64,000 nucleotides of DNA from Verrucomicrobiota bacterium (GTDB lineage: Bacteria > Verrucomicrobiota > Verrucomicrobiia > Verrucomicrobiales > Verrucomicrobiaceae): assembly GCA_025360015.1 (NCBI GenBank), contig JANYCZ010000057.1, positions 1-64,000 on the forward strand, written 5' to 3'. Positions 1 through 64,000 of the stretch are shown here, piece after piece. The position numbers and the translations under genes were made by a program. Position 1 is the first letter of the stretch; each line of letters opens with the position of its first letter. Under the pieces are notes generated by a model. The model did no database searches and was not told the origin of the DNA. It was given only the letters and a program-made list of their open reading frames with translations.

Positions 1-182
1 GAACAGCGAAGCGGCACCGCTGCAAAAGGCGGCAAAGCGCTCTGCGACGGCAAAAAGAGATCCAGACGCGGGGTCATTTTTAGAAGGCTGGGGTGTCTTC
101 GCACTGCATCCATCGCAAAGCTCCAACAAGAACCGTCCTACTCTCTGCTTAACCTCGTTGGCCAACCCCGGCCAGCTCAATC
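1..182. other. Left edge, no gene assigned
   Basis: The first 182 bases lie downstream of the minus-strand macro-domain gene. Short open frames run in from the left edge on the plus strand, but none shows a recognisable motif. This could be the tail of a gene outside the window or plain intergenic DNA. Confidence 0.3.
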
Positions 183-695
183 TCAGAACTTACCAAAGTA
201 GAAATAAGCGCGAGCCATCTGTTCAGCCGCTTCGATAGGCGCGACTCCTCCGACTCCGGTGGTCAGGCCGGGGCAGAAGACATGCGAGAATGAAGCACTT
301 GCAGCATGGGCCGCTCGCATTACTGCGCGCATGGCGCGATAGGCATTGGATGGTTCAACTTGTTCCGGGAGTGTGACGGTGGGAGCGACGAGTAAAAACG
401 GAATTCTGCTGTGACCTGTGTGGATGATAAGACTTGCTCCAACCGGCAGGCTCCCTTCAGGCCGACGATGAATGGCCTCCTGGACGCGGATCTGGATGGA
501 CGGGCCGAAAAAGGAATAGAGTTCCCGATCAAATCCGCCATCCATGAATCCGAAGCTGTTTGCGGGCGAAACGATGCATTGTTCTGCAATGCTGAGAATG
601 TCTCCATGGCACACCTCAACACCGGTTAAATCAGAAAAAGCATCCTCCAATGCTAAGGCAACTTTCAGATCGGAGTCTATGAGGTGCAGTTTCAA
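183..695 (-). CDS. Macro-domain (ADP-ribose-binding-like) protein
   Basis: A 170-residue single-domain protein. Residues 26-34 (VEVCHGDIL) and 41-56, which include SPANSFGFMDGG, match the strand and glycine-rich binding loop of macro domains. Residues 140-151 (FCPGLTTGVGGV) match the second ligand loop. Macro domains bind ADP-ribose or related nucleotides, and some remove ADP-ribose from proteins or nucleic acids. The standard asparagine of hydrolases is present in the SPANS loop, but activity cannot be read from this alone. It stands alone, about 40 bp downstream of the VOC gene on the same strand. The family call is fairly sure; the substrate is unknown. Confidence 0.8.
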   Translation of the reverse strand: MKLHLIDSDLKVALALEDAFSDLTGVEVCHGDILSIAEQCIVSPANSFGFMDGGFDRELYSFFGPSIQIRVQEAIHRRPEGSLPVGASLIIHTGHSRIPFLLVAPTVTLPEQVEPSNAYRAMRAVMRAAHAASASFSHVFCPGLTTGVGGVAPIEAAEQMARAYFYFGKF

Positions 696-737
696 AGGGC
701 GTGAGTGATGATGATTCGCGTTGGCTGTGAAGATAGT

Positions 738-1106
738 TCATGCCTGCACAAGCTCGATGCGATGCCCGTCAGGATCTGCCACGACCGCACGACGGCCCCA
801 CGGAGAATCTTGCGGCGGCGAGATGAGGGCGGCTGACGAGTCGCTGAGGGCGGCAATCACGGTCTCCAGAGAAGGAACGCTGAAGCCGATGCGAGTGCCA
901 AGAGTCGATGCGCCACCGGTGGCCTGTGGATACAGCTCGAAGACACAGCCGCCAAGCTCAGCAGACAAGTGCTCCGGCCCGCTGCCATGCCGATGCCGGG
1001 TGAACTGCAATCCCAGGCATTCATAGAAACTCTGGGCACGCTCCAGGTCAGTGGAGCGCAGGACAACGAGGTTGAGTGAGATTGGATTGTCAGTGGGTGA
1101 GGTCAT
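738..1106 (-). CDS. VOC-family (glyoxalase/bleomycin-resistance-like) protein
   Basis: A 122-residue protein with the paired beta-alpha-beta-beta-beta VOC fold. The N-terminal strand is followed by RAQSFYECLGL, the typical first helix, and the C-terminal strand WGRRAVVADPDGHRIELVQ is the hallmark second-module end. VOC proteins are metal-dependent isomerases, dioxygenases or antibiotic-binding proteins; which one applies here cannot be told. The ATG at 1106 gives a protein that begins just before the first VOC strand. Upstream in-frame starts would add a non-homologous basic tail. The start overlaps the end of the next gene upstream by 17 bp, so the two are probably co-transcribed. Confidence 0.78.
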   Translation of the reverse strand: MTSPTDNPISLNLVVLRSTDLERAQSFYECLGLQFTRHRHGSGPEHLSAELGGCVFELYPQATGGASTLGTRIGFSVPSLETVIAALSDSSAALISPPQDSPWGRRAVVADPDGHRIELVQA

Positions 1107-1404
1107 GTCCGGATGCGGAGGGGGCATTATGCGCCTTGATCCATTTCGGTACGGCCCGCAGTCGCACCTGCGCAAAGACGAATCCTCCGACTGCGCCACC
1201 CACAGCGGAGCCAGAGATGCCGCTGGAAAAGGCATGGCCGATGAATGCTCCCGTCCAGCCGCAAAGAGCAAGGAGCATCAAAGCGAACGGCAATGATCGA
1301 CGCAGGGCTTTGGATTCAATGGCCTCTTGTGCTAGGCGCTTCAATTCATCGCGGGAAAGTGCTGCGAGTTCGGGTTCGGATCGAAAACTCCAAATGATTT
1401 TCAT
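1090..1404 (-). CDS. Small two-helix membrane protein, unknown function
   Basis: About 104 residues from the ATG at 1404; a GTG at 1431 would add nine residues. An N-terminal amphipathic stretch rich in Glu, Leu and Arg is followed by two hydrophobic segments (roughly LPFALMLLALCGWTGAFIG and a Gly/Ala-rich SAVGGAVGGFVFA), then a basic tail. No family is recognised. Its 3' end overlaps the VOC gene start. It begins 43 bp after the dsbD stop on the same strand, so it may lie in the dsbD transcript. Confidence 0.5.
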   Translation of the reverse strand: MKIIWSFRSEPELAALSRDELKRLAQEAIESKALRRSLPFALMLLALCGWTGAFIGHAFSSGISGSAVGGAVGGFVFAQVRLRAVPKWIKAHNAPSASGHDLTH

Positions 1405-1447
1405 GAGGGTGGCCGAAGTTGGTGTCAGCACTTTTACATCCGCTTCC

Positions 1448-3343
1448 TCACTTCTCCAGTTTCTTCAGCGCCGCCGTCACATTCCCCACCGTCAGCAATT
1501 CATCGAGGATGAACGGCTCCTCCACACCGGGGATGTACAGCACATTCACCGGCACCGCGCGTTTGCCGAGGGCTTCCAGGGCGAGGCGGATGCTTTCGTT
1601 TTCATCGGACCAGTCGGCCTTGAGTGTGGCGACGTGGTGCTGCTTGAAGAGCGCGCGCAGGCCGGTGTCGGTATAGACGCGTTTGTTCACCTGGCAGGTC
1701 CAGCACCAGGAGGCGGTGAAGTCGATGTACACGGGCTGCTTGGCGGCACGCAACGCGGCTACTTTTTCGGGCGACCAAGTTTCCCAGTGCAGCGCATCGG
1801 GGTCCTTGAGATTTACGGTTTCTTCCCCGTGGGAGCGTTTGGCGGAGGCATTCGGAAATCCGATCCACAAGCCGCCGCCGACGGCGAGGAGCGTGAGCAG
1901 TCGCGCGATGTTCTGCGTGCGTGCAGGCTTGTGCGGCAGGGCCCAGCGGCCGTAGATCCAGCAGCCCAGCGCGATGAGCACGAGACTCAGGATCGCGAAC
2001 ATCAGCGGGAAGCCTTCGATCTGGGTGGTCAGCACGTAGAGCATGAAGCCCACGGTGCCAAAGAGCAGGAAGGACATGCCCTGCTTAAAGCTCTCCATCC
2101 ACGCGCCGGGCCGAGGCAGCGCGGAGATGAGGCCAGGGAAAAGCGAGAGCAGCAGAAACGGACTCGCCAGACCGAGGCCGATGAGCGTGAAAATTAACAT
2201 CGACTGCGATGCAGGCAGCGCCAGCGTGGCCCCCAGCGCGGTGCCGAGAAACGGGGCGGAGCAGGGCGTGGCCACCACCGTGGCCAGCAGGCCGGAGAAG
2301 AAAGAGCCGCCGAGGCCGCTCTTCGCCTGCAAGCCGGAGCCGACGCCGATGGCCGAGGTGCCGATCTCAAACAGGCCCGCCATGTTCAGCGCGAAGATGA
2401 GGAAGAATGCGGCCAGGAAGAAATTGAAAGCCGGTGATTGAAGCTGCGAGCCCCAGCCCTTGTTCAGTGCGATGGCGACGCCGCCCAGCACCCAGAAGGA
2501 GAGCAGCACACCCACGGTGTACATCAGCCCATGCAGCACCACCTTGCGGCGGTCTGAGCCTGCCTGCTGCACCACACTCGTCACCTTGATGCCCAGCACC
2601 GGAAACACGCAGGGCATAATGTTGAGGATCAGTCCGCCGACGAAGGCGTAGAGGAGGAGTTGCGCGAAGGACAGGGGAGATTTCGGTGCGCTGACTGTCG
2701 ATGTTGCAGCCGGTGCTGCGGCTGGCTTCGCCTGGCTCGTAACTGTTACGGGCGGGGCTTCAGCGCTTTTTTTTTCAGCGGCAGGCGCACTGCTCAGCGC
2801 TGCGGCATTCGCTTCATTGACCACCGGCGCATCGGCCACGCCGAGCGTGAGTGCGACTTCTTTGACAAAGGGCAGGCAGCTTTTCGGATCGCAGACCAGC
2901 GCATTCACTTTCACTTTCACTTTCAGTTCCGCATTGCCACCCGCGGCGGCGCTGGCCGGCGGGGTGATCTTCACCGGCAGGTACACTGTACCGTCATAGC
3001 CCTCACTGATAGCCCCATCCGTGGAGGGGACTTGGTGCGTGGCAGGCCAGGGCAGTTCCTCGACCTGCCAGCCCTCGGGCAGAGTCCAGGTAAGCTTCGT
3101 GGGTTTGCCGACGACGCCCGGTGGCAGCACCTTGCCATAGCTGTGCGCATCCTTCGTGTGCACCAGTTTGACCGCAGCCTGAAACGGCTGCCCTGGCGCC
3201 GCGACAGACACCGCAGCCACCACCTCCGCCGTGACCCGTTCCTGCTTCGGTGCGGCGGCATCGCCCAGGCCGAAGGTTTGCGCAGGAGCGGCGGTGGCGG
3301 CGAGCAGCAGTGCGGCGAGAAACAGGAAACAGCTTCGATTCAT
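1448..3343 (-). CDS. dsbD: Thiol:disulfide interchange protein DsbD
   Basis: A 631-residue inner-membrane protein that carries electrons from cytoplasmic thioredoxin to the cell envelope. Residues 1-21 are a signal peptide. Residues 40-165 form the periplasmic N-terminal domain with the cysteine pair C151/C156 (CDPKSCLPF). Residues 225-495 hold the multi-helix transport core with conserved cysteines in NIMPCVFPV (C246) and VATPCSAPF (C362). Residues 520-631 are a thioredoxin-like domain with the CWTC centre at 548-551. All three redox pairs are therefore present. A low-complexity Ala/Pro/Ser linker (about 175-220) joins the first two domains. No cytochrome c maturation genes are adjacent, so supply of reductant to a general periplasmic pathway is more likely. 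Architecture is complete and typical. Confidence 0.92.
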   Translation of the reverse strand: MNRSCFLFLAALLLAATAAPAQTFGLGDAAAPKQERVTAEVVAAVSVAAPGQPFQAAVKLVHTKDAHSYGKVLPPGVVGKPTKLTWTLPEGWQVEELPWPATHQVPSTDGAISEGYDGTVYLPVKITPPASAAAGGNAELKVKVKVNALVCDPKSCLPFVKEVALTLGVADAPVVNEANAAALSSAPAAEKKSAEAPPVTVTSQAKPAAAPAATSTVSAPKSPLSFAQLLLYAFVGGLILNIMPCVFPVLGIKVTSVVQQAGSDRRKVVLHGLMYTVGVLLSFWVLGGVAIALNKGWGSQLQSPAFNFFLAAFFLIFALNMAGLFEIGTSAIGVGSGLQAKSGLGGSFFSGLLATVVATPCSAPFLGTALGATLALPASQSMLIFTLIGLGLASPFLLLSLFPGLISALPRPGAWMESFKQGMSFLLFGTVGFMLYVLTTQIEGFPLMFAILSLVLIALGCWIYGRWALPHKPARTQNIARLLTLLAVGGGLWIGFPNASAKRSHGEETVNLKDPDALHWETWSPEKVAALRAAKQPVYIDFTASWCWTCQVNKRVYTDTGLRALFKQHHVATLKADWSDENESIRLALEALGKRAVPVNVLYIPGVEEPFILDELLTVGNVTAALKKLEK

Positions 3344-3380
3344 GGTCGGGGAAGGAGATAGAGGGATTGGCAGGTAGGAG

Positions 3381-3416
3381 AACGCGCCGTGCGGGTTATT
3401 CCCATCACGGCGCGTT
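3381..3416 (-). terminator. Perfect 11-bp-stem hairpin after the CDGSH gene
   Basis: AACGCGCCGTG at 3381-3391 pairs perfectly with CACGGCGCGTT at 3406-3416 across a 14-base loop. It sits between the CDGSH gene and dsbD, both minus strand. The downstream U-run is weak (GTTCTCC), so it may only partly stop transcription or may stabilise the 3' end. Confidence 0.55.
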
Positions 3417-3449
3417 TTGCAAAAAGGGAGTGCTGAGAGGCTCTACGCC

Positions 3450-3692
3450 TCAGAGCGCCTTGTGGCTGCCATCGCAGAAAGGCGGGTTCTTGCTGTGCTT
3501 GCAGTTGCACAGCCAGACCTTCTTGGCCTCGGGTAGATTGAACTTCTTCGGGCCCATTCCGCTGCCTTTGTGGCTGCCGTCACACATTGGCTGGTGCCCG
3601 CTCAAACCGCAGGCGCACCACCAGTGATCACCGGCAGGCAGTTCAACGGCGACGGGTTGTTTCTCGTGGATTTTGGGGAGTGGTGTTTCCAT
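3450..3692 (-). CDS. Tandem CDGSH iron-sulfur domain protein
   Basis: An 80-residue soluble protein made of two CDGSH zinc-finger-like [2Fe-2S] modules. The first uses C26, C28, C37 and H41 (ending CDGSH). The second uses C62, C64, C73 and H77 (again ending CDGSH). The three-Cys, one-His ligand set binds a redox-active, pH-labile 2Fe-2S cluster in mitoNEET relatives. Single-chain double CDGSH proteins are known in bacteria. It lies about 100 bp upstream of dsbD on the same strand, separated by a hairpin. A role in electron transfer or cluster storage fits, but no partner is identified. Confidence 0.88.
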   Translation of the reverse strand: METPLPKIHEKQPVAVELPAGDHWWCACGLSGHQPMCDGSHKGSGMGPKKFNLPEAKKVWLCNCKHSKNPPFCDGSHKAL

Positions 3693-3721
3693 GGAGGAGC
3701 TTGGCAGGGGAGGGGTGGGAC

Positions 3722-3783
3722 GTCAAGGCGCTGCGCGGTCAAGGCGCTGCGCGGTCAAGGTGGTGCTTTTGTCTTCCTGACCA
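3722..3783. repeat. GTCAAG cluster 1, 16-bp tandem repeat
   Basis: GTCAAGGCGCTGCGCG is repeated exactly at 3722 and 3738, with a third GTCAAG at 3754 and an inverted CTGACC near 3777. It lies about 30 bp upstream of the minus-strand CDGSH start. Similar GTCAAG clusters occur at 32775 and 34269, also just upstream of minus-strand starts. Confidence 0.7.
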
Positions 3784-3917
3784 CCTCTTTACGACGATTG
3801 ATCGCATCTTGACAAATCTCTGCCAGCCTCCCCTCCATCTCCCATTAAAAAAATTGAAACCCAGGCCAGATAGTGTGAAGGATTATCTTTGATTAGTAGT
3901 TTTGATATTTCCCAACC

Positions 3918-6900
3918 ATGAACGCCGTCCGCGCCTGCTGCTTCACTCTGGCCTGCCTGCTTTACGCCCTGGCCCTTCCCGCCGGAGCCGCCGTGGTCAA
4001 TGCCACCTGGAACTCCGCCACCGACGTCCCCTTCACCGCCAGCAGCTACACTGCCACGGGGAACACGGTCAATTTCACTCTCAATTACGCTCCAGCCACC
4101 GGCACGAACCTCATGGTGGTGAACAACACGGGGCTGCCTTTCATCAGCGGCACGTTTGACAATCTGGCACAGGGGCAGGCGGTGTCGTTCAGCTACAATG
4201 GAGTGGCCTACACCTTTGTGGCTAGCTACTACGACGGCATGGGTAATGATCTGGTGCTCGTATGGGCGGGCCGTAGGCCGGTTGCCTGGGGAAATAACGG
4301 AGAGGGGCAGTTGGGAAATAATTCCTATCTCGATAGCCCTGCACCCGCGGCTGTAACGACGGCCGGAACCCCGTTGGCAAATGGCACGATCCTGACCCTC
4401 GCCTCAGGCGGCTCTCACAGTCTCGCTTTGTGCAGCGATGGCAGCATTGCCTGCTGGGGGTATAATGCTTTCTGGCAGTTGGGCAATAGCGTAGCGGGCG
4501 ACTATGTCACCATTCCTATAGCCGTGACGACAATGGGAACTCCCCTAGCTGGAAAGGTTGTAGCTGCCGTCTCCGCCGGTCACTTGCATAGCTTGGCGCT
4601 ATGCACTGACGGCACCGTGGCCAGTTGGGGCTTCAATTCAAACGGCCAGCTCGGCAATAGCAGCACGACATCAAACAAGCTGCCAGTGGCGGTGACAGCA
4701 GCAGGAACTTCGCTGTCCGGAAAACAGGTGGTCGCCATTTCCGCAGGGAACTACCACAGCCTGGCACTATGTTCTGATGGAACCGTTTCCGTCTGGGGGA
4801 TTGGCAGTGCCGGCCAGTTGGGCAACAGCAGCAAGTCCGACAGCAGTGTGCCCGTGGCGGTAACGACAGAAGGCACGCCTCTACAGGGTAAATCTGTGGT
4901 GGCCATTGCAGCCGGCTTCTTTCACACACTCGCCCTCTGCTCGGATGGCACCCTGGTGGCGTGGGGGGGGAACGGAAATGGCCAGTTAGGCAACAACTCC
5001 ACTACGGACAGCAGTGTGCCAGTAGCGGTTGTCACGGCGGGTACGGTACTCGAAGGCAAAACGGTTGTAGCCGTGGCGGCGGGAGAATTTCACAATATGG
5101 CGCTTTGTTCTGACGGCACCATCGCCAGCTGGGGATACAATGGTGATGGAGAACTGGGAAATAACAGTACAGCGCAGTGCAACGTGCCGGTGCCGGTGAC
5201 CACGGCCGGTACAGCACTGGCGGGTAAAACCGTCATCAGAATTGCCGCTGGTCATACACATAGTATGGCAATCTGCTCGGATGGCAGCATTGCTACATGG
5301 GGCAACAATGGGCACGGCCAGTTGGGCAACAACAGCACCACGCAGAGTAGCACGCCAGTAGCCGTTGGCTCCGGCACTCTCGGAGCGGGGGAAAGAATGA
5401 TTCTGGCTGCCGGCGGCGGTGATCACAACCTTGCTCTTGCCGCCATGACCGTGCCTGCTGCCACGACGTTGTCAGCCACATCTGTCACCAGCACTTCGGC
5501 AGTCTTAAATGGAACGGTGAATGCAAATGGCAGCAGCGCCGTAGCGTCCTTTGACTATGGCCTGGACACCACCTATGGAACAAATGTGACGGGCTCTCCG
5601 GTCACAGTATCTGGCAGTGCCGACACTGCTGTCAGCATGTCCTTGACAGGTCTGATGCCAGCCACCACCTACCACTTTCGGGCCCATGCCATCAATTCAG
5701 GAGAACTGGCTGACGGAGGAGATCAAACCTTCACCACCTCCAGTACGTATCTCTCCAGTCTTGGCCCCGCTGCTCTCTCGCCTGCCTTCACTCCCCAGGT
5801 GACCAGTTACACGCTTGCCGTGGGTTCTGAGGTGTCCAGCATCAGCTTTACCCCCACGGTGCAGGACAGCAATGCGAAGGTGACTGTCAATGGCATGTCT
5901 GTTGGCTCAGGCAGCACAAGTAGCCCAATACCTTTGGGATATGGGGACAATACCATCAGCCTCATAGTCACGGCAGCAGACCATGTCTCGACCCTGGCGT
6001 ATTCGGTCGTTGTTACTCGTGCTGTTCCCTCTCCACTGCCGGCGTCTTTTGCCAGTGGCAGTGATGTGGCTGTCAACATCAACGGATTCACCGCCACGGG
6101 CAGCAGCGTGAACTTCAGCCTTAACTATGCCCCTGTGATTGGCACCACGCTGATTGTGGTGAACAATACTGGACTCGGCTTTATCCACGGCACCTTCAAC
6201 AATCTTTCCCATGGGCAAACAGTGAGCTTGCGCTACAATGGAGTAAATTATGCCTTTGTGGCCAGCTACAACGGGGGGACCGGCAATGATCTGGTGCTCA
6301 TGTGGGCGGGCCGCAGGCCGGTTGCCTGGGGTGCCAATGTTTCCGGAGCTCTGGGAAACAACTCCGGCACAGACAGTTATTTGCCCACGTCTGTGACGAC
6401 GGCCGCAGGGGCTTTGGCAAATCGAACGATCTTGGCGTTCTCATCCGGTTCTATTTACAGCCTCGCTGTATGCAACGATGGCAGTGTGGTCAGTTGGGGC
6501 AATAACAGCTGGGGCCAATTGGGCAATAACACTATCATCTTCACTGCCACGCCCACTTTTGTGACAACCTCTGGCACGCCGCTGGCCGGGAAGGTTGCGA
6601 TCGCCGTCTCTGCTGGCCATTTTCACGGCCTTGCTTTGTGCTCAGATGGCACCGTGGCTGGCTGGGGCTATAACTATGCCGGTCAGCTAGGCAACAACAG
6701 CACCAGCGACAGCAACATGGCGGTAGCTGTCACTGCTTCTGGAACCTCCCTTGCCGGTAAGTCCGTCGTTGCTATTGGCGCTGGCGGCTACCACAGCCTT
6801 GCGCTTTGTTCAGATGGTACTATTTCCTCTTGGGGGGATAACACTTACGGCCAGTTAGGCAACAACAACACAATCGGCAGCAGCGTTCCCGTGATGGTGA

Positions 6901-9900
6901 ATTCGGCCGGCACGCCGTTGCAGGGCAGGACAGTGACAGCCATTGCTGTTGGCGGCAGTCATAATCTCGCCCTATGCGCCGATGGCACCCTGGTGGCATG
7001 GGGAGCCAATAGCAGCGGTCAGCTGGGCAATAATGCAACCACCAACAGCAATGTGCCGGTGGCAGTGATCACGGCAGGAACACCGTTGCAAGGCAGGACA
7101 GTGGTCGCCATTGCAGCCGGCAGCAGTCACAATCTCGTTCTCTGCTCCGATGGCACCCTGATTACGTGGGGTTACAACTTCTATGGCCAGTTGGGCAATG
7201 GCAGCACGACGAACAACAGTCTGCCGGTGGCTGTGACGACGGTCGGCACAGTATTGGCGGGCAAAACGGTCACCGAGATCACCGCCGGTGCCTTGCAGAA
7301 TGTGGTGATGTGTTCGGACGGCACTCCCGCTGCATGGGGTTACAATTTTAATGGTCAGTTGGGCAGCAATAGCACAACAGACAGCAGCGTGCCGGTAGCT
7401 GTGAACACCAGCACGCTCGCGGCGGGAGAGCACTTCTTGCTGGCCACCTGCGGCGCGAATGCGGATCATTGCCTTGCACTGGTCGCCACCCCCTCGCCTG
7501 CCGTCACCACGCTAGCGGCCACATCCGTTGACAGCAATTCGGCGATCTTGAACGGCACAGTCAATGCGAATGGCAACACGGGCACTGTCTCCTTTGACTA
7601 TGGCCTGGATGCAAACTACGGTACGAATGTGACAGCTTCTCCAGCCACCGTCTCGGGGAGCGCAGACACCGCTGCGAGCGTTGCTTTGACAGGCCTGGCT
7701 CCCTCCACCACCTATCACTTTCGGGTCAATGCATCGAACTATGGGGAGCTGGCCAATGGAGGCGACCAAACTTTCACCACTGCGAATCTCTCTCTTTCAA
7801 GCCTCGTTCTTGGCTCTGTTTCGCTCTCGCCCGCGTTCAGCTCCGCAGCGTACAGTTACACTGCTTCCGTGGGTTCTGATGTATCCAGCCTCACTGTGAG
7901 TCCTATGACGTCGGTTGTCGGTGCGACGCTGACGGTCAATGGCATATCCGTCGCTACCGACAGCGCAAGCAGTGCCGTGCCACTTGTTTACGGAAACACC
8001 GTTATAAAAATCGTGATCACGGCGGCTGACAAAGTTTCGACTCTGACCTATTCGGTCGTCGTCACACGTGCCATTCCCAATCCTCTGCCGGCGTCTTTTG
8101 CCAGCGGCAATGATGTCGCTGTCAGCATCAATGGATTCACAGCCTCGGGAGGGATTGTGACATTTGCCCTAAATTACGCCCCTGTGACTGGCACCATGCT
8201 GACAGTGATAAACAACACCGGCTCGAATTTTATCAACGGCACTTTCAGCAATCTGGCACAAGGACAGAGTGTGGCGCTAAGCTACAACGGCATTAATTAC
8301 AATTTCACTGCCAATTACTTCGGCGGCACCGGCAATGACCTGGTGCTGCATTGGGCGGGCAGTCGCGCCTTTTCCTGGGGGACGAACAGCAGTGGTCAGC
8401 TTGGTGATGTCACCACCATTCAGAGAGGTCTTCCCGTGCCGGTGAATATCCTGCCTTATTACGATCAGTTTTTTTTTACGACTTACCCGGGCATCTTGTC
8501 CGGCAAGACACTCATCTCCATGGCTGCTGGAGGAGGTCATTCCTTGGCGCTTTGTTCTGATGGCGCCCTTGCTGCATGGGGGGACAATACGTATGGCCAA
8601 CTTGGGGGAAGCACCCCACATATGCAAAAAGGCGTCCCCGTGGCGGTGAATGCCTCCTCTCTCTCATCTCTTTACGGAAAAGGTGTGGTGGCCATTGCTG
8701 CCGGGGCTTCTCACAGCATGGCCCTCTGCTCTGACGGCACCGTTTCGGCATGGGGGTTCGGTGGCTATGGCCAGCTGGGCAACAACAGCAGTTCATCGAG
8801 TCCGGTGGCAGCAGCTGTGGTGACATCCTACACTGTGAGTGGCCGGCCAACACACACGGCGCTTTTTGGCAGGACAGTGGTCGCCATTGCTGCCGGACAA
8901 AATCACTGCCTGGCATTGTGCTCCGATGGTATTGTGGCAGCTTGGGGAGACGACAGCTATGGTCAGCTCGGCACCAATAGCACCACCAGCAGACTCATCG
9001 CAGTCGCTGTAAATACAACGAGCGGCATCTCGGCGCTCTTTGGCAAAACAGTGGTCGCCATCGCGGCGGGGGGAAATCACAGCTTCGCGCTGTGCTCGGA
9101 TGGCACTCTTGTCGCATGGGGAGCCAATGGCAACGGTCAGCTTGGGGACGGGACCACCATCCAACGTAATGCGCCTGTGGCTGTGAACGTTGCGGCTGGC
9201 ACCTCAGCGCTGTATGGCAAGACCGTGACGGCAGTGGCGGGAGGACTCAGTCAAAGTCTGGCGCTCTGCTCAGACGGCACCCTGGCCGCTTGGGGAGGCA
9301 ATGCGAGCGGTCAGGTCGGAGACGCCACGATGATCGACAAATACGCACCGGTTGCGGTGAGCACTGCCGCAGGCAGTTCGGCGCTCGCTGGGAAGACAGT
9401 CACAGGCATCACTGCCAGCGCCGGTTCCAGTTTTGCACTGTGCTCGGACGGCACGGTGGCCTCCTGGGGCGCGGACGCCAGCGGCCAGCTAGGAGACAAC
9501 GCAACCAACAATGAAAGCTCACCCGTGGCGGTGAACAGCAGCCCGCTTGCGCTCGGCGCGGTATTCAGCGGCGTCTTTGGCGGTTCATCCGCCAGCCACA
9601 CCCTGGCCTTGGTGGCGTCGCCACCGACACCCGTTGTAACAACCTTGGCGGCAACAGTCATCGCAGGGACGAGCGTGACCCTAAACGGCACCGTGAATGC
9701 CAGCAACAACAGCTCCATGGTCACTTTTGATTATGGCACCACCACGGCCTATGGCACCACCGTGTCTGCCGCACCTGCCACGGTGACTGGCGGCAGCAGC
9801 ACTGCGGTGGGCGTGGCCCTGACCGGTCTCGCGGCTGGCACGACTTATCATTTCCGCGTCAATGGCTTGAACGCGGTCGGCACCAGCAACGGTGCTGACC

Positions 9901-10316
9901 TGACCTTCACGACCCTGCCAAGCGTCCTGCAAAGCTGGCGTCAGCAGTTCTTTGGCACCACGGCCAATGCCGGCCCGACAGCGGACGCCGCCGACTACGA
10001 CAACGACGGCATCCCCAATCTCATCGAATGGGCCTGCAATCTCAGCCCCACCGCCCGCAGTGCGCTGCCTGCGGCTGTGGTCACGAATGGTGCGAACTTT
10101 GAATACACCTACTCACGCAGCACGGCGGCGGTGACGGCTGGCGGCGGCTTTGCCGTGGAGTGGAGTGATACCCTGGCCAGCGGAAGCTGGAGCAGCAGCG
10201 GGGTGGTGCAGACGGTGCTGAGTGATGATGGCACCACGCAGCAGGTGAAGGCGGTGATTCCCATCAATGCGGCGAATGCGAAGTTTGTTCACCTGTCCGT
10301 GAGTGCGCCGCCATGA
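3918..10316 (+). CDS. Giant secreted protein with three seven-repeat RCC1 modules
   Basis: 2132 residues. An N-terminal signal peptide ends near residue 24. Three copies of a compound module follow: a beta domain ending in GNDLVL-x-WAG (about residues 25-116, 707-796, 1388-1480); a block of RCC1 repeats (118-507, 799-1188, 1482-1898); an FN3-like domain with TTYHFR (512-608, 1193-1288, 1905-2000); and, after modules one and two, a cadherin-like beta-sandwich (609-705, 1290-1385). Each RCC1 block has exactly seven WG-x6-QLG units, enough for one closed seven-bladed propeller. The C-terminus (2001-2132) has a calcium-loop-like DYDNDGIPN followed by a beta-rich end that could serve as an export or anchoring signal. 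RCC1 repeats generally act in protein binding. A surface adhesin or scaffold role is inferred. It is monocistronic and ends convergent to pyrD. Confidence 0.85.
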   Translation: MNAVRACCFTLACLLYALALPAGAAVVNATWNSATDVPFTASSYTATGNTVNFTLNYAPATGTNLMVVNNTGLPFISGTFDNLAQGQAVSFSYNGVAYTFVASYYDGMGNDLVLVWAGRRPVAWGNNGEGQLGNNSYLDSPAPAAVTTAGTPLANGTILTLASGGSHSLALCSDGSIACWGYNAFWQLGNSVAGDYVTIPIAVTTMGTPLAGKVVAAVSAGHLHSLALCTDGTVASWGFNSNGQLGNSSTTSNKLPVAVTAAGTSLSGKQVVAISAGNYHSLALCSDGTVSVWGIGSAGQLGNSSKSDSSVPVAVTTEGTPLQGKSVVAIAAGFFHTLALCSDGTLVAWGGNGNGQLGNNSTTDSSVPVAVVTAGTVLEGKTVVAVAAGEFHNMALCSDGTIASWGYNGDGELGNNSTAQCNVPVPVTTAGTALAGKTVIRIAAGHTHSMAICSDGSIATWGNNGHGQLGNNSTTQSSTPVAVGSGTLGAGERMILAAGGGDHNLALAAMTVPAATTLSATSVTSTSAVLNGTVNANGSSAVASFDYGLDTTYGTNVTGSPVTVSGSADTAVSMSLTGLMPATTYHFRAHAINSGELADGGDQTFTTSSTYLSSLGPAALSPAFTPQVTSYTLAVGSEVSSISFTPTVQDSNAKVTVNGMSVGSGSTSSPIPLGYGDNTISLIVTAADHVSTLAYSVVVTRAVPSPLPASFASGSDVAVNINGFTATGSSVNFSLNYAPVIGTTLIVVNNTGLGFIHGTFNNLSHGQTVSLRYNGVNYAFVASYNGGTGNDLVLMWAGRRPVAWGANVSGALGNNSGTDSYLPTSVTTAAGALANRTILAFSSGSIYSLAVCNDGSVVSWGNNSWGQLGNNTIIFTATPTFVTTSGTPLAGKVAIAVSAGHFHGLALCSDGTVAGWGYNYAGQLGNNSTSDSNMAVAVTASGTSLAGKSVVAIGAGGYHSLALCSDGTISSWGDNTYGQLGNNNTIGSSVPVMVNSAGTPLQGRTVTAIAVGGSHNLALCADGTLVAWGANSSGQLGNNATTNSNVPVAVITAGTPLQGRTVVAIAAGSSHNLVLCSDGTLITWGYNFYGQLGNGSTTNNSLPVAVTTVGTVLAGKTVTEITAGALQNVVMCSDGTPAAWGYNFNGQLGSNSTTDSSVPVAVNTSTLAAGEHFLLATCGANADHCLALVATPSPAVTTLAATSVDSNSAILNGTVNANGNTGTVSFDYGLDANYGTNVTASPATVSGSADTAASVALTGLAPSTTYHFRVNASNYGELANGGDQTFTTANLSLSSLVLGSVSLSPAFSSAAYSYTASVGSDVSSLTVSPMTSVVGATLTVNGISVATDSASSAVPLVYGNTVIKIVITAADKVSTLTYSVVVTRAIPNPLPASFASGNDVAVSINGFTASGGIVTFALNYAPVTGTMLTVINNTGSNFINGTFSNLAQGQSVALSYNGINYNFTANYFGGTGNDLVLHWAGSRAFSWGTNSSGQLGDVTTIQRGLPVPVNILPYYDQFFFTTYPGILSGKTLISMAAGGGHSLALCSDGALAAWGDNTYGQLGGSTPHMQKGVPVAVNASSLSSLYGKGVVAIAAGASHSMALCSDGTVSAWGFGGYGQLGNNSSSSSPVAAAVVTSYTVSGRPTHTALFGRTVVAIAAGQNHCLALCSDGIVAAWGDDSYGQLGTNSTTSRLIAVAVNTTSGISALFGKTVVAIAAGGNHSFALCSDGTLVAWGANGNGQLGDGTTIQRNAPVAVNVAAGTSALYGKTVTAVAGGLSQSLALCSDGTLAAWGGNASGQVGDATMIDKYAPVAVSTAAGSSALAGKTVTGITASAGSSFALCSDGTVASWGADASGQLGDNATNNESSPVAVNSSPLALGAVFSGVFGGSSASHTLALVASPPTPVVTTLAATVIAGTSVTLNGTVNASNNSSMVTFDYGTTTAYGTTVSAAPATVTGGSSTAVGVALTGLAAGTTYHFRVNGLNAVGTSNGADLTFTTLPSVLQSWRQQFFGTTANAGPTADAADYDNDGIPNLIEWACNLSPTARSALPAAVVTNGANFEYTYSRSTAAVTAGGGFAVEWSDTLASGSWSSSGVVQTVLSDDGTTQQVKAVIPINAANAKFVHLSVSAPP

Positions 10317-10330
10317 GGGCGGGGGGGAGG

Positions 10331-10405
10331 AAAGTACTGACGAACTTTAGTTCGTTCTGGAAGAGGAGGCGCTTCCCAGAGCGAGCTAAAGCTCACGAGT
10401 ACTTT
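10331..10405. repeat. REP-like 75-bp palindrome between convergent genes
   Basis: AAAGTACT at 10331-10338 is mirrored by AGTACTTT at 10398-10405. Inside it, GAACTTTAGTTCGTTCTGG (10342-10360) is mirrored by CCAGAGCGAGCTAAAGCTC (10376-10394) with four mismatches. The right arm overlaps the 3' end of pyrD and supplies its TAG stop. A further copy of the arm is at 14457-14475. It probably folds on both strands and could end both convergent transcripts. Confidence 0.7.
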
Positions 10406-11426
10406 TGATCGCCTCCAGCACCTCGCGCACCAGTCCGGGGCCGCGATACACCAGCCCGCTGTACACCTGCACCAGCGCTGCCCCGGCCTTGATCTTCTCC
10501 ACGGCATCGGCTCCGCTGACGATGCCGCCGACGCCGATGAGGGGGATCTGCTCTTTTAGCAGCATGCGAAAGGCCTGCAGCACGAGGTTTGAGCGCTCAC
10601 GCACGGGGGCACCGCTCAGGCCGCCGGCTTCATTGGCGAGACGATGACCGGTGATGGCGGCGCGATCAATGGTCGTGTTGGTGGCGATGATGCCGTCGAT
10701 GCCTTGCTCATTGAAGACACGCGCGAGCGCCTCGATCTGCATGTCATTGAGGTCCGGGGCGATCTTGACGAGCAGCGGCACCTGCTTGCCGTGCTCCTGC
10801 TTCAATGAGGCCTGCTCTTTCTTCAAAGCGCTGATCAGCTCGCGCACTGCGCCCTCGGCTTGGAGATCGCGCAGGCCCTTGGTATTTGGCGAGGAGATGT
10901 TTACGGCGATGTAGTCTGCGACTGGATACGCTGCCTGGAGACAGATGAGGTAATCACTGACCGCATTTTCATTGGGCGTGTCGAAGTTTTTGCCGATGTT
11001 TACACCGACGACGGCTTTGGTGCGCCGATGCCTGAGCTTCTTCACGGCAGAGTGAATGCCGGGATTGTTGAAGCCCATGCGGTTGATCAGCGCCGCATGC
11101 TCCGGCAGGCGGAACAGGCGCGGCTTTGGATTTCCTGGCTGCGGGCGCGGCGTGAGGGTGCCCACTTCCACCGCGCCAAACCCGAGCGAGCCCCAGGCTT
11201 CTACGGCGCTGGCGGACTTGTCCATGCCTGCTGCGAGTCCGAGCGCGTTTGGAAAGCTGAGGCTCATCACGCTGCGTGGCTGCTGCGGTGTATCGACCAC
11301 GGACCTGAGCATGCCAAGGCGATGCGCGATGATCATCATCTTCACCGTCAGTGTGTGCGCGCGTTCGGCATCCAGCCGAAAGAGCCATGGTTTCAACACG
11401 GGGTAGAATTTTTCGATCAAGGTCAT
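10386..11426 (-). CDS. pyrD: Dihydroorotate dehydrogenase (quinone), class 2
   Basis: 346 residues. This is the fourth step of pyrimidine synthesis, oxidising dihydroorotate to orotate with FMN and passing electrons to membrane quinone. The N-terminal amphipathic helix (about 1-40) marks the membrane-associated class 2 enzyme. Conserved segments include GLAAGMDKSA, GFGAVEVGT, NRMGFNN and VNISSPNTKGLR, whose serine is the class 2 catalytic base, and the FMN phosphate loop near IGVGGI. The last residues before the stop (STREL) are encoded inside a REP-like palindrome. The start overlaps the stop of the upstream SGNH gene by four bases, implying translational coupling. Confidence 0.95.
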   Translation of the reverse strand: MTLIEKFYPVLKPWLFRLDAERAHTLTVKMMIIAHRLGMLRSVVDTPQQPRSVMSLSFPNALGLAAGMDKSASAVEAWGSLGFGAVEVGTLTPRPQPGNPKPRLFRLPEHAALINRMGFNNPGIHSAVKKLRHRRTKAVVGVNIGKNFDTPNENAVSDYLICLQAAYPVADYIAVNISSPNTKGLRDLQAEGAVRELISALKKEQASLKQEHGKQVPLLVKIAPDLNDMQIEALARVFNEQGIDGIIATNTTIDRAAITGHRLANEAGGLSGAPVRERSNLVLQAFRMLLKEQIPLIGVGGIVSGADAVEKIKAGAALVQVYSGLVYRGPGLVREVLEAIKSTREL

Positions 11427-12079
11427 GCGTCAGGCGGGAGAATGGATTTCACCAGTGCTGCCACGGCTTTGCCGAGCCGTCTATGGGCAGGCGCATCCAG
11501 ATGGAGGCCGTCGCTGCCAGGCTCGATGAGAGTCTGCGTATTGAGGAAGCCGCAGCCGAGGGAAGTCGCGACCGCTTCATAGTATTTAGGCAGTCGGCGG
11601 CTGTCCTTCTGCCCGTTTGGAAACTTCGCAGCGACATCTGGCAGGTGCAGTTGATCGCCGACGGCCGGCGGGCAGAGCAGCAGCAGCTTCGGCGCTTTGT
11701 GGCCGATCCCTGCATCGCTACCCAGGATCATCTGCGCCAGCATTTTGACGCCGGTGGCAATCTCCCCGGGAGACACGCCATACACTGCCTTGAGATCATT
11801 CGTGCCCAGCATCAGCACCACCAGATCCAGCGGCTTGTGGGATTCCAGGATCGCGGGCAGGACCGCCCTGCCATTGCGTGCCATGGCAAAGGGATCGTCA
11901 TGTACCGTGGTGCGGCCGTTTTGTCCTTCTTCGATCACGCGGCAGCTGGTGCCGAGTTCACGGGCCAGCACGCCCGTCCAGCGTACATCATGCGGGTGGC
12001 GCTCAGGGGAGGGGAGGGAAATGCTGTCGGGCATGAAGCCCCAGGTGTTTGAATCGCCAAAACAGAGAACGTTTTTCAT
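11423..12079 (-). CDS. SGNH/GDSL-family hydrolase (arylesterase-like)
   Basis: 218 residues from the ATG at 12079, which places block I (FGDSNTWGF) right at the N-terminus as usual for this family. Block II is near GQNGRTT, block III is LGTNDLK with its oxyanion Asn, and block V is DGLHLDAPAH with the catalytic Asp and His. The enzyme should hydrolyse small esters or acyl groups; no signal peptide is seen, so a cytoplasmic location is likely. It resembles bacterial arylesterases and acetylhydrolases of the SGNH superfamily. The stop overlaps the pyrD start by four bases. Longer in-frame starts add 51 non-homologous residues and are rejected. Confidence 0.85.
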   Translation of the reverse strand: MKNVLCFGDSNTWGFMPDSISLPSPERHPHDVRWTGVLARELGTSCRVIEEGQNGRTTVHDDPFAMARNGRAVLPAILESHKPLDLVVLMLGTNDLKAVYGVSPGEIATGVKMLAQMILGSDAGIGHKAPKLLLLCPPAVGDQLHLPDVAAKFPNGQKDSRRLPKYYEAVATSLGCGFLNTQTLIEPGSDGLHLDAPAHRRLGKAVAALVKSILPPDA

Positions 12080-12251
12080 CAGGCCTGCATGATGTCGTTC
12101 ATTTAAGAGCCGGGCAACTGCTCTCCACAAATGTGAATAACTCATCAAAATCCAGCTTGCGTGCCTTTTCCTCTGTGTTAGACATCCTGCCCCCTGCTCC
12201 AAAAGCGGGGTTTTGAGTTCCCCCAGACTCACCTTCTTTATCTACTCCTGT

Positions 12252-12365
12252 ATGCGCGTCCGTACCTCCGTTAAACCTCTCTGCGAACTTTGCCGTGTTA
12301 TCCGCCGCAAAGGTGTTGTCCGTGTTGTCTGCAAAAATCCACGTCACAAACAACGTCAGGGCTGA
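12252..12365 (+). CDS. rpmJ: 50S ribosomal protein L36
   Basis: A 37-residue protein beginning [20 protein letters not shown] and ending NPRHKQRQG. It has the zinc-ribbon ligands of the C+ type of L36: two Cys in CELC, a third Cys in VVCKNPRH, and the His. L36 is the smallest large-subunit protein and stabilises 23S rRNA folding. It is too short to stand out in most gene scans but its identity is clear. It sits 33 bp upstream of rpsM and leads the ribosomal operon, the classical position. No Shine-Dalgarno sequence is visible before the ATG. Confidence 0.95.
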
Positions 12366-12398
12366 TCCTCCTTTCTTTAAATCCCACATCACTGAATT

Positions 12399-12773
12399 AT
12401 GGCACGCCTGCTTGGAGTCGAAATCCCGAACGAAAAGAAAATCGAATACTCATTGCCGTATATCTACGGCATCGGTCTCTCGATCAGCCGCAAAGTTCTT
12501 GCCGCCACCAACATCGACCCGAACATTCGGGCAGGTGAATTGAGCGATGAGCAGATCACCGCGATCACCCAGACCATCCAGGGGATGAAGATTCCGATTG
12601 AAGGTGACCTTCGTCGTGAGCTCCAGATGCACATGAAGCGCATCCTGGGTATCAACTGCTACCGTGCTCATCGTCATCGTCGTGGTCTGCCAGTGCGCGG
12701 CCAGCGCACACACACCAACGCTCGTACTCGTAAAGGTCCTCGTAAGACCGTGGGTGCCCAGAAGGCGAAGTAA
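12399..12773 (+). CDS. rpsM: 30S ribosomal protein S13
   Basis: 124 residues, normal length. It starts MARLLGVEIP, has the GIGLSISRKVL helix-hairpin region and a basic C-terminal tail with GLPVRGQRTHTNARTRKGP, the S13 signature that contacts 16S rRNA and the P-site tRNA. It is second in the rpmJ-rpsM-rpsK-rpsD unit, with short gaps of about 33 bp on either side. The sequence before the ATG (ACATCACTGAATT) contains no Shine-Dalgarno motif. Confidence 0.97.
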   Translation: MARLLGVEIPNEKKIEYSLPYIYGIGLSISRKVLAATNIDPNIRAGELSDEQITAITQTIQGMKIPIEGDLRRELQMHMKRILGINCYRAHRHRRGLPVRGQRTHTNARTRKGPRKTVGAQKAK

Positions 12774-12806
12774 TCTGAATTTAAGCAACGTCCCCGTCTA
12801 TATATC

Positions 12807-13406
12807 ATGGCTGAAGAAACGACCCCTATCGAACCTGTTGCCGCAGCATCCGCTCCGGCTGCAGCACCCGCTCCGGCAGCCGCTCCGGCAGCCGCTCCCG
12901 CCCCCGGCGCAGCACCCGCCCCCGGCGCAGCACCTGCTGTTCCTGGTGCCGACCAGCGCCCCTCGGGCAGTGGCGACAAGCAGGTTTCCCAGAGCGTCTG
13001 GCTCGAAATCGGTGGTGAGGCCGCCGAACAGAAGGTCGTCAAGGCCAAGGGTTCCAAAAACGTCTCTCAAGGTCTTGTCCACGTTTACGCCACCTTCAAT
13101 AACACCATCGTTACCATCACGGATCGTGCGGGTGGTGTGATTGGCTGGTCCACCGCTGGCAAGATGGGCTTCCGTGGTTCCCGTAAGGGCACCGCATACG
13201 CCGCTCAGGTCGTCGCTCAAGACGCCTGCCGTCAGGCAATGGGCCATGGTCTGCGTGAAGCTGAAGTCCGCCTTCGCGGCCCAGGCTCAGGTCGTGAGTC
13301 CGCCGTGCGTGCCGTGCAGGCCCTCGGTGTCGAAGTCACTACCATCAAGGACGTGACCCCCATCCCGCACAACGGCTGCCGTCCGCCAAAAGCCCGTCGC
13401 GTTTAA
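12807..13406 (+). CDS. rpsK: 30S ribosomal protein S11 with Ala/Pro-rich N-terminal extension
   Basis: 199 residues, against about 125-130 in most bacteria. The S11 core begins near residue 77 with [17 protein letters not shown] and continues through [22 protein letters not shown] and the C-terminal [16 protein letters not shown], all canonical. The first about 75 residues are extra: a run of Ala-Pro repeats (about 12-48) followed by a polar stretch ([13 protein letters not shown]) and [14 protein letters not shown]. No alternative in-frame ATG was noticed near the core, so the extension is probably translated. S11 lines the mRNA exit platform of the small subunit, so the tail may project near the Shine-Dalgarno-binding region. 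Confidence 0.95.
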
Positions 13407-13436
13407 TTCTTCAGCTCTTTTCTTTTCCTACCCACT

Positions 13437-14051
13437 ATGGCTCGCTACACAGGTCCTCGCGAAAAAATCAATCGCCGTTTCGGCATTGCGCTTTTCGGTC
13501 CTTCCAAATCCCTCGAAACCCGCAACTTCCCACCAGGACAGCACGGCGCTCGTAACACCCGCCGCAAGACTTCCGAGTACGGCACCGCCCTCGCTGAAAA
13601 GCAGAAGCTGCGCTACCAGTACGGTCTCATGGAAAAGCAGTTCCGCCGGTTCTTCACCGAAGCTCAGCGCCGCAAGGGCGTGACCGGCGAAAACCTGCTG
13701 CAGATGCTCGAACTGCGCCTCGACAATGTCGTGTATCGCATGGGCTTTGCCAATACCCGTTTCGCCTCCCGCCAGCTCACCAGCCATCGTCACATCACCG
13801 TGAACGGCAAAGTGGTGAACATCGCCAGCTATCAGTGCAAGCCCGGTGACGTCGTCGCCGCCCGAACCACCAGCCAGCGCAGCCAGCAGCTCATCGGTCG
13901 TTTCCTTGAAATGACTCAGGGCACGCCTAATTCCGACTGGATGACCGTGGATCGCGACAAGATGAGTGGTGTGGTCAATCGCGTCCCCGTGCGCGAAGAG
14001 ATCAACCCGATCGCCAACGAGCAGCTCGTCGTCGAACTCTACTCCCGCTAA
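13437..14051 (+). CDS. rpsD: 30S ribosomal protein S4
   Basis: 204 residues, normal length. It starts MARYTGPREKINRRFGIALF, carries the YGTALAEKQKLRYQYGL segment and the S4 RNA-binding domain (LELRLDNVVYRMGFANTR...HITVNGKVVNI). S4 is a primary 16S rRNA binder and in many bacteria represses its own operon. It is last in the operon: a strong intrinsic terminator follows 30 bp after the stop, so rpoA and rplQ, which often come next, are not here. Confidence 0.97.
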   Translation: MARYTGPREKINRRFGIALFGPSKSLETRNFPPGQHGARNTRRKTSEYGTALAEKQKLRYQYGLMEKQFRRFFTEAQRRKGVTGENLLQMLELRLDNVVYRMGFANTRFASRQLTSHRHITVNGKVVNIASYQCKPGDVVAARTTSQRSQQLIGRFLEMTQGTPNSDWMTVDRDKMSGVVNRVPVREEINPIANEQLVVELYSR

Positions 14052-14080
14052 TCCAACCGGATCAGCCTTCAAACTTCAAG

Positions 14081-14113
14081 AGGGACGCTTTCGAGCGTCC
14101 CTTTTGCTTTTCC
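14081..14113 (+). terminator. Intrinsic terminator of the ribosomal operon
   Basis: GGGACGCT at 14083-14090 pairs with AGCGTCCC at 14094-14101 across a short loop, followed by TTTTGCTTTT. It is a classic stem plus U-run directly after rpsD. Confidence 0.9.
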
Positions 14114-14137
14114 CTCTTCTCTCCCTAGTCTCCGCGC

Positions 14138-14443
14138 ATGACCCCGACCCGTCTCGAACTCATCGGCACCGAAATCGCCCTCGTCTGGAGCGATGGCACG
14201 GAACAGTACCTCTCCATGGAAAAACTCCGCGCCGCCTCCCCCAGCGCCGAGAACACTGGAGAGCGCGACCTGCTCGGCAAAAAGATCGGCGGCAGCAATC
14301 AAAAGCACTTCCCCGGTGTCACCGTCAAAGACTGGCGCATGGTCGGCGGGTACGCCATCCAGTTTGAATTCAGCGACGGCCACAACACGGGCCTGTACAC
14401 CTTTGATTATCTGCGGGCGCTGGATGGCGCTGATGTGGGATAA
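14138..14443 (+). CDS. DUF971 (GBBH-like N-terminal domain) protein
   Basis: 101 residues forming a single DUF971 domain, related to the small N-terminal domain of gamma-butyrobetaine hydroxylase. Visible signatures are LVWSDGTEQYLSMEKLRAA near the N-terminus and YAIQFEFSDGHNTGLYTFDYLR near the C-terminus, which match the W-x-D-G and H-x-G-x-Y-x-x-x-x-L pattern of the family. Stand-alone members are linked to iron-sulfur or BolA-like proteins in some bacteria, but no function can be assigned here. It begins 25 bp after the ribosomal terminator and is probably transcribed separately. Confidence 0.82.
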   Translation: MTPTRLELIGTEIALVWSDGTEQYLSMEKLRAASPSAENTGERDLLGKKIGGSNQKHFPGVTVKDWRMVGGYAIQFEFSDGHNTGLYTFDYLRALDGADVG

Positions 14444-14456
14444 CGAAAGTGGTTTG

Positions 14457-14475
14457 GAGCTTTAGCTCGCTCTGG
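14457..14475. repeat. Half-copy of the REP-like arm seen at 10.35 kb
   Basis: GAGCTTTAGCTCGCTCTGG here is identical to the reverse complement of 10376-10394. It lies 14 bp after the DUF971 stop. The following bases (AGGCGCATGGCGAGGCGC) partly echo the first element. The gap 14444-14647 contains nothing else recognised. Confidence 0.7.
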
Positions 14476-14647
14476 AGGCGCATGGCGAGGCGCAATTCCT
14501 CCATCTGTTCCAGTGGCGAAGGCAGATGCATCCTGCATCCTGCTTCCTGCTTCCTACGCCACGCAGCGTCGCATGCAGATGCCGTGCGTTTTGTAGTCCT
14601 GGGTTCGCTTAGCGGGTACGCAGCAGCCGGTTCCTGCATTCTGCCAC

Positions 14648-15067
14648 TCACTCTCCAACGACGCTAACCACCACACTCCGCGCATGCGGTGCCCGGCGGT
14701 GTTCAAAGAGAAAAATACCCTGCCACGTCCCCAGCGCCATCCGGCCGTTCATCACTGGGATGACCTCAGACGTCCGCGTCAGCGCCATGCGCAAATGGCT
14801 CGGCATGTCATCCGGCCCCTCATGCGTGTGCACAAAATACGGCGTGTCCTCCGGCACGAGGTGATCAAAGAAGCTGTGCAGATCCGTGCGCGCTGAGGGA
14901 TCCGCATTTTCAAAGATCACCAGGCTCGCGCTCGTATGTTGCACGAAAACAGTCGCTGTGCCCGTGCGGATGCCGCTGGCGCGTACGATCTGCTGGCAGC
15001 GCTCCGTGATCTCGTAGGTGCCCTTGCCCCGGGTGGGGATGGAGAATTGATCAGCGTGAACGGCCAT
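14648..15067 (-). CDS. YjbQ-family protein (UPF0047)
   Basis: 139 residues, the usual length of the family. Conserved features include TATVFVQHTSASLVIFEN, the H-T-H-E-G-x-D-D-M-P-S-H metal-site segment (residues in FVHTHEGPDDMPSHLRMAL) and a C-terminal LGTWQGIFLFEHR. E. coli YjbQ has a weak thiamine-phosphate synthase side activity; the real role of the family is unsettled. The ATG at 15067 starts just before the first strand; an upstream ATG at 15151 would add 28 unrelated residues. It is preceded by the peroxiredoxin gene and its terminator, so it needs its own promoter. Confidence 0.88.
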   Translation of the reverse strand: MAVHADQFSIPTRGKGTYEITERCQQIVRASGIRTGTATVFVQHTSASLVIFENADPSARTDLHSFFDHLVPEDTPYFVHTHEGPDDMPSHLRMALTRTSEVIPVMNGRMALGTWQGIFLFEHRRAPHARSVVVSVVGE

Positions 15068-15129
15068 GAGTTGAAAGGGGAAGTGTGCAGGAAGAGAAGC
15101 CACGTCCGGCCAGCTGCTCAACCACAAAA

Positions 15130-15158
15130 ATGCCATGTGATGATAAGTCACATGGCAT
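15130..15158 (-). terminator. Intrinsic terminator of the peroxiredoxin gene
   Basis: ATGCCATGTGA at 15130-15140 pairs perfectly with TCACATGGCAT at 15148-15158. Read on the minus strand the stem is followed by TTTTTGTGG. It lies 25 bp after the peroxiredoxin stop. Confidence 0.88.
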
Positions 15159-15182
15159 CTGATTTTTAAAGCTGACGGTCGA

Positions 15183-15653
15183 TTACACCAGTTCGGCCAG
15201 CTTGGCCTTCACCGCATCAAAGTTCGGCAGATCCTTCGGCGTGGCGGTCTGCTCGGAGTACTGGATGACGCCGCTCTTGTCGATGACGAACGCAGCACGG
15301 GCGGAGGTGTCACCGATGCCGGCGAGCCCTGGGAAGAGCACCTCGTAGGCCTTGGTGGTTTCCTTGTTCAAATCGCTCACCAGCGTGATGCCGATCTTTT
15401 CCTTCTGTGCCCAGGCTTCCTGCGCAAAGGGGCTGTCCACGCTGATGCCGATGACTTCGGCGTTCACGTCGCTGTAAGAGCTGAGGCCTGCGGTGATGTC
15501 GCAGAGTTCCTGGGTGCAGACACCCGTGAAAGCGAGGGGGAAAAACAGCAGCACGGTGTTCTTGCCGGCTGGGAGCGAGACATCGCTGAGACCGGAGGCG
15601 GATTTGGATTTGAGGGTGAAGCCAGGAGCTTTGGAGCCAACGGAGAGTGCCAT
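15183..15653 (-). CDS. Peroxiredoxin (AhpC/TSA superfamily, AhpE/BCP-like)
   Basis: 156 residues. The thioredoxin-fold peroxidase reduces peroxides through the peroxidatic cysteine in FFPLAFTGVCTQELC; a second Cys five residues later could be the resolving residue or allow a 1-Cys mechanism. The order of motifs, GSKAPGFTLKSKSAS at the N-terminus, then LLFFPLAFTGVC, then VISVD-like GISVDSPFA, matches AhpE-like peroxiredoxins. No partner reductase gene is adjacent; DsbD or thioredoxin elsewhere could recycle it. It is a single-gene unit with a strong terminator. Confidence 0.9.
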   Translation of the reverse strand: MALSVGSKAPGFTLKSKSASGLSDVSLPAGKNTVLLFFPLAFTGVCTQELCDITAGLSSYSDVNAEVIGISVDSPFAQEAWAQKEKIGITLVSDLNKETTKAYEVLFPGLAGIGDTSARAAFVIDKSGVIQYSEQTATPKDLPNFDAVKAKLAELV

Positions 15654-15781
15654 GGAGGTTATGTGGGTAGGGGTTGCTTTCAGGCCGGGTGGCCAGGAGT
15701 GCGGACATCAAGGCCAGACTGGCCTTCAGGTCAATCTAACGTTGCTGCCCTTCTCGTTGGATGCTCCCCTGTTATTCACGC

Positions 15782-18628
15782 TCACTTCAGACTCATGATG
15801 AACGCCTTCACATCCGCGAACTCCTGGGGTTTCAAGATGAGATTCATCGGCGGCATCGGGCTGATCGGCGTGGCGGTGTAGCCCTCCGCGAGCTTGGCGT
15901 TCGGGTTGACGAGGCTTTCGAGGATGTAGGCGGCGTCTTTCCGCGTGGCGATGCCATCCAGCGCAGGCCCCACGGCGCTGCCCTGGCCTTTGAGCATGTG
16001 ACAGTTTTTGCACGCTGCCACGGGATGCTCCCAGAAGATCTTTTCACCCCGCTTCACATCGCCGATGAGCTTGGATTCATCGTCCTCGATCTCGGGGATC
16101 ATTTCAACGAGGCTCACATCATCAAAGAAGGTATCGCCTTTGGCCACATGCAGGAGGTTGATGCTCGCCTTGTCGCGGGTCTTGCTGTTGAAGGTCACAT
16201 CGACTTCAGTCCAGTCCTGCGTGCGCTTCACCGCCGTGGTCTCCGCCCTGCCGAGGTGGTCGTTGAGGCTGGCCTTACCCTTGAAGCCATGGGTCTTGAT
16301 CCACGCGCTGAGCTTGTATTCCGTGTTCGGCTTCAGCGGCACATCGGCATAGAAACTGGTGTCAGCATCATCACGCGTGATGACGCGGAAAGCCTGCTTA
16401 CCGCTGTGGACCATCTTCTCACCGGTGACGATGCTCCACTCGGCTCCGGCATTGCCAGGCTTCTTGCCGTAGTCGCGGTGCTTCCAGCCCGCTGGCGTTT
16501 TGTCACCCGCGGCCACTTCTTCAAAGCCGGGATTCGGCAGCAGATTCGGACCTTCCTTGTAGTTCAGCGCCTGGTGCTTCCTGCCCAGCATCTTCGCAGC
16601 TTCGGCCAGCCATTCATCATTTTTTACCACCGGATCGGCTGCGAGCTTTTTCACCAACGTTTGGATTTCAGGCGTGGTGGGGAAGTCTGCCAGTTTCACG
16701 AACGCCGCGAGACGTGTGTGCAGATCGGGATCGCTGATGACACCGGCACCGAATAGCAGCGACTGTGCCTTGGCGTCGTTGCCGAGGGCGCGAACGGCAT
16801 TGCGGCGCAACCTGGCATCTTTGGCAAGGAGTGCGGCCTTGTGGGTGGATTCATCAAGCAGGCTGATCCCTTGCAGGCTCCACAAAGCGTGGATGGCATT
16901 AGCTTGGCCGCTATTGGACGTAACCACTGCTTTGAGTTCCTTTGGCAAGTCTGTGGTACCAGATGTGTTACCCTCGACGATAACAGCCTGCGTCCAAAGT
17001 CTGCCGTATACAGTTGGTTGGTTTAGAGCTGCGATGAAATCAGAGCTTGTACGCTTTGGTGGTGGAAGAATGAAGTGGGAGGCCGGGATGTCTCTGCCAT
17101 CTCCATTCTTCGCCACGATGCGGTAAATCCTCCCGCGTGAATGATCACGAATGTCATTCTCATGCGCGCCGCCTTTGCCGGTGGTGGCCACGAAGCCGCC
17201 GCGTTCTAGGCTGGGCGTGGGGTTGTGCTGAATGATGAAGTTTTCGAAATCGGCCACCCACACCGCGCCATCGGGGCCGACCTCGGCATGCACGGGGGAG
17301 TTCCATTCATCGCTGCTGGCGTAGAGGTTCATGAAGTCCAGCGCCTTCCAGCCTGCGCCATCGGGCTGCACATCAAAGAGTGAGACGACCTTCATCGTCG
17401 GCTCGCAGACCATCGCCTTGCCTTGGAAGCGCTTGGGCAGATTGCCGCTGTAAATAAAATTGCTGCCCGCTGCCGAGGTGTAGCCACCGAAGACATCCAC
17501 CTGACGGAAGTTCGGCGTGATGGTGTGGCAAGTTTCGACGACGTTGATCTTCTTCGAGGTCATGCCGCGTGAGCCTTCGGGATACGCCGTCGCAGGGATG
17601 CCGCCAAAGAAGATGGGCGCGCCATTCGCGGTGCCACCGAACTGATCGCCCGCATCGTTGGTGCTCTGCGCCCAGGCGTTGTTGGTGAATTGGTGGAGAA
17701 ATTCAAGCGCGCTGCCGTCCGCTTTGAAGCGATACGTACCCATGGAGAACTGATGCTTCTTGCCACCGACGTAGCCTTCGATGCCGCTGTAGCCCACGCA
17801 GCCATAGAGCCAGTTGTCGAAGCCGTAGTGCAGATTGCTCGCCTGCGCATGCGTATCGCGGATGCCCCAGCAGTCGATCACCGTTTCACGCACATCGGCT
17901 TTGTCGTCGCCGTTCGTGTCTTTGAGAAAAATGAACTTCGGCGGCTGGCTGACGATGATGCCGCCGCGTGCAAACACGATACCGGTGGGGAGGTTGAGCT
18001 TGTCGGCAAAGACGGTAAACTTGTCTGCCCTCCCATCGCCGTCGGTGTCTTCGCAAATCTTGATGCTGTCCTGGCCTTCGCCGTTCTCCGTGACGCCATG
18101 CGGGTAGTCGCGTGTCTCCACCACCCAGCAACGACCGCGCTCATCCCACGCGAAAGCGATGGGCTTGGCGATGTCCGGCTCACTCGCGAATAGTTTCAAC
18201 TCGCAGTCCGCCGGCACCTGCGTGCGCTCCATGCTGCCCTTCACACTCATGGGCAGTTGCAGCGTCAGCGGCTCCGGGCGCTTTTCATAGTTCGCCACCT
18301 GGGGGTGTTTCTTACGCTCCTCGGGATCGCGCTGCTTCAAGAAGGTTTCATAGCTGGCCTTGCGCTCGGCACTGAGTTTGGACAGGATCGCCTCGCGGCT
18401 CAAATCGCTGCCTGCTTTCACGATGAGATCGTAATCCCAGGTGGCCAGCTCCTCTTTGGCATAGTCAAACCAGATCGCCTCGCGTCCGAGATCACGCATC
18501 GCTTCATGCAGGGGACCCACGGCGGCCTGCTCCTTGCCCTCGGCATCCAGATACAGCACACGGATGGGGCCGGTGGGCGCAGCATGGGCGAAAACGGCAG
18601 AGATAAGAAGGAGCAGGAATGCTTTCAT
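15782..18628 (-). CDS. PVC-type heme-binding CxxCH protein with membrane-bound dehydrogenase domain
   Basis: 948 residues from the ATG at 18628, which starts a clear signal peptide (MKAFLLLLISAVFAHA). A short segment near residues 20-130 is followed by a six-bladed propeller-like dehydrogenase domain (about 140-560) with many D-x-D-G-D loops such as EDTDGDGRADKF and DTNGDDKADV. HEAT-like helices follow, then a carbohydrate-binding-like jelly roll (about 700-850, LLPNPGFEEV onwards), and a C-terminal cytochrome c domain with one heme site CKNCH at 873-877. This PVC family is thought to oxidise sugars or other substrates and pass electrons to the heme. The next gene on the minus strand downstream is the peroxiredoxin, 128 bp away. 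Confidence 0.88.
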   Translation of the reverse strand: MKAFLLLLISAVFAHAAPTGPIRVLYLDAEGKEQAAVGPLHEAMRDLGREAIWFDYAKEELATWDYDLIVKAGSDLSREAILSKLSAERKASYETFLKQRDPEERKKHPQVANYEKRPEPLTLQLPMSVKGSMERTQVPADCELKLFASEPDIAKPIAFAWDERGRCWVVETRDYPHGVTENGEGQDSIKICEDTDGDGRADKFTVFADKLNLPTGIVFARGGIIVSQPPKFIFLKDTNGDDKADVRETVIDCWGIRDTHAQASNLHYGFDNWLYGCVGYSGIEGYVGGKKHQFSMGTYRFKADGSALEFLHQFTNNAWAQSTNDAGDQFGGTANGAPIFFGGIPATAYPEGSRGMTSKKINVVETCHTITPNFRQVDVFGGYTSAAGSNFIYSGNLPKRFQGKAMVCEPTMKVVSLFDVQPDGAGWKALDFMNLYASSDEWNSPVHAEVGPDGAVWVADFENFIIQHNPTPSLERGGFVATTGKGGAHENDIRDHSRGRIYRIVAKNGDGRDIPASHFILPPPKRTSSDFIAALNQPTVYGRLWTQAVIVEGNTSGTTDLPKELKAVVTSNSGQANAIHALWSLQGISLLDESTHKAALLAKDARLRRNAVRALGNDAKAQSLLFGAGVISDPDLHTRLAAFVKLADFPTTPEIQTLVKKLAADPVVKNDEWLAEAAKMLGRKHQALNYKEGPNLLPNPGFEEVAAGDKTPAGWKHRDYGKKPGNAGAEWSIVTGEKMVHSGKQAFRVITRDDADTSFYADVPLKPNTEYKLSAWIKTHGFKGKASLNDHLGRAETTAVKRTQDWTEVDVTFNSKTRDKASINLLHVAKGDTFFDDVSLVEMIPEIEDDESKLIGDVKRGEKIFWEHPVAACKNCHMLKGQGSAVGPALDGIATRKDAAYILESLVNPNAKLAEGYTATPISPMPPMNLILKPQEFADVKAFIMSLK

Positions 18629-18768
18629 GGTGGTGGGTTGGATTCTCACTCGAAACAACGCTGTCTGACCAGCCTGCTGTGCGGACAACTTTTGGGATGA
18701 ATCGGCCACGACCAAATTGATGGAATGTGCATTTGGCTTTTCGTCTGGCGGCGGCATGATCCCGCCCC

Positions 18769-20469
18769 GTGACTGATACCAAACGCCTGCGCCTGTTCAT
18801 GTTCATCGCCCCGCTGCTCAGTGGTGTGATTCTGATGTTTGCCTTTCCACGCTGGAATTCCAATCTCGCGGTCTGGCTGTGGCTCTTCCCGTTGCTCGCC
18901 GTCCTGTGGCCATGGAAGAATGCCGAAGGCGTCAAAGTCCGCCCGTTCTGGCGCGGCTATCTGGCAGGCCTCGCCTTCTTCCTGCCGAACCTGAGCTGGG
19001 TGCATCACTCCGCACGAGTCAGGATGGGAAATGCGATGGATGACTCCTGGGTGGGCCTGGGGCCGGAGCTGCTGGGCTGGGGCGCGCTGATCGGCCTGTC
19101 CGGCTACTGCGCCGTTTACTTTGGCATCTGGGCCTGGTTCACGCACCGCTTTGCCAAACCGAACGTGACCACGCTTACGAAAGACGCATGGTGGCCCAGC
19201 GCGCTGCACTCCCTCGCCTGTTCATTTCTCGCCGCATCCGCATGGGTCGCGTGCGAGTGGCTGCGCAGCACCACCGTCTTCACCGGCTTTGGTTGGAACG
19301 GCCTCGGCGTGGCCATGCATCACAATCTGCCGCTCGTGCAGGCGGCCGATCTCGTGGGCGTCTTTGGCCTCTCTTTTCTCCCTGTCTTCGTGGCCTGCAC
19401 AGCGTGGAACACTTTGACTCGTCTCATCATCGCCTATCGCGGCGATGGCACGTGCAAGACCCGCCTGGACTTCACCGTGGCGTTGATCCTCATGCTCAGC
19501 ACAGCGGGTTATGGCATGCTGAAGCTGACCGCCAAAGAGGAAGACTCCATCACGGTGCGCACCGTTCTGGTGCAGCCCAATATAGCGCTGGTGGATGCGG
19601 CGACGGGCAGACTGGCGGAGCAAACGTATCAGCACCTCGATCAGTTCACTCGCATGTATGGGACGGCGAAGGATGGCAAGACCGCCACCGATCTCATCAT
19701 CTGGCCGGAGAGCGCCCTGCCGGTGAATCTGGAGGACCGGTATCACTATCTCCCCAAGGACTTTCACAAGAACTACTTCAATGACATGCTGCATGCTGGG
19801 GACTTCAGCCTGCTCTTCGGCACGGAATTGTTTGAAAGCGATGACATCGGGCATGTCTCCGCCGTGATGTTTCGTGGAAGCACCGAACATCGTCAGGACT
19901 ATCACAAGGTGCATCTCGTGCCTTTTGGCGAATACCTGCCGCTGAAAAACATCCCGCCATTTTCCTTCCTGAGCAGCATGTTCGAGGGAGCCTTCACGCC
20001 GGGAGAAAAAACCGAGCCTCTGCTGCTGGAGCAGCCGCAGGTGCAGGTGCAGATCATCCCGCTCATCTGCTTTGAAGACACCGTGGGCAGTCTGGCGCGC
20101 AAGTTTGTGCGCCAGGCCCCGCAGATGATCGTGAACATCACCAACGACGGCTGGTTCCTGCAAAGCACAGAGCCTGAAGTACACATGGCCAATGCCCGCT
20201 TCCGCGCCATCGAGCTGCGCCGCCCCATGGTGCGCGCCACCAACACCGGTGTGAGCTGCTACATCGACACCTGCGGACGCATCATCTCCAAACTCAGCGA
20301 TCCCGAGACCGGCAGTTCCTTCGTCGAAGGCACACTGCCCGGCGAGGTCAAGGTTCCGCGCTCAGGCCACATCACGCTCTACGCCCGGTTCGGCGACTGG
20401 TTTGCGCTCACGTTGCTCGGCATCTGTGTGCTCGTATGGCTCATCCGCAGAAAGAGCCCGCGTCCTTAA
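18769..20469 (+). CDS. lnt: Apolipoprotein N-acyltransferase
   Basis: 566 residues with a GTG start at 18769. Lnt adds the third acyl chain to lipoproteins at the inner membrane. The N-terminal half has about six hydrophobic helices; the periplasmic C-terminal half is a nitrilase-like domain with the catalytic Glu in WPESALP, the Lys in YHKVHLVPFGEYLPL and the Cys in LICFEDTVG, plus NITNDGWF. A last helix (FALTLLGICVLVWLI) closes the protein. All triad motifs are present. It is divergent from the PVC heme gene with 140 bp between them and convergent to the Pro-rich gene, seven bases apart. Confidence 0.94.
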   Translation: MTDTKRLRLFMFIAPLLSGVILMFAFPRWNSNLAVWLWLFPLLAVLWPWKNAEGVKVRPFWRGYLAGLAFFLPNLSWVHHSARVRMGNAMDDSWVGLGPELLGWGALIGLSGYCAVYFGIWAWFTHRFAKPNVTTLTKDAWWPSALHSLACSFLAASAWVACEWLRSTTVFTGFGWNGLGVAMHHNLPLVQAADLVGVFGLSFLPVFVACTAWNTLTRLIIAYRGDGTCKTRLDFTVALILMLSTAGYGMLKLTAKEEDSITVRTVLVQPNIALVDAATGRLAEQTYQHLDQFTRMYGTAKDGKTATDLIIWPESALPVNLEDRYHYLPKDFHKNYFNDMLHAGDFSLLFGTELFESDDIGHVSAVMFRGSTEHRQDYHKVHLVPFGEYLPLKNIPPFSFLSSMFEGAFTPGEKTEPLLLEQPQVQVQIIPLICFEDTVGSLARKFVRQAPQMIVNITNDGWFLQSTEPEVHMANARFRAIELRRPMVRATNTGVSCYIDTCGRIISKLSDPETGSSFVEGTLPGEVKVPRSGHITLYARFGDWFALTLLGICVLVWLIRRKSPRP

Positions 20470-20476
20470 AAAGGAC

Positions 20477-21889
20477 TCAATCCCCCCGCCACCAGGAGCG
20501 CCAGGTGGGGCGGGACTTGGGCTCGTGCGGGGAATGCAGCGGTCCTGGAAAGTGGGCGTCGTCAGTGCCCTCGGCAGACGGAGTGTCGCTGCTGTCCGCA
20601 GGGAAATGCTTGCCGAAGCCAGGAGGGGCAAATTTGGATTTCGCGGTGACGGTGTTCTGCGTCGGCGCCCGCGGGCGCAGGATGATCTCGGCTTCCACGG
20701 CAGGGCTTGTCGTGTGCGTCTGTGTGGGAAAAACGGGAAAGGCTGGTGTCGTTGCAAAGATGTCTTGCCCAGGATGCCAGGGGTGTTCTGATTCTGACAG
20801 AGCGGCCAGGGGTGGATCAAATGAGGCGTCTCCAGGAGACGCAAGCTCCAGCGGAATTTCCGGCGTTGTTTCTGCAGCGGGCGGCGGCTGATTCACCGGC
20901 TCGGGTTCCGGTAGATGGAAGGATTCAGCGGGCGGGGCTGGCCCTGCTGGAGCTGGAGCTGGAGCGGGCACCGGTTCAAGGGCAGCAGGCGCGACGTTGA
21001 TTTCATCCGGAAAGGCCGCTCCTTGAAACATCGGAGAAGAAAAAACCGGGCGTGGTGCCTCCTCCCGCCGCACCGGTGCGCTGAAGACGTCTTCCTGCCT
21101 CACAGGTGCGCTGAAAAACAGACTGCCCGCCGGGGGAACATAGGGGGGGACGTAAGGCGCGGCTTCGCTCAAACTCGGCAGGGGCTCGACACCGAGCGTC
21201 CACGCGGCACCTGCGGTGGTCGGCGGTAAATGTGGAAGAAGATGGGGCAGGGGAAACTCCGGCTCATGCGGTGCAGGTGCTGCGACCACGTACGGTGCAT
21301 CCTCTTCCTCCACCTCCACCTCGGGCTCTTGGAGTAGAGGTGGAGGTGGAGCGGGGAGAGCTTCCTCGTACTCCAGCTCAATTTCGATCTCGGGTGCAGG
21401 CAAGGTCACAGGCTCAATCATCGCCTGTGGCGCGGGCTCAGTGAGCCTAGCGAAGGAATCGTGGTCGGGGGGCTCGCGAAAAAGCTCCTCGGCATCATCC
21501 AGAAGAAAAGACTCAGGGTGGTAGTCGTCTTCAGGCTCGCAGGGCGTGACGTCTGCAGCGGACAATTCCACGACGGGTGCCTGCTCTTCGCGGATGATCT
21601 GCCGTGAAAGCCACTGCTCTACCAGACTCTGCGCGGGAATGTCCAGCTCCGGCGCGGGCGGCGGCAGGCTCAGCGGTACATGGGCTGGGGCAGGGGGGGG
21701 AGCCCCCGTTTTTTTGTGCTTCAGCAGGGCGATGGCGGCCGCGCCAGCCGCCAGGAAGAAGGGGGCTTTGCCCATGCGTGTGGCAAGAACACCGCCAATC
21801 GCCGTGGCCGCAAGAAGGGCCAACGGGCCAGGCTGTTGACTGGTGCGTTGCGGCTGGTCTGACGAAGTGTCTGCTGGAGCCGTGCTCAT
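20477..21889 (-). CDS. Pro/Glu-rich membrane-anchored protein, unknown function
   Basis: 470 residues. A short polar N-terminus is followed by two adjacent hydrophobic stretches (about 22-60: GPLALLAATAIGGVLAT and FFLAAGAAAIALL). The rest is a long low-complexity region, very rich in Pro, Glu and Ala, with repeated PAPAPAPAG-type tracts. The last about 30 residues are basic with several Trp (RPTWRSWWRGD). No enzymatic domain is visible. It lies 77 bp downstream of pilT on the same strand and may share its transcript. The composition suggests a flexible, acidic cytoplasmic or periplasmic arm. The antisense frame is also open, but the pilT context and the hydrophobic N-terminus favour this one. 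Confidence 0.6.
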   Translation of the reverse strand: MSTAPADTSSDQPQRTSQQPGPLALLAATAIGGVLATRMGKAPFFLAAGAAAIALLKHKKTGAPPPAPAHVPLSLPPPAPELDIPAQSLVEQWLSRQIIREEQAPVVELSAADVTPCEPEDDYHPESFLLDDAEELFREPPDHDSFARLTEPAPQAMIEPVTLPAPEIEIELEYEEALPAPPPPLLQEPEVEVEEEDAPYVVAAPAPHEPEFPLPHLLPHLPPTTAGAAWTLGVEPLPSLSEAAPYVPPYVPPAGSLFFSAPVRQEDVFSAPVRREEAPRPVFSSPMFQGAAFPDEINVAPAALEPVPAPAPAPAGPAPPAESFHLPEPEPVNQPPPAAETTPEIPLELASPGDASFDPPLAALSESEHPWHPGQDIFATTPAFPVFPTQTHTTSPAVEAEIILRPRAPTQNTVTAKSKFAPPGFGKHFPADSSDTPSAEGTDDAHFPGPLHSPHEPKSRPTWRSWWRGD

Positions 21890-21966
21890 CCGTGAATGAC
21901 AAATGATGTTAGTTCACCGCGACTGCTGCGGCAAGACGCAAACTGCTCCCTGATGGAGATCTGAGG

Positions 21967-23070
21967 CTACTTGTTGACATCGCCACCGCCTGCGATGGCG
22001 ACGGCTGCATCCTCCGGAGGGAGAAAGGCTTTGAAGCGGTTCTTGTCGATGGCCTTCATGTAGGCTTCCATCGGGGAGACGTAGCCGTCACGGAGCTTCT
22101 GCCAGATGGCATCGTCCATGAACTGCATACCCTGGGCTTTGCCGCCGATGATGACGTCGTAGAGCTTCTGTGTGGCGCCTTCACGAATGATGGCTCCCAC
22201 TGCCGGGGTGGACACCAGGATTTCATTCACAGCGGCGCGGCCCTTGCCATCGGACTTTTTCATGAGGAGCTGGGCCACCACGCCTTTGAGCGAAGCGGCA
22301 AGCATGGTTCGCACCTGGCTCTGCTGATCTGAGGGGAAGACGTCAATGATACGGTCAACGGTCTTGCGGGCATTGTTGGTATGCAGCGTGCCGAAGACGA
22401 GCAGGCCGGTTTCCGCCGCCGTCAAAGCCAGCGAGATGGTGTCAAGATCGCGCATTTCACCGACGAGCACGATGTCCGCGTCTTCACGCAATGCCGCACG
22501 CAGGCCGTCGGCGAACGAAGAGGTCTGAATCGGCACCTCACGCTGGGTGATGATGCTTTTTTTATTCCGGTGAACGAATTCGATGGGCTCTTCCACCGTG
22601 ATGATGTGCCGGGTGAAGTTCGTATTGATGTAATCAATCATGGCCGCAAGTGTCGTGGACTTGCCGGAGCCGGTGGGGCCGGTGACGAGCACGAGACCGC
22701 TGCGAATGTTGCAAAATTCCTTCACCACGGCCGGAATGCCGAGCTGCTCCAGACTGGCGATTTTGGTGGGAATGATACGAAAGACGGCTGCCAGACCATG
22801 CTGCTGCTTCAAGTAGTTGCAGCGGAATCGGCTGTTCTCGTCCATTTCATAGGCGAAGTCGAGATCGCCCTTTTCAAGATAGCGCACCCAGGCCTTCTCC
22901 TCGCAGATCTCATGCAGCATCGTGGTGATGGTTGCTTCATCGAGGACTTCTGTGGAGATAGGTTTGATGCTGCCATGGGCGCGCACCTTGGGAGGCTGGC
23001 CCTGGCTGAGATGGAGGTCTGAACCACCCATCTCAATGAGTTGATGAAAGTATTGCTCGATGATCGGCAT
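21967..23070 (-). CDS. pilT: PilT-type twitching/retraction ATPase, copy 1
   Basis: 367 residues. The hexameric ATPase retracts type IV pili. Visible motifs are the N-terminal GGSDLHLSQG, Walker A GPTGSGKSTT at 131-140, the Asp box ITVEEPIEFVH, Walker B DADIVLVGEMRD, and the His box GTLHTNNARKT, which holds the LHTN motif of retraction ATPases. The C-terminal region carries about 50 residues after the usual core (EAYMKAIDKNRFKAFL onwards). The gene follows the second PilT-like gene by 28 bp. No pilin, pilB or pilC gene lies in the window. Confidence 0.92.
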   Translation of the reverse strand: MPIIEQYFHQLIEMGGSDLHLSQGQPPKVRAHGSIKPISTEVLDEATITTMLHEICEEKAWVRYLEKGDLDFAYEMDENSRFRCNYLKQQHGLAAVFRIIPTKIASLEQLGIPAVVKEFCNIRSGLVLVTGPTGSGKSTTLAAMIDYINTNFTRHIITVEEPIEFVHRNKKSIITQREVPIQTSSFADGLRAALREDADIVLVGEMRDLDTISLALTAAETGLLVFGTLHTNNARKTVDRIIDVFPSDQQSQVRTMLAASLKGVVAQLLMKKSDGKGRAAVNEILVSTPAVGAIIREGATQKLYDVIIGGKAQGMQFMDDAIWQKLRDGYVSPMEAYMKAIDKNRFKAFLPPEDAAVAIAGGGDVNK

Positions 23071-23098
23071 GAGACGTACGCTGGGTCTGGGGAGTGGT

Positions 23099-24202
23099 TC
23101 AGGATTCGAAGAATTTCTTCATCGTCGTTTTGTCTTCGGCGCGTCGTTCGCACTCCTCACGGGTAATCAATCCATCGGAGTAGAGAGTGCGCAGCGAGTC
23201 ATCCATCGGAATCATGCCGACCGCCTTGCCGGTCTGCATCACACCTGGAATCATAAAGGTTTTGCCGTCACGGATGCAGGCCCCGACGGCAGGGGTGTTG
23301 ATCAAAATTTCGAGCGCCATCACACGGCCGGTGCCGTCTGCGCGTGGAATCAGCTGCTGGGTGAGAACGCCGCGCAAGGACTCCGACACCATGATGCGGA
23401 TCTGATCACGTTGATCGATGGGGAACACGTCAAGCACACGGTCAAGCGTGCGTGCAGCACTGCTGGTGTGGAGGGTGCCGAGTACCAAATGTCCCGTTTC
23501 CGCAGCGGTAATGGCAAGCGAAATGGTCTCCAGATCGCGCATTTCGCCGACCATGATCACGTCAGGGTCTTCACGCAGCGCGCCGCGCAGGGCGGTGCCA
23601 AATGAGGCCGTGTGCGTGTGAACTTCGCGCTGGGTCACATGGCATTTTTTCGACGGGAAAAGGTATTCGATCGGGTCTTCCAAGGTGATGATGTGATCAT
23701 CACGTTCGGAATTGATGGCATCCAGCAAGGCTGCGAGCGTGGTGGATTTGCCGCTGCCGATGGAACCCGTCACCAAGATGAGGCCGTTGTGAAAGCGGGT
23801 CAGTGTTCTGACGGTGGCTGGCAGGCCGAGGTCATCAATGGACTTGATCTGGGTTTTGATGACGCGGAACACCATTTCAATGCCAAGCCGCTGTTTCACA
23901 ATGGAAGCGCGGAAGCGGCCAAATCCTGGCTGGTAAGCAAAGTCCACATCACCACGACCTTCGAAAGTCTTGAGTTGCCCTTCGTTCATCAGCGCATGGG
24001 CAAGGCGGCGGGTGTCCTCGGCGGTGAGCAGTGCCGTGTTGTCCCAGATGGGCTGAAGAATGCCGAAGCGCCGCCAGGAAGGTTTTGCCCCCGTGGACAG
24101 ATGCAGATCGGAGGCATCGTAATCCACGCAAAATTGGAGGTAATCAGCGACGGAACCTAAAACGGGAATCAGTTCTTGAGGAGGTTGATCGGAATCAGAC
24201 AT
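23099..24202 (-). CDS. PilT/PilU-type ATPase, copy 2
   Basis: 367 residues, paralogous to the neighbouring PilT but clearly diverged. ASDLHLSTGAKP, a variant Walker A GSIGSGKSTT at 146-155 (Ile in place of Pro or Thr), ITLEDPIEYLF, Walker B DPDVIMVGEMRD and GTLHTSSAART are visible. The change from LHTN to LHTS and the order upstream of pilT resemble PilU-like accessory ATPases, which work with PilT. It starts 14 bp after the stop of the small membrane gene 24217-24621, so it is probably in one transcript with the YqjD/YqjE-like genes. Confidence 0.88.
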   Translation of the reverse strand: MSDSDQPPQELIPVLGSVADYLQFCVDYDASDLHLSTGAKPSWRRFGILQPIWDNTALLTAEDTRRLAHALMNEGQLKTFEGRGDVDFAYQPGFGRFRASIVKQRLGIEMVFRVIKTQIKSIDDLGLPATVRTLTRFHNGLILVTGSIGSGKSTTLAALLDAINSERDDHIITLEDPIEYLFPSKKCHVTQREVHTHTASFGTALRGALREDPDVIMVGEMRDLETISLAITAAETGHLVLGTLHTSSAARTLDRVLDVFPIDQRDQIRIMVSESLRGVLTQQLIPRADGTGRVMALEILINTPAVGACIRDGKTFMIPGVMQTGKAVGMIPMDDSLRTLYSDGLITREECERRAEDKTTMKKFFES

Positions 24203-24216
24203 GAAAGAAGATGATG

Positions 24217-24621
24217 CTAGACTTCTCCGGTATCCGGAGCGTTCGGAGAAATTTTCTGGCGCAGATAAGTTTCAAGCCACTGGGCTCCGTAGTTCATCAC
24301 GGATTTTCGGGCCAGACCTATCAACGGGGTGAGAAGCAGTGCCATCCAGCCGCTGTTCCTCGCTGTGCTGGAGATGCCCTCTTGCACGTAGTGCTGCGCG
24401 CTCCGTGATGGCCAGACGGCTTTCACCACGGCCAGTCCGGCGATGACGGCGGCACCAATCCACACCGCACGGTGCTTGTGCACACTGCGGGTGATAATGG
24501 CGCGCGGGCTCCATTCCTCCGCCGCATGCACGGCATGGTGAGCCAGTGAAGCACGGGCGTATTCGAGATCGTGCAAAGCCTGCTGCTTTGGCGTCAGGGG
24601 TTCTTGTTGTGGGCTAGCCAT
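24217..24621 (-). CDS. Small membrane protein, YqjK-like position
   Basis: 134 residues. The N-terminal half is helical and polar (QQALHDLEYARASLAHHAVHAAEEW); one hydrophobic stretch (VWIGAAVIAGLAVVKAVW) and a second weaker one near GWMALLLTPLIGLA follow. It overlaps the end of the YqjE-like gene by 28 bp. It occupies the third slot of a yqjD-yqjE-yqjK-like trio, though sequence likeness to YqjK is not evident and the link is by position only. Function unknown. Confidence 0.6.
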   Translation of the reverse strand: MASPQQEPLTPKQQALHDLEYARASLAHHAVHAAEEWSPRAIITRSVHKHRAVWIGAAVIAGLAVVKAVWPSRSAQHYVQEGISSTARNSGWMALLLTPLIGLARKSVMNYGAQWLETYLRQKISPNAPDTGEV

Positions 24622-24995
24622 TCGCGGTCGCGGCGGAATTGGTTGAAGGACTCCTCAAAGAGATGCAGGCCGCGCAGCCTGGACTTGAGTCCAGCGAGGA
24701 GCAGCAGGCCGAGAAAGAGATGGATGCCAGCGCCGGCCAGCGCCACGCGTGTCCAGTGCCAGCCATTGGAATCTGCAATGATCCAGACCAGCGCGGGAGC
24801 GGCCAGCATCCAGCCAATGACGAAGGCGGCAAAGGCCAGCACAAACATGCCGGAGAGGCCGGATAGGCGGCTGCCAGCCTCCTGTCCTTCGATGTGCAGC
24901 AGGCGTCCACGCGCCTCAATGTATAAGGCCACAGAACGCAGCAATCCTGCTGCGCTGGCGCGTTCCTCGGGGGCGGTCGGCGTACCTGAGTTCAT
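24594..24995 (-). CDS. YqjE-like / phage-holin-superfamily membrane protein
   Basis: 133 residues from the ATG at 24995; longer in-frame versions read through low-complexity basic sequence antisense to nothing and are rejected. A soluble N-terminal helix (RSVALYIEARGRLLHIEGQEAGSR) is followed by two hydrophobic segments and a cytoplasmic helix ending in REWLAHN. This matches the layout of the YqjE/actinobacterial holin superfamily, small inner-membrane proteins of poorly known function that travel with YqjD. It starts 28 bp after the stop of the DUF883-like gene. Confidence 0.75.
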   Translation of the reverse strand: MNSGTPTAPEERASAAGLLRSVALYIEARGRLLHIEGQEAGSRLSGLSGMFVLAFAAFVIGWMLAAPALVWIIADSNGWHWTRVALAGAGIHLFLGLLLLAGLKSRLRGLHLFEESFNQFRRDREWLAHNKNP

Positions 24996-25023
24996 GATGA
25001 AGGGAAGGGGGCGCGAGGGAAAA

Positions 25024-25389
25024 TCAGCGACGCATGATGGCCCCGACCACAAAACCAATGCCAAACGCCGTGAGCAGCGCCTGCAGTGGTTTTTCACGGG
25101 CGAATTTTTCCGCCTCGGCGCGCAGGTCGTCATAGCGTACTCGGGCTTCGGCAAAGGTGTGGTCCGCGAACTCTCCGGCCTTTTCCTTGATGTCGGTGGC
25201 CTTCTGCTCGGCGGTGCTGCGGAACTGCTGTGCCCGTGCCTCGGCGGCTGAGCGGAATTCAGAGGCCTTCTGCGCTGCTGCGGCACGCAGTTCTTCAGCG
25301 GCTTTCAGGGCGCTGGCTTTCGCGGCCTGGAAAGGATCATGCGGCGGACTGGTGCCAAAGGCGGATTCTGCGGTGGGATTGTCAGTCAT
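25024..25389 (-). CDS. DUF883/YqjD-ElaB-like membrane-anchored helical protein
   Basis: 121 residues. A long Ala/Glu/Lys/Arg helix (about 20-95) with heptad-like spacing leads to a C-terminal hydrophobic anchor that ends in two arginines (PLQALLTAFGIGFVVGAIMRR). This is the exact layout of YqjD/ElaB proteins, C-tail-anchored inner-membrane proteins that bind stationary-phase ribosomes in E. coli. It is the first gene of a minus-strand run ending at the Pro-rich gene (25389 down to 20477). Ribosome binding here is inference from family. Confidence 0.8.
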   Translation of the reverse strand: MTDNPTAESAFGTSPPHDPFQAAKASALKAAEELRAAAAQKASEFRSAAEARAQQFRSTAEQKATDIKEKAGEFADHTFAEARVRYDDLRAEAEKFAREKPLQALLTAFGIGFVVGAIMRR

Positions 25390-25553
25390 GGTGCAAAAAG
25401 AGTGGAGGGTGGCTTTGCAGGCCCTGCGCCTGCTTTACATGTCTGAATAAAGACGGTCTCTCACAGTTGGCGAGAGGAAAAAACGTACAAGATTTTCAAG
25501 CGCCTAAACCCCATGAGAAACGAATGGTGGCCCTTGATCGGGCGGTTAAACAA

Positions 25554-25582
25554 GGAGCGCAGAATTGATTCCGCAGCGCTCC
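25554..25582. repeat. Solo REP2 palindrome
   Basis: GGAGCGC at 25554-25560 and GCGCTCC at 25576-25582 flank GAATTGATTC, giving a near-perfect palindrome. The sequence matches the inverted ends of the MITE-like element at 47.9 kb. It lies in the 295-bp gap between the DUF883-like gene and the coiled-coil gene, where nothing else is recognised. Confidence 0.7.
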
Positions 25583-25684
25583 GCCAGCATCCATGCCTCT
25601 AATTTCGCCCTGTCACAGGATGCTGGAATGCGGCTCCAGCTTAATACTTGGAACCTTCAGCTTGAAACTCCTCCGCCGCACCTC

Positions 25685-26332
25685 TCAGGCGCTGCGTGCC
25701 ATGCTACGCGGAGTACTTTTCCGCATCGGTGCCGCAGGCGTTCTGCGCCGCGACAGCAGCAGCGTGCGCTGCAGTGCGGAGTTCTGCTGCTTGGCCGCGT
25801 CGAGTTCCGCCTTGGCCGCTGCAAGCTCAGACTCAAGAGACTGGATGCGTAGCGTCTCCATGGCGGGCAGGGCCGGGAGGGAAGGCGGCGGCGGCTTGGG
25901 CAGCGCGGTAGCGACAGGGGGCGGTAGGGCCGACGCTGCCACGGCTGCTGGCTTGGCGGCCAGCGTCGCTTCCAGTTCGGAGATTCTGGCCAGCGCCACG
26001 GCCAGCGTCTGCTGATGAATGGCATCCAGTTCCTTGAGCGCGTGCGCGCCGCCCTGATCGGCCTGCTGCAGCCGGTGGGAGAGGTCTCCGCGCAGGGCAT
26101 CAAACTGGCGCTGAAGCCGCGCTCTCCAGGACATCGCGTCATGGTGGATGGACGTGACCTCCATCTGCTGCAGCACCGCCTGTTTTTCCATCTTCGCGTT
26201 TTCGATCAGCATGCGCTTGTTAGACCGCGAGAGACGGACCATGCGGATCAGAGACAACAAAAACAATCCCGTAACGATGATAAAGCCGATAACCAAAAAA
26301 ATCAGGATGTCCTGAGGCAATTCTCTGTTCAT
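25685..26332 (-). CDS. Membrane-anchored coiled-coil protein, paralog A
   Basis: 215 residues. One hydrophobic helix near the N-terminus (about 9-30, ILIFLVIGFIIVTGLFLLSL) is followed by a polar helix with the motif SNKRMLIENAKMEKQAVLQQ and then MSWRARLQRQFDALRGDLSHRLQ. A Pro/Ala-rich linker (about 128-160) and a second coiled coil (LESELAAAKAELDAAKQQ) follow, ending in a basic tail. It shares the order helix, R-x-x-N-x-R, K-M-E, W-R-x-x-x-Q-R-x-F-D-A with the next gene upstream, so the two are paralogs. A structural role at the inner membrane is inferred. Confidence 0.65.
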   Translation of the reverse strand: MNRELPQDILIFLVIGFIIVTGLFLLSLIRMVRLSRSNKRMLIENAKMEKQAVLQQMEVTSIHHDAMSWRARLQRQFDALRGDLSHRLQQADQGGAHALKELDAIHQQTLAVALARISELEATLAAKPAAVAASALPPPVATALPKPPPPSLPALPAMETLRIQSLESELAAAKAELDAAKQQNSALQRTLLLSRRRTPAAPMRKSTPRSMARSA

Positions 26333-26431
26333 GCGTGTGTATGCAGCAGATGTCGTTCCAAATCAATCAGGCGCGAAGTCCTTCGCTTTGGCAAAATTTC
26401 AATGCCGCGTGGTCTTTTAGAGGGGCGTCGA

Positions 26432-26881
26432 TTATGAGATGTTCAGCGCCGGCACGGGCAGCACGACTTTCTCTTCTGGTTCTTCCGGTTCTTGTGCCGT
26501 GGTTATTACGGCGGGAGCGAGTGCAGGCACGGGCGGCGGCGGGGCTGCCACCTCGGCAGGTTTGACGGCCGTTTCACTGCGCTGCTGCACGTCCTTGTAG
26601 CGCAGCTCAGACTCCACCAGCCGCTTGGAAAACTCCGCGCGGAAGGCGTCAAACATGCGCTGCATCTCTCCACGCCACGCATTGGAGTCCGAGCGCACGG
26701 AGAGGATCTCATGGTGCTGGTTCAGCACCTGCTGCTCCATTTTGGACGTGCTCTCCCGTAGGCGTGAGTTGGTGCGCAGCAGAAATACGATGCGCACCAT
26801 CGCGATCAGCAGCAGGCCTCCGACGATGGTTAAACCCAGTTCGAGTGTAGGCACATCAAAGGCTATTTTAGAAAGATCCAT
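26432..26881 (-). CDS. Membrane-anchored coiled-coil protein, paralog B
   Basis: 149 residues. An N-terminal hydrophobic helix (about 15-35, LGLTIVGGLLLIAMVRIVFLL) is followed by RTNSRLRESTSKMEQQVLNQ and NAWRGEMQRMFDAFRAEFSKRL, the same ordered motifs as paralog A. It lacks A's second coiled coil and ends in a Pro/Glu-rich tail. It is 99 bp upstream of paralog A on the same strand and 39 bp from the sulfatase end. Function unknown. Confidence 0.65.
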   Translation of the reverse strand: MDLSKIAFDVPTLELGLTIVGGLLLIAMVRIVFLLRTNSRLRESTSKMEQQVLNQHHEILSVRSDSNAWRGEMQRMFDAFRAEFSKRLVESELRYKDVQQRSETAVKPAEVAAPPPPVPALAPAVITTAQEPEEPEEKVVLPVPALNIS

Positions 26882-26920
26882 GACAGCGACGTGAGCACGT
26901 TTCGTTCCAAAATCAATGCG

Positions 26921-28639
26921 TCATCCCTGCTTTTTGCCCCGGCCCGCCTTCGCGCCTTTGGCCGTGTCCGGCTTTTTCCAGGTGCCGAGCGGCAGCACCT
27001 GCGCGCGTGCGGCCCACGTTTCCCAGGCGGCGGCCATGGCCTGCACACGCCCAGGTTCAGCTGCGGAAAGGTCATGCAACTCCGCCCGGTCCTGGTCGAT
27101 GTTGTAGAGTTCCCAGGGCGTGTTCTCCTTAGCCACCAGCTTCCACGGCCCGGCGCGATGAGCGCGATTTCCTTCATGCTCCCAGAAGATCGAGCGAGCC
27201 TCCAGGCTCCCTCCCTGCAAGGCGGGCAGCAGGCTCACGCCCTCCATCGGCTGAATGATCTGCCCGTTGAATTCGGCGGGATAGCGCGCTCCGGCCACGT
27301 CCACAAAGGTCGCCATGAGATCAATGAGATGTCCCGGCTGCGCTTCGATCTTGCCACGCTGCGCCGCTGGAATCCCGGCCGGCCAGTGGGCGATGAGCGG
27401 CGTGGAGATGCCGCCCTCATGCACGAAGTGCTTGTACTCGCGGTGCGGCGTATTTGAAACATTCGCCCAGGCTTCCCCATACGCGATGTAGTCATTCGGC
27501 CCGCCGGGCGTGATGCCCTGGCCCTGCTGTACCGCCCGTCCATCCCGCGTTTGCGTTGGGATCACGTCCAGCCGGATCGCCTCCTGCGCGATCACCGGAA
27601 AAGTCTTCTCATTGACCGCAGGCATTTTCGCCTGCCGTCCGATGCCCTCCTGGCAGCCGCCATTGTCCTGGAGAAAAAGAATCAGCGTGTTTTGCAGCAG
27701 GCCGTTTTTCTCCAGCGTGCCCACTACCCGGCCAATGCCCTGATCCATGCGGTCGATCATTGCGGCATAAACTTCCATGCAGCGGGTTTCCCAGGCTTTG
27801 TCCTGCACCTGCGTCCAGTCACCTTTCGTGGGAGAGAGCTCCGCATCCTTGGCTATCAACCCCATCTGCTTCATCCGCAGCAGCCGCGCCTGCCGCATGG
27901 ATTCATAGCCTGCGTCAAACTTGCCTTTATACTTGGCCACATCTTCCTCCAGCGCATGCATGGGCCAATGCGCGGAGGTGTAGGCCATGTACATAAAAAA
28001 GGGCTTTTCCTTTTGCTGACGCGCATGTTCATCAATGTAGCGCACCGCATGGTCGCTGATCGCATCTGTATAATAATACTGCTTCGGCTGGTAGTCCGGA
28101 TCCGCAAAGGGCGAGATCATCGTGTCATCCCGAGTCAGTGTCCCCGGATCATAAAAACTGCCCGCTCCCGTAATCGTGCCATAGAAGCGGTCAAAGCCGC
28201 GATGAAGCGGCCAGTTCAGCTTAGGCCCCTCCGGCACCGAATGCTTCGTCACATGCCATTTGCCCACCGCATACGTCCGGTAGCCCGCCGGTTTCAACAC
28301 CTGCGCGATCGTCACGCAGCGCTTGTTCAGATCCCCGCGGTACCCCTCCTGCCCGCGATCCTCCATCATATGCCCGATCCCCGCCTGATGCGGATACAGC
28401 CCCGTCAGCAACGAAGCCCGCGTCGGGCAGCACCGCCCGCCATTGTAAAACTGACTCATCCTCACGCCGCCCTTAGCCAGCCGATCCAAATTCGGCGTCT
28501 GGATCTCCCCGCCATAACAGCCGAGATCCGAAAACCCCATGTCGTCTGACATGATGAGAATGATGTTGGGCGCAGCAGCGTGCACGGAGGCAGCCGCCAG
28601 CAGGAGAGATGTGAGTAGAAACAAAAAGCGGTTGGGCAT
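26921..28639 (-). CDS. Secreted sulfatase (arylsulfatase family)
   Basis: 572 residues with a signal peptide (about 1-22). Sulfatases remove sulfate esters from glycans or small molecules, a hallmark trade of PVC bacteria. Metal-binding Asp pair in SDDMGFSDLGCYGG (D32, D33) and the modification site C70-C-P-T-R74, where the first Cys is turned into formylglycine, are present, followed by SLLTG. GKWH and the C-terminal EHEGNRAHRAGPWKLV segment are typical of arylsulfatase A-like enzymes. The C-terminal tail is Lys/Gly-rich. No anaerobic or aerobic maturation enzyme is nearby. It is divergent from hrpB with 108 bp between them. Confidence 0.92.
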   Translation of the reverse strand: MPNRFLFLLTSLLLAAASVHAAAPNIILIMSDDMGFSDLGCYGGEIQTPNLDRLAKGGVRMSQFYNGGRCCPTRASLLTGLYPHQAGIGHMMEDRGQEGYRGDLNKRCVTIAQVLKPAGYRTYAVGKWHVTKHSVPEGPKLNWPLHRGFDRFYGTITGAGSFYDPGTLTRDDTMISPFADPDYQPKQYYYTDAISDHAVRYIDEHARQQKEKPFFMYMAYTSAHWPMHALEEDVAKYKGKFDAGYESMRQARLLRMKQMGLIAKDAELSPTKGDWTQVQDKAWETRCMEVYAAMIDRMDQGIGRVVGTLEKNGLLQNTLILFLQDNGGCQEGIGRQAKMPAVNEKTFPVIAQEAIRLDVIPTQTRDGRAVQQGQGITPGGPNDYIAYGEAWANVSNTPHREYKHFVHEGGISTPLIAHWPAGIPAAQRGKIEAQPGHLIDLMATFVDVAGARYPAEFNGQIIQPMEGVSLLPALQGGSLEARSIFWEHEGNRAHRAGPWKLVAKENTPWELYNIDQDRAELHDLSAAEPGRVQAMAAAWETWAARAQVLPLGTWKKPDTAKGAKAGRGKKQG

Positions 28640-28747
28640 GATGTAGGGGAAAAGCCCAAACGTCTGCCATGCGTGGTTCTCACTCCGGATTTCACCAACG
28701 TTCGTCGAAAAACGTGAAGATCTGGTTTATAACGAGCGCCCAACTTC

Positions 28748-31297
28748 ATGCCTGCCCCCACCGCGCTCCCCATCTGGAAGATTCACGCTGACATCCTGCG
28801 CACGCTGCAAGGCGGCAATCGCTTGGTACTGGTGGCTCCCACGGGCTCGGGCAAGACGACGCAGGTGCCGCAGATGCTGCTGGATGCAGGCGTGGCGGGG
28901 GACAAGATGATCGTGGTGCTACAGCCGCGCCGCGTGGCGGCACGCACGGTGGCCGCGCGAGTGGCCTCGGAGCGCGGGGGCAAGCTCGGCGCGGAGGTCG
29001 GCTATCAAATTCGCTTCGACGACCACACCAGCGTCGGCACCCGCATCTGCTTTGTCACGGAAGGCATCCTGCTGCGCTGGCTGCAAGATGATCGCTCGCT
29101 GTCGAAAATCGGCGCGGTGGTCTTCGACGAGTTCCATGAGCGCAACCTCCTCAGCGATGTCGCCCTCGCTTTGGTCAAACACTTGCAGCAGAGCCAGCGC
29201 CCCGACTTGGTCATGCTGGTGATGTCCGCCACGCTCGATGCCGAGCCCGTTGCCGCGTACTTGAACCAGTGCCCCATCCTCATCTCCGAAGGGCAAAGCT
29301 ATCCCGTGGAGGTCGGCTATCTCCCCGTGCCCGACCAGCGCCCGTTCACGGTGCAGGCAGCGGAGGCGGTCGAGCGCATCATCCACGAAGGCGATCCCGG
29401 CGACATCCTCGTCTTCATGGCTGGGCGTGGCGAGATCAACGGCACCCTCGACGCCTTGAGAGGCCTCCGCACGCAGGAGCGCGTGGCCTGCATCCCCCTG
29501 CACGGCGAACTCGAGCCCCAGGAGCAGGACCGCGCCTTTGCCCCGAACGCGCTGCGCAAAGTCATCGTCGCAACCAATGTGGCCGAGACCAGCATCACCA
29601 TCGATGGCATCCGCCACGTGGTGGACAGCGGCGTCGCGCGCGTGGCCCGTTACGATGCCGAGCGCGGGATCGGCACGCTCCTGCTGGAGCCGATCAGCCG
29701 CGCCAGCGCGGATCAGCGCAAAGGCCGTGCGGGCCGCACCGCGCCCGGCACCTGCCACCGCTTGTGGACCGCCATCGGCCACCAGACCCGCGAGGAGCGT
29801 AACACGCCCGAGATCCAACGCAGTGATCTGGCCGAGGTCGTGCTGCTGCTCCATTCCCTCGGCATCCAGCAGGCCGCTGCCTTTGACTGGCTGGACAAAC
29901 CCGATCCGCAGGCCGTGGAGCGCGCCGAAAAACTGCTGACCATGCTGGGAGCCCTCTACGAGGGCAAGGCAGAGCTTACCCCCGTGGGCCGCCAGATGCT
30001 GCGACTGCCGATGCACCCGCGCTACTCGCGCATGCTCATCGAGGCCAGCCAGCGCGGCTGCGTGCCGGATGCCGCCCTCTGCGCCGCGCTCGTCAGTGGT
30101 CGCGATCTCCTCGCGCGCCTGGACCGCGATGATGCGCAAATGAAAGGCCTGCGCGAGATGTTCGAAGACAGCGCAGACTCCGATTTCATCACACTCATGC
30201 GCGCCTACGACTTCGCCAAAGAAAACAGCTTCAGCTTTGAGCGCTGCCGCAGCCACGGCATCAATGCCCAGGTGGCCCGCCAGGTCGAGCAAACCTGCCA
30301 GCAGATCCTCCACGCCGCCCACCAGCAGCGCCTCTACAATCGCGATGCCGCCCCCACCACATCCACCGACGCAGCCCTCCTTCGCTGCCTCATGGCCGGC
30401 TTCGTCGATCAGCTCGCCAAACGCCGCAGCCCCGGCAAGCCCGAGTGCGATCTCACCGAGCACCGCCAGGGCCAGCTCGTCCGCGAAAGCGTGGTGCAGG
30501 ACGCCGCCTTTTTCGTCGCCGCCAATCTGCGCGAGGCACCCTCGCGCGGCCCCGTGCCGCTGACCCTACTCAGCCTCGCCACGGCCGTGCAGCCCGCGTG
30601 GATCGCCGAGACGTTTCCGCAGCATCTCAGCACCACGGTGGAGCATCTTTTCGATGCGCAAAACAAACGCGTCGCCGCCATGAAAGTGGTGCGCTACCGC
30701 GACCTCGTCATCGAGCAAAAAGCCCAGCAGCGCGATCTCGATCCCATCGCCAGCGGCCGCTGCCTCGCCGAAGCCCAGCGCGCGGGAGCCTTTGATCTGC
30801 CGCTCATGGATCATCGGCTGAAACAGTTCATCGCCCGCGTGGACCTCGTCCACGCCACCTTGCCCGAGCTGGAGTTCCCACGCTTTGATGCGGCCGCCAT
30901 CACCGCCTGCCTCGCCCGTGCGTTCAAAGGCCTCTCCTTGGTCAGGGAAGCCCAGGCCGCCCCACTCATGGCTGCCTTCCACCAGCATCTGGCCCACGGC
31001 CAGGTGAGCTGGCTCGATGAACTCGTCCCCCTCTCCATCCCATGGTCCGCAGGCGGCACCCTCAAGCTCTCCTACGCAACCGAGTCCCCCGAAGTCCAAG
31101 TCAAGCTCCACGAATGCTTTGCCCTCACCGCGCACCCCACCCTCTGCGAAGGCCGTCTCCCCGTCCTCCTCACTCTCTGCACCCCGGATGGAAAACGCCT
31201 CGCCACCACCACTGACTGGCCCACCTTCCTAACGCGCGAATGGCCCAAGCATCGTCAAGCCGTGGCGAAGAAGTTCTCAGGCCTCTTGTGGCGGTAG
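28748..31297 (+). CDS. hrpB: ATP-dependent helicase HrpB
   Basis: 849 residues, typical of HrpB. A DExH-box helicase of the DEAH/RHA type. Walker A PTGSGKTTQ at 31-39, DEFH at 127-130, VMSATLDAEP, TNVAETSITIDGIRHVVDSG and QRKGRAGRTAPG are all present. The C-terminal HrpB-specific domain (about 500-849) is also there. Its cellular role in most bacteria is not settled; in some it acts in mRNA processing. No Shine-Dalgarno sequence is seen before the ATG. Monocistronic, divergent from the sulfatase. Confidence 0.94.
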   Translation: MPAPTALPIWKIHADILRTLQGGNRLVLVAPTGSGKTTQVPQMLLDAGVAGDKMIVVLQPRRVAARTVAARVASERGGKLGAEVGYQIRFDDHTSVGTRICFVTEGILLRWLQDDRSLSKIGAVVFDEFHERNLLSDVALALVKHLQQSQRPDLVMLVMSATLDAEPVAAYLNQCPILISEGQSYPVEVGYLPVPDQRPFTVQAAEAVERIIHEGDPGDILVFMAGRGEINGTLDALRGLRTQERVACIPLHGELEPQEQDRAFAPNALRKVIVATNVAETSITIDGIRHVVDSGVARVARYDAERGIGTLLLEPISRASADQRKGRAGRTAPGTCHRLWTAIGHQTREERNTPEIQRSDLAEVVLLLHSLGIQQAAAFDWLDKPDPQAVERAEKLLTMLGALYEGKAELTPVGRQMLRLPMHPRYSRMLIEASQRGCVPDAALCAALVSGRDLLARLDRDDAQMKGLREMFEDSADSDFITLMRAYDFAKENSFSFERCRSHGINAQVARQVEQTCQQILHAAHQQRLYNRDAAPTTSTDAALLRCLMAGFVDQLAKRRSPGKPECDLTEHRQGQLVRESVVQDAAFFVAANLREAPSRGPVPLTLLSLATAVQPAWIAETFPQHLSTTVEHLFDAQNKRVAAMKVVRYRDLVIEQKAQQRDLDPIASGRCLAEAQRAGAFDLPLMDHRLKQFIARVDLVHATLPELEFPRFDAAAITACLARAFKGLSLVREAQAAPLMAAFHQHLAHGQVSWLDELVPLSIPWSAGGTLKLSYATESPEVQVKLHECFALTAHPTLCEGRLPVLLTLCTPDGKRLATTTDWPTFLTREWPKHRQAVAKKFSGLLWR

Positions 31298-31341
31298 ATA
31301 TAGCGGGAGGATTGTTTTAAAGTGATGGCAACCTCCCAACC

Positions 31342-31734
31342 GTGTCCGTCTTCGCATCCCCCATTACTTATTACTTGGAACGTTACCGGCAGGGAGACAC
31401 TGAAAACGCCTTCTGTGGTTTGGCCCAAGTGGACCACGAGGCACTTCCTGAACTGATGGCAGAGTTTCGTGCCGCCCCGGAAACGGATCTGCGCGCCTTC
31501 CTCCTCAATGTGGTCTGGCAGCACCGGCAGACGTCGGCCATTCCGTTGCTGGGGCAGGCGTTGAGGGAAGGGGAGACGGCCTTCTGGCGGCAGGCCATGG
31601 ATGGACTGGTGGCGATGGCTTGTCCCGAGGCCCTTGAAGCCTTGCGCATGGGCCGCAGCCGCCAGTTCCCCGAGGAGCGCGACACTCAGGAATTTCGTGC
31701 CTGGCTTGAGGAAGCGATTGAGCAGGCCTCCTGA
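31342..31734 (+). CDS. Small HEAT-like helical protein, unknown function
   Basis: 130 residues with a GTG start at 31342, 44 bp after hrpB. The central part has two helical repeats of the form LPELMAEFRAAPETDLRAFL and IPLLGQALREGETAFWRQAM, followed by DGLVAMACPEALEALRMGR. The pattern resembles short HEAT-repeat proteins found as immunity or scaffold proteins, but no toxin partner is next to it. Family assignment is by pattern only. Confidence 0.6.
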   Translation: MSVFASPITYYLERYRQGDTENAFCGLAQVDHEALPELMAEFRAAPETDLRAFLLNVVWQHRQTSAIPLLGQALREGETAFWRQAMDGLVAMACPEALEALRMGRSRQFPEERDTQEFRAWLEEAIEQAS

Positions 31735-31743
31735 GGGTCACTC

Positions 31744-32754
31744 TCATACCCGGATCACAATCTTCCCGAAGTGCCGCCCGCTCGCGATGCGCTGAAAGGC
31801 AGCCGGTGTTTGGCCAAACTCATACACAGAGTCGATCACCGGCTGCAATTTCACCCGCTCCATCTCGGCCAGCATCTGCGCAAACATCTCCCGTGAGCCG
31901 ACGTAGATGCCGTCCAGCCGGATGCCTTTGCGCAAAATCTGCACGGTCTGCACCTCCGCGCTGGTGCCCGTCAACACTCCGATGAGAGCGATGTGCCCGC
32001 CAAAGCGCGTGGCTTTCAGCGAGCGGTTCAGCGTCTCCGCCCCGCCGATCTCGATCACCTTGTCCACACCCAGGCCGCCAGTCTGGCTCAGCACCCATTT
32101 GTCCCAGTCGGGATCGCTCTTGTAGTTGTGCACCGCATCCGCGCCGATTTCGAGGAGGCGCTTGGCTTTCACATCACAGCTCGTCGTCGCCAGCACACGT
32201 GCACCCGCCAGTTTGGCAAACTGCAGCGCAAAAATCGAAACCCCGCCGGTGCCGAGAATGAGGACGGTTTCCCCCGCCTTGAGCTCGCCTCGGCAGTGCA
32301 GTGCATCCCAGGCCGTGACTGCGGCGCAGGGCAGCGTGGCCGCCGCCTCCAGCGACAAATAGCTCGGCACCGGCAGAAGGCTTTCGGCGCGCACGACCGC
32401 CAGATCGCGCAGCAGGCCGTCCACCGCACCACCCAGGGCCAGGGACGCATGATGCTGGCTGTACTGCCCGTCCAGCCAGCTCGGCATAAAGGGGCACACC
32501 ACGCGGTCGCCTAGTTTGAAAAGGGTTACCCCCGCGCCCACCGCCGCCACCTCTCCCGCCCCATCCGAGCAGGGGATGCGCGGCACCGGCCCCGTCACCC
32601 CGCGAATGCCCATGACGTTCATGTAGTCCCGGTAGTTCAGGCACGTGGCCCGCACTCGCACCAAGATCTCCCCGGGCCCCGGCGCAGGATCAGGCAGCGT
32701 CACAGCCCGCAATGAGTCGAGGCCTGTGGTTCCGGTGATTTGATAGGCGTGCAT
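31744..32754 (-). CDS. Zinc-independent MDR oxidoreductase (quinone oxidoreductase-like)
   Basis: 336 residues, medium-chain dehydrogenase/reductase fold. The N-terminal GroES-like domain (about 1-120) contains CLNYRDYMNV where zinc alcohol dehydrogenases have the catalytic Cys-His site, so catalytic zinc is unlikely. The Rossmann domain has the nucleotide motif GTGGVSIFALQFAKLAGARV, of the NAD(P)H:quinone reductase subgroup. Substrate unknown. The gene is convergent to the HEAT-like gene. A good promoter (-35 TTGACC, 18 bp, -10 TATACT) ends six bases before the ATG, so the mRNA may be leaderless. Confidence 0.85.
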   Translation of the reverse strand: MHAYQITGTTGLDSLRAVTLPDPAPGPGEILVRVRATCLNYRDYMNVMGIRGVTGPVPRIPCSDGAGEVAAVGAGVTLFKLGDRVVCPFMPSWLDGQYSQHHASLALGGAVDGLLRDLAVVRAESLLPVPSYLSLEAAATLPCAAVTAWDALHCRGELKAGETVLILGTGGVSIFALQFAKLAGARVLATTSCDVKAKRLLEIGADAVHNYKSDPDWDKWVLSQTGGLGVDKVIEIGGAETLNRSLKATRFGGHIALIGVLTGTSAEVQTVQILRKGIRLDGIYVGSREMFAQMLAEMERVKLQPVIDSVYEFGQTPAAFQRIASGRHFGKIVIRV

Positions 32755-32760
32755 GGCCGG

Positions 32761-32790
32761 AGTATAGAGAGAAGGTCAAGCGAGGGTCAA
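32761..32790 (-). promoter_or_regulatory. Promoter of the MDR gene, probably leaderless
   Basis: On the minus strand TTGACC (32785-32790) and TATACT (32761-32766) are separated by 18 bp. The start codon begins at 32754, so transcription 6-8 bases after the -10 box would start at or beside the ATG. The -35 is supplied by one of the GTCAAG repeats. Confidence 0.5.
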
Positions 32791-32813
32791 GTGTCGAGCA
32801 TGGACCGCTTGAC
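32775..32813. repeat. GTCAAG cluster 2
   Basis: GTCAAG at 32775 and 32786 faces an inverted CTTGAC at 32808-32813. It lies 21 bp upstream of the MDR start and overlaps its promoter. Same theme as clusters at 3722 and 34269. Confidence 0.6.
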
Positions 32814-33651
32814 CTTCCGGCGGTTTCACAGAGTCTCAACAGCGGGTACCGGTCGGCCTCTCCCCCTTGGGGTGTTCATTCCGTGTGTCTTAGCGTGAGT
32901 AGGCTCTTCACCAAGGGGGCGTTTCCACTCTTTCTCAGCTCTCTCTGTGCAAGCTTTACCGGTTGAAAAAAATCCTCGACAGACGCTGTGAACAATTCAC
33001 GGCCGTGGAACACCCAGATTGCGTTCGGTCAACCAAAGCGCGTCTAAAATATCAAATTTGAAAGGAATGGCAAAGTGCAAGCGATGATGGCAAAAATCAC
33101 TGGAACTTGGGTGAGGATCAGAGAAAAGGAGGACGAAGAAGTTCCCACTTTTTAACCCTGCTAAATCACCTTTGGTAGAGGTCGCGAGGCAGGGTCTTGT
33201 CTACACATATTAGCAGGCTTCGCTTTCGAAATAAATAAAAACAGTTGTTAATCTTTTGTGAGTCAGTCGTTTGGGTGTTTGGTGGTCGGCTTTTGACGCC
33301 GGTTTTACCCAAGCGCGCAGAATAAATCTCAAACTCTCACATTGTGACGAAAATGTTTCTTTTTCGCGGCCTCGATGCGCGTTCCACGATTCAAACACAA
33401 GGGTTCCACGCTCAACGCTTTTCATCCAAAAGGATGATCACCACTGTCCGAAATCTTTAGCTGGTGATTGCCTCAGACACAGAAATGAGAATTCCCAATT
33501 CAATGTGAATAACCTGTCAAGAACTCCTCCGTGCGTAGGGAGAAAGTGCGAACAAGCGGGGAGTAGATAAGTCTAGGCGTCACGAGCGGCAAAGCCTGCT
33601 TCTTCGAGCCCCTCGACCCTTCAACTGCCCCCATTTTCCGCCTTCTTATTC
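32814..33651. other. Long intergenic region with a foldable segment, no gene seen
   Basis: About 840 bp without a convincing gene. At 32862-32874 CCCCCTTGGGGTG faces CACCAAGGGGG at 32909-32919, forming a stem with a two-base bulge; the pair is framed by ACCGGT at 32848-32853 and again at 32958-32963. The later part (33170-33260) is AT-rich compared with its surroundings. Short open frames have no domain or start signal. It could hold a structured RNA or be a relic region. Confidence 0.4.
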
Positions 33652-34251
33652 CTACCTCCCCTCGGCCACCATTTTCTCGATCCATTTGCCCAACTCCGGC
33701 GGCCGAAAGGCCTCCATGCGGGCTAGCAGGGCGGCCGGTTCATTTTCGACGAGGACGCAGGCTGCATGCTCGGCCTTGATGAAGCCTTTCTGGCTCATGT
33801 GGGAGATGAAAACGATCAGCCCGTCGAAAAAGGCATCGATATTGAGAATGCCCACGGGCTTGTCATGAAAGGAGAGTTGCAGCCAAGTGAGGGTTTCAAA
33901 CAGCTCATCCAGCGTGCCAAACCCGCCGGGTAGGGCGATGAAGCCGTCGCTGAGGTCCACCATGAGTTGTTTGCGCTCGTGCATGCTGCCGACCACATGC
34001 AGTTGCATGACGCCGCTATGGCCGAGTTCCTTCTCCATCAGGGCTCGCGGGATCACGCCGATTACCTCGCCATTCTGGGACAGTGCTCCGTCCGCCAGTG
34101 CCCCCATCAGGCCTACGTTACCGCCGCCATAGACGACGCCGATGCCGCTCTGCGCCAGGAAAGCTCCTAGATCATGCGCCGCAGCGCGATGGACGGGCTC
34201 GGTGCCAGAAGAGGAACCACAATAGACACAGATTCGGCGCAGTCGGGACAT
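33652..34251 (-). CDS. LOG-family nucleotide phosphoribohydrolase-like protein (TIGR00730)
   Basis: 199 residues, Rossmann-like fold. The family hallmark PGGFGTLDELFE at 108-119 is intact, as are VYCGSSSG near the N-terminus, YGGGNVGLMG and the HERKQLM segment. Bacterial LOG proteins split nucleoside 5'-monophosphates, and some act as cytokinin-activating enzymes; most are housekeeping with uncertain substrates. The gene is divergent from the amidohydrolase gene with a GTCAAG cluster between them. Confidence 0.9.
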   Translation of the reverse strand: MSRLRRICVYCGSSSGTEPVHRAAAHDLGAFLAQSGIGVVYGGGNVGLMGALADGALSQNGEVIGVIPRALMEKELGHSGVMQLHVVGSMHERKQLMVDLSDGFIALPGGFGTLDELFETLTWLQLSFHDKPVGILNIDAFFDGLIVFISHMSQKGFIKAEHAACVLVENEPAALLARMEAFRPPELGKWIEKMVAEGR

Positions 34252-34268
34252 GGGGGGGAGGAAGAGGT

Positions 34269-34315
34269 GTCAAGAAGGTCAATCAGGTCAAGGCTCGACT
34301 CTTGACCACCTTGAC
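34269..34315. repeat. GTCAAG cluster 3
   Basis: GTCAAG at 34269 and 34287, an intermediate GTCAAT at 34278, then inverted CTTGAC at 34301 and 34310. It lies 18 bp upstream of the LOG-family start and 55 bp before the divergent amidohydrolase start. Confidence 0.6.
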
Positions 34316-34369
34316 ATCCTCTCGCAAAGGCTTGCGCAAAAAGGAAGTTCTTCGCTACGATAGGAGATC

Positions 34370-35299
34370 ATGAAACAGACACGCCGCTCTTTCCTCGTCT
34401 CCGCCGCCGCTGCTCTGACAGGCTGCCATCTTCTCTCCGGCTCCGGTAAAGGGAACTGGATCGACGCGCATGTCCATGTGTGGACACCTGACGTGGAAAA
34501 GTACCCGCTCGCCCGTGGCTACGCCGTTAGCGACATGCGGCCGCCGAGCTTCACTCCGGAGCAGTTGTTGGCCCACTGCCGGCCGGAAGGCGTGCAGCGC
34601 ATCGTGCTCATTCAGATGAGCTACTACCAGACGGACAATCGCTACATGCTGGACATGATAAGCGCCCATCCGGGTGTGTTTAGCGGCGTCGCCATCGTGG
34701 ATCACCACGCTGACGGTCTCGCCGCCACCATGCGCAGCCTGGTGCAGCAGGGTGTACGCGGCTTTCGCATCCATTCCGGCAAGGAAAAAAATCTCTCCGA
34801 CTGGCTTGGCTCCCCCGGCATGGCCACACTGTGGAAGACCGCAGCCGACTTGAAGGTGAGCGTCTGCCCGCTCATCAATCCGGACACCCTGCCGCTGCTG
34901 GACAAAATGTGCGAGTGGTACCCTGACACCAGCGTAGTGGTGGACCACTTCGCCCGCCTCGGCATGGCCGGCCCGGCCAAGCCTGATGAGGTGCAGAATT
35001 TGCTGCGTCTGGCACGGCATGCCAAAACCCACGTGAAAGCCTCGGCCTTCTACGCCTTGGGTGCCAAAAAAGCCCCCTATCTGGACATGGCCTCGCTGAT
35101 CCGTCAGGTGCGCGATGCCTTCGGTCCCCAGCGCGTCATGTGGGCCAGCGACTGCCCCTTCCAGATCGAGCACGGCCACACCTACCACAACGCCATCTCC
35201 CTCATCCGCGACCGCATCGACTTCCTCAGCGAGCAGGACAAAGCATGGATGCTGCGCGGCACGGCGGAGAAAGTGTTCTTCTCCGCAGCAGCGGTGTGA
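34370..35299 (+). CDS. Exported amidohydrolase-2 family protein
   Basis: 309 residues. The N-terminus KQTRRSFLVSAAAALTGC has a twin-arginine-like pair and a lipobox ending at C19, so it is likely exported and lipid-anchored. The mature part is a TIM-barrel metal-dependent hydrolase: DAHVHVW gives the HxH metal site, and VDHFARLG and WASDCPF carry the conserved His and Asp. Close families include fluoroquinolone-independent lactonases and decarboxylases such as those acting on sugar lactones or aromatic acids; the substrate is unknown. An AGGAG sits just before the ATG, one of the few clear Shine-Dalgarno sequences in the window. Confidence 0.82.
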   Translation: MKQTRRSFLVSAAAALTGCHLLSGSGKGNWIDAHVHVWTPDVEKYPLARGYAVSDMRPPSFTPEQLLAHCRPEGVQRIVLIQMSYYQTDNRYMLDMISAHPGVFSGVAIVDHHADGLAATMRSLVQQGVRGFRIHSGKEKNLSDWLGSPGMATLWKTAADLKVSVCPLINPDTLPLLDKMCEWYPDTSVVVDHFARLGMAGPAKPDEVQNLLRLARHAKTHVKASAFYALGAKKAPYLDMASLIRQVRDAFGPQRVMWASDCPFQIEHGHTYHNAISLIRDRIDFLSEQDKAWMLRGTAEKVFFSAAAV

Positions 35300-35331
35300 G
35301 TTGCAAAGAACGCGGAATACGGATCGCGTTT

Positions 35332-35880
35332 TTAAACCCTGCTTGCAGCATCGAGATCGTGAACGGTGCGCATGCTTCTTGCGCTGCTCTCAGGCATGTC
35401 TCCGGCCGCCGCACCATCCTGATTCAGTGATTTCGCCAGCTTTGTCAGACGGGCGTCGGCGGCTTTTTCCTCATTCAGGTTTTTTTGCAGCAAGGCTTCC
35501 ACCTCGTCGAGACCGAGACGGGAGGCCAGAGTCAGGGCCATGCCATACTCTTCGATCTCATAACGGCCGAGATCCTGCGCTGCGGCCATCAGGGCTGCGT
35601 CGCTCGCATCTTCCTGGCAAAGGGTTTCGTTTTCCTGGATCATCTGCGCCATGCCCCGGCATTTGTAAGGGCCGAGATTTTTCCCCAGCAGCACGGCCAC
35701 GTCCACCAGCCGTGTGATCTGCACTTCCGTCTCACGCAGGCGAGCATGGAAGGCGGCCTGCAGTTTCGGAAGGGTGGCGGCGCGGGCCATTTTCGTCAGA
35801 GCTTTCAGCAGTTGTTTTTCCGCGCTGTGGAGGCTGCGGAGCTCCTGATGGAGAAGGTCTTCAAGAATGTTGGATCTCAT
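35332..35880 (-). CDS. DUF892 ferritin-like protein (YciE/YciF type)
   Basis: 182 residues from the ATG at 35880, which starts MRSNILEDLLHQELRSLHSAEKQLLKAL, the usual N-terminus. It should form a four-helix ferritin-like bundle; Glu and His residues placed at helix repeats (HQELRSLHSAEKQ, AAFHARLRETE, YEIEEYG) match the di-iron-like pattern. YciE/YciF proteins are induced by osmotic and general stress in enterics. It is divergent from the DUF3309-topoisomerase pair and may share their promoter region of 115 bp. Confidence 0.85.
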   Translation of the reverse strand: MRSNILEDLLHQELRSLHSAEKQLLKALTKMARAATLPKLQAAFHARLRETEVQITRLVDVAVLLGKNLGPYKCRGMAQMIQENETLCQEDASDAALMAAAQDLGRYEIEEYGMALTLASRLGLDEVEALLQKNLNEEKAADARLTKLAKSLNQDGAAAGDMPESSARSMRTVHDLDAASRV

Positions 35881-35995
35881 GCGCCTTGTATCGCTGAATG
35901 CGGGCTTGCCGGATGTACGCGGCGTCATTTCATGCGGAGTGATGCGAATGAAGTTTCATTACAGCCGAAATGCGCGGCCCTCGCGAAATGGCAGT

Positions 35996-36148
35996 ATGAA
36001 CAACCTTCTCCTCATTCTTCTCGTTCTTTTGGTGCTCGGAGCTTTGCCCACATGGCCTTACAGCGGCAGTTGGGGGTATGCACCGAGCGGCGGCCTTGGC
36101 CTCGTACTCGTCATCCTGCTCGTTCTGAGCCTGAGAGGCAGAAACTGA
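35996..36148 (+). CDS. DUF3309 small membrane protein
   Basis: A 50-residue protein: two hydrophobic segments (LLLILLVLLVLGALPTWPYS and GLGLVLVILLVLSLRGR) around the family motif P-T-W-P-Y-S-x-x-W-G-Y-x-P-S-G. DUF3309 proteins have no known activity but often occur near stress genes. The ATG at 35996 gives exactly the family length. Topoisomerase IB starts 14 bp after its stop, so the two are probably co-transcribed. Confidence 0.85.
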   Translation: MNNLLLILLVLLVLGALPTWPYSGSWGYAPSGGLGLVLVILLVLSLRGRN

Positions 36149-36162
36149 GCGGTGGAAATTTG

Positions 36163-37320
36163 ATGAAATCCAGCGCTGCTGCCTCCGCGACTGCTCCCGC
36201 TGACGTGGTCGCACGGCAGGCGGGGCTGCGGTATGTGCTGGATGACGAGCCGGGGATCACGCGCCGCTCCCGGGGCAAGTCGTTTATGTATCATCTGCCC
36301 TCCGGTGAGCCAGTGAGGGATGAAGACACGTTGCGCCGCATTCGCAGTCTGGTGATCCCGCCCGCATGGACGGAGGTTTGGATCTGCCCACTTCAAAACG
36401 GGCACATTCAGGCCACGGGCCGCGATGCACGGCGTCGCAAACAGTACCGCTATCATCCGCGCTGGCAGGAAGCGCGGGATGCGACCAAGTACGAACGCGT
36501 GCTGGCCTTTGGCGCGGTGCTGCCGCGCATCCGCAGGCGGGTGGCTGCTGACCTGCGCAAACACGGCCTCAGTCGGGAGAGAGTGATGGCCACCATCGTG
36601 CGCCTGCTGGAGACGACCCTGATCCGCGTGGGCAACGATGAATACGCCCAGCAAAACGGCAGCTACGGCCTGACGACCCTGCGCAACCGCCACGCGAAGG
36701 TTCGTGGCGCGCAGATCACTTTTTCCTTCAAAGGCAAAAGCGGCAAGCACCACAGCATCGACACTCATGATCCACGGCTGGCCAAGCTGGTGCGGCGTTG
36801 TCAGGAACTGCCGGGGCAGAACCTGTTTGGCTACCTTGATGAATCAGGCACCGTGCATCAGGTGACTTCGGATGATGTGAACGCCTATCTGCGCGAGATC
36901 GCGGGGGAGGAGTTCTCCGCGAAGGACTTCCGCACCTGGGCGGGAACCGTCTTGGCCGCCGTGGCCCTGCGTGAACTGGCGGAGTTCAATTCGCAAAAAC
37001 AGGCGAAGCGCAACATCGTCCAGGCCATCCAAGCGGTGTCAAAAATACTGGGCAACACGGTGGCAGTCTGCCGCCGCTGCTACGTCCATCCGGTTATCCT
37101 CGACAGCTACATCGCCGGGCAGACCATCCAGGCTGCTGCCGGACGAAGCCTGCGCGGTGCACTGGCAAAGCTGCGCCCCGATGAAGCTGAAGTGATGCTG
37201 TTCCTGCGCGGTAAGGCGGCTACGGCTGCCAAGCACGTATTGCGTTCAATTCCCAAAAAGGGGGGTAGGGCATGGATTCGCCCGGCGCAGCGTGACGGCA
37301 AGCAACCCCGCCATCGCTAG
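36163..37320 (+). CDS. DNA topoisomerase IB (poxvirus-type)
   Basis: 385 residues from the ATG at 36163. The open frame continues far upstream, but that part is antisense to the DUF892 gene and lacks homology. The enzyme relaxes supercoils through a 3'-phosphotyrosyl bond. Seen: N-terminal SFMYHLPSGEPVRDEDTLRRI, VRIVGNDEYAQQNGSYGLTTL-like segment with catalytic Arg, KHHSIDTHDPRLA, FRTWAGTVLA with a catalytic Arg, and the C-terminal VHPVILDSYIAG with catalytic Tyr 316. Topoisomerase IB genes in bacteria often belong to the general stress response. It follows DUF3309 closely and is convergent to the metallopeptidase. Confidence 0.92.
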   Translation: MKSSAAASATAPADVVARQAGLRYVLDDEPGITRRSRGKSFMYHLPSGEPVRDEDTLRRIRSLVIPPAWTEVWICPLQNGHIQATGRDARRRKQYRYHPRWQEARDATKYERVLAFGAVLPRIRRRVAADLRKHGLSRERVMATIVRLLETTLIRVGNDEYAQQNGSYGLTTLRNRHAKVRGAQITFSFKGKSGKHHSIDTHDPRLAKLVRRCQELPGQNLFGYLDESGTVHQVTSDDVNAYLREIAGEEFSAKDFRTWAGTVLAAVALRELAEFNSQKQAKRNIVQAIQAVSKILGNTVAVCRRCYVHPVILDSYIAGQTIQAAAGRSLRGALAKLRPDEAEVMLFLRGKAATAAKHVLRSIPKKGGRAWIRPAQRDGKQPRHR

Positions 37321-37481
37321 GGGCTCGCATACCCAACGCTGAACGCTCGGTCCATCCGGCGCGGGCGGGGCTGGCTGTCCTCAGCCACCGTCCTCGAATC
37401 CCACGAACTTCAAGCAAGAGTCAGCCAATTAGTTGAGACTCTCGCGGCATGACACACCAGCCTCAACGGAGCTGCAAATTT

Positions 37482-37523
37482 AGCCCAGGGGGCAGCCGGC
37501 CTTCGGTGAGGCGACCCTGGGTT
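37482..37523. repeat. Palindromic AGCCCAGGG...CCCTGGGTT element
   Basis: AGCCCAGGG at 37482-37490 faces CCCTGGGTT at 37515-37523 (one G-U pair in RNA), with inner partial pairing GCCGGCCTTCGGTGAGGC. It sits in the gap between two convergent genes and is likely to act as a bidirectional end of transcription or as a REP element. Confidence 0.6.
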
Positions 37524-37546
37524 GGGTCTGAATGCGGAGTATCATT

Positions 37547-38695
37547 CTATGCCGCCGCCGCCGCCGGTGTTTGTACTGCGGGCGCTTGCACCGCAGGTGC
37601 CTGCACAGCGGGCGTTTGAACGGCTGGCCCTTGTACTGAGGGCGCTTCCGTCGGCACCGGCTTTGCCCAAGACTGCGCCGCAAAGCCAACCGCCTTGTGA
37701 ATGAACAGAATTTTTTGCGCTGTTTTGACGGAAAAAATAAAAGGATACATCGTGGTATGACCCAGGCTCGAAGCCATTTCGTTCAGCGCTGGGGACAGTC
37801 TGGCCCAGTCATTGAGAGTGATCAAAAAGCTGGCATCCGCGCCGGGGGTGTCTGCCAGCACTTCCTGCGCCTTGAAGGGCGTGAAGGGAATGGGCACGCT
37901 CTTTCCTGCCCATCCGAATGATCCCGCCGTCTCCACGCCATCGACAATGTGCAGATACTGTGCCCACGTTTCCGCCCAGTCCTCCCACGGATGGGCGGTG
38001 GCATAGCAGGTGATGTGGGTGGTGGACCAGGTCGGCACCGGACCATTGGCGTAATACTTGGCCAGAGCGGCGCTGTAGTCTTCCCGCTCATCTCCAAACA
38101 ACGCGCGATACTCCATCAGCAGCGGGTCGTTTTCTTGGCTCTGAGCAAAGAAGCGGTCCCAGTAGTAATGACCAAGCTCGTGCCTGAAGTGGCCGACGAG
38201 GGTCCGGTAGGGCTCGCCGAGATTGTGGCGTTGCCGCTCACGGTAGAGATCATCCGCCTCATTGAGATTGAGGGTGATGACCCCTTCGTCATGCCCCGTC
38301 ATCACGCAGAGGTTCGGGATGGGGGTGAGGAAATCGAATGTCAGACCGTCGGGTCGTGTTTTTTTGTCCCAGGGGGTGAGGCCCATGCGTGCCAGCGTAT
38401 AGATGGCACGGTGTTTCGCATTCTCCATCTTGTGCCATGAATCTTTGTTTCCAGCCACGCTGAGATCGGGCACCATGTGGTTCAGTGCACAGGCTGTACA
38501 GTATTCGGGGCCACCGGCCTGGACCAGCCAGTTGCATACGCCAAACTCGGTGCCGTTTCGGCATTGCACATAGGGGGACGCGACAGGCTTCATGGTGTTG
38601 TCCCCCAGATCATAGCCTACTTGGCTGTTACACTGCAGGCAGAGTGTGTTCTCAAAAAAGAGGGCGTTTCCGCAGGTGCAGGTAAAATGGATCAT
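37547..38695 (-). CDS. Zinc-ribbon metallopeptidase-like protein (Peptidase_Mx)
   Basis: 382 residues from the ATG at 38695. The N-terminus has a zinc ribbon (C6, C8, C19, C22) and a second Cys set (C45, C54, C66, C69). The peptidase core has HELGH at 172-176 with FRHELGHYYWDRFF, the signature of this putative zincin family. The C-terminal about 35 residues are repeats of A-V-Q-x-P ending in poly-Ala, absent from the core family and likely flexible. These proteins are common in bacterial stress clusters, but no substrate is known. It runs in the same direction as Ku, 73 bp downstream of it. Confidence 0.85.
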   Translation of the reverse strand: MIHFTCTCGNALFFENTLCLQCNSQVGYDLGDNTMKPVASPYVQCRNGTEFGVCNWLVQAGGPEYCTACALNHMVPDLSVAGNKDSWHKMENAKHRAIYTLARMGLTPWDKKTRPDGLTFDFLTPIPNLCVMTGHDEGVITLNLNEADDLYRERQRHNLGEPYRTLVGHFRHELGHYYWDRFFAQSQENDPLLMEYRALFGDEREDYSAALAKYYANGPVPTWSTTHITCYATAHPWEDWAETWAQYLHIVDGVETAGSFGWAGKSVPIPFTPFKAQEVLADTPGADASFLITLNDWARLSPALNEMASSLGHTTMYPFIFSVKTAQKILFIHKAVGFAAQSWAKPVPTEAPSVQGPAVQTPAVQAPAVQAPAVQTPAAAAA

Positions 38696-38768
38696 TGTGT
38701 TGAAAAAAGGAGGGTTTTCAAGAGCATCGGAGACGGGTGGAAATCTGGCCTTGTGAGCTTTTCTCAAA

Positions 38769-39605
38769 TCAGGCGGCCTTTCGCGGTGCTTTGCTGGAGG
38801 CTTTGGCAGGGACTTTCTTTTTGGCTCTGCTGCCATGCTGTTGAAGGCTCTTTTTCAAAACCGAGACGAGGTCGATGACATTGGTGGGCCGGGTGCCCTT
38901 GGTCTTCTTCGTCTTGACGTCTTTCCCACCGGAGGCGGCTTTTTTCTCAATCACATCCATCAAGGCATCCTTGTACTCGTCCTTGTATTTCTTCGGGTCC
39001 CACTCGCCGGACATGCTCGCGACGAGCTGCTTAGCCATGTCTGCCTCTTTTTTGCCGATCCGCGTCTCACCGGGGACATTCAGTTCCCCGGCAGGGATGA
39101 TCTCCTCGGAGAAATGCATGAGTTCAAGGACGAGCGCATCTCCCTGCGCCTTCACCGCCGCCAGATGCTCGCGGGTTTTAATGACCACTTTGGAGATGCC
39201 AACTTTCTTTGAGCTGCGCAGCACATCACGCAGCAGGGCGTAAGCTTTGGCGCCGCTCTTGACGGGCTCCATGTAATAAGGTTTGGAAAACATCATCGGG
39301 TTGATCGCTTCGACATCGACGAACTCCTGAATGTCCACCGTCTGCGTGGCTTCTACATCCACCCGGGAAAAGTCATCGTCATTGAGCACAACGAATTTGC
39401 CCTTCTCGTATTGGTAGCCGCGCACGATGTCGTTCCATGGCACTTCCTTGCCATCGGCCTCGGCCACGCGTTTGTTGTTGATGGGGCTGAGGTCGCGCTT
39501 GCGCAGAAAGTGAAAGCGCAGTTCCTCGCGCCGTGTGGCTGGATAGAGGGTGATGGGGATGTTGACCAGGCCAAAGCTGATCGCGCCTTTCCAAATGGGT
39601 TTCAT
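38769..39605 (-). CDS. ku: Ku DNA-end-binding protein
   Basis: 278 residues. Bacterial Ku forms a homodimer that loads on double-strand ends for non-homologous end joining. It starts MKPIWKGAISFGLVNIPITLYPA, the usual start, with the family motifs FHFLRKRD, NNKRV and YQYEKGKFVVL, and the core ends near DVIEKKA. The last about 50 residues are Lys/Ala-rich, a typical DNA-contacting tail. The usual partner LigD is not in the window. The gene is divergent from the small lipoprotein with 159 bp between them. Confidence 0.95.
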   Translation of the reverse strand: MKPIWKGAISFGLVNIPITLYPATRREELRFHFLRKRDLSPINNKRVAEADGKEVPWNDIVRGYQYEKGKFVVLNDDDFSRVDVEATQTVDIQEFVDVEAINPMMFSKPYYMEPVKSGAKAYALLRDVLRSSKKVGISKVVIKTREHLAAVKAQGDALVLELMHFSEEIIPAGELNVPGETRIGKKEADMAKQLVASMSGEWDPKKYKDEYKDALMDVIEKKAASGGKDVKTKKTKGTRPTNVIDLVSVLKKSLQQHGSRAKKKVPAKASSKAPRKAA

Positions 39606-39764
39606 CGGTGGTGTGGGGTTGCCGATGACTTCCGCATGTCACCCTCCTGTCGCACGTATCAATCCCGCACGGGGGATCGGGGCGGGGCCGGATGCGGGGC
39701 TCAGCGGCCGGGAGGCTTGGTTTAATACACGCAGAACTGGAGAGATACGCGAAAACTCCATGTT

Positions 39765-39965
39765 ATGAAAACCTATCTTATACTCAGTGCCTCCGCCCTC
39801 GTCATGATCGCATTTTCCGCCTGCGAGTCGCCTCAGGCTGTCACGGTTACGCCACCCCCTGTCACCACAACCACCGTCACTGAAGAGACCACCACTCCTC
39901 AGTCCATCCTTGATCCCTCTGTAACGCAGACGACGAAAACCACGACCACACGCTCCATCCCATGA
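39765..39965 (+). CDS. Small Thr-rich lipoprotein
   Basis: 66 residues. Signal peptide with lipobox FSAC (C20), then a short mature part extremely rich in Thr: PPPVTTTTVTEETTTPQSI and TQTTKTTTTRSIP. It is a surface or periplasmic lipoprotein of unknown role. Thr tracts of the same kind occur in the secreted proteins at 51.5 and 52.5 kb. Strong terminator follows. Confidence 0.75.
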   Translation: MKTYLILSASALVMIAFSACESPQAVTVTPPPVTTTTVTEETTTPQSILDPSVTQTTKTTTTRSIP

Positions 39966-39974
39966 TCTTTACTG

Positions 39975-40031
39975 AGGGCGGCATTGGCGGGAAACCGAGT
40001 TGCCAATGCTGCCCTTACTGATTTTTCTTTC
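39975..40031 (+). terminator. Intrinsic terminator after the lipoprotein gene
   Basis: AGGGCGGCATTGGC (39975-39988) pairs with GCCAATGCTGCCCT (40002-40015), one G-U pair, then ACTGATTTTTCTTT. It also abuts the stop of the convergent gene at 40015. Confidence 0.88.
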
Positions 40032-40398
40032 GTTCCAACTCGGCAGCCACGCGGGTGTCATGCTCCGCTTCTTCAAGGCCATTGCCGATCAATTGTTCTG
40101 CGATGATCGTGTCCTCGTCCTCAGAGGATGCAGTGACGTCCAGATGGCCGGTTTGCACGACTGGCTTTTCCCATGCCCCAAAGGGTGTGAATGCTGCATC
40201 GGCTTCCGGGGCTTCGAGGGTGGTACCACCGCCGGCCAGCTCCGCTGCGGCCATTGCAAGGTCACCATCGGTGGCTTTTTCACGGCCATCGCTTACGGCC
40301 AGTTCCTCGGCGCGCTGCTCCACCTCAAACTGGCTGCCCTGTCCAAGGCCGGGTGACGAGGCGCGCAGACGTGTTGGGAGCAGGTGGTTGGGTTCCAT
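40015..40398 (-). CDS. Hypothetical acidic protein
   Basis: 127 residues, no signal peptide. Acidic and Ala/Glu-rich, with a helical segment QFEVEQRAEELAVSDGREKATDGDLAMAAAEL and a charged end (EEAEHDTRVAAELERKKNQ). No family is recognised. It is five bases downstream of the CBS gene on the same strand, so it is probably in the same transcript, and its 3' end lies in the terminator of the convergent lipoprotein. Confidence 0.5.
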   Translation of the reverse strand: MEPNHLLPTRLRASSPGLGQGSQFEVEQRAEELAVSDGREKATDGDLAMAAAELAGGGTTLEAPEADAAFTPFGAWEKPVVQTGHLDVTASSEDEDTIIAEQLIGNGLEEAEHDTRVAAELERKKNQ

Positions 40399-40403
40399 GG
40401 ATA

Positions 40404-40847
40404 TTAATCCTCGGTAGATTCGGCGTCCTGGAGGGGAGCCTGTGCTTTGGCCTGGATCTCTTCGCGGCTGAAAATGCCAACCACGCGCATGTCACGATCT
40501 ACCACGGGCAGGTAGCTCAGGCCGCGTTCTTCCATAAGCCTTTGGGCGTAGGCGCAGTCTTCATCTTCGTAACAGAACACCATGTCCTTGCTCATGATAT
40601 CGCCGACCTTGCCTGTTTTTGGATCGTGGCCCCGGCCACCTGCCTTCCAGTCAGGGTTTTTTTCGTCGATCATGCCGACCAGCTTATGGTCTTCGGCCAC
40701 GGGCCACTTGCTGGTGTCATGTTCGCGCATGCGTTTACCGGCAGTGTGAACACTGTCATCTGGATGAAGGGCTCCGGCGCTCTCATCCGTGAGAGCTTTG
40801 AGGGTGATGTCGGTGGTTTTGGGGGTTGGTTTGCTTTTGTCAGGCAT
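40404..40847 (-). CDS. CBS-domain-pair protein
   Basis: 147 residues from the ATG at 40847. Two CBS motifs form one Bateman module: about 15-60 (with HTAGKRMREHDTSKWPVAEDHKLVGMID) and about 85-135 (DIMSKDMVFCYEDEDCAYAQRLMEERGLSYLPVVDRDMRVVGIFS). CBS pairs bind adenine nucleotides and act as energy or stress sensors. Stand-alone CBS proteins are a common part of stress regulons. It probably forms a two-gene unit with the acidic protein downstream. Confidence 0.88.
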   Translation of the reverse strand: MPDKSKPTPKTTDITLKALTDESAGALHPDDSVHTAGKRMREHDTSKWPVAEDHKLVGMIDEKNPDWKAGGRGHDPKTGKVGDIMSKDMVFCYEDEDCAYAQRLMEERGLSYLPVVDRDMRVVGIFSREEIQAKAQAPLQDAESTED

Positions 40848-40964
40848 GGGAAAGGGGGCTTTTAAATGGCATCGCGACGGAGTGGCCGATGGCTGTATCG
40901 CAATCACTCCTAGAACTTGCTTAGCATGGGATCAGCGGCCAACCCTGCGCCATGATGTACCCTG

Positions 40965-41010
40965 AGGGGGTGATAGGGTGCCTCAGGTATAGCCTGACAT
41001 CCCGTACGGG
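40965..41010 (+). promoter_or_regulatory. Twin palindromes upstream of the ECF sigma gene
   Basis: CCTGAG and CTCAGG flank a 16-base centre near 40961-40987, and CCTGAC...GTCAGG flanks the perfect palindrome CCCGTACGGG near 40993-41016. Both lie 40-95 bp before the sigma start, a usual place for operators. No known regulator is matched. Confidence 0.4.
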
Positions 41011-41055
41011 GTCAGGTCGGGTTGTGGGCAGGGCGGAGTGTTTGTATCTCATCCC

Positions 41056-41703
41056 ATGATGAAAACCTTCACCACCACCTCGTTCTCGGAATCGCCTTCC
41101 CACCATGACCACGACCTCGACACCCAGCTCCCGCCGGATGAAGATCTCATGGCCGCCATCCAGCAGCGCGATGCAGCCGCGCTCGAAACTCTGATGCACC
41201 GCTACCGCCGCCTGCTCAAGAGCGCCATCATGCGCACCGTCAATGATGATGCTAGCGCTGAAGATGTCGTGCAGGAGTGCTTCTGCGAACTGTGGCGCCA
41301 GGCTGCCCATTACTCGCCCGCCAAAGGCCGCCCGCTGGCCTGGATCATGACGCTGGGCAAGCGCCGCGCGATTGACCACCTGCGCCGCAACATGTCCTAC
41401 TGCCGTGCCAAGGACCGCATGGAAGAGTCCATCCAGCAGACGGACACCTTCACTCAGGACTCCGCCGCCGACTGCGAGCAGGCAGACATGGGCCGCGTGC
41501 TCAACGAGCACCTCACCCTCCTGCCAGACGCGCAGAAGCAGGTCATCGAACTCGCCTTCCTCAAAGGCATGAGCCAGCGCGAAGTCGCCGAGGCCACGCA
41601 CACGCCGCTGGGAACCGTGAAAACACGCATGGAGCTGGGCTTGAAAAAGCTGCGCCAGACCTTCCGCACCCGCAGCGCCATTCACACCTTGCAGGCTGCT
41701 TAA
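41056..41703 (+). CDS. ECF RNA polymerase sigma factor
   Basis: About 215 residues if started at the ATG 41056; a GTG at 41038 would add six. Region 2 has DEDLMAAIQQRDAAALETLMHRY, EDVVQECFCELWRQA and LGKRRAIDHLRR. Region 4 has LPDAQKQVIELAFLKGMSQREVAEATHTPLGTVKTRM, a complete helix-turn-helix. It resembles SigK-type ECF factors. No anti-sigma gene is adjacent, which is unusual for such factors; control may be by another route. It lies in the middle of a stress-type gene set and is a candidate regulator of it. Confidence 0.9.
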   Translation: MMKTFTTTSFSESPSHHDHDLDTQLPPDEDLMAAIQQRDAAALETLMHRYRRLLKSAIMRTVNDDASAEDVVQECFCELWRQAAHYSPAKGRPLAWIMTLGKRRAIDHLRRNMSYCRAKDRMEESIQQTDTFTQDSAADCEQADMGRVLNEHLTLLPDAQKQVIELAFLKGMSQREVAEATHTPLGTVKTRMELGLKKLRQTFRTRSAIHTLQAA

Positions 41704-41806
41704 ACCCAAGGCTTCAAACAAGGGTGTGCGTCTGAAAGGATGGCGCTTTTTTTTTATGGGTGCCCTTCACTGCATCCGCCAGACACCCGCGTGACGATTT
41801 TTGGGC

Positions 41807-42544
41807 ATGAACCAACGGCTGCGAGTGATGACCTACAATGCGCATAGCTGCGTCGGCACGGACGGTGTGCTCGACCATGAGCGGATAGCTGCGGTGATCG
41901 CAGAGCATGATCCAGATATTGTGGCCCTTCAGGAGCTGGATCAGGCGCGTCTGCGCAGCGGACGCATAGATCAGGCGGCACAGATCGCAGAGCATCTGAA
42001 GATGCGCTTTCATTTTCACCCTGCGCTGCGGGTGCAGGAGGAGATGTACGGGGATGCCATCCTGAGCAAATGGCCGTTGGAGGTTCGTCATGCGGGGAAG
42101 CTGCCCACGGTGGATGCATGGCTCGCTTTTGAGCCGCGTGGCGCACTGTGGGTCACAGCTCAATGCGGAGAGCATCAAGTGCAGGTGATCAACACTCATC
42201 TGGGGCTGAGTGGTCGTGAGCGTGAAGCCCAAGCGCAGGCGCTGCTGGGAGTGGACTGGCTGGGGCATGCGGCATGCCAGCAACGGGTGGTCTTCTGCGG
42301 AGATCTCAATGCGCTGCCGTGCTCCGCCGTGCATCGCGCCTTTCGCAGGGTGCTGCGTGATGCCGCACGGCACGTCAAAGCCAGTCGGCGGGCCAGCTTT
42401 CCTTCGCGTTTTCCGCTCCTGCGTCTGGACTACATCTTTGTCAGCCCGGACATCAATGTCCTTTCGGTCCATCCTGTCCGCACCCCGCTGGCGCGGCTGG
42501 CGTCCGATCATCTGCCGGTCATCGCCGATCTGGAGTTGAACTGA
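41807..42544 (+). CDS. Endonuclease/exonuclease/phosphatase family protein (YbhP-like)
   Basis: 245 residues from the ATG at 41807 (a TTG two codons upstream is possible). The EEP fold is shown by MTYNAHSCVG, VALQELD with the catalytic Glu, INTHLGL, FCGDLNALP and the C-terminal ASDHLPVIADLEL with Asp-His. In E. coli the EEP gene ybhP sits next to the cardiolipin synthase gene clsB (ybhO); here too the EEP gene borders a cardiolipin synthase-like gene, one base apart but convergent, which supports a link with lipid headgroups. Confidence 0.85.
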   Translation: MNQRLRVMTYNAHSCVGTDGVLDHERIAAVIAEHDPDIVALQELDQARLRSGRIDQAAQIAEHLKMRFHFHPALRVQEEMYGDAILSKWPLEVRHAGKLPTVDAWLAFEPRGALWVTAQCGEHQVQVINTHLGLSGREREAQAQALLGVDWLGHAACQQRVVFCGDLNALPCSAVHRAFRRVLRDAARHVKASRRASFPSRFPLLRLDYIFVSPDINVLSVHPVRTPLARLASDHLPVIADLELN

Positions 42545-42545
42545 G

Positions 42546-43859
42546 TCACATCTGGCTGCGCAGCACGGAGCCGAGCATGCCCCACACCTTTTCACGCATG
42601 GGGCGCTGACGCCATGCCTTCAACGTGATCTCCTGCGAAGCGTCGCGGTCCTTTGCAAACAGCTCCTCATGGGCTTTGGCAAACTTTTCATCATGCACAT
42701 TGAGGTTTGCCTCTGCATTGAGACGCAGTGAACGGTTGTCCAGATTGGTCGAGCCCACCGAGGACCAGCAGCCGTCCACCACCATGTATTTGCAGTGGTA
42801 CAACGCGCGGCGATATTCGTAAATGCGCGCCCCCGCTTTCAGCAGCGGCCCCCACTGCGACAGGCCAACCATGCGGGCCAGCGGCTCGTCGATCAAAGGT
42901 CCCGGCACCATGATTTCGACCACCACCCCGCGTCGGCAGGCCTCCACCAACGTGCGAATGGTCAGCGCGTCTGGAATGAAATACGCATTGCCGATGCGGA
43001 TTGATCTGCGTGCAGCGGCAATGGACAGCAGCACCATGAGCCGTGCGTTTTCACCACCCTCATTGGCCGAGCTCTTAAACACCTGGCACGTGGTGTTTCC
43101 CACCGGATGCAGCTGCGGAAAATAGTCATCCCCGTGCAGCACCACGGTGCGCGTTTCCAGCCAGTTGTCCATGAAGGCCTGCTGCAACTGCGCAACGACG
43201 GGACCTTCGATGCGGTAGTGCGTGTCCCGCCAGCGCTTCGGCAGATCCGCATTCCCGTCCCAGTCGTCTGAAATGCCCACGCCGCCGGTGAAGCCGATGC
43301 GTCCATCAATCACCAGGATTTTCCGGTGGGTGCGCTGGTTGAAACGAGTGAACTTCATGTAGCGATAGATCTCCACCTCAACGCCGGCGCGCTTCAGCAG
43401 CGCCATCTCTTTGCCATGCAGGCAGTTGCTGCCCATGGCATCCTGCAGGAAATGCACCTTTACCCCAGCGTGTGCGCGTTCCGCCAGGGCGTGGGCGAAC
43501 TGGCGGCACACGGAACCTTCAGCAAGCACAAAGTTTTCAAAGGTGATCGAGCGCTGAGCGCTGGCGATGGCACCGAGCATGGCCGGAAAAATCTGGCAGC
43601 CGTTCTCCAGGGTTTTCACCGTGTTTCCATCAACCAGCGGCGGGCCGAGTAGATGGCTCATTGTTCGGCAGAAGGACGGATCGCCCACAGCATAGGAGGT
43701 GTGGATCGAGTGCTGAATCTTTTTGTCCGTCTCGAAGAAATTCCGCGCAATGAAGACTCCGGCGGCTCCGCTGACGAGCGCCGTCGCGGCCAGTGCCAGG
43801 CGGTGATGAGATTTTTCCACCACGTCAGCTTTCCTTCTTTGTCGCGTGTTGTTCATCAT
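42546..43859 (-). CDS. Cardiolipin synthase-like phospholipase D protein
   Basis: 437 residues. A short basic N-terminus and one hydrophobic helix (about 20-40) precede two HKD motifs: THRKILVIDGRIGFTGG (H178, K180, D185) and the second in YHCKYMVVDG followed by GSTNLDNRSL. This makes or turns over cardiolipin or related lipids at the inner membrane. Length is a little below classical ClsA, with only one membrane helix, like ClsB/ClsC. The 5' end overlaps the DUF421 gene by 35 bp, so the two are coupled. Confidence 0.9.
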   Translation of the reverse strand: MMNNTRQRRKADVVEKSHHRLALAATALVSGAAGVFIARNFFETDKKIQHSIHTSYAVGDPSFCRTMSHLLGPPLVDGNTVKTLENGCQIFPAMLGAIASAQRSITFENFVLAEGSVCRQFAHALAERAHAGVKVHFLQDAMGSNCLHGKEMALLKRAGVEVEIYRYMKFTRFNQRTHRKILVIDGRIGFTGGVGISDDWDGNADLPKRWRDTHYRIEGPVVAQLQQAFMDNWLETRTVVLHGDDYFPQLHPVGNTTCQVFKSSANEGGENARLMVLLSIAAARRSIRIGNAYFIPDALTIRTLVEACRRGVVVEIMVPGPLIDEPLARMVGLSQWGPLLKAGARIYEYRRALYHCKYMVVDGCWSSVGSTNLDNRSLRLNAEANLNVHDEKFAKAHEELFAKDRDASQEITLKAWRQRPMREKVWGMLGSVLRSQM

Positions 43860-44358
43860 CTGTCATTTTAATGAAGCTTATTTCCCCGCTCCGCTCCAGA
43901 CAGGCGAGCCTGACTCTTTGAGTGTCCTCAGCCATGGCTTTGAGTCGAAGCTGCTCCGCCAGGTCTTCGTCACTGATGTGGTGCCTCCGCAAGGTCTGCT
44001 GCTGCACCTGCCCGTCACGCACCAGCACATCGGCATGGCCCTTGACCCAGTTTTCAAACGTGGGCCAGCGGCACGCCAGGCTTCCCATGAGGCGATGGAG
44101 CAGGATCAAAAAGAAGCAGGCACCGATGGTTGGGAACAAACGCTCCGAGCCCGTGATGCTGCGTCCCATGATCGATCCCAGAATCAGGATGAGCAGAACA
44201 TCAAAAGCGGACTTTTTGGCGAAGGATCGTTTGTCGGCCAGTCTCACCAGAACGATGCCCGAGATAAACACGACCAGCGCGCGGGGGATCATCTGACGGA
44301 ATTCCAGCTCCTGCGCCGGATGATCGAGACCGAACAAGTCGTTGAGATCAGTCCACAT
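43825..44358 (-). CDS. DUF421 (YetF-like) membrane protein
   Basis: 177 residues from the ATG at 44358. Three hydrophobic helices fill about 30-95 (RALVVFISGIVLVRLADKRS, FDVLLILILGSIMGRSITG, ACFFLILLHRLMG). The soluble C-terminal part (NWVKGHADVLVRDGQVQQQTL, then HHISDEDLAEQLRL and ERSGEISFIK) is the DUF421 hallmark. These proteins are linked to spore or stress resistance with no known activity. The end overlaps the PLD gene. Confidence 0.88.
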   Translation of the reverse strand: MWTDLNDLFGLDHPAQELEFRQMIPRALVVFISGIVLVRLADKRSFAKKSAFDVLLILILGSIMGRSITGSERLFPTIGACFFLILLHRLMGSLACRWPTFENWVKGHADVLVRDGQVQQQTLRRHHISDEDLAEQLRLKAMAEDTQRVRLACLERSGEISFIKMTDDEQHATKKES

Positions 44359-44366
44359 CGGGTGAG

Positions 44367-44672
44367 CTAGGACTTCGGTGCACGCTTGCGTGTGGCCGCA
44401 GCTTTGCGGGCGGAGGCGGAGCGCTTGGTGGCTGGGCGTGAGGCTGCAGCCTTTCCGCCGATTTTTCCGCCCTTGCGCGCGGGGGCCTGGTCCTCCTCCG
44501 TGCCTCTGCCGGAGCCGCTTTTCTTGCCGCCGCCGGAAGCCTTGTTCACTGTGGCCCAAGCGCGCTGCTCGGCCACCTTTTTGGAAACGCCGCGCTTTTC
44601 GTAGCCTTCCTCGATGTGCTCGGCTTCGCGCTTTTGCTTGTTTGTATAACTGGATTTGTCTCCGCGTGGCAT
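44367..44672 (-). CDS. Small basic protein with Lys/Ala-rich tail
   Basis: 101 residues from the ATG at 44672. The N-terminus MPRGDKSSYTNKQKREAEHI is followed by EEGYEKRGVSKKVAEQRAWATVNK, a domain often annotated as plasmid-stabilisation or KGG-type stress protein. The last half is Lys/Arg/Ala-rich and histone-H1-like (KRSASARKAAATRKRAPK), suggesting DNA or RNA binding. It ends eight bases before the DUF421 start, so it leads the DUF421-PLD unit. Confidence 0.75.
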   Translation of the reverse strand: MPRGDKSSYTNKQKREAEHIEEGYEKRGVSKKVAEQRAWATVNKASGGGKKSGSGRGTEEDQAPARKGGKIGGKAAASRPATKRSASARKAAATRKRAPKS

Positions 44673-44735
44673 GGTGTTGAATGGGTTGTTTCCCTCACAT
44701 CGTTTCAAAACCATGCATGGATGTGCGCCGGCGGA

Positions 44736-45150
44736 TCAGCCGGCAAACTTCACGCCAGCCTTCTCCACCTCGCGATAAGGCAGCAGCCAGATGAGGGATT
44801 CATCATGGAGATCGACGACCTGGATGCGGTTGCCCCAGGGATCGCGGAAGTCGCAGCGAAAGCCTTCGATAAGGGTGAGGCCGTACTTGCCGGTGAGCTT
44901 GGCGCGAATTTCCGCGAGCTGTGCGTCGTCGCGCACCATGACTGCCGAAGTGGTGAGCACCCGTAATAGGCGTCATGCCTTTGCGCTCAAAGATGGCGAG
45001 GAATTGATGCTCGCCGAGATGGAAAAAGGCGTCCCCTTCACCCTCATCGAGTTTCTTGAGGCCGAAGACATCCTCATAAAAGGCGACCGCCTTCTGGATG
45101 TCGCCGACTTCAATGGCGACATGGTTGCAGCCGTAGACTTGTACGCTCAT
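44736..45150 (-). pseudogene. Frameshifted VOC-family gene
   Basis: The protein from 45150 starts MSVQVYGCNHVAIEVGDIQK and runs through FYEDVFGLKKL, LGEHQFLAIFERKGM and TGAHHFG, then loses the frame at about 44944 by one extra base in the run near TTCGGCAG. The other frame continues as AVMVRDDAQLAEIRAKLTGKY, then CDFRDPWGNRIQVVDL, the normal VOC end. Removing one G restores one continuous VOC protein of about 137 residues. It is either a recent pseudogene or a sequencing error. Confidence 0.8.
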
Positions 45151-45334
45151 GGGGTCAGTCAATTGAGTTTGTCCGTACGTGGCCGCTGACGTTTGCCGCC
45201 GTTTTTTGGCGGGGTGTGTTTCCAGCGTTCTGTTGCTGTCAATGGCGGGCGGACTTGGAGGGCCTGCTGTCCCTCCTGAGGGAGTAAAATGAGAATGGAT
45301 ATTTTCATGAGATGTCAGCAGGCAGATGGTTCGT

Positions 45335-45934
45335 TCAAGGAGAGACGTAGGGGCCCTCAATGATGCTTTCTTTGACGGGTCTGCGTCCGGAGGGAGCTTC
45401 CATCTGGCGGAGCTTTTCGGGAAGCTTGTCGGGATCCCCGGGACGGCCCACGGCAAACATCGCGGCGATGGCATAGTCCTCCGGAACCTTCAGCTCGCGT
45501 TGAGCGCGCTCGAAATCAAAGCCCGCCATGCCGTGCACGACGAGGCCCATGGCGGTGCCTTGCAGGGCAAGATTTTCAAAAGCGCTGCCGCAGTCAAACA
45601 AGTGCACGGGATTGGGCTGTCCATTCTTCGCAAAGACCTTGTGGGAAAGGATGACGACCAGCATGGCGGCGTGCTGGCACCAGAGTTGATTGGCTTCCAT
45701 CAGCAGACCGAAGAAGGCGGGCCACTGGGAGGTTTCACGCCGCGCATAGAGGAAGCGCCACTCCTGCTCATTATACGTGGAAGGGGCCCAGCGTGCGGCC
45801 TCAAACAGTGTCAGCAATTCCTCCTGGGAGATTGGCTCCCCGGTCATGGCGCGTGGCGACCAGCGGCGGTAGATCAGCGGTTCAATGGCATGGTCTGGCT
45901 GGCGGCTTTGGGCGGGATCAGGGAGTTGGCTCAT
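45335..45934 (-). CDS. Nitroreductase-family protein
   Basis: 199 residues, FMN-dependent. Signatures are RRWSPRAMTGEPIS at the N-terminus, FEAARWAPSTYNEQEWRF, and LQGTAMGLVVHGMAGFD; the C-terminal part AIAAMFAVGRPGDPDKLPEKL is typical of the short nitroreductase group. It would reduce nitro compounds, quinones or similar using NAD(P)H. The gene is divergent from the GH15 gene, 120 bp apart. Confidence 0.9.
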   Translation of the reverse strand: MSQLPDPAQSRQPDHAIEPLIYRRWSPRAMTGEPISQEELLTLFEAARWAPSTYNEQEWRFLYARRETSQWPAFFGLLMEANQLWCQHAAMLVVILSHKVFAKNGQPNPVHLFDCGSAFENLALQGTAMGLVVHGMAGFDFERAQRELKVPEDYAIAAMFAVGRPGDPDKLPEKLRQMEAPSGRRPVKESIIEGPYVSP

Positions 45935-46054
45935 ATTTCCCTAATCGCCTGAGAGGGGGGTGGCGGTTGTCTCCAATCGCTAAAAGGCGGGAGTGCGATG
46001 GGCATGCGCGAAAGGTACCGCCAGTTGCGGAGCATGCCGCGAAGTGGAGTTGAA

Positions 46055-47860
46055 ATGCAGATCGAGGACTATGGATTTCTGAGTGACACTGAGACGGCCG
46101 CGCTGGTGAGCCGAGATGGGTCGATTGACTGGCTGTGCATGCCGCGCTTTGATTCGGGCGCGGTGTTTGCGCGGCTGCTGGGCACGGAGGAGAACGGCTT
46201 CTGGAAAATCTGCCCGAAAGGCGAGGTGGTCAAAACGAGCCGCCGATATCGCGGTGATACGCTGATCCTTGAGATGGAGTTTGAAACGAAGGACGGCTGT
46301 GTGCGACTGACGGACTGCATGCCGCTGCGGGATGAGTTTCCCACCCTCGTGCGCACGGTGGAGGGGTTACGAGGCAAGGTGGAAATGACGATGTGCCTGG
46401 TACTGCGCTTTGATTACGGACGCCTCGTGCCCTGGGTGCAGCGGGTGGAGGGCGGCATCACGGCCATGGCCGGGCCGGATGCGATCCTTTTGCGCAGTGA
46501 TGTGGAACTGCGCGGGGAAGAGCTTTCCACCGTCGCGGATTTTACGGTGGGGGCAGGGGAGTCCAAGGCTTTCGTGCTGACGTGGTACCCCTCTCACAAA
46601 CCCGCTCCCGAAGCGGAGAACTCAGCCGAGAGCCTGAGGCGCACGGAGGAGTACTGGACGAAGTGGTCAGCCCACGCCAAGCCTGCGGAAGAGTGGAGGG
46701 ATGCGGTGGTGCGCTCTTTGCTGGTGCTGAAAGGGCTGACGTATGCGCCCACGGGTGGCATCGTCGCGGCGGCCACCACGTCCCTGCCGGAGCAGATAGG
46801 CGGTGAGCGCAACTGGGACTACCGCTTCTGCTGGCTGCGTGATGCCACCTTCACGCTCTACTCGCTGCTGGACGCTGGCTACAAGCGCGATGCCGAGGCG
46901 TGGAGGCAGTGGCTGCTGCGCGCGGTGGCGGGGAGCCCGGCGCAGATGCAGACGCTCTATGGAGTCGGTGGCGAGAGGCCGGCACTGGAATATGAACTAC
47001 CCTACCTGGCGGGCTATGCGGGCTCCAAGCCGGTGCGGGTGGGGAACGCGGCGGCGCAGCAGTTTCAACTGGATGTGTATGGCGAAGTCATCGATGTGAT
47101 GCACCAGACCAGGCGGCTGGGCCTCGCGGTGGACTGCGCCGGGTGGGAGTTGGAACGCTGCCTGGTAAAATTTGTGGCCGAGCATTGGCAGAAGCCCGAC
47201 ATGGGAATCTGGGAGGTGCGGGGTCCGGCGCGGCACTTCACGCACTCCAAGATCCTGGCATGGGTGGCGATGGACCGTGCGGTGCAGGCCTGTGAGAAAT
47301 TTGGTCTTCCTGGAGATGTGGCGGCATGGCGTGGCGTGCGGGACCGCATTCACGCGGAGGTTTGTGCGCGTGGGTACAATCAAAAGGTCGGCGCGTTTGT
47401 GCAGTCGCTCGACAGCGACAAGCTGGATGCCAGTCTGCTGATGATGCCGCTGGTGGGGTTTCTTCCACCGAGTGATCCGCGAGTGCAGTCCACCATCAAG
47501 GCCATTGAAAAGAATCTCATGTCGGGCGGCTTTGTGCTGCGATACCATACCGACACCGAGGTCGATGGCCTGCCGCAGGGGGAGGGGGCATTTCTACCTT
47601 GCTCCTTCTGGCTTGTGGACTGCCTGAATTTGACGGGGCGCTATGATGAAGCACGGGAGATGTTTGAGCGGCTGCTGTCCCTGCGCAATGATCTGGGACT
47701 GCTGGCGGAGGAGTATGATCCGCGCACGCGCCGGCTGGCGGGGAATTTTCCGCAGGCGTTTTCACATGTGGCGCTGCTCAATTCAGCGGCGAATTTGAGC
47801 AAGCATCATGGGCCGGCTGCTCAGCGGGCGAACAGTGCGAACGGCAAGAGTGAGACGTAG
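46055..47860 (+). CDS. Glycoside hydrolase family 15 (glucoamylase/trehalase-like)
   Basis: 601 residues from the ATG at 46055, which has GGAG five bases before it and starts MQIEDYGFLSDTETAALVSR, the usual beginning. An ATG at 45998 with its own GGGAG would add 19 residues and cannot be ruled out. The N-terminal beta-sandwich (about 1-250) is followed by the (alpha/alpha)6 barrel with ERNWDYRFCWLRDATFTLYSL and, near the end, EGAFLPCSFWLVDCLNLTGR, where the catalytic Glu residues lie. Such enzymes cut glucose or trehalose from alpha-glucans. It probably works with treZ, the GH133 enzyme and glgX further right. Confidence 0.92.
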   Translation: MQIEDYGFLSDTETAALVSRDGSIDWLCMPRFDSGAVFARLLGTEENGFWKICPKGEVVKTSRRYRGDTLILEMEFETKDGCVRLTDCMPLRDEFPTLVRTVEGLRGKVEMTMCLVLRFDYGRLVPWVQRVEGGITAMAGPDAILLRSDVELRGEELSTVADFTVGAGESKAFVLTWYPSHKPAPEAENSAESLRRTEEYWTKWSAHAKPAEEWRDAVVRSLLVLKGLTYAPTGGIVAAATTSLPEQIGGERNWDYRFCWLRDATFTLYSLLDAGYKRDAEAWRQWLLRAVAGSPAQMQTLYGVGGERPALEYELPYLAGYAGSKPVRVGNAAAQQFQLDVYGEVIDVMHQTRRLGLAVDCAGWELERCLVKFVAEHWQKPDMGIWEVRGPARHFTHSKILAWVAMDRAVQACEKFGLPGDVAAWRGVRDRIHAEVCARGYNQKVGAFVQSLDSDKLDASLLMMPLVGFLPPSDPRVQSTIKAIEKNLMSGGFVLRYHTDTEVDGLPQGEGAFLPCSFWLVDCLNLTGRYDEAREMFERLLSLRNDLGLLAEEYDPRTRRLAGNFPQAFSHVALLNSAANLSKHHGPAAQRANSANGKSET

Positions 47861-47874
47861 TGCGAAAGGGGGGG

Positions 47875-48057
47875 CAGGAGCGCGGAATGGATTCCGCAGC
47901 ACCCCGCCGAAGCAACAGGCTCTTAATCACGGATCATCCTCTTCAAACCGAGGATCAGCTTGATGTGGATGCACGCGCGTTGGAGCAGCGATGGATCCAT
48001 GTGAGTGCGGAGATGCAGGTGCTTGCGGAGTGCTGCGGAATCAATTCCGCGCTCCTG
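47875..48057. mobile_element. MITE-like element with 28-bp inverted ends
   Basis: The left end at 47875-47902 and the right end at 48030-48057 are inverted copies with one mismatch in 28. Each end is itself palindromic (GCGGAAT...ATTCCGC). The 127-bp centre has no gene but carries a 30-bp piece (47933-47962) repeated at 57072-57101. It sits between two convergent genes. A solo end lies at 25554. Target duplications were not clear. Confidence 0.6.
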
Positions 48058-48082
48058 GGGCGCTGCGCAACCTTGCGCTTCC

Positions 48083-49399
48083 TTACTTCCCCCAGGTGGC
48101 GAAGAGGCCGATGGTGGCGGCGAGCATGAGGGCGGTGGCGAGCCAGCCGGTGATGCGGAGGTAGCGAGAGAGGGTGAACTGGCCCATGACCTTTCGGTTG
48201 GTGGTCATGAGCATCATCACCACCATGAGGGGAGCGGCGGTGACGCCGTTGATGACGGCGGTCCAGATGAGGGCCTTGATGGGATCGAGAGGCGTGAAAT
48301 TTAAAATGATACCGAGAATTGTCGCCACCGCGATGACGGAGTAGAAGCCTTTGGCTTCATGCGCTTTGCGTTCGAGGCCGGTCGGCCAGCGCATTGCCTC
48401 ACCCACGGCATAGGCGGCGGAGCCTGCGAGAACGGGCAGGGCCAGCATGCCGGTGCCGACGATGCCCACGGCGAAGAGAAAAAAGGCGAGCGGACCCGCG
48501 ACGGGACGCAGCGCCTCGGCCGCCTGCGCGGCGGTGTCGATCTGTGTTGTACCCTGCTGATGCAGCGTTGCGGCCACAGTGAGGATGATGAAGAAGGCCA
48601 CGATATTTGAAAAGGCCATGCCCAGGTAGGTGTCCCAGACGATGCGCTGCGTTTCTTTGGGAGCCTGCTCCGGGGCGATCTTGAGCGGCTTGGTGGCTTC
48701 ATGCTTGTTCACTTCTTCCACCTCGCCAGCAGCCTGCCAGAAGAATAGATAAGGGCTGATCGTCGTGCCTAAAACGGCGATGAACATGGTGAGGCTTTTT
48801 CCATCCAGTGCCAGGTTTGGCAGGAAGGTGCCGCGCAGTGCCTCACTCCAGTTGATGTGCACGGTGAAGACCGTGGCCACGTACGCGAAAAGCGCGAGGC
48901 AGAGCCAGCGGAGGATGTTGGCGTATTCAGAGTAGGGGATGCGGATTTGCATCACCACGGAAATGCCTGCGAGCAGCACGATGTAGAGGTGGGTGGGGCC
49001 GCCGATGAGCAACTTCACCGCCGCCCCCATGGCGCTGAGGTCTGCCGCGAGATTGATGGTGTTGGCGACGAGCAGGAAGAAAACGATGGGATAGAGCAGC
49101 CAGCGGGGGTAGTAGCGGCGCATGTTACCCGCGATGCCGTTCCCTGTAACGCGGCCGATGCGCGCGCTGATCTCCTGAATGCTGACCATCAGCGGATAGA
49201 CAAACAACATGGTCCACAGCATGCCATACCCATATTGCGCGCCTGCTTGTGAGTAAGTGGCGATGCCGCTGGGGTCGTCATCCGAAGCGCCCGTGATCAG
49301 GCCTGGGCCGAGTTGTTTGAGGAAGTTGCGCGGGGGCGGCTCGTCTGCGGGTGTGCCGGGTTTGCTAATGCGCTCAACGAGGTTTTTTTTGGGGCTCAT
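48083..49399 (-). CDS. Nramp-family transporter with atypical metal-site motifs
   Basis: 438 residues with about eleven hydrophobic helices, the LeuT fold of Nramp transporters. The first-helix motif is DPSG (D42-G45) instead of DPGN, and the sixth-helix motif is ISP in TTISPYLFFWQ instead of MPH, so the usual Met ligand for transition metals is missing. EEVNKHE follows the sixth helix. Such Nramp-related proteins include bacterial magnesium- or aluminium-type carriers as well as uncharacterised groups. The gene is divergent from the SDR gene with 267 bp between, in which a small-RNA-like element lies. Confidence 0.9.
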   Translation of the reverse strand: MSPKKNLVERISKPGTPADEPPPRNFLKQLGPGLITGASDDDPSGIATYSQAGAQYGYGMLWTMLFVYPLMVSIQEISARIGRVTGNGIAGNMRRYYPRWLLYPIVFFLLVANTINLAADLSAMGAAVKLLIGGPTHLYIVLLAGISVVMQIRIPYSEYANILRWLCLALFAYVATVFTVHINWSEALRGTFLPNLALDGKSLTMFIAVLGTTISPYLFFWQAAGEVEEVNKHEATKPLKIAPEQAPKETQRIVWDTYLGMAFSNIVAFFIILTVAATLHQQGTTQIDTAAQAAEALRPVAGPLAFFLFAVGIVGTGMLALPVLAGSAAYAVGEAMRWPTGLERKAHEAKGFYSVIAVATILGIILNFTPLDPIKALIWTAVINGVTAAPLMVVMMLMTTNRKVMGQFTLSRYLRITGWLATALMLAATIGLFATWGK

Positions 49400-49444
49400 G
49401 TCCGTGGTCTGAAAGGCCTGTTTCGGCCGCCTTGTGTCTGCTGT

Positions 49445-49536
49445 AAAAAAAGCGGGCGTGCGGTTTGTGACAACCCACGCCCTTGGTCATTGTTCCTCAC
49501 TCGCTCTGTTCATTGAAATCGAGATCAAAGCACTGA
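49445..49536 (-). ncRNA. Candidate small RNA, copy A
   Basis: Read on the minus strand: a -10-like GATAAT at 49543-49548, a conserved GATCTCGAT box near 49518-49526, then a hairpin at 49454-49482 (outer stem GGGCGTG/CACGCCC, inner GGTT/AACC) and CGCTTTTTTT. No minus-strand gene lies upstream, so the hairpin is not the end of an mRNA. It is homologous to copy B at 52.4 kb. Confidence 0.5.
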
Positions 49537-49666
49537 CGCCTCATTATCGCCCGTGGGTCCGATGCTGGATGTGGAGAGAATCTTTTTCCTGCTGTCACAT
49601 GCGACATGAGATTCAATATACAGCCGCAAGGAGGGAGGCGTCCGATCTTGAGCAAATCCTCACCCC

Positions 49667-50545
49667 ATGAAATCCTTCGCCGATCCCCGCTATTTGTATG
49701 CCAGACCACCTTACTCTGGAAGGGCGCAGTCTCCTCCAGGCAATGAAGCTGAGATGCAGCCGGCTGCCGACCACGGTGAGAGCAGCTACACTGGACACCA
49801 GCTTTTGGTGGGACGCCGGGCATTGATCACCGGCGCTGACAGCGGGATCGGGCGGGCGGTGGCGCTGGCTTTTGCACGGGAGGGTGCGGATGTGGCTATT
49901 GCTTATCTCTCCGAAGAAGAGGATGCACGCGTCACTGAAAAGCTGGTGCTGGAGGCCGGGAGGAAAGCGGTGCTGCTGCCCGGGAATCTGGACTCCAAAC
50001 AGGGCTGTGATGAGGTGGCGCAGGCGGCGGTGAGCCAGCTGGGCGGCGTGGACATCCTGGTGAACAATGCGGCATTCCAACGTACAGCTTCCTCGCTGGC
50101 GGAAACTGAGGATGAGGATTTCGTGAAGACGTACGAAGTCAATGTTCTGGGCATGTTCAGGCTATGCCGCGCTCTGCTGCCGCAGATGCAGCCAGGTGCC
50201 TCCATCATCAACACGGCTTCGATTCAATCGTTTGATCCCAGCCCGAACCTGCTGGCCTATGCCTCCAGCAAAGCGGCCATTGCCAGTTTCACACGCTCGC
50301 TGGCGAACCTGGCCATGGAGCAGGGCGTGCGGGTGAACGCCGTGGCACCCGGGCCGGTGTGGACGCCCTTGATTCCTTCCACGATGGACAAGGAAAAAGT
50401 GAAGACGTTTGGTTCGCACACGGCCTTTGGACGCGCTGCACAGCCTGCGGAGCTGGCACCGATCTTTGTCTTTCTGGCCAGCGCGGAGGCGAGCTATGTC
50501 ACCGGTGAAGTGTATGGAGCCACAGGTGGGCAGATGCCGCTATAA
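49667..50545 (+). CDS. Short-chain dehydrogenase/reductase, general-stress type
   Basis: 292 residues. The N-terminal about 40 residues (PPYSGRAQSPPGNEAEM) are the tail seen in the YdaD/YhdF-type general-stress SDRs. The Rossmann core has ITGADSGIGRAVALAFAREGADVA, NNAA, NTASIQSFDP with the catalytic Ser, and YASSKAAI with Tyr-x3-Lys. C-terminal end GATGGQMPL is typical. It reduces or oxidises small alcohols, aldehydes or glucose-like substrates with NAD(P). The gene is next to DUF72, 16 bp apart, so the pair may be one unit. Confidence 0.9.
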   Translation: MKSFADPRYLYARPPYSGRAQSPPGNEAEMQPAADHGESSYTGHQLLVGRRALITGADSGIGRAVALAFAREGADVAIAYLSEEEDARVTEKLVLEAGRKAVLLPGNLDSKQGCDEVAQAAVSQLGGVDILVNNAAFQRTASSLAETEDEDFVKTYEVNVLGMFRLCRALLPQMQPGASIINTASIQSFDPSPNLLAYASSKAAIASFTRSLANLAMEQGVRVNAVAPGPVWTPLIPSTMDKEKVKTFGSHTAFGRAAQPAELAPIFVFLASAEASYVTGEVYGATGGQMPL

Positions 50546-50561
50546 TGTCATCACCCATCTT

Positions 50562-51536
50562 ATGTCTGCGTCGCACTCCAGTCAGTTTCACATCGGCATT
50601 TCAGGATGGCGGTATCCACCGTGGCGCGGCACCTTCTATCCGAAAGAATGGCCACAGAGGCGGGAGCTGGAGTATGCGTCCAGCCAGGTCAATTCCATCG
50701 AGATCAATGGTTCTTTCTATGCGCTGCAACGGCCGCAGAGTTTTCAGGCGTGGTATGAAGCGACGCCGGAAAACTTCATGTTTTCCGTCAAAGGCGGGCG
50801 CTTCATCACCCATATTCGTCGGCTGCAGGATGTGAAGGCTCCGCTGGCGAACTTCTTTGCCTCAGGCGTTCTGTGTCTGAAGGAAAAACTGGGGCCGTTT
50901 CTGTGGCAACTGCCGCCGAGTCTGAAGTATGAGCGTGAACGGCTGGAGACTTTCTTCGAGCTGCTGCCGCGTGACACCCGCGCTGCGGCCAAACTTGCGA
51001 GACAGCATGATGCGAAGGTCTCTGGCAAAGCGGCCATGAAGGTGGACGAGGTGAGGCCGCTGAGGCATGCGCTGGAGGTGAGGCATGCTTCGTTTCAATG
51101 CGCGGAGTTTGTGGAACTGCTGCGCGCGCATGACGTCGCTCTAGTCGTGGCAGACACGGCTGGCAAATGGCCCTTCATGGAGGATGTGACTTCCGACTTC
51201 ATTTATGTGCGCCTGCATGGAGATGAGAAGCTGTATGCCAGCGGTTACACGGAGGCCGCCCTGAAGGAGTGGGCGCGCAAACTGCGTGTGTGGGCCCGTG
51301 GCAGCTCTCCGGCGGGCTCCAAGCTCACCGGGCCGAAAGCGAAGACTGCCGCGCAAGGGCGGGATGTCTTTGTCTATTTCGACAATGACTTGAAGGTACG
51401 TGCTCCGCATGATGCGCAGTCTCTGGCACACCGGCTGGGCTTATCCAAAAAACCGCCGACTCCAGGGGGACTGGAATCGGCGGATGCCTTTGAGCCTCGG
51501 CACAACTGGCCGGACTCTTCGAGACGGAGGCGCTAA
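50562..51536 (+). CDS. DUF72 protein
   Basis: 324 residues from the ATG at 50562; a longer in-frame version would read through the SDR gene end and is rejected. The family TIM-barrel-like fold is shown by IGISGWRYPPWRGTFYP, YASSQVNSIEINGSFY, FSVKGGRFITHIRRL, FLWQLPPSLKYE, and YVRLHGDEKLYASGYTE. DUF72 proteins are of unknown activity. An extra C-terminal tail of about 30 residues is polar. The stop abuts that of the convergent secreted-protein gene with no base between. Confidence 0.9.
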   Translation: MSASHSSQFHIGISGWRYPPWRGTFYPKEWPQRRELEYASSQVNSIEINGSFYALQRPQSFQAWYEATPENFMFSVKGGRFITHIRRLQDVKAPLANFFASGVLCLKEKLGPFLWQLPPSLKYERERLETFFELLPRDTRAAAKLARQHDAKVSGKAAMKVDEVRPLRHALEVRHASFQCAEFVELLRAHDVALVVADTAGKWPFMEDVTSDFIYVRLHGDEKLYASGYTEAALKEWARKLRVWARGSSPAGSKLTGPKAKTAAQGRDVFVYFDNDLKVRAPHDAQSLAHRLGLSKKPPTPGGLESADAFEPRHNWPDSSRRRR

Positions 51537-52217
51537 TCAGCGGCTGATCTCACGCGTGGTGGTCGTGGTCGTTGTCTTAGTTTCCGAATCGACGGCGGAT
51601 TTAGGCAGACCTTTGCCGCCCAGTCCCAGGACTTCGACTTTGCTGGCCACCAGAGTGTCGCCGACCTTGGTGTAGAACACGCGTACGGGTGCACCCGCCT
51701 TGACGGACTGCGTTGGGACGGGCTTGCCATTTTCATCCACATAATTCGTGGTGGTGTTGTTGACGTAGCGCGCCGGAGTGGAGGAGGCACCGGGCATTTC
51801 AATGACCAGCACGCCGGGACTGACTTCCACCAGGGTGCCATCTGAGGTGAGCGCCGTATTCACGACGATCTTGGTGGCAAGGATCATGTTTCCCACCTGG
51901 GTATAATGAACGGTCACGGGAGTTTGCTGCGTGATGCGGTCCGGCGGGACCATGCGGTTGTGAGTGTCCACAAACATGGTGTCCGCATTGGTGACATAGA
52001 CGGTCATGCTGCCAGTGATGGGATCGAGCACGGTGAGGCCGCTGGCATTGTACGAGGTGATGGTTCCGGCGGCATGGAGATCCTGCGGCAGCGCCACTGA
52101 GGAGGCTGTTTGAGCAGCGGGCACCGTCGTGAGGGTTTGCGCCGAGCAATTCAGGCTCAGCGCCCAGAGGGGCGCGGCAAGGACAAGATAGCGGGAGGGG
52201 TGGGGATAACGTTTCAT
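51537..52217 (-). CDS. Secreted two-repeat beta-domain protein
   Basis: 226 residues with an N-terminal signal peptide (about 1-26). The mature protein has two copies of a about 60-residue domain: about 70-130 (TVYVTNADTMFVDTHNRMVP...VTVHYTQVGNMILATKIVV) and about 145-205 (ARYVNNTTTNYVDENGKPVP...VRVFYTKVGDTLVASKVEV). The pattern V-D/E-x-x-x-x-x-V-P...V-x-V-x-Y-T-x-V-G...A-x-K is shared with the next gene. The end is a Thr tract (TKTTTTTTTREISR). No known family name can be given. Probably cell-envelope. Confidence 0.72.
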   Translation of the reverse strand: MKRYPHPSRYLVLAAPLWALSLNCSAQTLTTVPAAQTASSVALPQDLHAAGTITSYNASGLTVLDPITGSMTVYVTNADTMFVDTHNRMVPPDRITQQTPVTVHYTQVGNMILATKIVVNTALTSDGTLVEVSPGVLVIEMPGASSTPARYVNNTTTNYVDENGKPVPTQSVKAGAPVRVFYTKVGDTLVASKVEVLGLGGKGLPKSAVDSETKTTTTTTTREISR

Positions 52218-52388
52218 GGTGAATGAGGGGGTTGATGGCTATGGTTTGTTTCGCAGGCAGGGGACAGAGTGGCTTTATGGAATCTGCCGCACAGGGGGGC
52301 TGACGCGTGGATCATCCTGATTCCTTCTCCATGCCCAGATGTTGCCTGATTGGTGTGAACGAGAAGACCCTGCTATTTAAAATACTCT

Positions 52389-52473
52389 AAAAAGAAGCGG
52401 GCGTGCGGCCCGTGAGGACCCACGCCCTTGAACCAGGTTTTCCATCTCTTTGAGACATCGAGATCGGTGCGCT
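52389..52473 (-). ncRNA. Candidate small RNA, copy B
   Basis: Minus strand: a -10-like CTAAAT at 52480-52485, a GATCTCGAT box near 52458-52466, then a hairpin at 52399-52427 (outer stem GGGCGTG/CACGCCC; inner stem changed by compensatory bases) and CGCTTCTTTTT. A separate terminator (52491-52505) ends the upstream gene, so this is likely its own unit. Confidence 0.5.
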
Positions 52474-52490
52474 GGTCACATTTAGCAACA

Positions 52491-52505
52491 GCCGCCGCAG
52501 GCGGC
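52491..52505 (-). terminator. GC-rich hairpin after the 52.5-kb secreted gene
   Basis: GCCGCC and GGCGGC with a three-base loop, 11 bp beyond the stop on the minus strand, followed by TGTTGCT. Strong stem, weak U-run. Confidence 0.55.
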
Positions 52506-52515
52506 TTTGGATGGA

Positions 52516-52884
52516 TTAATTGTCATTGACGACGACGCGGCTGACGACGCGGGCGTTGCCGTCCATGTCATAATACACTTGCACAGGGGTGCCCACTTTG
52601 ACGCGGGTAGGCACATCGCTTTCGGAGATGACCTGACCGTTCTTTGTTTCATACACCACCTTTTTGCCATAGCGGTAGGTCACCGGGCCGGTGGTTTCCT
52701 TCACGATGAAGTTGGTGCCGGGGGTGTATTCAGTGATGGTGCCGTTGCCGTAGGTGGTGGAACTGGAGCGGGTAGTGGTGCCGTCCCCGTAGGTCGTTGT
52801 GGTGGTGGTGGTCTTCTGGTCTTGCGCGTGGAGCAGCGCAGCGCTTAGGAAGGTGCAGGCGAGGAGGGTGGATAGGGATTTCAT
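52516..52884 (-). CDS. Secreted Thr-rich one-repeat protein
   Basis: 122 residues with an N-terminal signal peptide (about 1-20). A Thr tract QDQKTTTTTTTYGDG opens the mature part, followed by Ser/Thr/Tyr-rich repeats (YGDGTTTRSS, YGNGTITEYTPG). The C-terminal domain (VTYRYGKKVVYETKNGQVI...VGTPVQVYYDMDGNARVVSRVVV) is the same small beta domain seen twice in the next gene. Probably envelope protein of unknown role. Confidence 0.7.
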   Translation of the reverse strand: MKSLSTLLACTFLSAALLHAQDQKTTTTTTTYGDGTTTRSSSTTYGNGTITEYTPGTNFIVKETTGPVTYRYGKKVVYETKNGQVISESDVPTRVKVGTPVQVYYDMDGNARVVSRVVVNDN

Positions 52885-53161
52885 ATCGTTTGTTTGGTTT
52901 GAGGTTTGAGGTTTGATAAACCATCCATGTTGGATGGCATGGGTGAGATCGCAGACTTGTTTGACCGCGGATGTGAAGCTCCAGCTCCTGAAGGCGAGGT
53001 AGGAGCGCAGGAGATCAGGGGGCAGTATGAGGCCTCCCTCGGACGGCCGTTCGCAATCGTTTGAGGAAACATGCCGGATGGGTGAAAAAATGACCGCCTG
53101 ATGTCGGGAGCAGCACAGTCCCCTAGAGCCTGCAGATCTGCGTGCGCGATTCTACTGTATC

Positions 53162-54883
53162 ATGAAAACTTCATCTCGCCCCATCACCGTCTTTTCCTTG
53201 CTGGCACTTGCCTGCCCACTGGCCGCGCAGGTGGTCACTCCACCTAACCAGCAGCTGACCTCCTTTGCGGCCTCTGCCGACACCACCGCCGCCGCCTCGG
53301 GCGATGGCCTTGTGGTGGATCGCGGGCAGGCCTATCTGATGCGGAATGGACGCGCCGCGCGAATCAACAAGGCGCTGGTGCCAGACGGGAATGTGCTCAC
53401 TTGGGAGGGGCGACTGGTACCGCTGCCGTCGGGCTTTAGCATTTACGACCATGCGGCCACGCAGCCGGACGGGATCATGATGTTTGGTGGAAGCCCTTAC
53501 TTAATGCACAAGGGCCGCGCCGCTCTGATCAACAATGCCGTGGTGCCCCAGGGACAGGTGCTGACAGCGCAGGGACGGTTGATGGCGCTGCCTTCTGACT
53601 TCAGCGGTTTCGTGCCGGATGCTGCAGGCGCCGCACAGCCTTTGAGCACCGATCTGGGCGAGTCAGCCTCGCCGGCTGCGCTGCGAGCCGCCGCAGGGGC
53701 TGGTTTGCAGTCCAACGGCACGGTGGGAATGCCCGCCGCAGGTGGAACGAATGTGGCGAGTCCTGGAATGAATGCAGGGGGCGGCGCTGGGACTGGGGCT
53801 GTTCCTGGAGTCGGAACGAATGGGGGAAATACCATTAATAACGGAGACACCGTGCTCCTGGGTGGGCAGGGTTTACGCCCGATTGCGGGTGGCGGGCTGC
53901 GCACGATACCTGGAGATACGGCGGCTACGGTGACCAATGGAGCGACACGTCCTGCGGTCACTGGCAAGCCTCCAGGCCTCACTGGTGCCCGGACCGTCGG
54001 CGATGGTGTAAGAGACAATGGTACGCGGGCTCGCTCCGTGGGCACGCCTCCGGCAATGCCGGGAGGAGGAGTGGGTGGGAACACTGGCGGCGGTGCCACC
54101 ACGACGGCCGGAGGAGGTGCGATCACCAATACCGCAGGTCCCACCGTAGCCAATGGAGGCATCACCACTGGACTGGGCAACACTGGGACGAACGCCAACG
54201 GAACAAGCGTGAACGGAACGAATGGCAACGGAACGAATGGCAATGGTACGAATGGCAACGGAACGAATGGCAACGGAACGAATGGCAACGGAACGAATGG
54301 CAACGGAACGAATGGCAACGGAACGAATGGCAATGGTACGACTAGCAACGGAACGAATGCCAATGGTTCTACTAATGGAACGAACGGCAATGGAACAACA
54401 GCCAACACGGCTGGTGGGGTGCCGGCGACAACCGCCGGGGGCGCGACCGCTAATACTGCGGGTGGGGTTCCTGCCACCACTGCCGGAGGCGCAACGGCTA
54501 CCACGGCTGGCGGCGTCCCTGCGACGACCGCAGGCGGAACGACAGCGAACACAGCAGGCGGTATGCCAGCGACAACCGCTGGAGGCGCGACCGCGAACAC
54601 TGCCGGTAGTGCACCCGCGACCACTGCAGGAGGCACTACGGCAAATACAGCCGGGGGCACTGCAGCTAACACGGCCGGGGGCATCGGAGGAACTTCAGCC
54701 AGCGGCGGTTCTAATGGAAGCAACGGCGGTGGCACTTCAGGTGGCACTTCAGGTGGCAGCGGGGGAGGTGCCTCCGGTGGAAGCTCTGGTGGGGGCAGCG
54801 GTGGTGGAGCCTCGGGAGGCAGTGGTGGTGGCGCAGGTGGTGGTGCAGGTGGTGGCGCAGGTGGTGGCGCAGGTGGTCGTTGA
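53162..54883 (+). CDS. Secreted DUF6799-type protein with long repeat tail
   Basis: 573 residues with a signal peptide (about 1-22). Two copies of a DUF6799-like domain (about 44-85 and 97-140) are shown by DGLVVDRGQAYLMRNGRAAR and GIMMFGGSPYLMHKGRAAL. From about 200 the protein is low complexity: Gly/Thr/Asn segments, about eight perfect NGTNG units (near 345-385) coded by a 15-bp minisatellite, then an 8-residue repeat of the type AGG-x-x-A-x-T (about 415-510), and a Gly-rich end (GGGAGGGAGG). The tail could be flexible, a matrix or adhesin. The region is prone to slippage. Confidence 0.75.
   Translation: MKTSSRPITVFSLLALACPLAAQVVTPPNQQLTSFAASADTTAAASGDGLVVDRGQAYLMRNGRAARINKALVPDGNVLTWEGRLVPLPSGFSIYDHAATQPDGIMMFGGSPYLMHKGRAALINNAVVPQGQVLTAQGRLMALPSDFSGFVPDAAGAAQPLSTDLGESASPAALRAAAGAGLQSNGTVGMPAAGGTNVASPGMNAGGGAGTGAVPGVGTNGGNTINNGDTVLLGGQGLRPIAGGGLRTIPGDTAATVTNGATRPAVTGKPPGLTGARTVGDGVRDNGTRARSVGTPPAMPGGGVGGNTGGGATTTAGGGAITNTAGPTVANGGITTGLGNTGTNANGTSVNGTNGNGTNGNGTNGNGTNGNGTNGNGTNGNGTNGNGTNGNGTTSNGTNANGSTNGTNGNGTTANTAGGVPATTAGGATANTAGGVPATTAGGATATTAGGVPATTAGGTTANTAGGMPATTAGGATANTAGSAPATTAGGTTANTAGGTAANTAGGIGGTSASGGSNGSNGGGTSGGTSGGSGGGASGGSSGGGSGGGASGGSGGGAGGGAGGGAGGGAGGR
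54206..54350 (+). repeat. 15-bp minisatellite coding NGTNG
   Basis: A tandem array of AATGGCAACGGAACG-type units, about eight in perfect phase plus diverged ends. Synonymous changes (AACGGA or AATGGT) are scattered, so the array grew by unit duplication. Unit number is likely to vary between strains. Confidence 0.85.
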
Positions 54884-55449
54884 GCTGAAAGTCTTCGATT
54901 CAAAGACGCTTCCCTTTTCGAACATTCCAACTTCAACCTTCATGATTGTATGAAAACGTTTTGATAGAAAGTGGTTGTGATTGATCCCAATGATAGGAAT
55001 GCGGCGGTGCTTTGATGAGGACGCCGCATTCCCATTTGGGCTCACACTTGATGGGTGGTCAATCCTCACGCTGGAGCGGCACCGAATCAGGGAGCGGTAC
55101 GGACGCATGTGCTGAATCAGGAGGAGCATGATCGTATGAACGTCTTTCAAGGGAAATATCTGGGGAAACTGCGACGTGGAATGGTAGAACATGACAGGCG
55201 GTTTTCGGGGTGAAGCGGGAGCGCGGCATGATGCGGGTGCTTCTCGCGCCCTTTCAGGACGCAACGCATGCATAAGATGGGTGTCTCGGCAGTTCCGGTG
55301 GTTTCCGCTCGCCAAGCCTTGCTTCACCACCGGCCAATCTCGCTGCTCCGGGAGCCCATGAGGAATGCGAGCTGAGCGAGGAGAAAAAGGCGTGCCCGCC
55401 GCTTCAGTGCCACTCCATATTTTATGAGAGACTCAATCGAGGGCAAATC
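54884..55449. other. Intergenic region, no gene seen
   Basis: About 565 bp. A perfect AAAACGTTTT palindrome lies at 54953-54962 and a weak REP2-like GAGCGCGGCATGATGCGGGTGC near 55218. The open frames on the minus strand have no domain, signal peptide or start context. Nothing else is supported. Confidence 0.5.
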
Positions 55450-56955
55450 TTACGGTTTCAGCCACGGGACCCAGGCGAACCAAAGCATGTAGGACAGGGC
55501 GAGAGCGAGGAGGCCATTGATGCGTCCGGCGCGCGGCTGGCGAACGCAGGCGATGAGTCCCAGCATCAAAGCGCCGCAGTGAATGAGCAGCGCGAGGAAG
55601 AACCACCACGGGCTGCTGAAGAGAGTGGCGTAGAGTGCAGCGGCGATGAATGTCGTGGCGAGAGCCATGCATGCTGCGGCACGTCGTCCGCAGCGCACTG
55701 CCAGCGTTTTCTTTCCCGCCGCTTCATCGGCTTCCAGATCGGGAAAGCCGGCGAGAATGATGGCGGGGAGAACGGCGAAGAACATGGGCAGCGCGAGCAG
55801 CCAAGGGCCTGTGTGCGCTGCGCCGCCCTGAGAGACATGGCCGAGCAGCACAACCAGCGCACTGTGGGTGAGGGCCACGACCGGCTCGCCGCAGGTGCGA
55901 TAGGCCAGCTTCAACGGCGGCGCGGTGTAGCCGATACCGAGGGTCAGGGCTGCGACGATGAGAGAGAGAAGACCGGGCAGGGATGTTTCAGGGAGAAGGG
56001 TGAGCCACACGATGACGCAGGCCAGAGATCCCGCCGCGACGTTCCTGCCTCTGTGGAGCTGCTGCGCAGTCAAGAGCCCCTGCACGATGACGCGTGAGCC
56101 GCCGGTGAAGGGGCCGCTGTTGCGGTTGTGCGTGTCGGTGGGTACATCGTGGATTTCATTGGTGAGCACGGCGATGGCTTCGAGCAGCCAAGCTGCTGCC
56201 CAGCATAGAAGGTAGGGCTGCCAGAGGAAGGGGGTGCCGCGCTCTGCCGAGGCAGTGGCAGCTCCCGCAGTCAGCGCCAGCCAGGGAAAAAAGTAAAACT
56301 GCGGGCGCAGGGCCTGGAGCCAGGCGCGGGTGCGCGGCCGCCAGCCGGTGTGCAGAATCTGGTCAAGCTGATAACCCTCTCGACGTGCCTGGTCCAGCCA
56401 GAGCTGGCGCTGCTCAGGCGTCGAGGCACGGATGGGGGAGAAGAGCAGCACTCGCACGGGGCCGATGCCGCAGAACCGCAGTGTGGCATCGCGCAACGCA
56501 CGGATGCTGCACGAGTGCAGCAGGCCGCGAAAGATCCAGCGGGGTGTGTCCATGGTGGCTATGAGCGTCGCGGATCTGCCGCCGAGCAGCCCTTCCCAGC
56601 CGCCATCCTCACGTTCCTCAAACGCAAAGCCGGGGAGCAGCACGCGGTCCAGCCAGCCTTTGAGCAGTGCAGGCATGCTGCCCCACCAGACGGGATAGAC
56701 GATCATAAGATGGTTTGCCCATAGAAGCTCCTGTCTTGAGCGCTCCAAGCAGGGCTCCAACTCCTGGCCGGTATAATTGGGATTGAAGACGAGCTCACGC
56801 AGCGCGAGCCAGCGGACCTCATGCTGGGCGGCGGAGGCACCATTGGCGGCAGCGGCAACGAGGCCGCCGCAAAAGCTGTCCGCACGGGGATGCGCATCGA
56901 TCACCAGAACGTGGTATCTACGTGATTTGGCTGCAGCTTGATGAGTCGCATTCAT
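55450..56955 (-). CDS. Flavodoxin-fold NAD(P)H:quinone reductase fused to UbiA prenyltransferase
   Basis: 501 residues in one frame. Residues 14-205 form a NAD(P)H dehydrogenase (quinone) of the flavodoxin-like family: VLVIDAHPRADSF at the FMN loop, ANHLMIVYPVWWGSMPALLKGWLDRVL and LIATMDTPRW. Residues 220-500 form a UbiA-type prenyltransferase with about eight helices, the first Asp-rich motif N266-EIHD270 plus D274, IGYTAPPLKLAYRTCGE, and the second Asp motif D406-LEAD410. All catalytic motifs of both halves are intact. This would join ring prenylation to quinone reduction in one chain. The gene stands alone; no other menaquinone or ubiquinone gene is near. Confidence 0.88.
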   Translation of the reverse strand: MNATHQAAAKSRRYHVLVIDAHPRADSFCGGLVAAAANGASAAQHEVRWLALRELVFNPNYTGQELEPCLERSRQELLWANHLMIVYPVWWGSMPALLKGWLDRVLLPGFAFEEREDGGWEGLLGGRSATLIATMDTPRWIFRGLLHSCSIRALRDATLRFCGIGPVRVLLFSPIRASTPEQRQLWLDQARREGYQLDQILHTGWRPRTRAWLQALRPQFYFFPWLALTAGAATASAERGTPFLWQPYLLCWAAAWLLEAIAVLTNEIHDVPTDTHNRNSGPFTGGSRVIVQGLLTAQQLHRGRNVAAGSLACVIVWLTLLPETSLPGLLSLIVAALTLGIGYTAPPLKLAYRTCGEPVVALTHSALVVLLGHVSQGGAAHTGPWLLALPMFFAVLPAIILAGFPDLEADEAAGKKTLAVRCGRRAAACMALATTFIAAALYATLFSSPWWFFLALLIHCGALMLGLIACVRQPRAGRINGLLALALSYMLWFAWVPWLKP

Positions 56956-57314
56956 CGGGGTTGGGGCCGGCGCATCCGCGCCTGGAATGCTTGAGAATCG
57001 TTTGAGGCAGGCCGGCTGCGCGTCAGGCAGTGTGTGAAGGCAAGAGATTTTAGGCGTGGTTGTTCGTCTGCATCATGCTCTTCAAGCCGAGGATCAGCTT
57101 GTGTGCGGCGTTCAATGTGGGCCGATTGTCGCCACAGGGGGGGACGCGTAGGTGTGGCTGCTTGCAGACTGAAGTCCGCGCGCCGTGGCTGCCCGATCCG
57201 AGCACAAAAAGCATGATGGCTACGCTCATTCGATTTGTCCGGCGCGATAGGATGTGCAGGTGCCAGCCAATGCCGCCCCTCCCTGAAACATTTCTTTCCA
57301 ACGCCGCCAGAGTC
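56956..57314. other. Intergenic region with two repeat fragments
   Basis: About 360 bp between divergent genes. It holds 57072-57101, a 30-bp piece found with two mismatches inside the MITE-like element at 47.9 kb, and the REP-like palindrome GCAGACTGAAGTCCGC at 57164-57179. The treZ promoter must lie here but no clear box pair was found. Confidence 0.55.
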
Positions 57315-59207
57315 ATGACTGAAACACCCGACAATTTGCGCCGTCGCCTGCCTGTGGGCGCGGAAACACAGCCCGAGGGCGGAGTACACTTTCGGACCTG
57401 GGCACCGTCATCCAAGCAAGTGACCGTGCTGCTGGGGCGGGACGAAGATCTGGCGTATGGCATTGAAGTGCCGCTGACTGCTGAGGCGGGCGGTTACTGG
57501 TCTGGCTGGTCTGCGGCCGCGTCTGCGGGGATGCATTATCGCTACCGGCTGGACAATGGCGAGTTTCCAGATCCGGCTTCGCGCTTTCAGCCGAAAGGGC
57601 CGCATGGCGCCTCACAGATCGTCGATCCGGCGATCTTTCAATGGTCGGATGACCAATGGAAGGGCGTCGCGCGCGAGGGGCAGGTGCTGTATGAAATGCA
57701 CCTCGGTACTTTCACGCGCGAGGGCACATGGGCGGCGGCGATGGCGGAACTGCCGCAGCTTGCGGAGCTAGGCGTCACGCTGCTGGAGGTGATGCCCGTG
57801 GCGGATTTTCCCGGGCGCTTTGGCTGGGGGTATGATGGGGTGAACCTGTTTGCGCCGACGCGTCTGTATGGCGAGCCCGATGACTTCCGGCGCTTTGTGG
57901 ATCGTGCGCATTCGCTGGGGCTCGGCGTGATTCTGGACGTCGTTTACAATCACTTCGGGCCGGACGGCAATTTTCTGAAGGAGTTCGCTCCGCATTACTT
58001 CACCACGCGGTATGCCACGGACTGGGGCGATCCGCCGAATTTTGACGATGAATTCAGCGCGCCGGTGCGCGAGCTCATCACTGCCAATGCGGCATACTGG
58101 ATTGATGAATTTCATTGCGATGGTCTGCGCCTGGATGCGACCCAAAACATTTATGATGCCTCCAATGAGCATGTGCTGGCGGCCATCACCCGGCGTGCGC
58201 ATGCGGCGGCGCGCGGGCGTGGCATTTACATTGTGGGGGAAAACGAGCCGCAGCATGCGCACCTGATACGCCCGCGTGCACAGGGCGGCCACGGGATGGA
58301 TGCGCTGTGGAATGACGACTTCCACCACACCGCCATCGTGGCGATGACCGGGCGAAACGAAGCGTACTACACCGATTACAAAGGATCGCCGCAGGAGTTC
58401 ATCTCAGCGACGAAATGGGGCTTTCTCTTCCAAGGGCAGCGCTACAAGTGGCAGAAGGCGCGCCGGGGTACGCCGTGCTTTGATCTGACTCCGGCGAACT
58501 TCGTCATCTTCCTGCAGAACCACGATCAGATCGCGAACTCCCTGTGGGGACGGCGCGCGCACACGATCACCAGCGCGGCGAAGCTGCGGGCTCTCACCGC
58601 ACTGCTGCTGCTGGGGCCGAACACACCGATGCTGTTTCAAGGGCAGGAGTTTGCGGCTTCCACACCCTTCCTTTATTTTGCAGATCACAAGCCGGAGCTG
58701 GCCGTTCTGGTCGCGAAAGGCCGTGAAGTATTCCTGGGCCAGTTTCCAAGCATCGCATCGGAGGATGTTGCGGCGCTCATTCCGAACCCTGAGCGGGAAG
58801 AAACGTTTCAGCGCTGCAAGCTGGACTTCGCGGATCGTGACAAAAATGCGGAGGTGCTGCTGCTGCACCGAGAGCTGCTGCGACTGCGCAAGAACGATCC
58901 GCTGCTGGGCAATGCGCAGCGCGGCACCTTTGACGGTGCGGTGCTGGGCACGTCGGCCTTTGTGCTGCGGTTCTTTGGGCGGGATCAAAACGACCGCCTG
59001 CTGCTGGTGAATCTGGGCGCGCATCTGCACCTGGATCCCGCACCGGAGCCGCTGCTGGCGCCGCCGCTGGGCTGCGTGTGGGAGACCGCCTGGTCCAGCG
59101 AGGATCCGCGCTATGGCGGCGGCGGTACGCCGGCCATCGATTCTGAAGACAACTGGAACCTTCCCGCTGAATTTGCCGCACTGCTCACCCCCATTTCCGC
59201 ACCATGA
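57315..59207 (+). CDS. treZ: Malto-oligosyltrehalose trehalohydrolase (GH13)
   Basis: 630 residues from the ATG at 57315. TreZ cuts trehalose from malto-oligosyltrehalose, the last step of the TreY-TreZ path. An N-terminal CBM48-like domain (RTWAPSSKQVTVLLG) is followed by the GH13 barrel: DVVYNHFGPDGN, GLRLDATQNI with the nucleophile, IVGENEP with the acid Glu, and FLQNHDQIANS. ALLLLGPNTPMLFQGQEF is typical. The partner treY is not in the window. The stop overlaps the next start by four bases (ATGA), so the two are coupled. Confidence 0.93.
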   Translation: MTETPDNLRRRLPVGAETQPEGGVHFRTWAPSSKQVTVLLGRDEDLAYGIEVPLTAEAGGYWSGWSAAASAGMHYRYRLDNGEFPDPASRFQPKGPHGASQIVDPAIFQWSDDQWKGVAREGQVLYEMHLGTFTREGTWAAAMAELPQLAELGVTLLEVMPVADFPGRFGWGYDGVNLFAPTRLYGEPDDFRRFVDRAHSLGLGVILDVVYNHFGPDGNFLKEFAPHYFTTRYATDWGDPPNFDDEFSAPVRELITANAAYWIDEFHCDGLRLDATQNIYDASNEHVLAAITRRAHAAARGRGIYIVGENEPQHAHLIRPRAQGGHGMDALWNDDFHHTAIVAMTGRNEAYYTDYKGSPQEFISATKWGFLFQGQRYKWQKARRGTPCFDLTPANFVIFLQNHDQIANSLWGRRAHTITSAAKLRALTALLLLGPNTPMLFQGQEFAASTPFLYFADHKPELAVLVAKGREVFLGQFPSIASEDVAALIPNPEREETFQRCKLDFADRDKNAEVLLLHRELLRLRKNDPLLGNAQRGTFDGAVLGTSAFVLRFFGRDQNDRLLLVNLGAHLHLDPAPEPLLAPPLGCVWETAWSSEDPRYGGGGTPAIDSEDNWNLPAEFAALLTPISAP

Positions 59208-61255
59208 ATACTGAACTCACCCGCCGCATCGACGTTGCCCAAGCCCAGGCTGACAACGCACGTGAAATCCTCCGCCGCGAATGGCTCTCCACCAACGGTC
59301 TCGGAGGCTATGGCTCCGGCACCATCTCAGGGACGGTGACGCGGCGCTATCACGGACTTCTCGTCGCGGCATTGCCAGCGCCGTTTGGCCGTGTGGTCAT
59401 GCTCAATCATCTGGCCGAGCATCTGCGCCTGAATGAAAACCGCCGCGTGCTCATCGGCGGTGAGGAATCCCGCACGGCGGGGGAGAATGGCACGCAGGAG
59501 CATTACGTGAAAGAATTCCGGCTGGAGCATGGGCTGCCGGTCTGGGTGTTTGAAGCATGGGGCTACACCATTGAAAAACGGCTGCTGCTCATCCACGGGC
59601 AGAACACGGTACACATCACCTACAAGCTGCTGTCCGGGCAGGAATGCGCGAAGCTGGAGCTGTGCCCTTCGGTGCATTTCCGCCGCTATGAGCATGATGT
59701 CACGGAGCCCTTTGCTGCCGGTTATTCTTTGATGATCCATGAGCGGCGCTATGAGCTGGCCACCGCCGGGCTGCCCTATCCGCTGCGTTTGTATGTCAAT
59801 GACGACAAGGCCTGCTTCAGGCATGAGGGCGGGCAGGTGCGCGAGATCGGCTATCAGGAAGAGGCGGATCGCGGCTACCATTCGCGCGGCATGCTGTGGA
59901 GTCCCGGTGCGTTTACGATTGATCTACGGCCGAACCGTCCCGTGACGCTGGTGGCTTCGACGGAGGACTGGGCCTCCATCCTGGCGATTGATCCCGAGTC
60001 CGCGCTGGCGGCGGATCTGGCACGGCGTCAGCGTCTGGTGGACGCCACGCAGCCGGTGGTACAAACAGCGCCTGCTTCTGAGCTGGTGCTCGCGGCGGAT
60101 CAGTTCATCATCACGCCGGCAGGGCGAATCGAAGACGCGGCGCGTGCCAGGGCCGGTGGCGATGAAGTGCGCACGGTGATTGCGGGTTATCACTGGTTCA
60201 CCGACTGGGGGCGCGATACGATGATCAGCCTCGAAGGGCTCACGCTGACCACGGGGCGCTATCATGAGGCGGCGTGGATTCTGCGGACCTTTGCGTACTA
60301 TATCCGCGATGGTCTGATCCCGAACTACTTTCCGGATGGGGAGAGGGAAGGGGTGTACCACACGGCGGATGCCACGATGTGGTTCTTCCACGCGCTGGAC
60401 CGCTACCTGCATGCCACGAATGACCGGGGTACGCTGCAACTGCTGCTGCCAAAGCTGGTGGACATCATTGAGCATCATCTGCGTGGCACGCGCTTTGGCA
60501 TTGGCGTGGATCATGGGGACGGGCTGCTCAAACAGGGGGCAGAAGGCTACCAGCTCACGTGGATGGATGCGAAGGTGGACGGCTGGGTGGTCACGCCGCG
60601 CCGGGGCAAAGCCGTAGAAATCAATGCGCTGTGGTACAACGCCCTGTGCCTGCTCACGGAATGGCTGCGCGCTGAGCAGGGCGCGGAGGCCGCCGCGCCC
60701 TATGAGGAGCATGCGAAACGCGCACGTGAATCCTTCAACCGACGCTTCTGGTCTGAAGAGCGCGGGTATCTGCTGGATGTGGTAGACGGGGAGCATGGGG
60801 ATGACGCCGCCATCCGGCCCAATCAAATTTTCAGCATCTCGCTGCCGCACCCGGTGCTGGATGAAGCGCACTGGCCGGCGGTGCTGGAAAAGGTGCGCTC
60901 GGAGCTGCTCACGCCCGTGGGCCTGCGCTCGCTCTCTCGCGGACATCCTGACTACAAGGCGCGTTACTTTGGGGATCTGCGCGCGCGCGATGCGGCCTAT
61001 CATCAGGGTACGGTCTGGGCCTGGCTCATTGGCCCGTTTGTGGATGCGTGGCTAAAGGTTCATCCAGATGACCGCGGAGGCGCACGTCATTTCCTGGATG
61101 GTCTCATCAAACATCTCGATCAAGGCTGCGTGGGCTCCATCAGTGAAGTCTTCGATGCCGAAGAACCGTTCACGCAGCGCGCGTGCATCGCCCAGGCATG
61201 GAGTGTGGCCGAGGTGCTGCGCTGCTGGGCCAAGACTGCGGAGCCTGCTGCATAA
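59204..61255 (+). CDS. Glycogen debranching enzyme, GDE/GH133-like
   Basis: 683 residues. N-terminal domain of the archaeal-type GDE (EWLSTNGLGGYGSGTISGTVTRRYHGLLVA, about 25-55) and an (alpha/alpha)6 barrel with DWGRDTMISLEGL, and HQGTVWAWLIGPFVDA near the end. It hydrolyses alpha-1,6 branches by an amylo-1,6-glucosidase activity. The start overlaps treZ by four bases and glgX starts 98 bp after its stop, so the three form a probable operon. It is a different enzyme type from GlgX, giving two ways to debranch. Confidence 0.9.
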   Translation: MNTELTRRIDVAQAQADNAREILRREWLSTNGLGGYGSGTISGTVTRRYHGLLVAALPAPFGRVVMLNHLAEHLRLNENRRVLIGGEESRTAGENGTQEHYVKEFRLEHGLPVWVFEAWGYTIEKRLLLIHGQNTVHITYKLLSGQECAKLELCPSVHFRRYEHDVTEPFAAGYSLMIHERRYELATAGLPYPLRLYVNDDKACFRHEGGQVREIGYQEEADRGYHSRGMLWSPGAFTIDLRPNRPVTLVASTEDWASILAIDPESALAADLARRQRLVDATQPVVQTAPASELVLAADQFIITPAGRIEDAARARAGGDEVRTVIAGYHWFTDWGRDTMISLEGLTLTTGRYHEAAWILRTFAYYIRDGLIPNYFPDGEREGVYHTADATMWFFHALDRYLHATNDRGTLQLLLPKLVDIIEHHLRGTRFGIGVDHGDGLLKQGAEGYQLTWMDAKVDGWVVTPRRGKAVEINALWYNALCLLTEWLRAEQGAEAAAPYEEHAKRARESFNRRFWSEERGYLLDVVDGEHGDDAAIRPNQIFSISLPHPVLDEAHWPAVLEKVRSELLTPVGLRSLSRGHPDYKARYFGDLRARDAAYHQGTVWAWLIGPFVDAWLKVHPDDRGGARHFLDGLIKHLDQGCVGSISEVFDAEEPFTQRACIAQAWSVAEVLRCWAKTAEPAA

Positions 61256-61353
61256 TCTGTGTTTGAAGCGTGCAAATCGCGTGCGCGGACTACGTCCGAT
61301 GCGGGTGCGCTGTGCGATTCTGCGGAGCATATCTACCCACGAACCCCCACAAC

Positions 61354-63486
61354 ATGAATCCATTTCGAATGAGGCAAGGTCATCCGTATCCGCTGGGAGC
61401 GACCTGGGACGGCAAGGGCACCAACTTCGCACTCTTCAGTGAACATGCTGAAAAGGTGGAGCTCTGCCTTTTTGACCCACAAGACCCGCAGAAAGAGATT
61501 GCGAGGCGGCGGCTGGTGGAAAAGACGGACCATGTGTTCCATGGCTATCTGCCGGACGTGAACCCGGGCATGCTCTACGGTTATCGTGTTCATGGACCGT
61601 GGAAGCCGGAGGAGGGGCATCGGTTCAATCCGCGCAAGCTGCTACTTGATCCGTATGCAAAGTCCATCACTGGAGATTTCATCTGGCAGGAGGAAATGTA
61701 TCCCTACCGCTTCGGCGGGAATGAAGACTTTGAAAGAGACACGCGGGACAATGCCGCACTGATGCCACGCTGCGTGGTGATCGATGATGCCTTCGACTGG
61801 AGCGGCGATGAGCGCATCGCGCGGCCGATGGTAGAGACCGTGATCTACGAAGTGCATGTGAAGGGCTTTTCCAAACTATGGGCCGCGATTCCCAAGAAGC
61901 TACGTGGTACGTACGCGGGGCTCGGTTCACGTGCGGCCCTGGCGTATTTCAAGCAACTGGGCGTCACCGCTGTGGAACTGCAGCCGGTGCATCATTTTGT
62001 AAACGATCACTTTCTCAAGGAGCGAGGACTGACGAACTACTGGGGCTACTCTTCCATCGGTTACTTCGCGCCGGAGTCACGCTATTCTTCCGAAGGGGGG
62101 GGCGGGCAGCAGGTGGTGGAGTTCAAGCAGATGGTGAAGAACCTGCACGCAGCAGGGATCGAGGTGATCCTGGATGTGGTGTACAATCACACGGCTGAGG
62201 GCAACCACCTTGGGCCGATGCTCTCGTTTAAAGGCATCGACAACGCGAGTTACTACCGCTGCGTGGCGGGATCGCCGCGGCATTACATGGATTACACCGG
62301 CACAGGCAACACGCTGAACATGCGGCACCCGCGCGTGCTGCAACTGGTGATGGACTCGCTGCGCTACTTTGCCACCGAATGCCATGTGGACGGCTTCCGC
62401 TTTGACCTGGCCTCCACGCTGGCACGCGGTCTGCATGAAGTGGACAAGCTGGGCGGCTTTTTTGACATCATCCATCAGGACCCGGTGCTGCAGCGCGTGA
62501 AGCTCATCGCCGAGCCGTGGGACGTGGGTGAAGGCGGCTACCAGGTGGGTAATTTCCCGGTGGGCTGGGCGGAGTGGAACGGGAAGTACCGGGACTGCGT
62601 GCGCGCCTACTGGAAAGGTGACGACTCGCAGGTGGCCGAACTCGCGGCGCGGCTGACGGGATCCAGCGATCTCTACCAGAACGACGGACGGCGGCCGTAT
62701 GCCAGCATCAACTACGTCACCGCGCATGATGGCTACACGCTGCATGATCTGGTGAGCTACAACGACAAGCACAACGAGGCCAACGGTGAGAATGGTAATG
62801 ACGGCGACAACATGAACCACTCATGGAACTGCGGTGCGGAAGGTCCGACCGATGACCCTGCCGTGAACACACTGCGACGCCGGCAGAAGCGCAATCTGCT
62901 GGCCACGCTGATGCTCTCCCAGGGCGTGCCCATGCTGTGCGGCGGCGACGAGTATGGCCGCACCCAGCAGGGTAACAATAACGCCTACTGCCAGGACAAC
63001 GAGATCAGCTGGCTCAACTGGAAGCGCACGCCTGAGGAGCAGGCGCAGACGGACTTCACCGCGCGACTGATCGCCTTTCGGCGCAAGCATCCGATTTTCC
63101 GGAGGCCCAAGTTTTTTTACGGTCGCAAAGTGCGTGGCGCGGACGTGAAGGACATCATGTGGCTCAATCCTCTGGGCCGGGAGATGAACGACGATGAGTG
63201 GACCACCCACTTCGTCAAAACCCTGGGCGTGCTGCTCAGCGGCGAGGCGCAGGATGTGCGGGACTGGCACGGCACGCCGGTGCGTGATGATACCTTCCTG
63301 ATGCTGCTCAATGCCTCGCACCAGCCGGTGGATTTCACCCTGCCAAATTACAACGCGCAGCGCTGGGAAATCGTGATGGACACGGCCTCTGAGACCGGCT
63401 TTCTGGACGTGCCCGCGGGTTATGACGCGGGAGTCAAGCTGCCGCTGCCAGAGCGGTGCTTTGTGCTGCTGCGGCGAGTGACGTGA
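61354..63486 (+). CDS. glgX: Glycogen debranching enzyme GlgX (isoamylase type, GH13)
   Basis: 710 residues from the ATG at 61354, starting MNPFRMRQGHPYPLGATWDG. CBM48 domain (FALFSEHAEKVELCLFD) then the GH13 barrel with DVVYNHTAEGN, GFRFDLAS with the nucleophile, IAEPWDVG with the acid Glu, and VTAHDGYTL. The glycine- and Asn-rich NDGDN loop and GDEYGRTQQGNNNAYCQDN are GlgX hallmarks. It removes outer branches left by phosphorylase. It is the third gene of the cluster, convergent to the esterase gene, three bases apart. Confidence 0.95.
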   Translation: MNPFRMRQGHPYPLGATWDGKGTNFALFSEHAEKVELCLFDPQDPQKEIARRRLVEKTDHVFHGYLPDVNPGMLYGYRVHGPWKPEEGHRFNPRKLLLDPYAKSITGDFIWQEEMYPYRFGGNEDFERDTRDNAALMPRCVVIDDAFDWSGDERIARPMVETVIYEVHVKGFSKLWAAIPKKLRGTYAGLGSRAALAYFKQLGVTAVELQPVHHFVNDHFLKERGLTNYWGYSSIGYFAPESRYSSEGGGGQQVVEFKQMVKNLHAAGIEVILDVVYNHTAEGNHLGPMLSFKGIDNASYYRCVAGSPRHYMDYTGTGNTLNMRHPRVLQLVMDSLRYFATECHVDGFRFDLASTLARGLHEVDKLGGFFDIIHQDPVLQRVKLIAEPWDVGEGGYQVGNFPVGWAEWNGKYRDCVRAYWKGDDSQVAELAARLTGSSDLYQNDGRRPYASINYVTAHDGYTLHDLVSYNDKHNEANGENGNDGDNMNHSWNCGAEGPTDDPAVNTLRRRQKRNLLATLMLSQGVPMLCGGDEYGRTQQGNNNAYCQDNEISWLNWKRTPEEQAQTDFTARLIAFRRKHPIFRRPKFFYGRKVRGADVKDIMWLNPLGREMNDDEWTTHFVKTLGVLLSGEAQDVRDWHGTPVRDDTFLMLLNASHQPVDFTLPNYNAQRWEIVMDTASETGFLDVPAGYDAGVKLPLPERCFVLLRRVT

Positions 63487-63489
63487 GGA

Positions 63490-64000
63490 TTACTTCGCAG
63501 CGGGATAACCCTGCCAGAGCCACTCCAGCGCCTCGGGAAGGATCTGGGGCTTGGCGGGGCCGACGCTGTGGCCGGCGTTGAGGCAATAGACGTATTGATA
63601 GTGGTAGCCTTTGTCCTTCAAGACTTTGGCCATGCGGTTGTTCGCCTCCACCCAGTCGTGCATGTCGTCGCGCATGACATTGGGATTGAGCAGGTCGCGA
63701 TCTCCGACGGCCATCCAGATGCGCAGGGGTTTCACGGGGCTTTCAGGAATGAGCTTGCTGTGGAAGCCCCACGCGCCATCGGGTGTCTCGGGATTGAAGG
63801 GCCACTGCTGGTTCACATAGGTGCCGGAGAATGTGAGTACGCGGTGGTACCATTCGGGATGATACCAGGCCATGGCGAGCGCTGCGGAGCCGCCGGAACT
63901 GTTGCCCATCGTTGCGCGGCCTTCGGGGTCTTGGGTGAGTTTCACGCCGTAGTTTTTTTCAACCAGCGGCAGCACTTCGTTTTCGATGAACTCGGCATAC
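63490..64000 (-). CDS. Esterase-like alpha/beta hydrolase, N-terminus outside window
   Basis: The visible 170 residues are the C-terminal part of an enterochelin-esterase-like alpha/beta hydrolase. The nucleophile elbow is GNSSGG (serine in G-x-S-x-G), then VGDRDLLNP gives the acid and AGHSVGPAKP the His. The frame continues upstream past the window edge (residues YAEFIENEVLPLVEKNYG before the first ATG), so the gene is partial. Such proteins cut esters of sugars or siderophores. The stop lies three bases from the convergent glgX stop. Confidence 0.85.
   Translation of the reverse strand, partial: YAEFIENEVLPLVEKNYGVKLTQDPEGRATMGNSSGGSAALAMAWYHPEWYHRVLTFSGTYVNQQWPFNPETPDGAWGFHSKLIPESPVKPLRIWMAVGDRDLLNPNVMRDDMHDWVEANNRMAKVLKDKGYHYQYVYCLNAGHSVGPAKPQILPEALEWLWQGYPAAK

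Follow-up and report, generated by a model that had tools for sequence, protein, structure and literature searches.

One open reading frame in the 64,000-nucleotide stretch of verrucomicrobial DNA analysed here (hereafter, the window) joins a flavodoxin-fold NAD(P)H:quinone reductase to a UbiA-type membrane prenyltransferase. The reading that we favor, with a rough probability of 0.45 and on the basis of sequence comparisons, is that of a bifunctional accessory enzyme in which the reductase half would supply a hydroquinone and the UbiA half would prenylate it. Each domain is ordinary, but the combination is not, and neither is the stress-type setting shared by part of the family.

The frame occupies positions 55450-56955 of the minus strand, as do all features of the protein given below, and encodes 501 amino acids from an ATG start with no internal stop. 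Pfam places Flavodoxin_2 (PF02525) at residues 15-184 (E 5e-36, 124.7 bits against a cut-off of 27) and UbiA (PF01040) at residues 228-473 (E 6e-23, 81.9 bits against 34.2), and the stretch between them (residues ~185-227) is free of stops. These coordinates and hits confirm the uninterrupted fusion claimed in a preliminary description of this DNA. We delimited a reductase half (residues 14-193; 56377-56916), a UbiA half (residues 212-501; 55453-56322), and, with bounds set by hand, a linker between them (residues 194-211; 56323-56376). Six further full-length fusions were found, and both Pfam families are above cut-off in one frame in all of them (7/7 with the window). The linker is open in 7/7 as well. 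Against the relatives G030, G015, and G005, respectively, dN/dS was 0.11, 0.12, and 0.20 for the reductase half, 0.13, 0.23, and 0.20 for the UbiA half, and 0.29, 0.89, and 0.17 for the 18-codon linker, values that are rough because synonymous sites are near saturation but that point to purifying selection on both halves in the three pairs. The open frame in 7/7, with both domains in frame, and the dN/dS values exclude a frameshift or missed stop at the junction, and the six further fusions exclude a chance joining in one assembly.

The catalytic motifs of both halves had been described as intact. This holds for the Asp-rich motifs of the UbiA half, where N266xxxD270xxxD274 in NEIHDVPTD (residues 266-274; 56134-56160) and D406xxxD410 in DLEAD (residues 406-410; 55726-55740) are invariant in 7/7. 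It also holds for the reductase residues in the same alignment: H22, P23, R24, and S27 in HPRADS (residues 22-27; 56875-56892), which we take from family knowledge to be the FMN phosphate loop; P88, W90, W91, P95, A96, K99, G100, D103, and R104 in the quinone-reductase signature region PVWWGSMPALLKGWLDRV (residues 88-105; 56641-56694), placed by the alignment and by comparison with 3lcm, the Flavodoxin_2 residues PxWWxxxPAxLKGxxDRV being conserved in 7/7 fusions; and T134, D136, and P138 in TMDTP (residues 134-138; 56542-56556). It does not hold for TTGG, the motif of mammalian NQO1, which is absent and whose place is presumably occupied by TMDTP (T134-x-D136-x-P138). A TxxTP motif is common to the fusion and 3lcm, where it reads THNTP, and the presence of TMDTP instead of TTGG puts the reductase half nearer to the 3lcm type than to NQO1 proper. 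Among solved structures, a profile of the fusion likewise scored 3lcm/4f8y best (117 bits, the match lying over the reductase half), followed by NQO2 and, lower, NQO1; 3lcm/4f8y are listed as putative oxidoreductase/NADPH Quinone Oxidoreductase. All of these are Flavodoxin_2 reductases too, but they are unfused chains of 196-294 residues.

The window's genome encodes four UbiA proteins. One scores above cut-off as a heme O synthase (TIGR01473) and another as a MenA (1,4-dihydroxy-2-naphthoate polyprenyltransferase; TIGR00751, 163 against 102; NF004751, 267.5 against 264), whose gene adjoins a MenC-like gene that is under the cut-off of its own model; the third, EboC-like, does not reach cut-off, and the fourth is the fusion. 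The UbiA half of the fusion is under the cut-off of all 25 NCBIfam families listed of the 30 matched. MenA models are near the top of this ranking, making the half MenA-like, yet its best MenA-type scores are 57-59 bits against cut-offs of 225 and 264 (TIGR00751, 27 against 102), and it falls in a separate clade. That it could be the cell's MenA is ruled out by the separate, above-cut-off MenA. The fused protein is thus accessory, and a role in ordinary quinone synthesis is further weakened by its presence in only 5/48 genomes of the genus. Among solved structures, the best hit of the UbiA half is UBIAD1 (8djk, E 1.6e-10), followed by chlorophyll a synthase (1e-6) and digeranylgeranylglyceryl phosphate synthase (1e-4). 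As a control, the genome's own MenA matched UBIAD1 at 51.9 bits against 30.1 for the UbiA half, so a match to UBIAD1 is a sign of the MenA-like part of the superfamily and of no specific kinship; the candidate orthology with UBIAD1 was therefore dropped.

The hydrophobic stretches and loop charges of the UbiA half are loosely compatible with a nine-helix membrane fold; a predicted model from a 4-row alignment had a mean pLDDT of 44.7, too low for use. Counting Lys and Arg with loop bounds set by hand, and leaving out the stretch 255-262 (no K/R, inside a hydrophobic segment), we found 18 over 133 residues in the five loops of the face that carries the N-terminus and both Asp motifs, against 2 over 54 residues in the five loops of the opposite face. 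By the positive-inside rule, this asymmetry puts the reductase and the site of prenyl transfer both on the cytosolic side, and the reductase half would sit on the active-site face of the UbiA half.

Five of the six further fusions come from related Verrucomicrobiota; the sixth is on an alphaproteobacterial plasmid. Among 56 genomes (the window's own, G000, and relatives), full-length fusions were found in G030 (76%), G015 (66%), and G005 (59%), and the 5/48 genus genomes are these three, G247, and G000 itself, which has no second fusion copy and in which the only other hit, a weak one, is to the UbiA half. A sixth genus match, in G435, covers the reductase half only and contains internal stops. 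Beside this damaged gene (L066:1750-2124), a PRC-barrel-like protein and an acetate-kinase-like gene were seen by eye. In a sample of 387 genomes of the phylum searched at E 1e-15, at least 32 match somewhere and the fusion is full length in G000, G247, and G265 (52%), of which G265 belongs to a different genus of the family. Of 384 genomes sampled from the class and searched at E 1e-40, at least 11 match, with full-length copies in G000, G005, G247, and G265. At most four candidates were scored per genome in these two samples, which may for this reason miss fusions. The window's genus is Prosthecobacter-like: two tubulin-family genes lie in tandem in the window's genome, and one member of the pair in G030 scores 976 bits to BtubA (PDB 2BTO), which we take to be the Prosthecobacter protein.

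A search of 72,556 plasmid records gave 287 matches, of which a single one, from Roseinatronobacter sp. S2 (Alphaproteobacteria; 41.8% over 99%), is full length. This copy is annotated only as 'NAD(P)H-dependent oxidoreductase', its prenyltransferase half having been overlooked. Used as the query, it matched 116 plasmid records, with itself as the sole full-length match, and with only the UbiA half as the query there were 12 matching plasmid records, of which the 11 others are not named as fusions. The 50,697 phage records contain no match, and a phage origin was rejected on that count; in viral contigs, three stretches fit a pattern and none was confirmed. No PADLOC family points to a role in a defence system, and 12 genomes from the phylum of G448 gave no match, a sample uninformative on absence. 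A scan of assembled contigs, which relies on exact peptide patterns, yielded three confirmed loci, each with its match in the UbiA part; one of them aligns from residue 176 on and has a PAS domain as its own N-terminal domain. This PAS-UbiA protein, from a Chloroflexi MAG (L032:5356-6660; PAS_9 E 5e-9 and UbiA E 5e-32 in Pfam), is another unusual UbiA fusion.

Trees were built for each half after removal of duplicate loci and of fragments with fewer than 170 (reductase) or 215 (UbiA) aligned residues. The seven fused rows form one side of a branch in the reductase tree (27 rows; support 91/85, 88% of 200 bootstrap trees). In the UbiA tree (30 rows), they form one clade (100/99) together with the unfused proteins of G355 and G227, set apart (100/99) from 18 MenA-type rows, of which the genome's own MenA is the one checked individually against MenA models. 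Roseinatronobacter is the first to branch in this clade, so that two changes are required to account for the fused rows alone, and these rows alone form one group in just 2% of the bootstrap trees of UbiA halves. The UbiA tree is midpoint-rooted, with long branches meeting where the two sides join. Most simply, the halves would have been fused once, the G355/G227 line would later have lost the reductase, and a transfer would have taken place between phyla; two separate joinings may alternatively have occurred.

In the phylum sample, G355 and G227 have one match each at E 1e-15, the unfused UbiA, and the genome with the closest unfused reductase (G378) gave no match to the UbiA half at the search thresholds, with at most four candidates scored per genome; the coupling of the two activities is thus not obligatory. 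The unfused UbiA gene of G355 is divergent from a LigD-type gene, and that of G227 lies amid DUF72, isochorismatase-type, and DUF892 genes and close to a transposase fragment. In the G227 protein (L060:8995-10128), Ala replaces the third Asp of the first motif (NDIHDYESA), and this protein could be altered or in decay. A TetR or MerR gene adjoins three of six unfused reductase relatives (L038, seen by eye, L094, and L097) and none adjoins the others (L093, L096, and L098).

The fusion gene of the window lies in a region of ~28 kb (35332-63486), much of it syntenic with G030, that is rich in stress-type genes. On one side, these include genes for DUF892 (35332-35928, minus strand), presumably YciF-type ferritin-like, Ku for end joining (38769-39605, minus), a sigma-70 family (ECF) factor (41038-41703, plus), a PLD-type phospholipase/cardiolipin synthase-like protein (42546-43859, minus), YetF (43825-44559, minus), the sole copy found in the genome, a nitroreductase family protein (45335-45934, minus), and DUF72 (50409-51536, plus). 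On the other side are trehalose/glycogen-type genes: an alpha-amylase/CBM48/DUF3459 protein that we take to be TreZ-like (57060-59207, plus), a debranching amylo-alpha-1,6-glucosidase (59204-61255, plus), and an isoamylase-type protein. Topoisomerase IB is another of the stress-type families of this region, and an exo/endonuclease/phosphatase-family protein, a GH15/trehalase-like protein, Nramp, and SDR are further families of the window. These families are generally linked to stress survival. Identity to G030 is 74% for the topoisomerase, 55% for Ku, 84% for the sigma factor, 82% for the PLD protein, 83% for YetF, 85% for the nitroreductase, 85% for the amylase, and 89% for the debranching enzyme. 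The sigma factor is also conserved in G015 (79%), ~5 kb from the fusion there, and on the Roseinatronobacter plasmid 76 bp separate the end of a sigma factor gene from the fusion gene that follows it, with nitroreductase, ferritin-like, YetF, catalase, and superoxide dismutase genes within 12 kb.

YetF, nitroreductase, and sigma factor genes are therefore near the fusion in the window, in G030, and on the plasmid, and DUF892 in the window and on the plasmid; in G005, a DUF892 gene follows the fusion. Measured to gene midpoints, and with families that were chosen after viewing the neighbors and two genomes (G000 and G030) that are related, so that the chance figures for a gene placed anywhere are a guide and not a test, the single YetF gene lies 11.5 kb from the fusion in G000 (0.004), 1.8 kb in G030 (0.0007), and 7.7 kb on the plasmid (0.03), and the nearest DUF892 lies 19.8 kb away in G000 (0.02), 0.4 kb in G005 (0.002), and 8.1 kb on the plasmid (0.03), as well as 3.1 kb from the unfused UbiA gene of G227 (0.015), which has 14 matches representing 13 genes, one of them split. 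All three DUF892 genes of G000 are on the window's own 129 kb contig. In the nine records (seven fusions plus G355 and G227), YetF is on another contig in G265 and was not found in five others; DUF892 is absent from the contig in G015, G247, G265, and G355 and from all of G030. Three of the six verrucomicrobial fusions (G015, G247, and G265) thus have neither family on their contig, which in G015 and G265 is only 18-19 kb long. An ABC transporter/FtsX/LolA-like set is near the fusion in G015 and G247, and the two neighbors scanned in G265 are both unrelated. The stress-type setting belongs to part of the fusion family, not to all of it.

No gene for quinone-ring synthesis was found next to the fusion among the neighbors scanned, as had been described for the window. 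In G030, however, an ABC1 (UbiB/COQ8-type) kinase gene, from a quinone-related family, lies 105 bp upstream of the fusion (L054:10637-12295). ABC1 was rejected as a fixed partner: it is near in G030 only, the 91% homolog of G000 being on the same contig at ~58 kb, those of G005 and G247 on another contig, and those of G015, G265, and the plasmid more distant homologs (28-40%). In G247, a Polyketide_cyc (START-type) gene, which we presume to be COQ10-like from its family make-up only, lies 87 bp downstream of the fusion on the same strand (L058:8764-9237). Upstream of the fusion gene, the element TGACGCGCAGCNGGNNTGCCT (57005-57025, minus strand) is common to the window and its closest ortholog, that of G030, and is a possible part of a promoter, a weak indication from two related genomes; it is the sole match in the window at up to three mismatches and has no second copy in the window or in the G030 locus (L054). 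The EcfG-type promoter consensus GGAAC-N15/18-CGTT is absent upstream of 9/9 genes (seven fusions and two unfused UbiA).

In the mechanism that we propose, the cytosolic FMN-dependent half would draw on NAD(P)H to convert a small free quinone, whose head group is most likely a naphthoquinone or benzoquinone, to the hydroquinone. This would be the electron-rich nucleophile for the MenA-like UbiA half, which would transfer a polyprenyl tail to it on the cytosolic side of the membrane. The outcome would be a lipid-anchored prenyl-hydroquinone made under stress, apart from the main menaquinone route, and probably serving as a membrane antioxidant or representing a salvaged quinone. The preliminary description proposed the opposite order, the prenylated product being reduced right after its synthesis. 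UbiA prenyl transfer is an electrophilic substitution on an electron-rich ring. In a study of UBIAD1, the enzyme was inactive on menadione unless a reductant (DTT) was present, and its authors concluded that menadione must be reduced prior to prenylation (PMC4398444). This precedent and the chemistry of the ring favor a reductase that works ahead of prenyl transfer over one that follows it. Given the stress-type surroundings, the enzyme may make a quinol that protects the membrane, or it may salvage free quinones.

Other divisions of labor between the halves can be considered. The UbiA half could prenylate a phenolic acceptor, such as DHNA or hydroxybenzoate, with the reductase then reducing the resulting prenylated quinone and keeping it as a quinol. 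NQO-type reductases are able to reduce prenylated quinones, and the fusion holds the reductase at the membrane; however, what the transfer yields directly is a phenol or hydroquinone, already reduced, which makes reduction at that moment unnecessary and this order less economical, and a quinone acceptor would require reduction before transfer, as indicated by the work on UBIAD1 (PMC4398444). We regard this order as unlikely. We give similarly little credence to the possibility that the UbiA half mainly anchors or feeds the reductase for quinone detoxification or for recycling of the quinone pool under stress, prenyl transfer being secondary or lost. The stress-type surroundings, the TetR or MerR genes beside three of the six unfused reductase relatives seen, and the Ala in the first motif of the unfused G227 protein fit such a tether, but the five UbiA motif residues are invariant in 7/7 fusions and the UbiA half is under purifying selection. 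Less probable still is a different type of acceptor, such as a polar lipid or a secondary metabolite, with the reductase modifying a different part of the compound. The breadth of the UbiA superfamily, the scores of the UbiA half below every NCBIfam cut-off among the 25 families listed of 30, and a cytochrome P450 gene second downstream of the fusion in Roseinatronobacter would agree with it, whereas the solved structures that best match the reductase half are those of quinone reductases and MenA models are near the top for the UbiA half.

A more far-reaching version of the hydroquinone-supply reading, which we consider rather doubtful, is that of a self-contained prenylquinol synthase, linked to stress, which would capture free quinones, use NAD(P)H to reduce them, and immediately prenylate them into the membrane. 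If true, the cell would have a second pool of lipid quinols, separate from the menaquinone pathway, and the fusion would be a bacterial one-protein counterpart of the NQO-plus-UBIAD1 partnership, with the halves moving jointly between phyla. The neighboring Ku, ferritin-like, YetF, sigma factor, and trehalose/glycogen-type genes suggest a stress-survival quinol apart from respiration. UbiA enzymes acting on quinone heads need a reduced acceptor, and the reductase that supplies it in the cell is often unclear; a natural fusion points to the partner, suggests the order of steps, and provides a single construct for testing the coupling. Unlike the window protein, UBIAD1 has, as far as we are aware, no fused reductase. 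This human menaquinone-4 synthase (PDB 8djk) is from the same UbiA superfamily and, according to the same study, prenylates a naphthoquinol and needs the reduced quinone (PMC4398444).

Fusions of UbiA are already known. The IspH-UbiA 'Rosetta stone' proteins have an N-terminal redox enzyme and a C-terminal UbiA, with one proposed pathway for both (PMC4746011). There, however, IspH supplies the prenyl precursor and does not act on the acceptor, and the proteins are from sulfate-reducing anaerobes (PMC4746011); the N-terminal domain of the window protein is Flavodoxin_2 in Pfam, not IspH. In agreement with the preliminary description, which knew of no characterized protein with this layout, no description of a flavodoxin/quinone reductase-UbiA fusion was found in the titles and abstract openings of open papers, an absence that is weak evidence since most subscription journals fall outside this coverage; for the Flavodoxin_2-UbiA combination, we found no characterization. 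Elsewhere in the window, a long ORF at 53162-54883 consists of NGTNGNGTNGN and GGA/TAGG repeats, is open on both strands, and possibly encodes a secreted repetitive protein.
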